Below, in pieces: positions 1-39,060 of a stretch of 39,060 bases of DNA (position 1 is its first letter; the number at the start of each line of letters is the position of its first letter). The notes beneath the pieces are model-generated. The model had not been told where the DNA came from and did not search any database. It saw nothing but the letters and a program-made list of their open reading frames with translations. Both the position numbers and the translations under genes were made by a program. The DNA comes from Patescibacteria group bacterium. GTDB taxonomy: Bacteria; Patescibacteriota; Patescibacteriia; JACQRZ01. The stretch covers positions 1 through 39,060 of the forward strand of contig JBBTRI010000018.1 of NCBI GenBank assembly GCA_038065255.1. Reading direction: 5' to 3'.

Positions 1-14
1 CCGATCTCCTCCCT

Positions 15-50
15 ACGATGCGGGGGTTCGCCCGCTTACCAACTCACAGA
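15..50. other. Unassigned GC-rich hairpins at window edge
   Basis: Two small inverted repeats sit at the left edge: GCGGG-ggttcg-CCCGC (20-35) and AACTC-aca-GAGTT (40-52). They could be the end of a structured RNA or a terminator of an upstream gene cut off by the window. The TTCG-containing loop recalls a tRNA T-arm, but it lacks the conserved A58 and the 7-base loop, so I do not call a tRNA. Confidence 0.2.
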
Positions 51-108
51 GTTTCTTCGATAATAAAAAAATTTATATTTTATGCAAAATAGCGCTGGAT
101 GAAAACTC

Positions 109-1107
109 ATGAACACTCAAATCATTGAATTGGTACAAATAAATGGTATAGAGGGTCTTTCGGGTATTCCAACAATGATCGAGACGGTAGTTTCGCGCGT
201 TTTCTTTTTTGATACAGACGACACTGTTCTGAAGTTTTATAAGCGTGACAATACATGGTGGAATACAGAGATGCAGAATATTTCTGGCGGCCCGTCACGC
301 ATCAACTTTATTCGAGGAGAGTTTGATTTTAATCATTTTTTAAATCCCCCAACATACATCGCGTTAAAAATTGCAGAAGTACGCAATGGCAAAGTTTTTT
401 TACAAAATCCAAAAGATAGTGACGACGAGCTTGTTATTGTGATGCGCAAAGAAGATGTTTCAAAAACACTTACACATGTACTTGCGGGCACTCCTCTGTC
501 TGAGGATGAGTATATGATCATAGGGCGATCATTTGCTTCCATAAAGCTTAAGCTACCCCGGCATTTTTTGCCGCAAACGGATAAAAATTGGTATGAACTC
601 ATGATTGTCCGGGCACAAGATCTGTCTGAGTGGGTGCGAAGTGAAAATAATTTTCCACCAGAACTTGCAGGGCAAGGATTGGCGTTGTTTGAAAAGATGC
701 TGCATGAGAATAAGGCACATTTTGAAACGATACAATACGACAGCCTTAACGTGTGCATTGATTGCAATTCTGAAAATGTACTCTATTCCAATGGCGAGCT
801 GCGCTTTCTGGATGCCTATCCGCCGAAAGAAGAATGGCGTATTGGAACTTTTGATGTTGATATTTATCGCATGGGAAGTGACATCGCTGCATTTGCCGGA
901 AACGATGCATACAAAGCATATCAAGATGGCGTCAATGAAGTAGCGAGGAATCACCTTGATCCAGAATTAGAAAATTTTTATCTTCTCTATAGTGCTCTTA
1001 TCATGGCGCCCTATTTGGTCATGCGGAGTAAGAACGACCAATCCTTCCAACTGAAAGCAGAAGAATACACAACATATTTAAGAGGATTGTTGGCGAGTAT
1101 AGCGTGA
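109..1107 (+). CDS. APH-like (aminoglycoside/choline kinase fold) phosphotransferase family protein
   Basis: The protein is 332 aa and predicted soluble. Residues about 215-240 read D-x-N-S-E-N-V-L followed by F-L-D-A-Y. This matches the catalytic loop (D....N) and metal-binding Asp of the aminoglycoside/choline phosphotransferase superfamily, although the usual HGDxxxxN is here CIDCNSEN. The C-terminal half, rich in Y, F and L, fits the helical lobe of that fold. The substrate cannot be deduced. The start has only a weak GGA 12 bases upstream. A T-tailed hairpin follows the stop. Similarity was judged by eye on one motif, so function beyond 'kinase-fold' is inference; a protein-kinase-like or pseudokinase role is possible. 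Confidence 0.6.
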   Translation: MNTQIIELVQINGIEGLSGIPTMIETVVSRVFFFDTDDTVLKFYKRDNTWWNTEMQNISGGPSRINFIRGEFDFNHFLNPPTYIALKIAEVRNGKVFLQNPKDSDDELVIVMRKEDVSKTLTHVLAGTPLSEDEYMIIGRSFASIKLKLPRHFLPQTDKNWYELMIVRAQDLSEWVRSENNFPPELAGQGLALFEKMLHENKAHFETIQYDSLNVCIDCNSENVLYSNGELRFLDAYPPKEEWRIGTFDVDIYRMGSDIAAFAGNDAYKAYQDGVNEVARNHLDPELENFYLLYSALIMAPYLVMRSKNDQSFQLKAEEYTTYLRGLLASIA

Positions 1108-1116
1108 TACGGGTCG

Positions 1117-1138
1117 CGTACCGCACGCGGTTTTTTTA
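1117..1138 (+). terminator. Probable intrinsic terminator of the kinase-fold gene
   Basis: ACCGC-ac-GCGGT (1124-1135) is followed by seven T residues, ten bases after the stop of the upstream gene. The stem is short, so strength is uncertain. Confidence 0.5.
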
Positions 1139-1144
1139 ATCTCA

Positions 1145-1181
1145 GCAAATAAAAACCGACTGAGTGTGTTTTCAAGTCGGT
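1145..1181 (-). terminator. Intrinsic terminator of the 1172-1627 minus-strand gene
   Basis: A perfect 7-bp inverted repeat, ACCGACT (1155-1161) and AGTCGGT (1175-1181), is followed on the minus strand by TTTTTATTT. It overlaps the stop codon of the minus-strand gene at 1172. A terminator placed exactly here supports that gene being real. Confidence 0.6.
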
Positions 1182-1627
1182 ATGAGTATGGGGTTGCGAA
1201 TGAGCCGCTTGTATTTTATGCGGCGTACGTGTTTCTGTGGATCGACACACTGCAGGGTTTGCGCACTGCGCCACACTTCTTGAAGAGCTCGGTTCAACGT
1301 GCTGGTATAGAATTCTGCAACTCCTCGAAATGGAGAATGTTCGGATGCTCCTTGGGTTCGTGCGACAAGGAGAGTCCTGAAATGCTCGTGACATGATTGC
1401 GGAATGCAGGTGTCAATAAATATAGACCATTCGGTGGGAAGCAGTATTCGCGCAAGGTAGTCTACGTGATCTTCAAAAAACCATCGTTCTACTTCGGGAC
1501 ACTGATCACATTGCGACAAGTGGGAGAGGTAGTGAGTCCACGTGCGGACAGCATGGCGTAGAATGGGAGAACTCAAGGAGAGATGTAGACGAATTTTTAA
1601 TCGCCGACACCGTTGAATGAACGACAT
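1172..1627 (-). CDS. Hypothetical protein, 151 aa, divergent partner of the wHTH-ATPase-STAS gene
   Basis: I do not recognise this family. The 151-aa product is basic and rich in His, Cys, Trp and Arg. It has a CxxC pair near residue 40 (C-D-Q-C) and further cysteines at about 74, 79 and 127; no membrane segment or signal peptide is evident. Three things argue that it is a gene rather than a shadow. A strong minus-strand promoter (TTGACA, 17 bp, CATAGT) ends about seven bases before the ATG, as expected for a leaderless transcript. A T-tailed hairpin lies at its stop codon. No overlapping gene competes for the space. It shares its control region with the regulator at 1722, so the two may act together. 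The cysteine pairs could bind a metal, but that is speculation. Confidence 0.55.
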   Translation of the reverse strand: MSFIQRCRRLKIRLHLSLSSPILRHAVRTWTHYLSHLSQCDQCPEVERWFFEDHVDYLARILLPTEWSIFIDTCIPQSCHEHFRTLLVARTQGASEHSPFRGVAEFYTSTLNRALQEVWRSAQTLQCVDPQKHVRRIKYKRLIRNPILIPT

Positions 1628-1634
1628 AGAGACA

Positions 1635-1663
1635 ACTATGAATCAGGTCGCCCCATTTGTCAA
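1635..1663 (-). promoter_or_regulatory. Minus-strand promoter (leaderless) for the 151-aa gene
   Basis: On the minus strand, -35 TTGACA (1663-1658) is separated by exactly 17 bp from -10 CATAGT (1640-1635). The predicted start of transcription coincides with the ATG at 1627. Confidence 0.6.
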
Positions 1664-1719
1664 CAGCACATGCTTGTTGACAACTTTTAAATTTCCATAT
1701 ATAGTAAAGTTGTTAACAA
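1658..1719. promoter_or_regulatory. Repeated palindromic operator TGTYRACA between divergent promoters
   Basis: Three copies of an 8-bp palindrome-like element occur: TGTCAACA (1658-1665), TGTTGACA (1675-1682) and TGTTAACA (1711-1718). The last two sit in a larger inverted repeat, TTGTTGACAACTTT (1674-1687) against AAAGTTGTTAACAA (1706-1719), 13 of 14 matching, which brackets the plus promoter. The first two include the -35 hexamers of the minus and plus promoters. The layout fits autorepression by the adjacent winged-helix protein, which is inference. Confidence 0.6.
1677..1705 (+). promoter_or_regulatory. Plus-strand promoter of the wHTH-ATPase-STAS gene
   Basis: TTGACA (1677-1682), a 17-bp spacer and TATAGT (1700-1705) form a near-consensus sigma-70 promoter. 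The predicted start near 1712 leaves only about ten bases before the ATG at 1722 and no Shine-Dalgarno sequence. Confidence 0.7.
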
Positions 1720-1721
1720 TT

Positions 1722-2756
1722 ATGGATCTAAAAGAACACATTTTTGATGTAATTTCCAAAAAGAGAACGGTTTCGAACGCTGAACTTTCTCGTCAAACGG
1801 GGTTTTCTCGCGTTTATATACACCGTTTTCTTAAGGCTCTATGTGAAGAGGGCCGCATAGTGCTTGTTGGTAGGGCAAATAAGGCGCGCTATGTTCTTGC
1901 AACAAAAAAGGCAGTACTTTCTGAAAAAAGTGGCACTCTTTCATTTCGGAGGGCGTATCGTATTGCGGGATTGACCGAAGATGCAGTGCTTGCAGATATT
2001 AAACACGAGACCGGAATCTATCAGAACATGGCACAATCCGTAGCGCGCATTGCGGATTTCGCATTTACGAAAATGTTGAATAACGCTCTAGAGCATTCGC
2101 ATTCAAAAACAGTCGACGTGTATATGATGCGGGATGCAGCTACGCTTCGGTTTGATATTCGGGATCGCGGCATTGGAATTTATCGAAATCTCATGCAGAC
2201 CCATCATTTTGATGGAGAGCTTGATGCAATTCACCAGTTACTTAAAGGCAAAGTTACTACAGCCCCCCGCGCTCATACGGGGGAAGGTATCTTTTTTACT
2301 TCAAAACTGGCAGATGTTCTTGTTATCGAAAGCGGCACTACAAAACTGACCTTTCACACACTGCTCGACGATATTTTTATAACAAAAATTAAGACAAAAC
2401 AGGGAACTCGTGTGAGTTTTTCTCTTTCACTGCACTCAAAAAGAATGATTGAAAAAGTGTTTCACGCATATACCGATTCATCATACCATTTTTCCAAGAC
2501 GAATGTTCGCATTAAACTCTACGCGCTTGGAGTAGACTATATTTCACGCTCGCAAGCCCGTCGGCTTCTTGTTGGGCTGGAAAAATTTCAAGAAATCATT
2601 CTTGATTTTAAAGATGTACAATCAATTGGCCAGGCATTTGCAGATGAAATCTTTCGCGTATGGCAGAGAAGACATTCTGCCATACGACTGACGTGGGTTC
2701 ATGCGGAAGAAGCCGTTAAATTTATGATTAAGCGTGCATTGCACGAGGCTGAATAA
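1722..2756 (+). CDS. Winged-helix / GHKL ATPase / STAS-like (DUF4325) fusion regulator
   Basis: This is a 344-aa protein with three parts. Residues 1-62 form a winged helix (helix-turn-helix around 18-40, 'SNAELSRQTGFSRVYIHRFL', then a basic wing). Residues about 95-235 are a histidine-kinase-type ATPase without a phospho-acceptor histidine: N box MLNNALEHS (118-126), G1 box DRGIGI (148-153) and G2 box HTGEGIFF (185-192). Residues about 262-335 match the STAS-like DUF4325 domain (SRSQARRLL, ILDFKDVQSIGQAFADEIFR). The combination resembles an anti-sigma kinase and its STAS antagonist fused onto a DNA-binding domain. I chose the ATG at 1722 rather than the in-frame ATG at 1617, because a strong promoter and palindromes lie between them. 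It is probably co-transcribed with the HD gene five bases downstream. Targets are unknown. Confidence 0.8.
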   Translation: MDLKEHIFDVISKKRTVSNAELSRQTGFSRVYIHRFLKALCEEGRIVLVGRANKARYVLATKKAVLSEKSGTLSFRRAYRIAGLTEDAVLADIKHETGIYQNMAQSVARIADFAFTKMLNNALEHSHSKTVDVYMMRDAATLRFDIRDRGIGIYRNLMQTHHFDGELDAIHQLLKGKVTTAPRAHTGEGIFFTSKLADVLVIESGTTKLTFHTLLDDIFITKIKTKQGTRVSFSLSLHSKRMIEKVFHAYTDSSYHFSKTNVRIKLYALGVDYISRSQARRLLVGLEKFQEIILDFKDVQSIGQAFADEIFRVWQRRHSAIRLTWVHAEEAVKFMIKRALHEAE

Positions 2757-2761
2757 TTGGT

Positions 2762-3391
2762 ATGAAAAAAACTCCAAAAATCACAAAAACAACGGTAGAA
2801 AAAACACTTGCGCTTGGAAAACTCATTTTTGCTTTTGGCAGAATCCAGCGCGCAGCAACTCACGAAGACGGAGTGAGGCACGAAACCGACACCGATCACA
2901 CCGTGATGCTAGGTATTGTCGCATGTGCATTTGCAGATGTGTTTGAGCCCCATCTTGATCGTGGTAAGATTGCGCAATTTGCGCTTATACACGATCTTGT
3001 AGAAGTGTACTGCGGCGACACTAAAACGATTGTGATCAATCATGAAGAGTTGAGCAAAAAAGCGGAACGGGAGCACCAAGCGCATGAACGCATAAAAAAA
3101 GAATTCGGCGCAGTCTATCCATGGATTCACCAGACAATTGAAGAATACGAATCTCTTGCGACACCCGAAGCGCGCTTTGTTAAAACACTCGACAAAGCCA
3201 TGCCCGCCATATCGTATGCACTTACGAACGGTGCGGGCTTGCGCAAGCTTGGCATTACGCGCAAACAGCTTCTCAAATCAGATTCGGATCAAGAAAAGCG
3301 TCTGCGCGGCACATACGCGCATGACCAAAAGAATGCCCTGGCACTTCGCCGACTGCTGATAGGGATTTATTCAAAAAAATACGCTCATTAA
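2762..3391 (+). CDS. HD-domain phosphohydrolase, YfbR/5'-nucleotidase-like
   Basis: This 209-aa soluble protein has HD-superfamily metal-binding motifs: E-T-D-T-D-H (about 41-46) and L-I-H-D-L-V-E-V-Y-C-G-D (about 75-86), with a later Asp in VKTLDKAMP (about 143-151). This pattern belongs to the HD_3 / YfbR-like group, which hydrolyses deoxynucleoside monophosphates or related phosphoesters with divalent metal. The exact substrate cannot be read from the sequence. It follows the wHTH-ATPase-STAS gene by five bases and is likely in its operon. Its stop codon overlaps that of the convergent TrmB-like gene by three bases. Confidence 0.75.
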   Translation: MKKTPKITKTTVEKTLALGKLIFAFGRIQRAATHEDGVRHETDTDHTVMLGIVACAFADVFEPHLDRGKIAQFALIHDLVEVYCGDTKTIVINHEELSKKAEREHQAHERIKKEFGAVYPWIHQTIEEYESLATPEARFVKTLDKAMPAISYALTNGAGLRKLGITRKQLLKSDSDQEKRLRGTYAHDQKNALALRRLLIGIYSKKYAH

Positions 3392-4131
3392 TTTATATTT
3401 TTTTCTTCCGGGAGCATATCCCAGAGTATCTGAAATAGCACTTTAAACATACCGACCATTGCCGGTATACCAATAATAACTGCAAGAGAACGAAGCTCGG
3501 TACTAATAATAAGAACTTTATTATCAAAAATATCAATAACACCATCAAACGCATAGCCCGGAGGAAGATACTTCCATGTCCTTAAAAGTTTTGAATCTTT
3601 TGGATTGATACCGACCGAACGAGTATCAAGAAGTAGTCTAGTTGTTATTGTGTTTCGAGCTCGATCCTTTCGAAATTGCACAAAAAATTCCGGATCCAGA
3701 GCCTCCCAATTCTGACTATTGCCAATAATACTATAAGATTTGCGCTTATACTCTTCTAACATATCACGGTAAAAATTTTTTAATTCTGCCACCGTTGCAA
3801 TTGGGTGCACTCCTTCGATTTCTTCTTGTCGAACCCCGTTCTTAACAAGCTCAGGGATTATTTTCATGAAAGATTGAAGACGATTTTCATAACGGTTTGC
3901 CACTCGCTCAGGTCTTTCGGCGTAAAAAAATTGGCAGTCATTTTTGTAATATCCACCAACAAACCCCTTTTCTTTTAAGTTTTGGAGAATGGAGTAGGTA
4001 GTTGTCCTCTTAATGCCTGTTTGTTTGGCAACCATACTTGCTGGAGATGCACCAATACCCAGTAAAACCTTATAGATATCGACTTCTGCATCATTAAGCC
4101 CCATTTCTCGTAACGACCCAAGGATTGACAT
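3388..4131 (-). CDS. TrmB-family transcriptional regulator (copy 1)
   Basis: The 247-aa product starts with a TrmB-type winged helix (residues about 1-75: LREMGLNDAEVDIYKVLL, then KRTTTYSILQNLKEKGFV). A short linker helix and a C-terminal effector-like domain with 'YSIIGNSQNWEALDPEFF' follow. TrmB regulators usually sense small metabolites such as sugars. This one is transcribed away from an operon ending in a LivK-like binding protein, so its ligand may be what that protein binds (inference). It is a diverged paralogue of the regulator at 8851; both end in a similar 'LFQILWDML' / 'IIVSILWDAI' segment. The 3' end overlaps the HD gene stop codon. Confidence 0.8.
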   Translation of the reverse strand: MSILGSLREMGLNDAEVDIYKVLLGIGASPASMVAKQTGIKRTTTYSILQNLKEKGFVGGYYKNDCQFFYAERPERVANRYENRLQSFMKIIPELVKNGVRQEEIEGVHPIATVAELKNFYRDMLEEYKRKSYSIIGNSQNWEALDPEFFVQFRKDRARNTITTRLLLDTRSVGINPKDSKLLRTWKYLPPGYAFDGVIDIFDNKVLIISTELRSLAVIIGIPAMVGMFKVLFQILWDMLPEEKNIN

Positions 4132-4166
4132 ATGTTGACGATAATATTCGACAGATAATAAGTAAT

Positions 4167-4195
4167 ATATTTATTATACTATATTTATAATATAA
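4167..4195 (-). promoter_or_regulatory. Promoter of TrmB-like regulator 1
   Basis: The minus strand carries TTGATA, 17 bp, TATAAT within an extremely AT-rich stretch, about 40 bases before the ATG at 4131. Spacing is ideal. The surrounding A/T-rich palindromes make the exact placement less certain. Confidence 0.5.
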
Positions 4196-4206
4196 TATCA
4201 ATTTTA

Positions 4207-4291
4207 TACTGGCATTAATCTTTGTCATTACAGTCTCTATCAGGCATACTGGAGCTGTAATAAACATTGTATGACTAATGTAATGCCAGTA
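4207..4291. promoter_or_regulatory. Promoter of the methyltransferase operon inside an 11-bp inverted repeat
   Basis: TACTGGCATTA (4207-4217) and TAATGCCAGTA (4281-4291) are perfect reverse complements. Between them lie TTGTCA (4222-4227) and CATACT (4245-4250) with a 17-bp spacer, a moderate plus-strand promoter. A third related half-site, GGCATAC, is at 4244-4250. The same GGCATTA/TAATGCC core brackets the transcription start of the second binding-protein gene near 8693-8722. Binding by the adjacent TrmB-like protein is inferred. Confidence 0.5.
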
Positions 4292-4969
4292 CAATTAAAC
4301 TATTCAAGGTATACCGGCAAAAAATACGATCAAGATATCGTTAACGCCATTCCATTTCATAAGGAAATTCATAATGAAATTGTTCGCTATGTAGCCTCTC
4401 ATTATGATCCAAAAATGACCTATCAGATCCTTGATTTGGGGGTGGGGACGGGAATTACAGCCGCAATTGTTCGCGATCTTCTTCCGTGCGCACACTTCGA
4501 TGTTATAGACTTTTCAGAACATATGCTTGAAGGTGCGAGAAAGCGGCTGGGATACAGTAATACAACCTTCATTAACGGAGATTATTCGACATTCCGATTT
4601 AGAAAAAAGTACGACATCATCATATCTGTCATTGGCATTCATCATCAGCAGGGAACCGGAAAGAAGAAGTTGTTTAAAAAAATCTATTCACTACTAAAGT
4701 CAGACGGTGTATTTCTGTTTGGGGATCTTATGACAAGCAGAAATCCGAGAGTTGCCGCACTGAATCATGTCCTTCACTACCATCATCTCGTAGAAAATGC
4801 AGTAAACAGAAAAACACTTAGTGAATGGGCGCATCACCATATGTTTTTGAATAACCTTTCACCAATCGAAGATCAAGAAGAATGGCTGCATACTGTTGGA
4901 TTTGCCGTGCAGCGACTGTTGAGCCAATGGAATACAGCACTCTTGATTTGTAAAAAAAGAAACCACTAA
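4271..4969 (+). CDS. Class I SAM-dependent methyltransferase
   Basis: The 232-aa soluble protein has motif I ILDLGVGTG (about 53-61), an acidic motif II (FDVIDFSEHML), motif III-like INGDYSTFRF and motif IV KYDIIISVIGIHH followed by LLKSDGVFLFGD. This is a canonical Rossmann methyltransferase of the UbiE/Methyltransf_25 type. The substrate is unknown. It is the first gene of an operon with a class V aminotransferase and a LivK-like binding protein (gaps of 10 bases and a 4-base overlap), so it may modify an amino-acid-derived or sulfur compound; that is inference. An in-frame ATG at 4283 is an alternative start, and neither ATG has a clear ribosome-binding site. Confidence 0.8.
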   Translation: MTNVMPVQLNYSRYTGKKYDQDIVNAIPFHKEIHNEIVRYVASHYDPKMTYQILDLGVGTGITAAIVRDLLPCAHFDVIDFSEHMLEGARKRLGYSNTTFINGDYSTFRFRKKYDIIISVIGIHHQQGTGKKKLFKKIYSLLKSDGVFLFGDLMTSRNPRVAALNHVLHYHHLVENAVNRKTLSEWAHHHMFLNNLSPIEDQEEWLHTVGFAVQRLLSQWNTALLICKKRNH

Positions 4970-4979
4970 ATTCACTCAT

Positions 4980-6344
4980 ATGAATAATAAAAAACCCCTC
5001 CGCACTGCATCAATTGTAGGTGATACGCGCACCGTACGTCTTGCATCTGGAAAGAATGCGCGAATAACGATGCTGAATAATGCCGCAACAACACCCCCTT
5101 TCAAAACAACACTAAAAGCAGTCAACTCATTTTCAGAAATGTATGGCACGTTTCATCGAGGTGCTGGGCCCAGAGCTTCAGCGACGTATACAGAAGCGCG
5201 TGATGCGATTAAAACAATCAAAGAATTTATCGGATTGCCAAAAGGAAGCGAGATAGTATTCACTCAAAACACGAGTAATGCAATCAATCTCTTGGTGCGT
5301 TTATTGCAATTGACGAAAAAAGACATCATTTTGACTTCAGAGCTTGAGCATACGTCAAACAATCTCCCGTGGTTATACAATAGCCACGCTCGTATTGTTC
5401 GAGCACGCGCAGAAAATAATGGTAAACTCAACTACAATGATCTTGAACAGAAAGCAAAAAAATACAAGGGAAGAATACGAGTTGTTGCGTTGACCGGCGC
5501 ATCAAATATGACCGGTTATGTCCCTGATATACCGCGTCTTTCAAGGATTGCACACAGTGTGAACGCGCTTTTATGCATCGATGCTGCCCAACTTGCTCCC
5601 CATAAACAAATTTCAATGTCGCAGCAAGGGATTGATATTCTGGCTTTTTCAGCTCATAAGATCTATGCCCCGTTTGGACTTGGCGTACTTGCACTTCCCA
5701 GAAGCATACTCGATCAAATCCCAGTTGATGCTGGAGGCGGATCGATTGATATGATCAGTACCACATCTGTTGTATGGGCACCGACTTCACTTCGTCATCA
5801 AACAGGAACATGGAATGTTATGGGTATTGTTGCTGCAGCAGCGAGTTGTCGCACGCTTATGGACATTGGGTGGGATGTGATTGAAAGCCATGAACATAAG
5901 CTTATTGCACATGCATCACGGCGACTTCCTGAAGTACAAGGACTTGTCACTCCAATACCGCTTGATATGTTCGTGAAAGAGCGTCGTGTTGGAATATTGG
6001 TGTTTAATCTTCCCGGCTACCATCATGCACTTCTCTCAGCAATTCTTGAACATGAATACGGAATAGAAACACGTGCCGGAACCATCTGTAATCATATGCT
6101 TGTTCGGCGATGGATGAATGTTTCTAATAAAGAACAAAGGAGTATTGAGAGAAAAATTTCTTCCGGCAATCGCCTTGCATCTTATGGCATTGTACGAGCA
6201 AGTATCGGTATACATAATACAAAAAAAGATATAGATATACTTGTTGAGGCGCTTAAGGAAATACAAAAAAACGGTCCTAAATACACCTATAGGCCGGTAC
6301 CCAAAGAAGAAATTTATTTACCCATTCATAATGTAAAGATATGA
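4980..6344 (+). CDS. Class V aminotransferase / cysteine desulfurase-like PLP enzyme
   Basis: At 454 aa the length is usual for fold-type I class V enzymes. Visible are the substrate-entry motif LNNAATTPP (32-40), the PLP-stacking His124 in ELEHTSN, the PLP-nitrogen Asp201 in LCIDAAQ, and the Schiff-base Lys227 in SAHK. Near the C-terminus, RAGTIC places Cys370 where SufS/NifS-type desulfurases have their catalytic cysteine, so sulfur mobilisation is possible. The overall sequence is not clearly SufS or IscS, and the window has no sufBCD or iscU. The gene overlaps the next one by ATGA, which suggests translational coupling. Confidence 0.75.
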   Translation: MNNKKPLRTASIVGDTRTVRLASGKNARITMLNNAATTPPFKTTLKAVNSFSEMYGTFHRGAGPRASATYTEARDAIKTIKEFIGLPKGSEIVFTQNTSNAINLLVRLLQLTKKDIILTSELEHTSNNLPWLYNSHARIVRARAENNGKLNYNDLEQKAKKYKGRIRVVALTGASNMTGYVPDIPRLSRIAHSVNALLCIDAAQLAPHKQISMSQQGIDILAFSAHKIYAPFGLGVLALPRSILDQIPVDAGGGSIDMISTTSVVWAPTSLRHQTGTWNVMGIVAAAASCRTLMDIGWDVIESHEHKLIAHASRRLPEVQGLVTPIPLDMFVKERRVGILVFNLPGYHHALLSAILEHEYGIETRAGTICNHMLVRRWMNVSNKEQRSIERKISSGNRLASYGIVRASIGIHNTKKDIDILVEALKEIQKNGPKYTYRPVPKEEIYLPIHNVKI

Positions 6345-7462
6345 AGAACAAAAGAATTGCTGCTGGCATAGCGATCATTATAATTATAGTTATCGGGGTA
6401 TGGATAGTTGCACAGAAGCGTGGAGAACAGAATCCAATCAGGATTGTTGCTCTTTTTCCGCTTACTGGCGGACTCGCTTCATATGGAGAGTCTGCACAAA
6501 ATGCAGCGCAGCTGGCTGTAGAGGATATCAATGCGCAAGGAGGTATCAATGGAAAGAAACTCGAAGTGTTATATCAGGATCATCAGTGTGATCCCAAAAC
6601 CGCACTTTCAATATTCAAACAATTTTCTTCAACAGTAAAAATATTTACGTCAGCGGCATGTAGTGGGACGGTGCTTTCCATCGCTCCTAATCTCGAAAAA
6701 GAACAAACGCTTTTACTGGGTACGATTGTAACAACACCAAAAATAACTGGGGTATCTCCGTATGTTTTTAGAAATTGGTCATCGGATGCTAAGGAAGCTA
6801 ACCTCCTTGCTAAACACATTCGAAAAGTAGGCTATACAGCCGTAGGTGTTCTTTATGAAGAAACTGATTATGCAAAGGGACTCAATCTATCGCTCCAAGA
6901 ATCACTGAAAGATTCCGGGGTACGCATGATACGTGAATCATTTGGGAGTAAAACAATAGATGTAAGGACTCAACTTTCAAAACTGAAAGATCAGAAAATC
7001 GATATATTTTTTGTGAGCCCCCAAACAACTACGAGCGCAGAAATGATATTAATTCAGATGGAACAAATTGGTTTTAAACCAAAACTTTTAATTAATGATA
7101 ATGTGCTCAAAGCAGCAGATCTTGTGAAAAAATATGCAAACATCCTTGAGGGAGCAGTTGGCGGAGATTATGTAATTCATCAACGAGAAGAATCCTTATT
7201 AACCCTGAGTCGTTATAAAGAAACATTTGGCAGTGAGTGTGCACAGACAAATATTTGTCTCGGCGTCTACGACGCAATCCATCTTCTTGCACAGGGAGTT
7301 GAAACAAATGGATATTCAGCTCAAGGAGTTCAGAAATATCTCCAAACTGTAAAGTATGATGGAGTAAGTGGAACTATTACCTTTGATGAAAAGAATGATC
7401 GAAAAGACTCGGAGTATTCACTCTTCACAGTACATAATGGCATGCGGGAAATTATCCAGTAG
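6341..7462 (+). CDS. LivK-like branched-chain amino acid type substrate-binding protein (copy 1)
   Basis: The 373-aa protein has an N-terminal hydrophobic anchor (about 5-25) with no lipobox or clear cleavage site. A type I periplasmic-binding fold of the Peripla_BP_6/LivK family follows: IRIVALFPLTGGLASYGE, then AAQLAVEDINAQGGINGKKLEV near residues 35-85. Such proteins deliver amino acids to LivHMGF ABC transporters or act as sensor domains. No permease or ATPase gene is in the window, so a membrane-anchored sensor role is possible. Cysteine pairs (QCDP, AACSG, SECAQTNIC) could form disulfides outside the cell. It ends at a shared bidirectional terminator. Confidence 0.8.
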   Translation: MKNKRIAAGIAIIIIIVIGVWIVAQKRGEQNPIRIVALFPLTGGLASYGESAQNAAQLAVEDINAQGGINGKKLEVLYQDHQCDPKTALSIFKQFSSTVKIFTSAACSGTVLSIAPNLEKEQTLLLGTIVTTPKITGVSPYVFRNWSSDAKEANLLAKHIRKVGYTAVGVLYEETDYAKGLNLSLQESLKDSGVRMIRESFGSKTIDVRTQLSKLKDQKIDIFFVSPQTTTSAEMILIQMEQIGFKPKLLINDNVLKAADLVKKYANILEGAVGGDYVIHQREESLLTLSRYKETFGSECAQTNICLGVYDAIHLLAQGVETNGYSAQGVQKYLQTVKYDGVSGTITFDEKNDRKDSEYSLFTVHNGMREIIQ

Positions 7463-7470
7463 AAAGTCAT

Positions 7471-7498
7471 AAAACCCCCTGATCGAACAAGGGGTTTT
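7471..7498. terminator. Bidirectional intrinsic terminator between convergent binding-protein genes
   Basis: AAAACCCC (7471-7478) and GGGGTTTT (7491-7498) are perfect reverse complements. A T-run follows the stem on either strand, between the two convergent LivK-like genes. Confidence 0.8.
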
Positions 7499-7527
7499 AC
7501 AGCACTGAATGGTAGAAGGCTTTATGA

Positions 7528-8679
7528 TTATTTCTTATACCGTACAATAGCGCCATCTTTGTACATCACTATTGCGGACTTTGGATCACGGTTGATACCA
7601 CTCGGATCGATGGTGATCTCACCACTTAGGCCTTGAAGATTTTTTACTGAGTAGAGAGCTTTTTGAATGCCCTCACTCGACCCATCAGATTTTTTGATTG
7701 CATCTGCGAGCGTCATTACGCCATCATAGCCAAGCGAGATATAGAAGAGATAGTCGCCCGGATCTTTATTGTACTTTTGCTTATACTGTTCTACAACCAT
7801 TTTTTGCGCATCTGTTTGTTCGTCGAAATTGCGCCAGAGGCCAAAGTAAGTTCGATTGTCCAGGCTACTGCCTGCAACGTTGACCACATCGCCCAAACTC
7901 CACGGATCACTACCGAGGAATGTACCCTTGTAGCCAAGCTCCGTTGCTTGTTTTGCAATGAGTCCGCCTTCGCCAAGATGCGAAACAAAGATTGTTTGAG
8001 CTCCACTGTTGATGATTTTAAGGAGCTGCGTGCGGAAATCCGCATCGCCAACAGTAAACTCTTCATGGAGCGTGATGGTGCCACCACTGCGGGTAAATTC
8101 TTGCGAGAATCCTCCGGCAACTGCCTGAAGATACTCGTCTTTACCTACGAGAAGAGCGGCGCGCTGAACTCCAAGTTCCTTTGATGCAAACTGAGCCACT
8201 TGCGTTCCTACGCCGTCATCATATATTCCTGATCCAAATATCCAATCACCAAACGTACTAATCTGATCAGATGCATCCAAAACGTCTATAATCGGCACGC
8301 GCTTTTCCTCTGCAATGGGGCGCATGGCTGCAAGGCCGGTGTATGCCATGTCCATCACGGCAGAAACACGATCTACATTGATAAGTTTTTGTGCCGCCGA
8401 TACTGCCTTTATTGGATTATAGTCAGGATCATCTTCATAAATAATAGTAATACTCTTTCCGTTGATGCCCCCTCGCGAATTTATTTGTTCTTTCGCAAGT
8501 TCGGAGCCTTCCTGAAGCGCTTTTCCAATATCCGATATAATTCCTGTGAGCGTATAGACCGCTCCAATCTTAATCTCAGTGACCTGTCCCTGTTTTGGGG
8601 CTGGGGTGGATCGTAAGATGACTATGGCGATCCCGGCTATAATGAGAAGACCTAGAAGTATTTTTGCGTATGTTTTCAT
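7528..8679 (-). CDS. LivK-like branched-chain amino acid type substrate-binding protein (copy 2)
   Basis: The 383-aa protein has an N-terminal membrane anchor (about 5-25, AKILLGLLIIAGIAIVIL). A Peripla_BP_6 fold follows: IKIGAVYTLTGIISDIGKAL, ELAKEQINSRGGINGKSI, and later FVSHLGEGG and YKGTFLGSDPW. It is only distantly related to copy 1, so this is not a recent duplication. I placed the start at 8679, giving a compact N-terminus; an in-frame ATG at 8697 would add six residues and would overlap the inverted repeat at 8693-8722. No ABC permease is nearby. The divergent TrmB-like gene at 8851 is the likely regulator. Confidence 0.8.
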   Translation of the reverse strand: MKTYAKILLGLLIIAGIAIVILRSTPAPKQGQVTEIKIGAVYTLTGIISDIGKALQEGSELAKEQINSRGGINGKSITIIYEDDPDYNPIKAVSAAQKLINVDRVSAVMDMAYTGLAAMRPIAEEKRVPIIDVLDASDQISTFGDWIFGSGIYDDGVGTQVAQFASKELGVQRAALLVGKDEYLQAVAGGFSQEFTRSGGTITLHEEFTVGDADFRTQLLKIINSGAQTIFVSHLGEGGLIAKQATELGYKGTFLGSDPWSLGDVVNVAGSSLDNRTYFGLWRNFDEQTDAQKMVVEQYKQKYNKDPGDYLFYISLGYDGVMTLADAIKKSDGSSEGIQKALYSVKNLQGLSGEITIDPSGINRDPKSAIVMYKDGAIVRYKK

Positions 8680-8692
8680 ACTTTTATGTATT

Positions 8693-8755
8693 GGCATTAC
8701 TCATGCCGTTATAGGTAATGCCCATAAGTCTATCCTATTTTTCACTAAATGTCAA
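8693..8755 (-). promoter_or_regulatory. Promoter and inverted-repeat operator of LivK-like gene 2
   Basis: On the minus strand, TTGACA (8755-8750), a 17-bp spacer and TAGACT (8732-8727) form a strong promoter with a predicted start near 8720. GGCATTAC (8693-8700) and GTAATGCC (8715-8722) are perfect inverted repeats, 22 bp centre to centre. They sit just at and downstream of that start, a typical repressor position. The core is shared with the repeat at 4207-4291. Confidence 0.6.
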
Positions 8756-8795
8756 TAATATACATGTCAAAAAGTCGACATATTTTTAAATGTAC

Positions 8796-8823
8796 TTGAA
8801 ATATATTATTTATGTGATATAAT
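8796..8823 (+). promoter_or_regulatory. Promoter of TrmB-like regulator 2
   Basis: TTGAAA (8796-8801), a 16-bp spacer and TATAAT (8818-8823), with a TGA extended -10, lie about 28 bases before the ATG at 8851. Two direct ATGTCAA repeats (8749-8755, 8764-8770) and a GTCGACAT element lie further upstream; their role is unknown. Confidence 0.6.
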
Positions 8824-8850
8824 AATAAATGACAAACTAAAAAACCACCT

Positions 8851-9585
8851 ATGAGTCTTGAAGATGATTTAAAAGCCTATGGACTGCACCGTACAGAAAT
8901 ACGAGTCTACCTTTATTTATTGGAAAATGGGCTTTCCACCCCACCTGCTATTGCCAAAGGAACCGGTATTGCAAGGACGAATTGCTATGGCATCCTTCGT
9001 GATTTAAAAGAAAAAGGTCTTTTGCACGAGCAAGAAAAGAAAAAGAAAAAGGCGTATTTGGCGGCTGATCCTGAGTCTCTCTTGCGTTCACTTGAAGAAA
9101 AAAAGGAGCTTGTCAGTCGCATACTACCCGATCTACGCGGACTCTATACTGTCCAAAAAAACAAACCCAAAATTAAATTCTATGAAGGGTTTGATCAAGT
9201 AAAACAAGTGTATTGGCTGACGCTTTCTGTCCGAGAGAAAAAAATCTATGCAATCGGCTCTACAAAAGAACTCTCCGATCTTGACCCGCATTTTTTTCGT
9301 ACCTATACGGAGAGCATGAAGGAGCGAGGAATTTTGTTGCAAGATATATTGAGCCATGATTCGGGAATAAAAACTGCGCCAGACACACAAAAAATCATGG
9401 GCGCTCTCTATGATGTGAAGCTGCTGCCCCCAAAATATCAAGAGCTGCCGACAGATGTGTTATTGTGGGACGAACACATTGCTCTGGTGACATTGCGAGA
9501 GCCTATTTTTGCTACCGTGCTTACCAGTCCGCTACTGGCAAAAACATTTCGCATTATTGTATCTATCCTTTGGGATGCGATTTAG
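8851..9585 (+). CDS. TrmB-family transcriptional regulator (copy 2)
   Basis: The 244-aa product opens with a TrmB-type winged helix (DLKAYGLHRTEIRVYLYLL, then ARTNCYGILRDLKEKGLL, residues about 5-60). A basic wing (EKKKKKAYLAADPESLL), a coiled linker (about 70-95) and an effector-like domain (KIKFYEGFDQVKQVYW, then KIYAIGST) follow. It faces the LivK-like gene at 7528-8679 across 171 bases that hold both promoters, and probably controls that gene. Domain order and length match copy 1, while overall identity looks low. The bases just before the ATG (CCACCT) do not offer a Shine-Dalgarno site. Confidence 0.8.
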   Translation: MSLEDDLKAYGLHRTEIRVYLYLLENGLSTPPAIAKGTGIARTNCYGILRDLKEKGLLHEQEKKKKKAYLAADPESLLRSLEEKKELVSRILPDLRGLYTVQKNKPKIKFYEGFDQVKQVYWLTLSVREKKIYAIGSTKELSDLDPHFFRTYTESMKERGILLQDILSHDSGIKTAPDTQKIMGALYDVKLLPPKYQELPTDVLLWDEHIALVTLREPIFATVLTSPLLAKTFRIIVSILWDAI

Positions 9586-9617
9586 ATTCTCGCGTGTGAT
9601 TGTCGAGCATAGGGGTA

Positions 9618-9634
9618 TGTGTAATACTTACACA
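9618..9634. promoter_or_regulatory. Palindrome upstream of the YceI-like gene
   Basis: TGTGTAA-tac-TTACACA is a perfect 7-bp inverted repeat with a 3-bp centre, 26 bases before the ATG at 9661. It looks like a dimeric-regulator site. No convincing -35/-10 pair was found, so the promoter position is open. Confidence 0.4.
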
Positions 9635-9660
9635 GTATTCATTCTTAATACATTGAACAT

Positions 9661-10470
9661 ATGAAAAGAGGATTGATAGCGGTTATTGCACTTGCCTTTA
9701 TGCTGGCGTGTACCGGGTTGAGTGTTGATGCTGCATCAAAAAAAGAGGTGGCAACCAAAAAGCCCGCAGTATCGGCAAAAAAAGCATCGTCAAAAGCGAA
9801 GACGTCACCAAGACACATGCCTGCAAAAAAAGTACCATCAAAAAAGCTGATTCCACCCGCGAAGCAACCCAAAGCGCAGAAGCCCCAAACGCTAACTGTT
9901 ACGAAAACAATTTCTGCAGGGGCGGCAAATATTCCTGTGCCGGTGACCTATCGCATAACAAGTCCAACAAGCGCATCATTCAGCATTGGGGAGACATTGC
10001 GAGGAGCACCTTTTACTGCTACTGGTACGACAAATGATGTGAGCGGTACTATTACTCTTGATCGCCTTACGCCATCAAAAACAGTGCTGAGCCCCATCAA
10101 GGTAAATGCGCAAACGTTTAAGACCGACAGCTCGAGCCGTGATTTCATGATTAGAAAATTCATCTTTAAAGCCGATGACGCAGGGAATGAATTTATTATT
10201 TTTACTCCAAAAACTATCACGGGCCTACCCAAATCCTTTGAAGATGGCAAAGCTTTCTCTGTTGAACTGGCGGGCGACCTTACCATTGCCGGCGTTACGC
10301 GCCCCGCTGTGTTTAGTGGAAGTGTTGTGGTAAACAAAGATTCGATACAGGGCACTGCAAGTGCAAAGATACAGCGAAAGGATTATGGTATTGTGGTGCC
10401 CAGTGTGCCGTTTGTAGCGAGTGTTGATGAAGAGGTGTCGCTCACTATTTCGCTGACAGCGAACCAGTAA
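9661..10470 (+). CDS. YceI-like exported protein with Lys/Ala/Pro-rich linker
   Basis: The 269-aa protein has a signal peptide (about 1-24, cleavage plausible after SVDA). An unusually basic Lys/Ala/Pro/Ser linker (about 25-80) follows, then a YceI-type lipocalin-like barrel (about 85-268). The barrel shows YRITSPTSASFSI, LSPIKVNAQTFKTDSSSRDFMI, and FSVELAGDLTIAGVTRPAVF near the usual YceI signature. YceI proteins bind isoprenoid-like lipids in the periplasm. The basic linker could bind the cell wall or a polyanionic surface polymer, which is inference. The next gene, a cupin, starts about 15 bases downstream, so the two may be co-transcribed. Confidence 0.75.
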   Translation: MKRGLIAVIALAFMLACTGLSVDAASKKEVATKKPAVSAKKASSKAKTSPRHMPAKKVPSKKLIPPAKQPKAQKPQTLTVTKTISAGAANIPVPVTYRITSPTSASFSIGETLRGAPFTATGTTNDVSGTITLDRLTPSKTVLSPIKVNAQTFKTDSSSRDFMIRKFIFKADDAGNEFIIFTPKTITGLPKSFEDGKAFSVELAGDLTIAGVTRPAVFSGSVVVNKDSIQGTASAKIQRKDYGIVVPSVPFVASVDEEVSLTISLTANQ

Positions 10471-10485
10471 TAGCCCCATGTGATT

Positions 10486-10812
10486 ATGACCCCGTTTCAT
10501 ATTATTGATCCGCATTCTCTGCCATGGCAGCGCCGTGCCGATGGCGTTTATACAAAAGAATTGGCGCACAACGAAGAACAAAACCAATATCTTACATTAT
10601 TCAAAATCGAAAAAGGAGCAGCACTCAAAAAACATCAGCATCCGTGCACTGAATGGATGTATGTTTTAGAAGGTGAGTATAAAGATGATTTCGGAACGGC
10701 TAAAACAGGACAACTGAAAATAAACGAACCCCATTCTATCCATACGGGAGCGGCAGGAGATGGATGCTTGCTTCTCGTTCTTTGGTGCGGACGGCACGAA
10801 GACGTAATCTAA
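10486..10812 (+). CDS. ChrR-type single-domain cupin
   Basis: This 108-aa protein is one cupin barrel. Motif 1 (KKHQHPCTEWMYVLEGEYKD, about 45-65) supplies the H-x-H and Glu metal ligands; motif 2 (NEPHSIHTG) supplies the last His. The 'LEGEYKDDFG...GCLLLVLW' pattern is typical of ChrR-like cupins, which occur as the C-terminal zinc-binding domain of anti-sigma factors and also stand alone. No anti-sigma helices or sigma-factor gene is present here. A GTG at 10480 in the same frame is an alternative start. Confidence 0.75.
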   Translation: MTPFHIIDPHSLPWQRRADGVYTKELAHNEEQNQYLTLFKIEKGAALKKHQHPCTEWMYVLEGEYKDDFGTAKTGQLKINEPHSIHTGAAGDGCLLLVLWCGRHEDVI

Positions 10813-10820
10813 CATAACAT

Positions 10821-11804
10821 ATGAAAAAAATATTTGTTACACGTCCGATACAATCAACCGGCATTGAAATGCTTCGCAACGAAGGCTACCGTGTTGTTGT
10901 GAGAAACAAAAAAACGGTACCGTCAAAAAAAGAACTACAGGCAGCAGTTGCAAGCTATGACGCGCTCCTGTGTTTGCTTACTGACCATATCGATAAAGAT
11001 GTTATTCGTGCGGCAGGCGCACAGCTAGTGGTCATATCCAATTTTGCCGTTGGGTATGACAATATCGATATCGCATCTGCCAAAAAACGAGGGATTGTTG
11101 TTGCCAATACCCCATGTGATGAGGTGTCGGATGCAGTTGCGGACCATACCATTGCCCTTATCTTTGCCCTAGAGCGGAGGATCGTTGCTGCCGATACATT
11201 TGTACGAAAAGGGAAATACGCGTGTTGGGACCCGATGATTTTTGTCGGCGAAGGCATTACGGGTAAAACTGTCGGACTGTTGGGATTGGGAAGGATTGGA
11301 AAAAGCGTAGCGCAGCGGCTTGAGGAAGGGTTCAAAACACGCATTCTCTACCATGATGTGCGTCGCGATGAAGTATTTGAAAAAAAGTATAACGCCGTAT
11401 TTGTGGAACAAGAAGAACTCTTAAAAAAGTCGGATATTGTGAGTCTCCATGTGCCGCTTCTGCCATCAACGCGGCATTTGATCAATACTAAAGCATTGCG
11501 TGCCATGAAGAAAGGGGCGCTGCTTGTCAACACATCCCGAGGGGCGATTGTAGACCAGCACGCAGTGCTTACGGCGCTTGCGAAGGGTTGGTTGGGAGGG
11601 TTTGCAACAGACGTCTATGAATGTGAACCATCGCTTGCGTGCTTGGCGCGAGACGCACGAGCATTTCTCAAAAATGATCGCTGTGTGTTCACACCCCATA
11701 TCGCATCCGCTACTCTTGCAGCGCGCACAGCAATGAGCCGCATCGCCGCACAAAACATTATTGATGTGTTTCATAATCGCAGGCCACCAACAGCCGTGTC
11801 TTGA
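10821..11804 (+). CDS. D-isomer-specific 2-hydroxyacid dehydrogenase (glyoxylate/hydroxypyruvate reductase-like)
   Basis: The 327-aa enzyme has the two-domain layout of the family. The NAD-binding motif VGLLGLGRIGKSVAQRL is near residues 152-168. The catalytic Arg lies in NTSRGAIVD, the Glu in TDVYECEP, and the His in FTPHIASAT near 292-300. These NAD(P)H enzymes reduce 2-ketoacids such as glyoxylate, hydroxypyruvate or pyruvate to D-2-hydroxyacids. No ACT domain is present, so it is unlike long SerA forms. It follows the cupin by eight bases. Its stop codon lies within a TTGACA hexamer that may serve the next gene. Confidence 0.85.
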   Translation: MKKIFVTRPIQSTGIEMLRNEGYRVVVRNKKTVPSKKELQAAVASYDALLCLLTDHIDKDVIRAAGAQLVVISNFAVGYDNIDIASAKKRGIVVANTPCDEVSDAVADHTIALIFALERRIVAADTFVRKGKYACWDPMIFVGEGITGKTVGLLGLGRIGKSVAQRLEEGFKTRILYHDVRRDEVFEKKYNAVFVEQEELLKKSDIVSLHVPLLPSTRHLINTKALRAMKKGALLVNTSRGAIVDQHAVLTALAKGWLGGFATDVYECEPSLACLARDARAFLKNDRCVFTPHIASATLAARTAMSRIAAQNIIDVFHNRRPPTAVS

Positions 11805-11849
11805 CAGAGAGACTATTATATGGTATGTACTAGGTAGTATTGTACATAC
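11801..11849 (+). promoter_or_regulatory. Candidate control region with 8-bp inverted repeat before the dsRBD gene
   Basis: A TTGACA hexamer (11801-11806) is followed 17 bp later by a weak TATGTA preceded by TG. GTATGTAC (11823-11830) and GTACATAC (11842-11849) are perfect inverted repeats with an 11-base centre, ending three bases before the ATG at 11853. It could be a DNA operator, or an RNA hairpin masking the start if transcription begins further upstream. Confidence 0.45.
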
Positions 11850-11852
11850 ACA

Positions 11853-12353
11853 ATGGGAAGAAAACCTGTTTTAGAACACACAAAATGGAGAGATGAGCTT
11901 AGCCGCCTCTGTGGTTCATGTAAGTGGGAGCTACCACGCTATAGTGTCCGTGAAATCGACACCGCTGATGAGCCGAAATTTTCGGCCACGTGCAGGGTGT
12001 TTGTCGATGGCTATGTATTGGAAAGCAGTGCATGTAATGCGCGAAGAAAAAAAATCGCATGCCAGCGAGCAGCGCAGAATATGCTCACCATCTTGCGGCG
12101 TTTTGTACGGGATAAGCAGCTCTATGGTGAAACAGATTTGTTTTATCAGGATGATCCACTAAGTGTATTTGCATTCCGGCGCGACATGGAATTGCCACAC
12201 TATACATATAGCGGTCCCCATGATGGCATTACGGCAGTAGGAACATTCCGTTCGGGCAACGAGAGCGTGCGAGGACAGGCAGTCGCTACGACAAGACAGG
12301 CAGCACGTGCCGCAGCAAGCAGAGAGATGATGAAACAACTCCCATTCTTCTAA
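11853..12353 (+). CDS. Stand-alone protein with two double-stranded-RNA-binding domains
   Basis: The 166-aa protein consists almost only of two dsRBD-like units. Unit 1 (about 11-84) shows the helix 1 pattern DELSRLC...WELPRYSV, a beta segment PKFSATCRVFVDG, and the basic N-terminus of helix 2, ARRKKIACQRAAQNML. These match the family consensus (LP.Y, F.....V.G, KK.A...AA...L). Unit 2 (about 101-164) shows FAFRRDMELPHYTYSGP, GITAVGTFRSG and TTRQAARAAASREMMKQL. There is no RNase III catalytic motif, no signal peptide and no other domain. In bacteria dsRBDs normally occur attached to RNase III, so this tandem architecture recalls eukaryotic DRB-like proteins. It may bind structured RNA in the cytoplasm. 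Confidence 0.75.
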   Translation: MGRKPVLEHTKWRDELSRLCGSCKWELPRYSVREIDTADEPKFSATCRVFVDGYVLESSACNARRKKIACQRAAQNMLTILRRFVRDKQLYGETDLFYQDDPLSVFAFRRDMELPHYTYSGPHDGITAVGTFRSGNESVRGQAVATTRQAARAAASREMMKQLPFF

Positions 12354-12368
12354 TTTCCCGGCCAGCCA

Positions 12369-13118
12369 TTAGCGGCGAAGGTCGGGATTTTTTTTAAGCT
12401 CGAATAGTTTGGCAATATTTCCCAGCGCCGTATGAATGAGGCGCACCTTGCTTTTTCGTTGTGCAAAGCGCTGATCTTTCCACCACACAGGCATTTCCAT
12501 AATGCGATAGTTGGCATAGTGTCCTCGTATAAGAAGTTCGGTGTCAAAAAACCAATACTGATCTTGAACGCGAGGAAGCAACTCTTTTTTTGTGCGATGC
12601 GAGATTGCTTTAAAACCGCACTGGCAATCTCGTATAGGAAACGAAGGAAAAAATAGGCGGGGCACGATACTGTACATATATGAGCAAGCGGTGCGCAACA
12701 CAGAGCGGTGTGCACATGATCCAGTGACAAGTCGTGAGCCTATCGCAATATCATACTTATTGCGCATGATAGCATCAATGCATTCGCGCAAGTAGCGCAG
12801 GTCGGTGGCTAAATCACAGTCCATATAGACATAGACATCCGCGTCAAACAGCGACCACGCCTGTTGCAGGGCGCCGCCTCGCCCTGGCGGTGTCCGCGCA
12901 TCATACAAAATATTTGGATAGCCCAATGCAATGCGTTTAATAATATCCTCACTCGCATCTGTTGAGCCATTATCCGCGATAACAATTGTCCAGTGCATAT
13001 CTGCAAGTGTTGCCGTGCAATGGCTATGGAGCTGCACCACCGCTCGTTCAATGATTGCCTCTTCATTATGGATTGGCAGTACGATCATTACATACATGCG
13101 TTTGTTATCGGATTGCAT
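12369..13118 (-). CDS. Family 2 glycosyltransferase (polyprenyl-phosphate sugar transferase-like)
   Basis: The 249-aa cytoplasmic enzyme has a GT-A fold. Its motifs are LPIHNEEAIIERAV at the N-terminus, the nucleotide-binding DNGSTDASE, GRGGALQQAW, and the metal-binding DxD in YMDCDLATDL. DCQCGFKAI follows, typical of dolichyl-phosphate mannose/glucose synthase-like enzymes. It has no C-terminal membrane segments. It probably loads a lipid-carried sugar that a GT-C enzyme then uses, and the GT-C-like gene lies directly upstream with a 14-base overlap. I chose the ATG at 13118, preceded by a GAGG; in-frame ATGs also exist at 13142 and 13097. Confidence 0.8.
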   Translation of the reverse strand: MQSDNKRMYVMIVLPIHNEEAIIERAVVQLHSHCTATLADMHWTIVIADNGSTDASEDIIKRIALGYPNILYDARTPPGRGGALQQAWSLFDADVYVYMDCDLATDLRYLRECIDAIMRNKYDIAIGSRLVTGSCAHRSVLRTACSYMYSIVPRLFFPSFPIRDCQCGFKAISHRTKKELLPRVQDQYWFFDTELLIRGHYANYRIMEMPVWWKDQRFAQRKSKVRLIHTALGNIAKLFELKKNPDLRR

Positions 13119-14754
13119 AGAGGATCGCCTCGGTGTCTTCATATTCTTTTTTAAACGATGAGCTTTTTGCGGCGTATGCCGAAAATGCCTTCAGTGGTTC
13201 TTTGTCTTGTTTTGCAAGAAGTAGATAAGAAGCGCTAAATTCTTTTTTCAATAATTCTGCTGCGGTATCGTTTTTTTCGCCTCGTACTAGTGAAAACAAC
13301 GTAGTGTATTTTTCGGGATTAGCATCATGGGTAAATGTCGGATCCAACCCCCACACATAACGGAACGAATCCGCATAATACATGAGCTGTGGAAAGAATG
13401 ACCAGTCATTTGTAGCGATGATGGCCCCGCGAGGAATGTGCGCATTCATGTGCTCGCTTACGCGCTGCATGGAATGAAAGGGATATCGTTGCGCATCTCG
13501 TGTCATCCGTAAAAATAAGCTGTAGTCCCAACTATGCGTATTGAAAATATATACAGCAGCTATAAGCGCAGTCATACTGCCAAGCACTTTGAGAGCTAAG
13601 TGGCTTTCACTGCTCATATGACTAGCTGCTTGTTTGACCTGCGCCCATGAGAAGGCACCCATAAGGTCGTGGAGCGAACACGCGATAAAGAGTATGCCAA
13701 TGGGAATGAAATATTCTGCCATGCGTTGGGATTTTACCGTGGCGAGAAAAAGAAGGATGGAAAAACTTCCAAAAAAAAGCGAAGCTTGCGAATAGGCCGA
13801 AGGAGTGCGGGCGGAATTGGAAAGCGAAAGCTTTCCGCACATCGACAAAATCTGGACGATCGACCAGCTTATTGTGCAGAGCCAGAGGATAGAAAAAAAG
13901 ATATTCGATCGGATAAAGGTAAATGGCTCAACGGGAAACCATTCTTGCCCTATGCCAAATGCCAACCCCTTTGTTGCAAGTGCGATGGAAAACAAGTGTG
14001 TTTTAAAAAATGCCAGATTGTCAGGAAAGTATGGATTGATGATAATGCCGGCAGCAAGGCCAAGCACACAGAAAAAAAACGAGACATAGACCCGTGGATT
14101 AAAAAAAGATGCGATTTGAAACCTATGCTGATCTAATTGACGTGCGGCACTACCCGCGAAACACCACAGAAACGAGGCAATAAAAAATAGAGGCCATGCG
14201 TCATAGAGCCATACATAGAGGAATGATAGGGTAAATAATAACCACTTCTTCTGTGCTGCAAGGGCATACAACCCGGCAAGGAGGAGAATCAAAGACACTG
14301 CCGGCGCTTTATCAAGATTGATACGCGAAATGACCATTGGGCTTATCAAGAGAAGAAGCGTATATGCAAACGGAGCTCTGACGGAATAGTAGCGAAGAAG
14401 AAAGTAGAAACATACAACAAATACTGAGGCAAAAAAAATACTTGCAATTCGAACGGCAATAAGGGGATCTCCCACCATGGCAACAAAGGGTATGAGAAGA
14501 ACGTGGTAGAGAAAATGATGGTCGGTAAAATGCTGTTCCAGAACACTTCCGGGAATCCATGGAAATTCTTTGATGATACCACGCTGTTCGATCATGAGCT
14601 GGGCTATTTTTGCATGGTAGAATGGATCGCCGTCAAGAAAAACCGGTTCCTGCCGCAGCCATGCAAAGAGTGTGAACGTGCCAATAAGGAGTGCACCGAC
14701 AATAATGAGCGTTCTATTGCGCTGAAGCAAGTAGTGTACTGTTGTGAGCTGCAT
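13105..14754 (-). CDS. Polytopic GT-C-like membrane glycosyltransferase
   Basis: The 549-aa protein has around ten or more hydrophobic segments and a soluble C-terminal domain (about 440-549). The first extracytoplasmic loop reads FLDGDPFYHAKIAQLM and ends near TDHHFLYH, the acidic-plus-His pattern of GT-C enzymes such as STT3/AglB and PMT-like transferases. These use lipid-linked sugars on the outer face of the membrane. The acceptor could be a protein or a glycan; the sequence does not say. It forms an operon with the GT2 gene. I chose the ATG at 14754 because the longer reading frame from 14862 runs into the divergent acetolactate synthase start and lacks hydrophobic content. Confidence 0.7.
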   Translation of the reverse strand: MQLTTVHYLLQRNRTLIIVGALLIGTFTLFAWLRQEPVFLDGDPFYHAKIAQLMIEQRGIIKEFPWIPGSVLEQHFTDHHFLYHVLLIPFVAMVGDPLIAVRIASIFFASVFVVCFYFLLRYYSVRAPFAYTLLLLISPMVISRINLDKAPAVSLILLLAGLYALAAQKKWLLFTLSFLYVWLYDAWPLFFIASFLWCFAGSAARQLDQHRFQIASFFNPRVYVSFFFCVLGLAAGIIINPYFPDNLAFFKTHLFSIALATKGLAFGIGQEWFPVEPFTFIRSNIFFSILWLCTISWSIVQILSMCGKLSLSNSARTPSAYSQASLFFGSFSILLFLATVKSQRMAEYFIPIGILFIACSLHDLMGAFSWAQVKQAASHMSSESHLALKVLGSMTALIAAVYIFNTHSWDYSLFLRMTRDAQRYPFHSMQRVSEHMNAHIPRGAIIATNDWSFFPQLMYYADSFRYVWGLDPTFTHDANPEKYTTLFSLVRGEKNDTAAELLKKEFSASYLLLAKQDKEPLKAFSAYAAKSSSFKKEYEDTEAILYAIR

Positions 14755-14770
14755 AAGGAGGTGGTATTCT
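14742..14770 (+). promoter_or_regulatory. Promoter of the acetolactate synthase gene
   Basis: TTGTGA (14742-14747), a 17-bp spacer and TATTCT (14765-14770) with an upstream TGG lie about 36 bases before the ATG at 14807. The -35 falls inside the start of the divergent GT-C-like gene. Confidence 0.5.
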
Positions 14771-14806
14771 ATCCTAGAGTCTATCGAATTATTACAGCAC
14801 CCCCCT

Positions 14807-16477
14807 ATGAAAAAAGCAAAACAGCGCAGCGGTGCAGAGCTTCTAATTGATTGTCTGCGCACTCAGGGCGTGAAATATATTTTTGGCATTCCTGGTGCCG
14901 CTATCATGCCGATTCTTGAGGTGCTCCGAAGTGAGCACGCTGTTTCCAGTACGCCACAGTTCATTCTATGCCGGCATGAGCAGAATGCCGCATTCATGGC
15001 GCAGTGTTGGGGGCGCCTGACAGGCACTCCCGGCGTTTGCTTGGTGACGGCGGGGCCCGGAGCAACAAACGCGCTCTCCGGTATTGCAACAGCAACAGCC
15101 GATCGAGACCCCGTACTTGTTATTACCGGCGAAACATCAACTGCCGAACATTTCAAAAAAACACATCAAACTATTTTGACCGCCGAGCTCTATGGCCCCG
15201 TTACCAAATGGAGCGCGGATGTTATTCATACCCACTCCATACCGGAAGCTGTCTCAACCGCATTTCATATTGCACTTTCACCCCACCAAGGAGCGGTGCA
15301 CCTCGCGCTGCCTATCAATGTGCAGACAGCGCTCACATCCGCGGTTCCGATTGCCCACCATGGCACAGAGCCGCAGAGTATGGCAAGCGCAGAAGAAGTG
15401 CTTCAAGCGACAGATCTGTTGCGTAAAGCTCGTTTTCCCGTGGTGCTCCTTGGTCTTGGCGCGCGTACGCCAGATAATGCCATCGCGGTACGGCATTTTT
15501 TGGAACGACATCAGATGATTGTTGTTGGAACATTCGAAGCGGCAGGCGTTGTGTCGCGAGACTTAGCGCATTTGTTCTGCGGACGTGTTGGCCTGAAAGC
15601 CCGGGAGCCAGGTGATATTGCTCTTGAGAAAGCTGATCTTGTGGTAACGATTGGGTATGACATTGTGGAGTATACTCCTGCGCTTTGGGGATGCACACCC
15701 GGTAAAAATGTGATTCATATTGATGATATTCCTGCAGACACTGATCAGGAATACCAGCCTGTTGTGGAACTCGTCGGACATATTGCAGAAAACCTTGGCA
15801 GACTTTCCGTGTCTCGACATTCACTCAGTGTGCCAACAGCAGTGAAAAAAGCCCAAGCACTATTGAGAAGTGAACAGGAGCGTGGCAAGCATCGCTCAAC
15901 AAGCCCTGTTCATCCGCTACGCTTTATCTATGAAGCACGCCGCGTGCTGCCTGACAATACAATCGTGATTTCCGATGTGGGCGCGCACCAGATGTGGTTG
16001 GCGAAATACTTTTTCTCCTACGAACCACTTACACTGCTGTTCAGTATGGGATTTCAGACAATGGGGGTTGGGTTGCCGTGGGCAATCGCCGCATCACTGG
16101 CGCGTCCGGGCGTTCCCATTCTTTCAATTTCCGGGGATGGTTCGTTTTTGATGAGCGCTACAGAGCTTGAAACAGCCGTGCGTCTGAAGGCACCGATTGT
16201 GCATGTGGTATGGCGGGATGGGAGTTATAATCTTGTAAAAATTCAACAACTTGAGGCATACGGCAAAGGATTTGCCGTTGAGTTTGGCAATCCGGACATC
16301 GTGGCATTTGCAAAAAGTTTTGGTGCGCGCGCCTATCGCATTACGAAACCATCGCAGATTGCGCCGACACTTAAAAAAGCACTTCGCGAACGGAAACCGA
16401 CTATTATTGATATGCCGGTCGACTACCGCGACAATCTTTCATTGCTGCGTCCCAAAGAACTATTGAGAATCACATAG
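14807..16477 (+). CDS. alsS: Acetolactate synthase, catabolic (AlsS-like) thiamine-diphosphate enzyme
   Basis: The 556-aa protein has the normal length and domain order for the family. The N-terminal PYR domain has FGIPGA and the catalytic Glu in CRHEQNAAFMA, followed by VTAGPGATNALSGIATA. A central Rossmann-like domain comes next (about 190-330). The C-terminal PP domain carries the ThDP-binding GDGSFLMSATELETAVRL...DGSYN. The pattern is closer to Bacillus-type AlsS than to IlvB: there is no FAD-binding insert I can recognise and no regulatory ilvN beside it. It condenses two pyruvates to acetolactate, leading to acetoin or to branched-chain amino acids. No acetolactate decarboxylase gene is in the window. 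The upstream in-frame ATG at 14744 lies before the promoter -10 and is rejected. Confidence 0.85.
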   Translation: MKKAKQRSGAELLIDCLRTQGVKYIFGIPGAAIMPILEVLRSEHAVSSTPQFILCRHEQNAAFMAQCWGRLTGTPGVCLVTAGPGATNALSGIATATADRDPVLVITGETSTAEHFKKTHQTILTAELYGPVTKWSADVIHTHSIPEAVSTAFHIALSPHQGAVHLALPINVQTALTSAVPIAHHGTEPQSMASAEEVLQATDLLRKARFPVVLLGLGARTPDNAIAVRHFLERHQMIVVGTFEAAGVVSRDLAHLFCGRVGLKAREPGDIALEKADLVVTIGYDIVEYTPALWGCTPGKNVIHIDDIPADTDQEYQPVVELVGHIAENLGRLSVSRHSLSVPTAVKKAQALLRSEQERGKHRSTSPVHPLRFIYEARRVLPDNTIVISDVGAHQMWLAKYFFSYEPLTLLFSMGFQTMGVGLPWAIAASLARPGVPILSISGDGSFLMSATELETAVRLKAPIVHVVWRDGSYNLVKIQQLEAYGKGFAVEFGNPDIVAFAKSFGARAYRITKPSQIAPTLKKALRERKPTIIDMPVDYRDNLSLLRPKELLRIT

Positions 16478-16491
16478 AATAGTGGTATACT
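16463..16491 (+). promoter_or_regulatory. Promoter of the small coiled-coil gene
   Basis: TTGAGA (16463-16468), a 17-bp spacer and TATACT (16486-16491) with an extended TGG precede the ATG at 16520 by about 28 bases. The -35 lies at the 3' end of the acetolactate synthase gene. Confidence 0.6.
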
Positions 16492-16519
16492 CAATAAACA
16501 CTCTAATCATATATTTTTT

Positions 16520-16798
16520 ATGTCTCAAGCCACACCACAGGATATCACTAATGTGGAACTTGCACGGATGATCAAAGAAGGATTTGATAACACTGCCTCA
16601 AAAGAGGATCTTGCACGAGTAGAAGGAAGAATGACCTCAGTAGAAGGGAAAATAACCTCAATTGAGGCAAAAATGGCTACAAAAGAAGACCTCAAGAACG
16701 AGATTGGAAAGCTCCGTTCGGATATGATCGATTATATTATTTCAAAAGCAGACGCAAATAAAGTGGCGCGATTGGAACCGTTTCCTCAAAGCTTTTGA
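16520..16798 (+). CDS. Small coiled-coil protein of unknown function
   Basis: This 92-aa hydrophilic protein contains heptad-like repeats of the form 'VEGRMTSVEGKITSIEAKMATKED' (split here into repeated V/I-E-x-K units, residues about 34-60). They predict a coiled coil that could trimerise or tetramerise. Short proteins with this 'SVEGRL' repeat are frequent in Patescibacteria, but I know of no assigned function. It is monocistronic with its own promoter, and the next gene is convergent (ends at 16825). Confidence 0.65.
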   Translation: MSQATPQDITNVELARMIKEGFDNTASKEDLARVEGRMTSVEGKITSIEAKMATKEDLKNEIGKLRSDMIDYIISKADANKVARLEPFPQSF

Positions 16799-16824
16799 GA
16801 GTAAAAGAGCACCATCAAACCACA

Positions 16825-17646
16825 TCAATTTTTAATGGCTTTTCCCGCGATTACCCAGCAATAACGAGAGAGGAATGGGAGAAACCGCAGCACAAAATGA
16901 TCAATTCGAGAAAGAATTGTAAAAGCGCTTTTATAGTACTTTGCATCATAGATAATTTTTTTCCAGTACCTTTCATTGTTCGGATGAATTCGTTCGCCGA
17001 TGAAAAACCATACAAAAATAAAGAGCGTGAATAGATGGAAAGTTTTGATTTCTAGTTTTGAGAAATAATTTTTTATTAATTGTATGTCGCTAAATGTCAA
17101 GGGGTGCTCATTGTCGGTGCGAACATCTGAGGCCATGGCACGGTAGACATTTATCAATGGGTTATACGCGAGGGGTTCTAAAAAAACAAATACTCCTCCA
17201 TATTTGAGTGATTGCGTTACGCAATCAAGAGTTTTTTGAATATCAACATGGTGGAGAATATTGCATGCGAGAATGGCGTCAAAAGGAGCATCGGCACATC
17301 GGAACTGTTCAGCGGATCCATGGATGGTACAAACCAAATGCTCAACTCCATGCCGCCGTGCAAGATGCTTGGTGTGCTCAAGCATTTGTGTTGAGATATC
17401 AAGTGCAGTAACTCGCGCCCCCTGTAGTGCGCAATAGACGACTTCCTCGCCAAGCCCACAGCCAAGTACGAGAATTTTTTTCCCATTCATGGGAGATAGT
17501 GCGTCGGCAATGAAGCGGTATTCTGGAGCTGTTGCGCATTGAAACTGCGCAGACGGATCGCAATTATGGATATTTGCGCTCTGTGCCCACTCATCATGGA
17601 AGCATTCTTCGGTTTTGTAATTATTTTTTTTTATGAAGAAGGGCAT
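16825..17646 (-). CDS. SAM-dependent methyltransferase (UbiG-like) with hydrophobic C-terminus
   Basis: The 273-aa protein has a Methyltransf_11-type core. Motif I is ILVLGCGLGEEV (about 58-69), followed by VTALDISTQML, then FDAILACNILHHVD and LKYGGVFVFLEPL. After the core, a hydrophobic stretch (about 200-222, LFTLFIFVWFFIG) and another near the end suggest membrane association, so a lipid-linked sugar or other membrane substrate is plausible. It starts three bases after the stop of the second methyltransferase and is surely in the same operon. Confidence 0.75.
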   Translation of the reverse strand: MPFFIKKNNYKTEECFHDEWAQSANIHNCDPSAQFQCATAPEYRFIADALSPMNGKKILVLGCGLGEEVVYCALQGARVTALDISTQMLEHTKHLARRHGVEHLVCTIHGSAEQFRCADAPFDAILACNILHHVDIQKTLDCVTQSLKYGGVFVFLEPLAYNPLINVYRAMASDVRTDNEHPLTFSDIQLIKNYFSKLEIKTFHLFTLFIFVWFFIGERIHPNNERYWKKIIYDAKYYKSAFTILSRIDHFVLRFLPFLSRYCWVIAGKAIKN

Positions 17647-17649
17647 ATA

Positions 17650-18243
17650 CTAGATTTGAAGTGGTATACACACAATGCCGTGTTGGATAGCAAGTCGCGA
17701 ATTGATGAATTCCGAATGGATGATAGAGAAAAAGCGTTGTACAAGCGCAAGCTTTTCTTCGGGAGGTCGTATGTAGTGTCCTCTATCCAAACGCACCATG
17801 CATCGCTGCAGGCGTCCGGGTGGGTAGGGAATAATGTCTGCAATCAAAAACACCTTCGGCCGCATTGTTGCTATGAGCCGAAATAGTTGTTCGCAATCAG
17901 CATCGCTCAGATGGTGCATGACGCTGATAAGTAACACAGCTTCATGGTACTGCGATGAGAGAAGCGGTGAGGTGAGGACATTATCGCATACAAACTGCGC
18001 TTGGGAATATGTGCGGTAGGTGCGTTTGGCGTGATTAATGTATAAAGCATTTGAATCGATGCCCGCATAGGGCAGCGTGAGGCTTGGGTCAAAAAAATCC
18101 CCCGTTCCGCAGCCGATATCAACAATCGAACCACATTGCATGGAAGAGATCCAGGATCGAACGAATGATTTGGTGCCAATCTGATCTCCGGCTATAATCC
18201 CCCGTAGAGAATTATAAAATAATGGAATTTCAAAAAGATGCAT
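17650..18243 (-). CDS. SAM-dependent methyltransferase
   Basis: The 197-aa protein begins MHLFEIPLFYNSLRGI, a common start in small class I methyltransferases. Motif I is IVDIGCGTGDFF (about 39-50), followed by YAGIDSNALYI, then AVLLISVMHHLSD and PKVFLIADI. The substrate is unknown. The reading frame extends 60 codons upstream without family similarity, and that part opposes the divergent membrane-protein gene. I therefore chose the ATG at 18243, which shares the palindrome ATGCAT with the ATG of that gene. It is first in an operon with the methyltransferase at 16825. Confidence 0.7.
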   Translation of the reverse strand: MHLFEIPLFYNSLRGIIAGDQIGTKSFVRSWISSMQCGSIVDIGCGTGDFFDPSLTLPYAGIDSNALYINHAKRTYRTYSQAQFVCDNVLTSPLLSSQYHEAVLLISVMHHLSDADCEQLFRLIATMRPKVFLIADIIPYPPGRLQRCMVRLDRGHYIRPPEEKLALVQRFFSIIHSEFINSRLAIQHGIVCIPLQI

Positions 18244-19932
18244 ATTCGCGTTTGGAAATTGATTGAATGGATCAGGCAACCTCAGTGGTTGTCGCTTGGT
18301 GTTGTGTTGGTAGTAGCAATGGTATTTTCTCCAATATACAATACGAATGATGATGTGAGTATGGCGCGCATGGCAAGCGGCACGTATGATGGAATACCAA
18401 ATCAGCGACTTGTCTATATTCATCCATTTTATGGATTTATTCTCTCAAAACTCTATGCTTTATTTCCCAACATTCCTTGGTATGGCGTCGCGTCCTTGGT
18501 GATCCTTGCGCTCTCCCTCTATTGTATCACGCGGTGCATACAATCTCGGTATGGTACAACACTAGTGGCATACGTTGCAACACTCTATATAGGTAGCGTG
18601 TATGCCGTTGCAGTGCTTTTTGTACAATACACAGCTATTGCAAGCCTGGCTGGGATGAGCGGATGTGTTGCGCTTTGTTGCGGTGCCATAGCTCCAAGGG
18701 GCGCGCCTCGCCACTCTTTTGCTCTTGGTGCGGTTCTTGTTGTGGCATCCCTTCTTCTTCGAGAGAATGCGTTTTTGTACACTGCCGCATTGGCACTGCC
18801 GCTGATGCTGTATGCTCTGTGCACCGCGCCTTCCAAAGCGCAGAGACGCACACTAGGGATGTATCTGGGGGGTATTGTCGTTTTGTATGTTGTGTTGCGA
18901 GCTTCATCTGCTTTTGTGTATGCCCAATCCGATGACTGGAAAGAATATATGCACTGGAGCTCTGTGCAGGCATACTATCACGCGTATGACATTGTCAATT
19001 ATGAGAAAAATAAAGAATACTATAGCACACTTGGCTGGTCGGAGAATGATTACACTATGCTGACGACATGGTTTTATACCGATGAGCAGCGATTTTCAAC
19101 AGAAGCAGTGGCGGGGGTTCTCACTAGTGCTTTAAAAAAAAATCTCTCTCGTGAGGGAGTGTTCTTTACGCTCAATACGCTTGCTAAGCAATTATCAGAA
19201 TACAGTTTGGAGCTATTGATTTTTCTGGAATTTCAACTCTTTATTTTTGTGTCCGTAGTGCGAAAAAAAGGGAGGCTGTTTGCGTATGGTTCGCTTCTTG
19301 TTCTTGGAGCTCTTCTTATGCTCTATTTGGCATTTTTGGGAAGGCAGCTGCCCAGCAGGTTTGTGTACCCGCTTCTTCTGACCATATCGATCTATGGGTT
19401 GTATCTGTTTCCCCAAGATTCAAACAATGACACATTCTCTTCAAAAGGAATTGCAATCCTCTGTGCTGTGCCAATGATATTTTTTGTGGTGCAATGGGCG
19501 GCATTTGCGCGCCTGAATGATGTGCGCATAGCTCAGTACGCCGCAATTCTTAGCAGCCTTCCAAAAGGAAAACTTATTTTCAATTGGGATTCGTCATTGC
19601 CAATGCACTGGACAAGTATTTTTGATACTCTCCACGATTATCGAGAGAGGGATATCGCCGGAAATGGATGGCCGCAGCGCTCGCCCTACGACAGGGCTCT
19701 TTTTGCTAAATATGGTATTCATGACGTGTATAGCGATGCCGTGGATAATCCAAATGTATATCTTGTGGCGTTGCCCGAATATCTTGAAATACTCAAAAAG
19801 TATCTCGCTGAACACTATCATAAAGAGGTCAGAGTTATTGTTGACCGCAGTTTTGATGTTCGCGATGACGGCTTGTCGCCACCATTACTGCACACGGCGC
19901 AGCTTGTGCGACTTCAAAGCGTGCAGCGCTAG
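18238..19932 (+). CDS. Polytopic membrane protein, GtrII/GT-C-like, unknown function
   Basis: The 564-aa protein has about ten predicted membrane segments. The first extracytoplasmic loop reads NDDVSMARMASGTYDG...RLVYIHPFYGFILSKLY; the acidic pair near the end of the first membrane segment is typical of GT-C and GtrII-like glucosyltransferases. The soluble C-terminus (about 440-564) has a lone WDSSLPMHW-type segment. The neighbours, two methyltransferases and the GT2/GT-C pair, suggest work on a surface polysaccharide or glycoprotein. I cannot assign a substrate. The start codon overlaps the start of the divergent methyltransferase, so one of the two starts may be wrong or both are leaderless. 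Confidence 0.6.
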   Translation: MHIRVWKLIEWIRQPQWLSLGVVLVVAMVFSPIYNTNDDVSMARMASGTYDGIPNQRLVYIHPFYGFILSKLYALFPNIPWYGVASLVILALSLYCITRCIQSRYGTTLVAYVATLYIGSVYAVAVLFVQYTAIASLAGMSGCVALCCGAIAPRGAPRHSFALGAVLVVASLLLRENAFLYTAALALPLMLYALCTAPSKAQRRTLGMYLGGIVVLYVVLRASSAFVYAQSDDWKEYMHWSSVQAYYHAYDIVNYEKNKEYYSTLGWSENDYTMLTTWFYTDEQRFSTEAVAGVLTSALKKNLSREGVFFTLNTLAKQLSEYSLELLIFLEFQLFIFVSVVRKKGRLFAYGSLLVLGALLMLYLAFLGRQLPSRFVYPLLLTISIYGLYLFPQDSNNDTFSSKGIAILCAVPMIFFVVQWAAFARLNDVRIAQYAAILSSLPKGKLIFNWDSSLPMHWTSIFDTLHDYRERDIAGNGWPQRSPYDRALFAKYGIHDVYSDAVDNPNVYLVALPEYLEILKKYLAEHYHKEVRVIVDRSFDVRDDGLSPPLLHTAQLVRLQSVQR

Positions 19933-19950
19933 GGGGTATCTGATACACTG

Positions 19951-21210
19951 ATGCATATGACTCGACGAACAAACACACGCATTCTTATCCTTGGCGCAGG
20001 ATTCGGCGGCGTCTATACCTATAAACATCTTCACAAGCTCTTTTGCGGCACGAAAGATGTGGAGATTGTGATTGTCAACGAACATAATTATTTTTTGTTC
20101 ACTCCGTTTTTGCATGAGATAGCAACGGGCGGTATATCTCCCGAGCATGCACTCGAACCATTGCGCAAGCTGTTTCCATGCTGTGAAACAAAGCTTCACT
20201 TAGCGCGTGTTGAACAATTGTTGCCAAGCCAAAAGATGGTTATGACATCAGCAGGGCCCATTGATTATGATTATTGCGTGGTGGCGCTTGGCGGAAAAAC
20301 GAATTATTTTGGGGTGAAGGGGGCGGATGAACATGCATTCGGACTCAAATCTCTTGCCGACGCGCTGCGGATAAAAAAGCATTATATTCGTTTGTTTGAG
20401 CGCGCACTGTTCGTTGCGGATGCTGAAGAGAGGAGGCGCCTACTTAGAATATGCATTATTGGCGGAGGGCCGACTGGCGTGGAGCTTGCAGCGGAAATGG
20501 CGGAATTTGTCTATGACACATTCAAAAAACTCTATGGCGCTCGCATTGTTGAGAATGCAGAGATTATTCTATTACATCGGGATACTGAACTTATTGGGCA
20601 GTTCTCTCGCGAATTCCGTCGCAAGGCGCTGCGCACACTGCGGTCAAAGGGTGTGACGGTGCGGCTTGAGACATCTGTCGGGCAGGTGGCGAGTGATCAC
20701 GTGATCCTTTCCACTGGCGAACGCATTGAAACATCAACGGTCGTTTGGGTTGCCGGAGTAACGCCTTATGAAGTGAATTCATCGTCCGGTCTTACCTGCG
20801 ATGCGTTTGGGCGCATGAGCGTGCGACAGACATTGCAGCACGTGGATTTTGATTCTGTTTTTGCGCTTGGCGATTGCGCATGCTTTACCAATAAGGGCGA
20901 AGACAGACCTGTGCCGGCATTGGCGCAAGTGGCCGTGAAACAGGCATCGGTTGTTGCAGAAAATATATATCGCCACATGAACATCAAACCCTTGAAAACA
21001 TTTTATTACAAACCATCCGGCATGCTGATTTCGCTGGGGCGATGGATGGCATGTGCCGAAATAGGCCCCTTTAAGATTTCCGGTCCGTTTGCATGGTGGC
21101 TCTGGCGCACCATTTATCTTGGAAAAATTCTCTCATTCGAGAAACGCATCCGCATCACCGTCGATTGGACAATTGATTCTTTTGCGCCGCGCGACATCTC
21201 AGAGTTTTGA
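19951..21210 (+). CDS. ndh: Type II NADH dehydrogenase (NDH-2)
   Basis: The 419-aa flavoprotein has the N-terminal FAD motif ILILGAGFGGVYTYKHL. NEHNYFLFTPFLHEIATGGISP follows, characteristic of NDH-2, then the NAD-binding motif ICIIGGGPTGVELAAEMAEF and the second FAD motif VFALGDCACF. PALAQVAVKQ follows, and there is an amphipathic C-terminal region that would sit on the membrane surface. NDH-2 passes electrons from NADH to a quinone without pumping protons. In a cell with a reduced respiratory chain it may simply reoxidise NADH. An in-frame ATG six bases downstream (19957) is an equally good start. Confidence 0.85.
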   Translation: MHMTRRTNTRILILGAGFGGVYTYKHLHKLFCGTKDVEIVIVNEHNYFLFTPFLHEIATGGISPEHALEPLRKLFPCCETKLHLARVEQLLPSQKMVMTSAGPIDYDYCVVALGGKTNYFGVKGADEHAFGLKSLADALRIKKHYIRLFERALFVADAEERRRLLRICIIGGGPTGVELAAEMAEFVYDTFKKLYGARIVENAEIILLHRDTELIGQFSREFRRKALRTLRSKGVTVRLETSVGQVASDHVILSTGERIETSTVVWVAGVTPYEVNSSSGLTCDAFGRMSVRQTLQHVDFDSVFALGDCACFTNKGEDRPVPALAQVAVKQASVVAENIYRHMNIKPLKTFYYKPSGMLISLGRWMACAEIGPFKISGPFAWWLWRTIYLGKILSFEKRIRITVDWTIDSFAPRDISEF

Positions 21211-21233
21211 GTGATGAAGCAAAACATGGTACG
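21205..21233 (+). promoter_or_regulatory. Possible promoter upstream of the small membrane peptide
   Basis: TTGAGT, a 17-bp spacer and TACGAT lie just after the NDH-2 stop region, about ten bases before the ATG at 21244. Spacing is right but the -10 is weak. Confidence 0.35.
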
Positions 21234-21243
21234 ATAGGGATGT

Positions 21244-21351
21244 ATGAAACATAAAGTGCGCGTGATGATTGGAGCCGGTATTGTAGTCGCTGCGCTAACA
21301 CTAGGTGCGCTTGCACTGCTTTTCCAAACCATTCAGCGCGCATTTCGCTAA
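21244..21351 (+). CDS. 35-residue single-span membrane peptide
   Basis: The reading frame begins MKHKVRVMIGAGIVVAALTL and ends FQTIQRAFR. It has a basic N-terminus, one hydrophobic segment (about 8-27) and a basic tail. It fills the gap between NDH-2 and the intramembrane protease almost completely, with four bases to the next start. This argues for a genuine small gene in the operon rather than noise. It could be a subunit or regulator of either neighbour; nothing in its sequence says which. Confidence 0.5.
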   Translation: MKHKVRVMIGAGIVVAALTLGALALLFQTIQRAFR

Positions 21352-21355
21352 CCCC

Positions 21356-22180
21356 ATGCGACGACTTTTTAAATTTCAACTTTTTTTGTATACCGTTGCG
21401 CTGTTCGCTGTAGCGCAGGGCTTGGCGCTCTTTGTCGCCGAGCAGCTTTCGTCTATCCGCACATTTGCCGTTACGCCGCTGTTCGATGGCATGTCAGTGA
21501 TGTATTTTCTGGTATTCTTTTTTGCCGTCACGCTTTTTTTTCTCATTCTCTTTCATGTGTATCGTGGCAACTTGCTGTATCGATTGCTCTTTGTCGCAGT
21601 TGTTTTTGCCGGCCTACTGAAACTGTTTGAACTTGTCTTTCCGACATCACTTTCTGCAATCGTTGCGATTGTGTTTATTCTCGGGCTCTTTTTGCTGCCT
21701 GTGGTATGGATCCATGACCTCATCGTGCTTTTTGCGGGTGCCGGCATTGGCGCAATTTTTGGTTTGCAATTCCATTGGTCGTTTGCCATTGTCCTTTTGG
21801 TTATTTTATCCCTCTACGATATCATCGCAGTCTTTATTACCAAGCACATGATTGTGATGGCGCATGAACTTATTAAACGGAATTGTACGTTCGCACTTAT
21901 TATTCCGGAGCATATCCGTCAATTCAGAGCGGGGCTCATGGCGGTACAGCCGGGATCGGGGTTTCTTATTCTTGGCGGGGGAGATATTGTGCTCCCTATG
22001 TTTTTGACAGCAAGCGCCTATGCAGAGCGCCCGATTGCCGGTTGGACAGCCATTGTTGGTATGTGCTTTGGCGTGCTACTCAACCACATTTGGCTAACAA
22101 GCTCCCGTGCACCACTGCCTGCTCTGCCGTTTATCTCATTGTGTGGTATTGTTGGCGCACTTTTGGGATTTATTGCTTAA
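21356..22180 (+). CDS. Presenilin / signal-peptide-peptidase-like intramembrane aspartyl protease (family A22)
   Basis: The 274-aa protein has about nine predicted membrane segments and carries all three signature motifs of GxGD aspartyl proteases in order and in hydrophobic context. These are SLYDII (YD at 154-155), LGGGDIVLP (GGGD at 207-210) and LPALPF (PAL at 255-257). The family cleaves membrane-spanning peptides, such as signal-peptide remnants, inside the bilayer. It is well known in eukaryotes and archaea and less common in bacteria. The start at 21356 gives a normal N-terminus. It lies 11 bases before a solute-binding protein gene and shortly before the pilin array, all of which make signal peptides. 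Confidence 0.8.
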   Translation: MRRLFKFQLFLYTVALFAVAQGLALFVAEQLSSIRTFAVTPLFDGMSVMYFLVFFFAVTLFFLILFHVYRGNLLYRLLFVAVVFAGLLKLFELVFPTSLSAIVAIVFILGLFLLPVVWIHDLIVLFAGAGIGAIFGLQFHWSFAIVLLVILSLYDIIAVFITKHMIVMAHELIKRNCTFALIIPEHIRQFRAGLMAVQPGSGFLILGGGDIVLPMFLTASAYAERPIAGWTAIVGMCFGVLLNHIWLTSSRAPLPALPFISLCGIVGALLGFIA

Positions 22181-22190
22181 TACGTACTCT

Positions 22191-23618
22191 ATGAAAACAC
22201 CGAACTATACATTTCTGAAGCGAGGCATGGCCGGGGTTGTACTTGTGTTGAGTTTTTCACTTATCGGCGCCCAGTGTACGGGTCCAACCGGAGGCGGCAA
22301 GGCTTTACAACAAGCATCTCAGCCGGTTGTGCTTCAATACTGGCGGGTTTTTGATGAACAAGACAGGCTTGCGCCGATAATCACGGCATATAGCCAGCTC
22401 CATCCGAATGTATCAATAGAGTATAAGCGCTTCCGCTATGAAGAATATGAACGCGCACTTCTCGAAGCATTCGCAGAGGATCGCGGACCGGATATCTTTT
22501 CCATTCCCAATAATGATATCGATCACCACTTCACCAAGCTGCTGCCCCTGCTGCCGCAAATGACAACGGCCACGCTTGTTGAAGAAGGACTGCTGCAGAA
22601 GAAAAAAGTTCCCCAGATTATGGTGACAAAGGGGTTGACGGGTGCGGACATGCGGAGGCAGTTTGTTGATACAGCCAATGATGATGTTATTCGCCATGAT
22701 GCCGACGGTAATGAGCAGATCATGGCTCTGCCGCTGGCAATCGATACACTCGCGCTCTACTACAATAAAGACCTCCTCAACAACGCCGGCATTGCCGATC
22801 CGCCTCATACGTGGCAGGAATTTGTGGATGACGTACAGAAGATGACCGTTGTTGATGAAAATACCGGCGAACTCAAGCAGTCCGCTGCAGCATTCGGCGC
22901 CGGAGCAAATATCCAACGCTCGCCGGATATTTTGGCAACTATCATGATGCAGCGCGGCACACGCATGGTAACAGGAGGAAGGGTAGACTTCACGGCAGTG
23001 CCGCAGATTAAAGATCCGGAAAGCATGCCAGCAGTAGACTCCATGTTTCTCTATACCGACTTTGCGTCTCCCATCCGCCCTGCCTATACCTGGAGCGAAG
23101 ACATGCCCGACAGCTTTGAAGCTTTCGCACAAAAACGGACCGCATTTTTCTTCGGCTATTCGTACCATGCCCAGATGCTCCACGAACGCGCTCCTGATGT
23201 GAGGTTCGGCGTTACGCCCATGCCGCAGTTCAGTGAATCGTACAAAGTGACAGCAGCAAATTATTGGGTGGAAGCAGTGTCCAAAAAAACAGCGCATCCA
23301 GACTACGCATGGGATTTTATCCAGTTTGCAACTGCCGCAAAAAACGTGGTACCGTACCTTGAGCAAACGGGGCGGCCCACGGCGCTACGAGAACTTATCG
23401 AAAGCCAGCTGAAAAAAGAAGATGTTGGCCCCTTTGCATCACAGGTGCTTTTTGCGCGCAACTGGTACCATGGCAGAGCCCCTGATCAAATGGAAAAAGC
23501 CTTTGTAGAGGCAATTACCGCAAGCCTTGCTTCCAAGGGGGGCGGACGGTCTGCTGAAGGCCCCAAACTTCAGGCTATTCTCGATAAGGCTCGTGAAAAA
23601 ATCCAGGAAGGATATTGA
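22191..23618 (+). CDS. Family 1 extracellular solute-binding protein
   Basis: The 475-aa protein has an N-terminal signal segment (about 12-30, VVLVLSFSLIGAQC). The Cys could be a lipid anchor, but the Gln before it does not fit the lipobox well. A cluster-C type binding fold (SBP_bac_1/8, MalE/UgpB-like) follows: LQYWRVFDEQDRLAPIITAY, EDRGPDIFSIPNNDI, PLAIDTLALYYNKDLLNNAGI and a long C-terminal helix region. Homologues bind sugars or glycerol-3-phosphate for ABC importers. No permease genes follow; instead the pilin array begins one base after the stop. The N-terminal extension to 22107 overlaps the protease gene and is rejected. Confidence 0.8.
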   Translation: MKTPNYTFLKRGMAGVVLVLSFSLIGAQCTGPTGGGKALQQASQPVVLQYWRVFDEQDRLAPIITAYSQLHPNVSIEYKRFRYEEYERALLEAFAEDRGPDIFSIPNNDIDHHFTKLLPLLPQMTTATLVEEGLLQKKKVPQIMVTKGLTGADMRRQFVDTANDDVIRHDADGNEQIMALPLAIDTLALYYNKDLLNNAGIADPPHTWQEFVDDVQKMTVVDENTGELKQSAAAFGAGANIQRSPDILATIMMQRGTRMVTGGRVDFTAVPQIKDPESMPAVDSMFLYTDFASPIRPAYTWSEDMPDSFEAFAQKRTAFFFGYSYHAQMLHERAPDVRFGVTPMPQFSESYKVTAANYWVEAVSKKTAHPDYAWDFIQFATAAKNVVPYLEQTGRPTALRELIESQLKKEDVGPFASQVLFARNWYHGRAPDQMEKAFVEAITASLASKGGGRSAEGPKLQAILDKAREKIQEGY

Positions 23619-23619
23619 T

Positions 23620-24054
23620 ATGATTCGAAAAAAAATATTTTATGGAATACTATTGTCGGGTGGTATACTACTTGCTGCGAACATAGCGCATGCAGCGCCC
23701 GCAATCGGCAATAGCGGGCTGTTGCCGGTGTGTGCGGACGGTAAGTATGGCGTTAATGCATTTATTATTGTTATTTTTAATGTCATCAAGCTCCTCTGGG
23801 GTTTGACCGGCACTGTTGCACTTGTGATGTTTATTGTCGGAGGGTTTACGCTGTTGTTGGCATCGGGTGATCCGCAAAAAGTAAAAGGCGGCGTGACAAC
23901 GATCAGAAACGCAATTATTGGCATTGTGATCATTTTGGGCAGTTGGTTGATTATCAATACGTTTGCGGGTATCATTACCCAGGGGACTATTCCTACCAGT
24001 ATTGTAAGTATTTTTGGCGCAGAATGGTCCCAAGCAACAGACCCCTGTTATTAA
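23620..24054 (+). CDS. T4SS pilin-like protein 1 of 10
   Basis: The 144-aa protein has a signal peptide (about 1-27, ending NIAHA-AP) and two hydrophobic segments. Between them lies the family hinge 'GGFTLLLASGDPQKVKGG', followed by a conserved IIGIVIILGSWLIINTF second span. This layout of leader, TM, short polar loop with G-x-x-x-x-V-K, and TM is that of VirB2/TrbC-type pilins. It differs from the others by a 25-residue tail ending in Cys and by lacking the aromatic W-M after GG. The start is one base after the binding-protein stop. Confidence 0.75.
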   Translation: MIRKKIFYGILLSGGILLAANIAHAAPAIGNSGLLPVCADGKYGVNAFIIVIFNVIKLLWGLTGTVALVMFIVGGFTLLLASGDPQKVKGGVTTIRNAIIGIVIILGSWLIINTFAGIITQGTIPTSIVSIFGAEWSQATDPCY

Positions 24055-24060
24055 ACTCAC

Positions 24061-24405
24061 ATGAAGTCTATCGTACAACAATGTGCCGTTTTTGCCGCTC
24101 TGGCTGCTTGGGCGATTGCTCAGTCGGTTTTTGCCGCAGCGCAGACAACACTGACAAACCCGATAGCCGGTGGTGAGGATATCAGGGTTATTGTCGGTAT
24201 GATACTCAAAGGCGTTCTTGGCTTGACGGGAACCATTGCTCTTATTGTGTTTATTTATGGAGGATTTCAGTGGCTACTGGCGCGAGGGGAATCAGGTGAG
24301 GTGAAAAAAGGCTTGGATACCATGCTGTGGGCAGGGGTTGGATTGATCGTTATTTTTGGAAGCTATGCGATTCTGCAGCGTGTTTTCGAAATCATTCCCG
24401 GCTAG
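24061..24405 (+). CDS. T4SS pilin-like protein 2 of 10
   Basis: At 114 aa this is the shortest member: a signal peptide (about 1-26, ending SVFA-AA), a first span (LGLTGTIALIVFIYGG), the polar hinge FQWLLARGESGEVKKGLD, and a second span (WAGVGLIVIFGSYAILQRVF). It lacks the long extracellular N-terminal part of the later members. It closes the group transcribed with the upstream genes; the next pilin has its own promoter. Confidence 0.75.
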   Translation: MKSIVQQCAVFAALAAWAIAQSVFAAAQTTLTNPIAGGEDIRVIVGMILKGVLGLTGTIALIVFIYGGFQWLLARGESGEVKKGLDTMLWAGVGLIVIFGSYAILQRVFEIIPG

Positions 24406-24420
24406 GGAGGAGGAATATAC

Positions 24421-24450
24421 TTGTGCAGTTTTTACTAAAATTGGTATACT
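24421..24450 (+). promoter_or_regulatory. Promoter of the main pilin operon
   Basis: TTGTGC (24421-24426), an 18-bp spacer and TATACT (24445-24450) with an extended TGG form a plausible promoter about 58 bases before pilin 3. The nine bases TGGTATACT also occur at the promoters near 16483 and 28927. The 102-base gap before pilin 3 is the longest within the array. Confidence 0.6.
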
Positions 24451-24507
24451 ATCATCATTGGATCAAAGTTATCCACATTTAATCATTATTAATGAAGAGA
24501 ACGTTTT

Positions 24508-24903
24508 ATGAAAAAGTTCAAAACAGCTATCAGTGCATTTGCGGCGAATGCCGTTGTTCTTGGGGCGGCAGTAGTGCCTGCAGCGGTACTTGCAGCAGTT
24601 CAACCCGCAGACATTACCAATGCGGCTCAGTTTGGCGCTATTAATGCCGCGGGTACTTCCGGCATCGTCGATATCAAAGATTTGGCGACCAAGGTTATCA
24701 ATTTTGTTCTAGGACTACTTGGTATTATTGCAGTTATTATCATCGTCATCTCCGGCTTTCAGTGGATGACTGCCGATTCGGAAGACAAGGTCAAAGAAGC
24801 GCGCAAACGATTGTTTAACTCTATCATTGGGCTTGCAATCATTGCGCTTGCATGGGTTGTTGCCTTCGCAATCGTCAATACGCTTGCAGGCGTGACAAAA
24901 TAA
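24508..24903 (+). CDS. T4SS pilin-like protein 3 of 10
   Basis: The 131-aa protein has a signal peptide (about 1-29, ending VLA-AV) and a short Ala/Asn-rich mature N-terminus. Span 1 is VINFVLGLLGIIAVIIIVISG. The hinge FQWMTADSEDKVKEARKRL is followed by span 2 (IIGLAIIALAWVVAFAIVN). The 'WMTA..EDKVKEARKRL' hinge is nearly identical in pilins 4 and 5, so these three are recent duplicates. It is the first gene after the dedicated promoter and probably the most highly expressed. Confidence 0.8.
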   Translation: MKKFKTAISAFAANAVVLGAAVVPAAVLAAVQPADITNAAQFGAINAAGTSGIVDIKDLATKVINFVLGLLGIIAVIIIVISGFQWMTADSEDKVKEARKRLFNSIIGLAIIALAWVVAFAIVNTLAGVTK

Positions 24904-24904
24904 T

Positions 24905-25291
24905 ATGAAGGCATTGCAGCACTTGATTGTAAGTATTGTCTTGGGAACCGTGCTGCTGACGGCCGGGCTGGGTCCAGTGTATGCTGTGGCAAAAAACCTT
25001 GCAGATCCAAATACATTCGGAGCTGCTCAGATAAATCCGGGAGGAACGGTAAACAGTTTTGAGAGTTTAGCCGCGCAGGTGATCAACTTTATTCTTGGAT
25101 TGCTTGGCATTATTGCCGTCATCCTTATTTTGGTCTCCGGTTGGCAGTGGATGACCGCCGATTCTGAAGACAAGGTCAAAGAAGCGCGCAAGCGGTTGAT
25201 GAATTCAGTCATTGGCCTTGCCATCGTGGCGCTTGCATGGGTGATTGCATTTGCCATTGTGAATACAATCGCGAAGATAACAACCTCATAA
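24905..25291 (+). CDS. T4SS pilin-like protein 4 of 10
   Basis: The 128-aa close paralogue of pilins 3 and 5 has a signal peptide (about 1-27), span 1 VINFILGLLGIIAVILILVSG, the hinge WQWMTADSEDKVKEARKRL and a second span with ALAWVIAFAIVN. It begins one base after the stop of pilin 3. A 47-base stretch (25112-25158) is identical to pilin 5 at 25536-25582, pointing to recent duplication or gene conversion. Confidence 0.8.
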   Translation: MKALQHLIVSIVLGTVLLTAGLGPVYAVAKNLADPNTFGAAQINPGGTVNSFESLAAQVINFILGLLGIIAVILILVSGWQWMTADSEDKVKEARKRLMNSVIGLAIVALAWVIAFAIVNTIAKITTS

Positions 25292-25292
25292 T

Positions 25293-25712
25293 ATGCAGAT
25301 ACATAAACACATCACACGCGTAGGTGGGCGTATTGCAGCAGGCACAGCACTCTTTGTAATGAATGTGGCATCTGCATTTGCTGCGCCACCAGCGGGTTCC
25401 TTGGCGCCAGATATGGCTAACGCCAATACTCTTGGGAGAAATTTCGCTAGCTATGCCACGTTTGACCCTACTATTGTTAATGTTTCAGATCTGGCAGCGA
25501 GAGGCATTAATTTTGTATTGGGACTCTTGGGAATCATTGCCGTCATCCTTATTTTGGTCTCCGGTTGGCAGTGGATGACCGCTGAATCTGAAGACAAGGT
25601 CAAAGAAGCGCGCAAGCGCCTGGTAAACTCTGTCATCGGCCTTGCAATTATTGCGCTTGCGTGGGTAATCGGCTGGGCGATAATAAATACACTTGCAACA
25701 GTAACAAAATAG
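25293..25712 (+). CDS. T4SS pilin-like protein 5 of 10
   Basis: The 139-aa close paralogue of pilins 3 and 4 has a signal peptide (about 1-30, ending SAFA-AP) and a mature N-terminus slightly longer than in its sisters. The hinge is WQWMTAESEDKVKEARKRL and the second span is IGLAIIALAWVIGWAIIN. Most differences from pilin 4 lie in the leader and the exposed N-terminal segment, while the membrane core is conserved. This is the pattern expected for subunits that co-assemble but present different surfaces. Confidence 0.8.
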   Translation: MQIHKHITRVGGRIAAGTALFVMNVASAFAAPPAGSLAPDMANANTLGRNFASYATFDPTIVNVSDLAARGINFVLGLLGIIAVILILVSGWQWMTAESEDKVKEARKRLVNSVIGLAIIALAWVIGWAIINTLATVTK

Positions 25713-25714
25713 GA

Positions 25715-26110
25715 ATGGTACGATTTCAAAGGGTTACAGGAGCGCTCTTGAATAGGGCGCTCGTCGGGATAACAGGAGCGGCGGCATCATTTCCAGGTGC
25801 CGCTCTTGCTGCTGATTTCGGTTTGACGCAGACAGCAGGCGAGGCAGGGTATAATACCGCCCTCAAACTTTCTCCCTATGTAGGAAACCTTATCAATGGA
25901 GCGCTTGGCGTTCTTGGCGTGATCTTCTTTATCTTAATGTTTTACGGTGGCATGCTGTGGCTGACATCGGAAGGCGAGCAGGACAAGATCAAGAAAGCGC
26001 GGGGGTTTATCTTTCATTCTATTTTGGGCTTGATCATTACGCTTTTCTCGTTTGGCATAACCCAGTTTGTAGTCTGGCTCTTAACCAAGGGAACAGGAGT
26101 ACTGAAATGA
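25715..26110 (+). CDS. T4SS pilin-like protein 6 of 10
   Basis: The 131-aa member has a longer leader (about 1-36, ending ALA-AD), span 1 (INGALGVLGVIFFILMFYGG), the hinge MLWLTSEGEQDKIKKARGF and span 2 (SILGLIITLFSFGITQFVVW). The loop has the EQDK variant shared with pilins 9 and 10. I chose the ATG at 25715, two bases after the preceding stop; an upstream in-frame ATG would overlap pilin 5. Its 3' end overlaps the next gene by ATGA. Confidence 0.75.
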   Translation: MVRFQRVTGALLNRALVGITGAAASFPGAALAADFGLTQTAGEAGYNTALKLSPYVGNLINGALGVLGVIFFILMFYGGMLWLTSEGEQDKIKKARGFIFHSILGLIITLFSFGITQFVVWLLTKGTGVLK

Positions 26111-26508
26111 AAAAAACTATAGTACAAAACATGATGAGTATTGCGCTTTTCGGCGTGTTGTTTTTGGCAAGCGCGCCAAGCGCAATTGCTGCTAATCCGA
26201 GCGATGTTATTTTGGGCGATATTACTACGATTGGCGGCATAGCAGGATTTAAGCCGCTTAACCCCCAACTCGGTCTTCCTTACCAGATTGGCGTATTAAT
26301 CCGAGGGGTGATGGGATTGTTGGGCGTTATCTTTCTGGTCCTTGTGGTATATGCCGGGTACAAGTGGATGCTTGCCCACGGGGAGCCGGGGGAGGTGAAA
26401 GAAGCGCAGAAGTTGCTGCTGCACTCCATTATCGGGCTTGTTCTCACTGTTTCCGCCTATGCCATATCCACATTTGTTATCAATGCTATCCGCGCAGCCG
26501 CGACCTAG
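26107..26508 (+). CDS. T4SS pilin-like protein 7 of 10
   Basis: The 133-aa member has a signal peptide (about 1-27, ending SAIA-AN) and a mature N-terminus of about 30 residues with two short Gly/Pro turns. Span 1 is VMGLLGVIFLVLVVYAG, the hinge is YKWMLAHGEPGEVKEAQKL and span 2 is IIGLVLTVSAYAISTFVIN. The 'GEPGEVKEAQK' loop links it to pilin 2 and pilin 8 rather than to 3-5. It is translationally coupled to pilin 6 through the ATGA overlap. Confidence 0.75.
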   Translation: MKKTIVQNMMSIALFGVLFLASAPSAIAANPSDVILGDITTIGGIAGFKPLNPQLGLPYQIGVLIRGVMGLLGVIFLVLVVYAGYKWMLAHGEPGEVKEAQKLLLHSIIGLVLTVSAYAISTFVINAIRAAAT

Positions 26509-26519
26509 ACAAGCTTTTT

Positions 26520-26975
26520 ATGAGTACGCAAAATAAACAACTCATGCATGATGTCGGACACTCATTGGGTAGGGGCGTGCTGGCGCTTGGTATTGGTGCG
26601 CTTGGACTCGTACTTGTATTGGGATCGTTTCAGGTATTCGCAGCATCGCAACCGCCATTGACCCAATCATTAAATCCTGCCGGCGCAGGGCTCTATGGAA
26701 TGGGAAACCCGGCAGCATCTCCAACTGCTCCGCCGACTGTTGGCAGTATTGTTGCGCAAATTATTGGGGTGTTTTTTGGACTCTTGGGTATTATTTTCGT
26801 GGTGCTCATGGTGTATGGGGGCTTTCAATGGATGACTGCGGCAGGCAATCCCGAGCAGGTGAAAAAAGCGCAAAAACTCATCCTCGATGCCGTTATTGGC
26901 GTACTCGTGCTGATGGCGGCAAGCTTCATTTCTTATTGGGTGCTCTATACCATTTCAACACAGGTTGTTAAGTAG
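26520..26975 (+). CDS. T4SS pilin-like protein 8 of 10
   Basis: The 151-aa member has a long hydrophilic start before the leader hydrophobic core (core about 17-38, ending VFA-AS). A Pro/Ala/Thr-rich mature N-terminus follows (about 42-78). Span 1 is IIGVFFGLLGIIFVVLMVYGG, the hinge is FQWMTAAGNPEQVKKAQKL and span 2 is VIGVLVLMAASFISYWVLY. The upstream reading frame overlapping pilin 7 does not resemble the family, so I chose the ATG at 26520. Confidence 0.75.
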   Translation: MSTQNKQLMHDVGHSLGRGVLALGIGALGLVLVLGSFQVFAASQPPLTQSLNPAGAGLYGMGNPAASPTAPPTVGSIVAQIIGVFFGLLGIIFVVLMVYGGFQWMTAAGNPEQVKKAQKLILDAVIGVLVLMAASFISYWVLYTISTQVVK

Positions 26976-26982
26976 CGGCTCT

Positions 26983-27396
26983 ATGCTGCACATATTCAAA
27001 AAAATTATAGCAGCGGCATGCATAGTAGTAAGTATGGCGAGTGCGCCTTTGGCACTTGCACTTTCAACACAGGATATTTTAACCGGACCGGATACGGAAA
27101 CCAATGAATCGTTTAAGATACTTCCCAAGCCTTTGGACCCTGCAACATACTCGCCGGCACAAACAATAAGCAATACGCTGACCATTGTCTTTGGGTTTAT
27201 CGGGATTCTGGCGGTGAGTCTTATTATGTATGGCGGTTATTTGTGGGTAACAAGCGGAGGCGAGCAAGACAAGGCAAAGAAAGCACAGGGATTGCTGGTG
27301 GATGCGGTTATCGGACTTGTGGTGCTCACGGCTGTGTGGGCGCTCAGCTATATCGTCATAAAGACACTTGCAGAACAAGTCATCAAGCCACTCTAA
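26983..27396 (+). CDS. T4SS pilin-like protein 9 of 10
   Basis: The 137-aa member has a signal peptide (about 1-26, ending ALA-LS), an acidic and polar mature N-terminus, span 1 (LTIVFGFIGILAVSLIMYGG), the hinge YLWVTSGGEQDKAKKAQGL and span 2 (VIGLVVLTAVWALSYIVIK). The hinge is of the EQDK type like pilins 6 and 10. An in-frame ATG at 26965 would overlap pilin 8 by 11 bases and is less likely. Confidence 0.75.
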   Translation: MLHIFKKIIAAACIVVSMASAPLALALSTQDILTGPDTETNESFKILPKPLDPATYSPAQTISNTLTIVFGFIGILAVSLIMYGGYLWVTSGGEQDKAKKAQGLLVDAVIGLVVLTAVWALSYIVIKTLAEQVIKPL

Positions 27397-27403
27397 AATC
27401 GGT

Positions 27404-27919
27404 ATGCGAATTATTTTTACTAAAAATAGCATAGCAGCACTCGGTATTCTGTTTTTTCTTGGCGCCCCGGTGTTTGCGGTGCATGCGGCCTATAGCGATA
27501 CATTTTTGGGTGGGGGGCAAAATTGCACCCCTATACCGGGAACACCCATCCGATACAAGTGTCCATCCGGACTTATCTGTAATACGGGCGTCACTCCGCC
27601 AAAATGCGTTTCTTCTTCTACGGATTTTTTTGGCGCGCTTGGCGTAACATCTGGGGGTGCCGGTTCCGGCGCGCTCAACTATAGCCCGTTGCGTTTTTGG
27701 GCGAATGCAATCAATTGGCTCTTGGGGATCTTGGGTATTTTTGCCGTTGGGGCAATTGTGTATGGCGGGATAAAGTTTATGACTGCCGGCGGGGAGCAGG
27801 ACAAAGCAAAAGCAGCGTCAAAAACGGTTTTTTTCGCAGTACTTGGCCTTGTCACCATCGCACTTGCATGGGTGATCGGTTCCGTAATACTCAAAAGCAT
27901 TGCGGGGATTATAAAGTGA
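27404..27919 (+). CDS. T4SS pilin-like protein 10 of 10, Cys-containing
   Basis: At 171 aa this is the longest member. After a signal peptide (about 1-27) comes an extracellular segment of about 70 residues with four cysteines (GGQNCTP, IRYKCPSGLICN, PPKCVSS) and a Gly/Ser-rich stretch. Span 1 (WLLGILGIFAVGAIVYGG), the hinge IKFMTAGGEQDKAKAASKT and span 2 (VLGLVTIALAWVIGSVILK) follow. The small disulfide-capable knot is absent from the other nine, so this could be a tip or adhesive subunit; that is inference from architecture only. Confidence 0.75.
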   Translation: MRIIFTKNSIAALGILFFLGAPVFAVHAAYSDTFLGGGQNCTPIPGTPIRYKCPSGLICNTGVTPPKCVSSSTDFFGALGVTSGGAGSGALNYSPLRFWANAINWLLGILGIFAVGAIVYGGIKFMTAGGEQDKAKAASKTVFFAVLGLVTIALAWVIGSVILKSIAGIIK

Positions 27920-27927
27920 GACAGAAG

Positions 27928-27956
27928 TGGACAAAAGGCGTAAAAAGTGCTATAAT
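27928..27956 (+). promoter_or_regulatory. Promoter of the toxin-antitoxin pair
   Basis: TGGACA (27928-27933), a 17-bp spacer and a perfect TATAAT (27951-27956) with an extended TGC lie nine bases after the last pilin gene and about 40 bases before the antitoxin ATG. Confidence 0.65.
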
Positions 27957-27997
27957 TAGAGTAGATTAGAGCGTGTCCAATCATGTTTTAAGTGTGT

Positions 27998-28255
27998 ATG
28001 AAAAAGCGAACACTACCTAAAAAAATCAAATTCCGCCAAGAATTATTTTGGGATGTGGACCCCAAAACCATTGATGCAAAAAAACATGCGCGCTATATCA
28101 TAGAACGCATTTTGGACCATGGCATGCTTAATGAAATGCAATGGCTTACCCGCCAATATCCGCGGCAAGCTATTCGCCGAGTTCTTGCTCTGCCGCGCGT
28201 CCAACTTCATGCTAAGTCAAAATCATTATGGTCTCTCGTGTTTCAAAAAAAATAG
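27998..28255 (+). CDS. DUF6922-like antitoxin partner of AbiEii
   Basis: The 85-aa basic protein has the pattern LFWDVDPKTIDAKKHARYIIERILDHG, then E-M-Q-W-L, Y-P-R-Q-A-I-R-R-V-L and SLWSLVF. This is the form of the small proteins found next to AbiEii-type nucleotidyltransferases (DUF6922-like). It overlaps the toxin gene by 28 bases, as expected for a tightly coupled module. The start could also be the ATG at 27992. Whether it blocks the toxin by binding or only represses transcription is unknown. Confidence 0.7.
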   Translation: MKKRTLPKKIKFRQELFWDVDPKTIDAKKHARYIIERILDHGMLNEMQWLTRQYPRQAIRRVLALPRVQLHAKSKSLWSLVFQKK

Positions 28256-28914
28256 AATGCAATACCCTTTTCCTCGACCGACTCCCAAAGGCTACACAGG
28301 GAGCATTCAGGCTTTGTACGACCATGCCTTTTTTTACGGATTTTCCATGGTATTTAGCCGGGGGAACGGCGCTTGCACTTCAGGTGGGCCATCGCCAATC
28401 CGTAGACCTGGATTTTTTTACTCACAAAAAATCATTTAATCAGCGTGAAACAGAGCTGTTGTTAGAGAGAACCAATGAGTGGATGACGGATCATCAAGAG
28501 GACGGAACATTATTTGGGAGGTTGAAAAAAGCAAAAATGAGCTTGATTGCCTATCCGTTTTTTTTACCCTCAAAAGAAGTAGTTCGTTGTGGCACGGTAC
28601 GTATTTTGCCCCCCAAAGACATCGCCGTTATGAAAATTATCGCCATCAGTCAGCGAGGACGGAAGCGAGACTTCCTTGACCTGTATTGGTATTGTTTGCA
28701 TTGCGAACCGCTCAGAGATGTTGTGAGGCGCGTGTTTCATCACTATCCTCAGGATCATAATATTCCCCATCTTATTAAAAGCCTTACATACTTCGAAGAT
28801 GCAGAAGAAGACCCCATGCCCACGGTATTTTTTAAGGTGGATTGGAAGACCATCAAGGCATATTTTCGGAAAGAAGCCGTGCGCATAGCAAAAGAACTTT
28901 TACATATTTCATAG
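28228..28914 (+). CDS. Nucleotidyltransferase, AbiEii/AbiGii toxin family
   Basis: The 228-aa protein has the DNA polymerase beta-like signature WYLAGGTALALQVGHRQSVDLDFFT: the GG motif followed by the D-x-D-F-F metal site (about 42-66). PKDIAVMKIIAISQRGRKRDFLDLYW follows (about 130-155), which carries the conserved Lys and Asp of AbiEii proteins. Family members transfer nucleotides to RNA, for example to the 3' ends of tRNA, and stop growth or defend against phage. It sits between the pilin array and the surface-protein operon. Confidence 0.8.
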   Translation: MVSRVSKKIECNTLFLDRLPKATQGAFRLCTTMPFFTDFPWYLAGGTALALQVGHRQSVDLDFFTHKKSFNQRETELLLERTNEWMTDHQEDGTLFGRLKKAKMSLIAYPFFLPSKEVVRCGTVRILPPKDIAVMKIIAISQRGRKRDFLDLYWYCLHCEPLRDVVRRVFHHYPQDHNIPHLIKSLTYFEDAEEDPMPTVFFKVDWKTIKAYFRKEAVRIAKELLHIS

Positions 28915-28935
28915 TAATTTTCAGTGTGGTATACT
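28914..28935 (+). promoter_or_regulatory. Promoter of the surface-protein operon (probably leaderless)
   Basis: TGGTATACT (extended -10, TATACT at 28930-28935) lies only seven bases before the ATG at 28943. The -35 is weak: TTCATA (28908-28913), 16 bp upstream. Transcription would begin at or next to the start codon. Confidence 0.5.
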
Positions 28936-28942
28936 TAATGGT

Positions 28943-29956
28943 ATGAATCCACAGAAACGAAACGTGGAGCATTTTTTGAAGTTGGCGGCAGGAATGCCTG
29001 CTTCTTTGCCGTTGGGAGTACTCTCGGTGGTAGTGGGCGCATTTATTGTGGGTGCTATTGTGAATGCGGCAAGCCTTACGCCGCCGACAGCAGCATATCC
29101 GGAAGGACAACCCCAGCTCGACGTAGGCGGAGGCGGCGCAAGTAATTTGCTTGATGCACTTAAGGGAGGGCCACTTGCAGAGTGGAAAGATTTTAAATAC
29201 GATACGGTCATTGGCGGCAGGCTCGGCTTGGGACAAGTGAGAAAAACGATTGGTGCCGGCGTACAGCGCATTGGCTACCCTTTAGATATGCAAATTGTCC
29301 ATGATATTGATGAAGGTCCGACCGCTGCAGAATTGGCAGTGAATGCATATTTGAACAAAAACAACACAGCTGTTTTGAGGATTGCATCCGGATCAAAAAC
29401 AGCGGACGAAAAACTTTATACGGGCATAAGGTTTGATCGCCTAACAATGGCACCAAGTGCACAAGAAGAGGACACACTCAATGAAAAATGGTTTATCGGC
29501 ATGGATAATACAAATGACAATCTTATCATTCGCGCAAATGGAAATACGAATCTTGTCAGCATTGACCCAGCCAAAGGTGCGGCATGCTTTGGTGCGGTGT
29601 TTAAGGACATTTCACGAGGCAGTGGGGATGCAGAGGCAAAATTTGATGGCTCAGTAGGGGGTTACAAAAGCGCTAATCAAAAATGTAAGGACGGATCCCA
29701 TGTATGCACCGTGGAAGAAATACTCCGAACAATCAACTGCCAACCAAACCTACCCATATTTGCCGATTCACCCCGAGTATCGGCGTGGATATCGAAAGGA
29801 TCATCTGGTTATACAACCGCACCATCAAATGATTGCAAAGGATGGACAACAAATGTCACGACAGCACAGGCAGCTATTTGGATTTTTGATGCTAAGGGAG
29901 GGTATAGTAGTCTTTCTGCATGTAATAACACGCGAGCATTTGCGTGCTGCAAATAA
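28943..29956 (+). CDS. Surface protein with N-terminal anchor and Cys-rich C-terminal module
   Basis: The 337-aa protein has one hydrophobic anchor (about 20-43), a Gly-rich stretch, then a beta-rich middle. The middle reads GGRLGLGQVRKTIGAGVQRIGYP, NTAVLRIASGS, then WFIGMDNTNDNLIIRANG, a tail-fibre-like arrangement. The C-terminal about 100 residues hold Cys-rich motifs (NQKCKDGSHVCTVEEIL, INCQ, NDCKGW, SACNNTRAFACC). This resembles the DUF1554/lectin-like modules of other exported proteins. It is the first of three consecutive surface-protein genes and probably lies on the outer cell face. Ligand unknown. Confidence 0.65.
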   Translation: MNPQKRNVEHFLKLAAGMPASLPLGVLSVVVGAFIVGAIVNAASLTPPTAAYPEGQPQLDVGGGGASNLLDALKGGPLAEWKDFKYDTVIGGRLGLGQVRKTIGAGVQRIGYPLDMQIVHDIDEGPTAAELAVNAYLNKNNTAVLRIASGSKTADEKLYTGIRFDRLTMAPSAQEEDTLNEKWFIGMDNTNDNLIIRANGNTNLVSIDPAKGAACFGAVFKDISRGSGDAEAKFDGSVGGYKSANQKCKDGSHVCTVEEILRTINCQPNLPIFADSPRVSAWISKGSSGYTTAPSNDCKGWTTNVTTAQAAIWIFDAKGGYSSLSACNNTRAFACCK

Positions 29957-29961
29957 TAACT

Positions 29962-32900
29962 ATGGCACTACGCACAGTACACAAACTAACATTTGGAAGC
30001 GTGGCAGCGCTTGCGGTTTTTGTTGCACTTTCAGTATATTTCTCTCAAGTTTCGTTTAATGCATCTGCAAGTAAAACAGCAAATATTGTGAATGGAAAAG
30101 TGAGTGCTTGTTATTCGGATATTGAAGTTGGACAAGATAATTTTGATTGTGCAGACGCTGGAAGCAGTTGGTGTAAGCCCGATGGACAAATTCCCGGACA
30201 ATGTATTGGAGCAGCTCCATCGGGAGCAACCGGTATTGATTGCGATACATGCAGATGGGCACTTGCAGGCTGCAGTGACGATGATTATACAACCAACTGC
30301 AGATATTCGAGTTGCACTCGCGATGGCGGCACAAAAACATGTGATAAAGATAGCGACGCACCATCAACGTGTACAACTGCCACGCGAAGCTGGACAGCAG
30401 GGATCACCTGTCCAACAGACTGTACGTCATCTACCCAAACATTTGATTATCAATATACGTGTACAACAGACGGCAAGAAGACCAAAGTCTATACCTCGAC
30501 AGCAGGCAGTTGCAGACCTTCAGCAAACGTCGTGGAAGAATGCGATGCGTGCAATGATACGGTCGGACCGAGTGATGCTTATACAAACTGTCCATGGCCG
30601 CAAACATGCAGTAACGCGCAGCAATCGGCAGGGAAGGCCGTTGTTGATTGTACTGTTCCTTCGGGTACGCGCTGTAAGCCGACAAATTCCGGATCCACAA
30701 CATTCAGCAGTACGGCAAAACGCTCGCGCGAAAAATCTTGCTGCAGTCTGAATAATTATAATCGAACATGTTCTCAGGGCTCAACAACAGAGGTGTCCTT
30801 TCCTACTGTGCCGAGCTATACATATTCTGCTTCACGAAAATCAGGAACTACATGTATAGACTTACCTTCAACATCACTGCAAACTTCCTGTTGTAGTGAA
30901 AATGTAAAATCATGTACGTCATGGGAATGTAGGCGCGAAGGAAACGGCGGAAAAAACAAGCGCACATGCAAGCCCTATACATGCAAGGAAGACAATAGTG
31001 GTTTTACGGCAGGGTCGAGCGCAGAAGAAACTGGATCAAGCTGTAGTACGGCAAGCTGTGAGTCGGGTGACTACCTTGATACTGAAAGCGTTGTAGTAGC
31101 TTGCCCGGCAAATAAGGAGCCTGGGAGTGGCGCCGTTGAGAAATGGGGAAAGAAGAAAAAAAATGGCGTTACCTGCAGTGGATCAGACTGGGTGAGCGAA
31201 CGGTCTGTTGCGTGCTGTACGCAAAATAAATGGGCGTGCGGTTATGCTAATTCTGGCAATGAATGCAGTGGTAAAGGTGGTCAAACAATCACACAAACAT
31301 GCTCTGAGACAAAATGTGAAGCGCCACAAGCGTCGACAGTAACGCCAATAAATAATACACCTGAACCATCTAAGGCATCAAAATTTTGTCCCGATGAAAA
31401 TTCAAGCGAAAAAGGAGGAACGTTGCCAGGTGGTGCTGATGGGAATACTCTGCGTTATGTAAGCGGCGGTTGGAGCTCGAATAGCTTTCTAAAAAACACA
31501 GGCGGGAGTATTGGGATTGGCGTAGGATCAGCAAATCCAAGTAATTTATTTGAAATCAGCAATGCATACAATTCTAGTATAACTACTCAAACGAGAATTA
31601 CAGACGTTTCCAGTAATCCCGAACTCCAACTCCAGTATGCTGCAGATAGCGCATTCGCATCCAATCAACACTGGTCGCTATATGTTCAGAATAAGAAATC
31701 AGACGGAAATGCGGGCGATGCAAGTCTGCGCATCTGGGGGTTTGGCTCTGACCGCGTTATTATTGATAAGGATGGCGGAGTGCATGCCACAAAATTCTGT
31801 ACCAATGTAGATACACCCGGATGTACGGAATTGACCGGCGGCGGAGGGAGTCTGTGGGAAAAAGTCGGCGCAACTCAAGATATCGGCTATAGTGCAGGTG
31901 CCGTGAAGGTTGGATCCGCCGGCGGCCTAACATTAGGTGAAGATAAGGCAGCCCCTACGGCAAACACCCCCGGCTCTCTGAAGTTCATTTCTGCAGGCGA
32001 TAATACTTTCTTTACATCCTTTATTGCCGGCACTCAGACTGGTGATGTAGCTTATACTCTGCCAACCTCAGTGGGATCAGACGGGCAATTTCTCAAGATT
32101 GGCGCTCAAGGCGCGCTCTCCTGGGCGGATACTCCCCGTATACCTGATTTATCACAGTACCATTTTAATAATATTTTCAGCAATGGAGGATTTGAAGGCG
32201 GCAAAGAACAGTGGGATGCTGAATTTGGAACTGAAACTAACTTTGCCATTACAACAAGTGAATGGCATACCGGATTAAAAAGTTTACATATAAAACCAAG
32301 AGACAGTAGCAGGCGTTTTAAAAACAACCGAACTCCCATTAAGCAAAACACTCCCTATTCGGTAATTTTTTGGGTAAAGGCGGACAGCGTTGTAAAAAAT
32401 AGCGTTGCGGAAGCGACTATCAAGAGCTGTGCTGCTATCAATCAACCCTGTAGTACAGAGATTAAGCGCATTCAAATGCCAACCGATGCAACGCATGGCT
32501 GGAGAAAAATAAGCGCAGATACCATTATAATAAATAATGGAAATCCTGAAATCGAGCTTGAGTTTACATTCTCTCATACTGCAGGAAATGTATTTATTGA
32601 TGACATTATACTAACCGAAAGCCCCACGGCAATCGGATATTCTGATAGTTTTATTGAATCATCGGGATATCAAAGTATTTATGGAAGGCTTGGCATTGGA
32701 GCGCGCCCAAGTAGTGATAACAACCCAATGCTTATGGTGAATCCGGGCCAAGAAATCGTCTCAAGCGGCAATGTAAACCTTAAAGTAGCAAAAGATTCAA
32801 CTATAGCCGAATTGGAAAATTATCCTGGAACTGGCGCCACCCCCAGCGTAGGAGATTATATTTACGTTCAATCACTTGGAAATACAAAAGGGAGTATAGT

Positions 32901-35148
32901 GACTGAAGGCTCATCAAAAAGCGGCAACGACCCATGGAAAATAAGGCTTGCCGAGCCGCTCCCGAGCGCTAGCGCTATAGATGAGCAATTTTTTATCATC
33001 AGAAAACTGGCAAGTTTCAGCGGCCTCGGCTGGAATTATAGTGGAAATGGCGGCGGTGATGTTTCCATTTCCGGAAGCGGGCGGATCGGCATTGGAACTG
33101 CCGCCCCCGCTGCCCGACTCCATGTGTATGGAGGGCAATCGTGGGGAGCAAACATTCGTTTAGATGCAACAGATGTTCTTAAGCAAAACCCGGAAAACTC
33201 TAATAGTTGGTTTAGTAATACTGCGGGAAGCACATGGGATCTGATTTCAACCGGCGGAGTGGCGAGTGAGGGCATTAAAAAATTTCTTATCAAAGACGTA
33301 TCGCATAACGCAGTCCGACTTACTATAGATGATGCGGGGAACGTTGGCATTGGGACGACGGCGCCCGCTTCCGCGCTACACGTGGCAGGCGCTACAGGCC
33401 TAACATTAGGCGAAGACAAAGAGGCAACCCCTCCGGCGACGAATACAGCCGGCACCCTGAAGTTTATTTCTGCAGGCGACAACGCATTTAGCACATCATT
33501 TGTTGCCGGTACTCAAATAGGTAATGTATCTTATACTCTTCCACTTGCGCTTGGTACAGCGGGACAGTTTTTAAAACTAAAAACAGTGAACGGCGCTACA
33601 AGTACTCTTGAGTGGGCCGATCGAGGAGGACTTGGCATCTTAAATGGACTTACTGATAATGAACAGCTTTTTGCCAAAGCAGATGATACTAATGTCACAC
33701 TATCTATTGTATCCGCCGCAGCTGCAGGCACAACAAAAGCAGCGCACACATTTGCTCTTGGGTGGGCCGGCGTGCTTGGCGCTAGTAGAGGGGGTACGGG
33801 ATTGTCGTTGGCTAATGCTACGAATGGTGGAACGGCAGGCAATTTGTTACGTGTAAAGAGTAATGGAACCACACCGGAAAGTTGGACATGGGAAAGTTGG
33901 ACACCGGATTATTTTTCACCGTCAAATCCGTCTGGCGGAACAGCAGGACAATTCTTGCAAAAAACAGCAAGGGGTTTTGCATGGGCGGGCGAAGCTGATC
34001 CTAAAGTCGGTACATTAACAAATAGTAAATGGTGCACAGCGAACAATACAGTAATAAGCTGTACTGCAGATAGTCCTATTCTTACTGGCACGGCACAGGG
34101 GCAAACACTCTGGTGGGATAATACAACTGGTGCTCAAAAATGGGTTGTAGACAATAAACTAACTATCAATTCAAATGGCAATGTTGGCATAGGGACGACA
34201 GATACAAAAGGCGCAAAATTTGCCGTAACTCATGATGCAGCTGCAACAAGCGGGCTCTTTGTGTATACCTCTGATAAAGGCACCATACTCTCGACAACAT
34301 CGATTGTCGCCGATCTCCTCTCCAAAATTGGCATCATTCCCGTCGCGCAAGAGCAACAACCATCTGCAGGCGGCGGAGGAGGAACAGGAACGAGAGTAGA
34401 AGCAAGGGAGGGCACAGGGGGCACTGTCACAAACTCGGGCACGGTGGCATCCCTTCCCACTCCTGCCTCAGGAACACCTGAAGCAACACCAACGCCAACG
34501 CCAACGCCAACAGGGCAAGTTGCATTACCGATAGAAAGTGCGGCGCCGATATCTGCTGCAGATCAACGATTTGTTATAACACCCTCAACGCCAGGAACCA
34601 CCATTCCTACGCCGCCTCCTTCTCTTTTGGAACAACCAGATCCGGTGACTGCAGCTTCAGCAATTGCTACCAAATCCGCATTTGGTATGCCCGACTATGT
34701 TACAATTACATGGAGCTCATCTCCAAATGCAACATCGTACAAGATCACCCGCAAAACACGAGAGGCTGGATCGTCGAGTTGGTCGGGTCAAGTACTTGAA
34801 GATACCACATCACCGATCACAGATCATACGGGAACTATAAAAAATATTGGAGATATTCAATATACGATTGCGGCAATCAATAATGCGGGCGAAACAAGTA
34901 TCCCTGTGCCGGTTAAACTTATAGAGAGTGCCGGAGTACAACCAACTGCGGCACCAGGACCAACGCCACTCAATACCCCCGCACCACCTGAGCCTTCTTC
35001 ATCTACAGCTCCGGTGCCACCGCCACAAACCGCTCCGGCGGCAGCTTCAACCACACCATCCGCGCCGACAACACTGACACCCTCTAATGGCAGTACAACA
35101 ACAGGCTCATCAGGAGGAAGGGCGGGAGGCACAGTTGTCAGTCCCTAA
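29962..35148 (+). CDS. Giant surface protein: Cys-rich region, tail-fibre repeats, CBM-like and FN3-like modules
   Basis: The 1728-aa protein has an N-terminal anchor or signal (about 8-32). Residues about 48-475 hold about 42 cysteines, including three CC pairs, in short TSP1- or knottin-like repeats. Tail-fibre repeats ('GxVGIGT..P...L.V') begin near 515. Between about 735 and 885 lies a jelly-roll module like CBM_4_9: NGGFEGGKEQW, TGLKSLHIKP, YSVIFWVKAD, then GNVFIDDIILTE. Two copies of a 70-residue unit starting GLTLGEDK are near 655 and 1146. The C-terminus has a Gly/Thr/Pro-rich linker with (PT)n, an FN3-like domain (about 1573-1652, VTITWSSSPNATSYKITRK) and a Pro/Ser/Thr tail without a sorting signal. 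It is probably a long adhesive fibre; ligand and function are inference. I chose the ATG at 29962, after the previous stop. Confidence 0.7.
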   Translation: MALRTVHKLTFGSVAALAVFVALSVYFSQVSFNASASKTANIVNGKVSACYSDIEVGQDNFDCADAGSSWCKPDGQIPGQCIGAAPSGATGIDCDTCRWALAGCSDDDYTTNCRYSSCTRDGGTKTCDKDSDAPSTCTTATRSWTAGITCPTDCTSSTQTFDYQYTCTTDGKKTKVYTSTAGSCRPSANVVEECDACNDTVGPSDAYTNCPWPQTCSNAQQSAGKAVVDCTVPSGTRCKPTNSGSTTFSSTAKRSREKSCCSLNNYNRTCSQGSTTEVSFPTVPSYTYSASRKSGTTCIDLPSTSLQTSCCSENVKSCTSWECRREGNGGKNKRTCKPYTCKEDNSGFTAGSSAEETGSSCSTASCESGDYLDTESVVVACPANKEPGSGAVEKWGKKKKNGVTCSGSDWVSERSVACCTQNKWACGYANSGNECSGKGGQTITQTCSETKCEAPQASTVTPINNTPEPSKASKFCPDENSSEKGGTLPGGADGNTLRYVSGGWSSNSFLKNTGGSIGIGVGSANPSNLFEISNAYNSSITTQTRITDVSSNPELQLQYAADSAFASNQHWSLYVQNKKSDGNAGDASLRIWGFGSDRVIIDKDGGVHATKFCTNVDTPGCTELTGGGGSLWEKVGATQDIGYSAGAVKVGSAGGLTLGEDKAAPTANTPGSLKFISAGDNTFFTSFIAGTQTGDVAYTLPTSVGSDGQFLKIGAQGALSWADTPRIPDLSQYHFNNIFSNGGFEGGKEQWDAEFGTETNFAITTSEWHTGLKSLHIKPRDSSRRFKNNRTPIKQNTPYSVIFWVKADSVVKNSVAEATIKSCAAINQPCSTEIKRIQMPTDATHGWRKISADTIIINNGNPEIELEFTFSHTAGNVFIDDIILTESPTAIGYSDSFIESSGYQSIYGRLGIGARPSSDNNPMLMVNPGQEIVSSGNVNLKVAKDSTIAELENYPGTGATPSVGDYIYVQSLGNTKGSIVTEGSSKSGNDPWKIRLAEPLPSASAIDEQFFIIRKLASFSGLGWNYSGNGGGDVSISGSGRIGIGTAAPAARLHVYGGQSWGANIRLDATDVLKQNPENSNSWFSNTAGSTWDLISTGGVASEGIKKFLIKDVSHNAVRLTIDDAGNVGIGTTAPASALHVAGATGLTLGEDKEATPPATNTAGTLKFISAGDNAFSTSFVAGTQIGNVSYTLPLALGTAGQFLKLKTVNGATSTLEWADRGGLGILNGLTDNEQLFAKADDTNVTLSIVSAAAAGTTKAAHTFALGWAGVLGASRGGTGLSLANATNGGTAGNLLRVKSNGTTPESWTWESWTPDYFSPSNPSGGTAGQFLQKTARGFAWAGEADPKVGTLTNSKWCTANNTVISCTADSPILTGTAQGQTLWWDNTTGAQKWVVDNKLTINSNGNVGIGTTDTKGAKFAVTHDAAATSGLFVYTSDKGTILSTTSIVADLLSKIGIIPVAQEQQPSAGGGGGTGTRVEAREGTGGTVTNSGTVASLPTPASGTPEATPTPTPTPTGQVALPIESAAPISAADQRFVITPSTPGTTIPTPPPSLLEQPDPVTAASAIATKSAFGMPDYVTITWSSSPNATSYKITRKTREAGSSSWSGQVLEDTTSPITDHTGTIKNIGDIQYTIAAINNAGETSIPVPVKLIESAGVQPTAAPGPTPLNTPAPPEPSSSTAPVPPPQTAPAAASTTPSAPTTLTPSNGSTTTGSSGGRAGGTVVSP
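34487..34511 (+). repeat. Short tandem repeat (CCAACG)n in the giant surface gene
   Basis: About four copies of the 6-base unit ccaacg/ccaaca encode a Thr-Pro run within the linker. Such runs can change length by slippage in frame, altering linker length without breaking the gene. Confidence 0.7.
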
Positions 35149-35157
35149 AAAAACGGT

Positions 35158-38100
35158 ATGCCCCGAAAAAAAATCACAACAAGTAAAAGTGTTGGCATGA
35201 GGCGGAAAGCATCTCCGCAAGTAAGAGTTGTTCAAATTTCACACACTCAACCTCAAAATAATTTCATGCCATTTGCAGTGTTTCTTGCCGGGATCATTGT
35301 GTTCTCATTCTTTTCTGTTGCATCAGCGCAGAACCTGCTTGTCCGACAAGCGCCGCAATGCAGTGGGATGTGGGAATGCACTTCGCTCTATTTCAAAAAC
35401 CTCTGGCAGACATTGAGCAGTGCACCGCCTGCAGCGGAGAAAGTATTTGCGACAGACGATACGGCCGCTCAAACGACAGCAGGCTTAGGCAAGCCTCTTA
35501 TCTTCCAACCCAATGCAATGGATATGGTTGGAGTAGGAACGCTTAATCCCGGTGCGAAACTTTCAGTACAGAGTGCAGAAAAAGAAGGAACAGGAACGTT
35601 GAAGAGAAAAAGCATCCAGCCAACCGGGGGGACAGGGATGTCACTGCCTCGAGGGACGATTGAGGGAGACAGCACTGCATTTAACACTGAGGTTGACATT
35701 GGAGATATTATTAGGGTTTATTCATCTGGCACAGGACCGGGTGGATATACACCTCCGATGGGTTCCATGGGCGGGGGCAATGCAATGATAGTTGAGAAAA
35801 AGACAGATAATGAACATATTGATGTGGTTGGCATCGGTTATATGATTGATATACCCAACGGAAGCAAATACTATATCTCAAAAAAGAATTCATTTGAATT
35901 GGGTCATACATCTCAAGGGAAATATATTCAAGATCTAGCTGTAGGTACTACTGGGAATGTAGGAATTGGGAAAGAGCCAAAAAATAGCTTTCAAAGCGGT
36001 AGTCTCAGTATTGCCGGAGAACTGGAAACAAATCGCATTACTTCACAAGAAGCCGGCTTGATTACATGGGATGACCAAATTTCAGGAAGAAGGTATACAA
36101 ATAGGATTGGTGGCGGATATCTGAATATCAATGCAAGTTCTGGCATGAATCAGGCAGGTTCTGATACGAGTAAGTATGCCACTGGTGGAGGGGGAGTGAG
36201 TATTGGCGCGGGTAATGGCGGAGGTGTTGATTATCAACAAACAGGAAATGGTAGTTGGGGTGGAGGTATTGGCATATCTGCGGGAGGTGGCGGCAGTGCG
36301 AATGGCGAAGGAAATCGTGCAGGAGGAGGAGGAAGTATTATGCTGTCGGCAGGAAATGCAGGAAATGCAGGAGGAGGCGCAGAAGGCTATAACGGTGCAA
36401 TGGTAGATATCAGCGGAGGGAGCGCGAGTAGTGGATCAAAAACACCGCAAGTAGGAGGACCGGTGAATATTCGGGGCGGAAGCGGAAGTACACCTGAGTG
36501 GGACACTGCGAATAATGTCTATAAAGGAGGGGGAGGTGAAGGAGGAGGCATTACAATCACGGGAGGATACGGTGCTTCTGTTTGGGGAGATGTGGAAAAG
36601 AGCGGAGCGGGAGGGAGCGTTGTAATCTCGGGAGGGAATGGAAAAAATACATATGGAAATATCATCTTTCAACCACAAGGAGGCAGTGTCGGTATTGGAA
36701 CACTGACGCCATCCGCACAAGCTATTTTGGATATGTCCGCTTCAGACAGAGGCTTTCTTCCCCCAAGGACATACGAACAAGCAACTGGCCTTGGGGCTAT
36801 CCACGAAGGACTCACCATTTATAATATGTTAGAACACACCTATAAGGTGTGGAATGGTAGTGCATGGAATGAGATGGGAGGATTATGGAAGAAAGTCGCC
36901 GGCGGGAATGATATATTTTTCACCGGCGGCAAGGTGGGGATAGGGACAGATAAGAATTTATCGACACTTACAGTGAAGGGGCTGCCTATGTTTTCCATAA
37001 GCAGTGGATCAAATCAAACGATCAAAGCTACATTAACAGACGTAGCTTCTTTAGGAGGAACAACCACTATTTTGTATGGTTTTTCATCTGGCGATTGGAA
37101 TCAGTTGGCGCCTGGCACTAGGATAATTGTCAAAACACCCAGTGGGACAACAGTCGATACGGTCATTGCTGGTATGGGCCAACTCACTAGCCTTAACAGG
37201 GTGACGTTAACGGGAAATGATATAAACGCGATAATGATTAAGGGAGTTATAGATAATAATTTTTATGCAGAGTCAGGACTTTCTTTGGATGTATATCCTA
37301 ATATTTTGCGACTTGCTAGTTCGGAAGATTATACAAAATTTCTTATAAATTCTAATGGCAACGTCGGCATAGGGACGCCGAGTCCGGATTCAAAATTGAC
37401 AATTCGAGGTGGCGTTAGTGATGCCAATTATAATACAGTTGGATTGAAATTAATTTCTAGCGGTCCTGGATGGGGTTCGGGAATTCAGTTCAATAATACG
37501 ACAAAAAACAAAACCTATGGGATCTATGCGGCTGGATGGGACGACAAATGGCATTTTAGCGATGTGACACTCGAGGTTGATCGCATGGTTATTGACAGTG
37601 TGGGTAATGTCGGCATCGGGACGGCGAGTCCCGGGGCAAAACTTCATTTAGAGGGAAATGGAGTAGATAAGGCAAATATTCGGATGAAGAATACATGGCT
37701 TGGAACAAGTGCTGTAACATGGGAGCTACAAGCAGGTATAAAAGATATACATGATAATTATTTTGGAATAAAAGCCATACCGGCAAGTGGACTATCCAAA
37801 CAAATAATTACCATCAATCCCATAGGCAAAGTTGGAATTAATTGGACAGCACCAGAGTATGAGCTTGATGTAGCAGGTGATATAAATGTAAGGAATGCAA
37901 CCGGATCCTCTCTTGGTCAAAACACTAATTCTTTTAAAATCGCCTTAGCAAAAGAGCGTATCGGGTTTGATGTTGCTGAACTTTTTGATACAGAAGAAAA
38001 TGTTGAAGTTGGCGAAATTTTAGTTATTGGCTCAACGGAGCGAAAACTAAAGAAATCGTCGGAACCCTATCAAAATACAGTGATTGGTGTAGTTTCTGGC

Positions 38101-38454
38101 GCTCCAGCGATACTCTTTGAGGGTTCGCAGCTTAAGATGGGTACATCGCAGAAAGGATCAGACAGTGAACGAAGGCCGGCAGTTGCTTTGACGGGCAAGG
38201 TCCCTGTAAAAGTATCACTTGAAAACGGTTCCATTCAGGTTGGCGATTATCTGACAACATCAAGTAAGTCGGGAGTAGCAATGAAGGCAACAAAACCCGG
38301 TATGACGATTGGTGTATCTTTGGAGAATTATGATGGCAGTGACAAAGCAGATGTACTAACATTTTTGAGTATAAAAGAGGCGAATGGCCTTGAAATGCTA
38401 AAAAAATTAGAAGATAGAATCAAAGAACTAGAAAAGAAACTTAAGAAAAAATAA
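35158..38454 (+). CDS. Large Gly-rich tail-fibre-like surface protein with conserved C-terminal domain
   Basis: The 1098-aa protein has a basic N-terminus, a membrane anchor or signal (about 37-58), and a short segment with two cysteines (QCSGMWECTS). Repeated fibre units follow: GVGTLNPGAKLSV, GNVGIG, GSVGIGTLTPSAQAILDM, GNVGIGTPSPDSKLTI, GNVGIGTASPGAKLHL. A Gly-rich block (about 335-510) may form a polyglycine-helix lattice as in some phage fibre tips. Residues about 937-1075 (FDVAELFDTEENVEVGEIL, then VIGVVSGAPAI, VALTGKVPVKVS, VGDYLTTSSKSGVAMK) form a C-terminal domain common in CPR surface proteins. It is similar in outline to phage-fibre intramolecular chaperones (S74 or Peptidase_G2-like), but a catalytic dyad is not obvious. 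The last 20 residues are a coiled coil. It ends the three-gene operon. Confidence 0.7.
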   Translation: MPRKKITTSKSVGMRRKASPQVRVVQISHTQPQNNFMPFAVFLAGIIVFSFFSVASAQNLLVRQAPQCSGMWECTSLYFKNLWQTLSSAPPAAEKVFATDDTAAQTTAGLGKPLIFQPNAMDMVGVGTLNPGAKLSVQSAEKEGTGTLKRKSIQPTGGTGMSLPRGTIEGDSTAFNTEVDIGDIIRVYSSGTGPGGYTPPMGSMGGGNAMIVEKKTDNEHIDVVGIGYMIDIPNGSKYYISKKNSFELGHTSQGKYIQDLAVGTTGNVGIGKEPKNSFQSGSLSIAGELETNRITSQEAGLITWDDQISGRRYTNRIGGGYLNINASSGMNQAGSDTSKYATGGGGVSIGAGNGGGVDYQQTGNGSWGGGIGISAGGGGSANGEGNRAGGGGSIMLSAGNAGNAGGGAEGYNGAMVDISGGSASSGSKTPQVGGPVNIRGGSGSTPEWDTANNVYKGGGGEGGGITITGGYGASVWGDVEKSGAGGSVVISGGNGKNTYGNIIFQPQGGSVGIGTLTPSAQAILDMSASDRGFLPPRTYEQATGLGAIHEGLTIYNMLEHTYKVWNGSAWNEMGGLWKKVAGGNDIFFTGGKVGIGTDKNLSTLTVKGLPMFSISSGSNQTIKATLTDVASLGGTTTILYGFSSGDWNQLAPGTRIIVKTPSGTTVDTVIAGMGQLTSLNRVTLTGNDINAIMIKGVIDNNFYAESGLSLDVYPNILRLASSEDYTKFLINSNGNVGIGTPSPDSKLTIRGGVSDANYNTVGLKLISSGPGWGSGIQFNNTTKNKTYGIYAAGWDDKWHFSDVTLEVDRMVIDSVGNVGIGTASPGAKLHLEGNGVDKANIRMKNTWLGTSAVTWELQAGIKDIHDNYFGIKAIPASGLSKQIITINPIGKVGINWTAPEYELDVAGDINVRNATGSSLGQNTNSFKIALAKERIGFDVAELFDTEENVEVGEILVIGSTERKLKKSSEPYQNTVIGVVSGAPAILFEGSQLKMGTSQKGSDSERRPAVALTGKVPVKVSLENGSIQVGDYLTTSSKSGVAMKATKPGMTIGVSLENYDGSDKADVLTFLSIKEANGLEMLKKLEDRIKELEKKLKKK

Positions 38455-38455
38455 A

Positions 38456-38478
38456 ACCCCTCACTAGTCAAGGGGCGT
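38456..38478. terminator. Intrinsic terminator at the end of the surface-protein operon
   Basis: ACCCCT (38456-38461) pairs with AGGGG-c (38471-38475) across a short loop, immediately after the stop at 38454. On the minus strand the run of T after CCCC would also stop the convergent gene, whose stop codon lies inside the loop. Confidence 0.6.
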
Positions 38479-39060
38479 TTGGTGCGAGAGTTCCCTCATA
38501 GCAACAGAGCTTGAAGAGGGGTCCATCCAGTGGGAAAGCACTGATAATTTCCACAGGAACATTTGTTTGAATATCTGAAGTTTTTTTAAGAGAAAATCCA
38601 AAAGGTTTTTGAGCATAATTTGCAACCACTTGCTCATTCCATTGAAAGCCATTCATGGATCCTCCAAAGTAGAGTGCCACCGTTTGATCTTTTGCGATGG
38701 CAAAGAGCCCATTTTCGCTAAAGAAGCGTGCCTGCCCATCTTTCAGTGATGGAAGTGCTTGTACCACGCCAGTTGTAGAAGTGGCAAGTCGGGCATCAAT
38801 GAAGAGTGTGTCATCAAAAGAAGGAAGTCCAATACGGGTCAGAGTTATGCCCTTGATCAGGATATCCCGTTCTTTTGCGGTAAGAAAAAAAGAATAGAGC
38901 GTAACCTTCGTCGTTTGCATATCAACCCTTCCTGAACCGTTACCACCAGCTTCTGAAAAATTCTGCAGCACCGTCAGTCGTCCCTTGGGCGCCTCAGTTG
39001 CCACTGGCGTCGCAGTCGGCTGTTCTCCGCCTGGATTCTGCGCAACTACGCTTGTACTCG
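38468..39060 (-). CDS. Partial surface protein with beta-sandwich ('TLTRIGL') domain
   Basis: The reading frame stays open past position 39004 to the window edge, so the true start lies outside; about 196 codons are visible. The first visible part is a Pro/Thr/Ala linker (GGEQPTATP). It is followed by a beta-sandwich reading GRLTVLQNF, TKVTLYSFFLTA, ILIKGITLTRIGL, then LFIDARLATS and GQARFF. Domains with a 'TLTRxGL' strand occur in many exported Patescibacterial proteins. No cysteine-rich or repeat region is visible. A GTG at 39004 would give 178 aa but is not needed, because the frame continues. Its convergent position beside the three-gene operon suggests it is another surface protein. Confidence 0.6.
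   Translation of the reverse strand, partial: STSVVAQNPGGEQPTATPVATEAPKGRLTVLQNFSEAGGNGSGRVDMQTTKVTLYSFFLTAKERDILIKGITLTRIGLPSFDDTLFIDARLATSTTGVVQALPSLKDGQARFFSENGLFAIAKDQTVALYFGGSMNGFQWNEQVVANYAQKPFGFSLKKTSDIQTNVPVEIISAFPLDGPLFKLCCYEGTLAPNAP

What the first reader, a model, noticed from the sequence alone, without database searches (positions are those of the whole stretch)
11853..12353. Free-standing tandem dsRNA-binding protein in a bacterium
Two dsRBD-like units with no catalytic domain make up the whole protein. In bacteria this fold is expected as the tail of RNase III; tandem free-standing dsRBDs are a eukaryotic layout. It could be an RNA chaperone, an antiviral sensor or a regulator of RNase III. 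Possible origin by transfer from a eukaryotic host or virus deserves testing.
Basis: partly seen in the sequence, partly recalled or inferred. Interest (0 to 1): 0.65.

Follow-up and report, generated by a model that had tools for sequence, protein, structure and literature searches.

The report
Lone tandem dsRNA-binding protein, candidate bacterium
This small bacterial protein is just two double-stranded-RNA-binding domains in a row, a layout usually linked with animals and plants; its closest relatives by sequence are the tails of a little-studied group of bacterial, archaeal and viral RNA-degrading enzymes, so a eukaryotic origin is not needed to explain it.

Summary
ORF 11853-12353 (+) encodes 166 aa with two dsRBD folds and no catalytic domain. 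Pfam dsrm scores unit 1 above cut-off (35 bits). Unit 2 is missed by Pfam but found by a profile of prokaryotic dsRBDs (about 33 bits). An alignment-based AlphaFold2 model shows two dsRBD-type domains (pLDDT about 90 and 82); its best PDB matches are tandem dsRBD proteins. The near-complete 1.09 Mb genome (Patescibacteria by inference) has its own ordinary RNase III; this gene is additional.
The interpretation needs correction. Prokaryotic dsRBDs are not confined to RNase III: RNB (RNase II/R-type) exoribonucleases with two to four C-terminal tandem dsRBDs occur in cyanobacteria, Methanosarcina, Patescibacteria, plasmids and large viral contigs, and in one same-family genome. Both window domains match these tails better than RNase III tails or any PDB eukaryotic dsRBD. 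No other free-standing tandem version was found in about 720 genomes of its phylum.
Best reading: a free-standing, non-catalytic dsRNA-binding adaptor related to RNB-enzyme tails. Unit 1 keeps the KK motif; unit 2 looks degenerate. Eukaryotic transfer is unsupported but not formally excluded (76 alignment columns). With no ortholog, selection and function are untested.

The parts
11853..12353 (+). Free-standing tandem dsRBD protein, 166 aa, predicted pI 9.3
   Evidence: ORF; Pfam dsrm; AF2 model; pI
11886..12122 (+). dsRBD unit 1 (aa 12-90): alpha-beta-beta-beta-alpha; keeps the KK pair at the start of the last helix; lacks the GPxH histidine
12123..12155 (+). Linker (aa 91-101), low confidence, probably flexible
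   Evidence: pLDDT below 50 at aa 90-104
12156..12344 (+). dsRBD unit 2 (aa 102-164): short first helix; RQ in place of KK; not detected by Pfam
11823..11849 (+). Perfect 8-bp inverted repeat (11-nt loop) just upstream of the ATG; uncertain relevance, not unusual for this window

Best explanation
The gene encodes a non-catalytic, cytoplasmic dsRNA-binding adaptor made of two dsRBDs joined by a flexible linker. By sequence it belongs with the tandem dsRBD tails of the RNB (RNase II/R-type) exoribonucleases, and it probably arose as a detached or independently kept copy of such a tail. Shown here: the ORF, the two predicted dsRBD folds, the rank order of sequence similarity, the absence of a detectable RNB gene in this genome, and the absence of other free-standing tandem versions in the genomes sampled. 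Inferred: unit 1 grips duplex RNA (hairpins or sense-antisense duplexes) through its KK-bearing helix; unit 2 has lost most RNA-contact positions and mainly dimerises, contacts a partner, or adds weak RNA affinity. The net effect would be to shield, or present to RNase III or other RNases, structured RNA in trans, as the tail presumably does in cis for the RNB enzymes.
For: Pfam dsrm on unit 1. AF2 plus Foldseek. In phmmer of each unit against pooled dsRBDs, the top 12 hits of unit 1 and 11 of the top 12 of unit 2 are RNB-tail domains: unit 1 at 37.5 bits (Methylobacterium), unit 2 at 19.3 bits (Aphanocapsa). A profile of the genome's own class of RNase III tails scores the protein at only about 4 bits. 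The best PDB sequence match is 16.4 bits. tblastn against plasmids finds only three places, all in ORFs that encode RNB ribonucleases with dsRBD tails. Of 39 RNB proteins in which tail dsRBDs were found, 38 have 2-4. Same-family genome G009 has RNB plus two dsRBDs, and its last dsRBD scores 65 bits with the tandem profile, against 38 or less for the RNase III matches in the class. No RNB in the own genome. In the tree unit 1 sits with the Methylobacteriaceae RNB dsRBDs, support 74/82, and both units fall outside the RNase III branch (97/90).
Against: The tree rests on 76 columns, the window domains are long branches, and AU tests do not reject grouping unit 1 or unit 2 with RNase III, or unit 1 with TARBP2 dsRBD2. 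The RNB-tail profile is broad and also scores RNase III tails at 30-41 bits. The tandem profile used for the class and phylum searches (A4) includes the window sequence, so its self-score means nothing. Unit 1 lacks the GPxH histidine and the usual Q/E in helix 1, which could mean weak RNA binding. There is no ortholog in the 11-genome family sample, so selection is untested and the gene may be recent or decaying. No direct RNA-binding data.
Confidence: 0.55

Rival explanations
1. A regulator or cofactor of the cell's own RNase III, comparable in role to TARBP2, Loqs or DRB4 with Dicer: unit 1 delivers duplex RNA and unit 2 contacts RNase III or dimerises.
For: The genome has an intact RNase III. 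The nearest folds in PDB include tandem dsRBD Dicer partners. Unit 2 has lost RNA-contact residues, as protein-contact dsRBDs do (the comparison with protein-contact dsRBDs is general knowledge).
Against: No genomic linkage to RNase III, which is on another contig. Fold-level similarity is shared by all tandem dsRBDs. No other class genome searched has such a partner beside its RNase III.
Confidence: 0.15
2. Acquired by transfer from a eukaryote or a eukaryotic virus, a free-standing DRB-type gene.
For: The layout and fold resemble DRB and TARBP2 proteins. AU does not reject a grouping of unit 1 with TARBP2 dsRBD2 (p 0.20). BFVD fold hits include free-standing viral DRBM proteins.
Against: Sequence similarity to PDB eukaryotic dsRBDs is 16 bits at best, against 37.5 bits to prokaryotic RNB tails. 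Codon-position GC is like the neighbouring genes. Viral fold hits are at low identity.
Confidence: 0.08
3. A mobile-element-borne RNA protector or counter-defence protein, passed on by the plasmids and large viruses that also carry RNB-dsRBD enzymes.
For: RNB genes of this kind lie on many plasmids and on viral contigs of 126-536 kb. The gene sits at a junction not conserved in the relatives examined.
Against: Neighbours are metabolic and glycosyltransferase genes, with no mobile or phage genes beside it. No match in phage records and no PADLOC hit.
Confidence: 0.12
4. A decaying or functionless remnant of an RNB-dsRBD gene.
For: Long branches; no orthologs; unit 2 degenerate.
Against: Intact ORF with its own start codon, both folds predicted with good confidence, codon-position GC like neighbours. 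No upstream RNB remnant; the gene before it is an intact 2-hydroxyacid dehydrogenase.
Confidence: 0.1

Closest known systems
RNB-domain (RNase II/R-type) exoribonucleases with C-terminal tandem dsRBDs (e.g. on Acaryochloris plasmid NZ_AP026078.1, Methylorubrum extorquens AM1 megaplasmid NC_012811.1, Methanosarcina, G009)
   Same: Tandem dsRBDs; in several members the domain starts are 90-100 aa apart, as here; best sequence matches for both units; KK at the start of the last helix in most of the later domains
   Different: The window protein has no RNB domain and no RNB gene was found in its genome
Bacterial RNase III (C-terminal dsRBD)
   Same: dsRBD fold
   Different: Single dsRBD after a catalytic domain; own-class profile scores the window at about 4 bits; the class RNase III tails keep the GPxH histidine and mostly KQ, which the window units do not
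Eukaryotic tandem dsRBD proteins (TARBP2, Loqs, DRB4, MLE dsRBDs)
   Same: Free-standing tandem layout (TARBP2, Loqs, DRB4); best fold matches in PDB
   Different: Sequence match weak (16 bits at best); no Dicer-type partner known
Other non-RNase III dsRBD proteins in the same bacterial class (L055, L056, L057)
   Same: dsRBD outside RNase III
   Different: One dsRBD each; L056 and L057 carry an extra C-terminal domain that Pfam does not recognise

Membership tests
dsRBD (Pfam PF00035 dsrm) | Profile score above the curated cut-off | tested here: met
   Unit 1 at 35 bits against 23; unit 2 not above cut-off in Pfam but found with a prokaryotic dsRBD profile
dsRBD (Pfam PF00035 dsrm) | alpha-beta-beta-beta-alpha fold | tested here: met
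   AF2 model for both units, pLDDT about 90 and 82; Foldseek hits to dsRBDs. Predicted, not solved
dsRBD (Pfam PF00035 dsrm) | RNA-contact residues: helix 1 Q/E, GPxH loop, KKxAK at the last helix | tested here: inconclusive
   Unit 1 keeps KK only; unit 2 has RQ and lacks the others
dsRBD (Pfam PF00035 dsrm) | Binds dsRNA | not testable with these tools
   Needs a binding assay
RNB-dsRBD exoribonuclease | RNB catalytic domain | tested here: not met
   Absent from the ORF and not found in the genome
RNB-dsRBD exoribonuclease | Tandem dsRBD tail of the RNB type | tested here: met
   Top pairwise matches and profile scores; unit 1 with Methylobacteriaceae RNB dsRBDs at 74/82, not strong
RNase III | Catalytic RNase III domain with signature | tested here: not met
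   Not in the ORF; the real RNase III is G000:C3, L002:826-1719
Eukaryotic DRB/TARBP2-type protein | Phylogenetic nesting among eukaryotic dsRBDs | tested here: inconclusive
   Not recovered in the tree, not rejected by AU for unit 1 (p 0.20)
Eukaryotic DRB/TARBP2-type protein | Partner RNase III-type enzyme (Dicer) | not tested
   An RNase III exists in the genome; interaction not testable here

The most novel reading that the evidence does not exclude
A free-standing bacterial counterpart of the DRB/TARBP2 cofactors: a two-dsRBD adaptor, evolved within prokaryotes from RNB-enzyme tails, that controls which duplex RNAs RNase III cuts in a bacterium with a very small genome.
Probability: 0.12. 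Interest if true: 0.75.

Novelty: new variant of a known kind. Interest (0 to 1): 0.47.

Why it matters
It shows that the tandem dsRBD layout is at home in prokaryotes (as RNB-enzyme tails across bacteria, archaea and large viruses) and can occur without an enzyme. That gives a route within prokaryotes to trans-acting dsRNA-binding cofactors, and a candidate to test in bacteria with very small genomes. The searches of the held open-access papers returned no description of either the free-standing form or the RNB-dsRBD family.

Tried and rejected
Orthologs by protein search: none in the 11-genome family, in genome contigs, viral contigs or phages; the weak class hits other than G009 are mostly in frames with stops and at chance level. 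The leader inverted repeat as an autoregulatory hairpin: 20 such perfect 8-bp arm pairs (overlapping ones counted apart) in the window and a folding z-score of 0.21, so dropped. A degraded RNB in G005: the match has a stop inside and lies at the edge of a collagen-like gene, taken as spurious. RNB-tail profile scores alone as proof of origin: rejected because the profile also scores RNase III tails at 30-41 bits; the pairwise ranking was used instead. A mobile island at the window locus: no phage or mobile genes beside the gene. Rfam: no match in the window. HicA 'dsRBD-like' toxins, seen in a paper: not tested further; no toxin family was matched.

Full report
OBSERVATION. The ORF 11853-12353 (+) is real and as described: 166 aa, ATG start. 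Pfam dsrm matches aa 14-80 with 35 bits, cut-off 23. Pfam does not report the second unit. NCBIfam, PADLOC and PHROGs give no named family. AlphaFold2 without an alignment gave a poor model (pLDDT 41). With an alignment of eight tandem dsRBD tails it gave pLDDT 77.5, about 90 in unit 1 and 82 in unit 2, each of the dsRBD type, with a low-confidence linker. Foldseek's best PDB matches are tandem dsRBD proteins: MLE, TARBP2, DRB4 and Loqs. The relative position of the two domains is not determined (pTM 0.50).

GENOME CONTEXT. The window is contig 18 of a 1.09 Mb, 27-contig, 99% complete genome. The taxon is not named by the tools; a contig of the same-family genome G009 matches public record JAHFJA010000001.1 (bacterium isolate nzgw375) in length and in the encoded protein, and the small genomes of the class suggest Patescibacteria (inference). 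The genome has two dsrm matches: its ordinary RNase III (contig 3, L002:826-1719) and this gene. Upstream is an intact D-2-hydroxyacid dehydrogenase, downstream a convergent family 2 glycosyltransferase. Codon-position GC is like the neighbours'. In the relatives examined, the dehydrogenase lies in another gene order and the glycosyltransferase pair is kept in G001 without a dsRBD gene beside it, so the locus looks like a lineage-specific junction rather than a conserved operon.

DISTRIBUTION. Of 381 class genomes, 354 have a dsrm match and only 16, this one included, have more than one. The extra matches examined are mostly second or degenerate RNase III genes, plus single-dsRBD proteins (L055-L057) and one RNB fusion in G009. 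A tandem-dsRBD profile found no other free-standing tandem protein in the 381 class genomes or in a 380-genome phylum sample; the two draws overlap and together span roughly 720 genomes. The phylum's clearest tandem hits besides the window, G512 and G440, are RNB fusions. The search was a profile search and may miss diverged versions; absence applies to this sample only.

THE RELATIVES. tblastn against plasmids gave three weak places (E 2e-3 to 0.1): two in Acaryochloris genes annotated as RNB ribonucleases, and one in an unannotated Methylorubrum extorquens ORF that Pfam reads as RNB plus dsrm. Following this up, a scan of genome contigs with an alignment of three RNB-dsRBD proteins returned 80 loci; the lower-ranked ones match only the RNB region. 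Of 39 proteins in which tail dsRBDs were found, 38 carry two to four. They come from cyanobacteria, Methanosarcina, Bacteroidota, alphaproteobacteria and Patescibacteria/Peregrinibacteria. Four of six viral contigs that hold such an enzyme also show dsRBD tails by profile. Plasmids of Rhodococcus, Pseudomonas, Streptomyces and Variovorax carry related RNB proteins; their tails were not analysed here. The claim that prokaryotic dsRBDs mean RNase III is therefore incomplete.

WHICH dsRBDs IS IT CLOSEST TO? In phmmer of each unit against pooled domains (38 first and 47 later RNB-tail dsRBDs, 37 class RNase III tails, 3 eukaryotic), the best hits are RNB tails: unit 1 at 37.5 bits to Methylobacterium, unit 2 at 19.3 bits to Aphanocapsa. 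The class RNase III profile gives about 4 bits, but it is a narrow profile; the RNB profile is broad and scores RNase III tails at 30-41 bits too, so profile scores alone do not decide. The best PDB sequence match is 16.4 bits. In a maximum-likelihood tree of 80 domains and 76 columns, RNase III tails form a branch (97/90) that excludes both units, and unit 1 sits with the Methylobacteriaceae RNB dsRBDs at 74/82. AU tests do not reject unit 1 or unit 2 with RNase III (p 0.27, 0.23), or unit 1 with TARBP2 dsRBD2 (p 0.20). The RNB-tail affinity is thus best supported, not proven.

HOW IT MAY WORK (inferred). Unit 1 keeps the KK pair that in known dsRBDs contacts the phosphate backbone (general knowledge), but not the GPxH histidine or the helix-1 Q/E. 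Unit 2 has RQ and lacks the rest. This suggests moderate duplex binding by unit 1 and a structural, dimerising or partner role for unit 2. The protein is basic (pI 9.3) and has no catalytic part, so it would act in trans: shielding or presenting structured RNA. No RNA target or partner is known.

LITERATURE. Searches of the held open-access library returned no paper on free-standing tandem dsRBD proteins in bacteria or on RNB-dsRBD enzymes; subscription papers are largely not held, so this is weak evidence of novelty. A 2013 survey mentions HEPN-RNase III-dsRBD fusions in cyanobacteria (PMC3710099).

VERDICT. Observation confirmed; eukaryotic-origin idea unsupported; a new variant (free-standing) of a prokaryotic tandem-dsRBD tail. 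Function open.

Noticed in passing
L064:8132-9940 (-) (G009), L090-L140, L178, L180, L227, L228, L232: A family of RNB exoribonucleases with 2-4 C-terminal tandem dsRBDs spans bacteria, archaea and large viral contigs; the paper searches run here returned no description of it.
   Followed up: partly
L056:1423-2049 (+), L057:1336-2235 (+): Class relatives with one dsRBD joined to a C-terminal domain that Pfam does not recognise and that by eye looks nuclease-like (GID...LQVKSS).
   Followed up: partly
L055 (G223:C19, around 1880-2074, minus strand): A small free-standing single-dsRBD protein (48 bits to dsrm) whose C-terminal stretch resembles by eye the end of L056 and L057.
   Followed up: partly
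L034 (G287:C1:1090282-1090482, minus strand): A 508-aa open frame that reads as two RNase III-like halves in tandem, one degenerate, ending in a dsRBD.
   Followed up: no
L009, L048, L059, L061: Second RNase III-like proteins in several class genomes, some with apparently changed catalytic signatures.
   Followed up: no
window 11823-11849: Perfect 8-bp inverted repeat with an 11-nt loop directly before the start codon; similar repeats occur elsewhere in the window, so not remarkable.
   Followed up: yes
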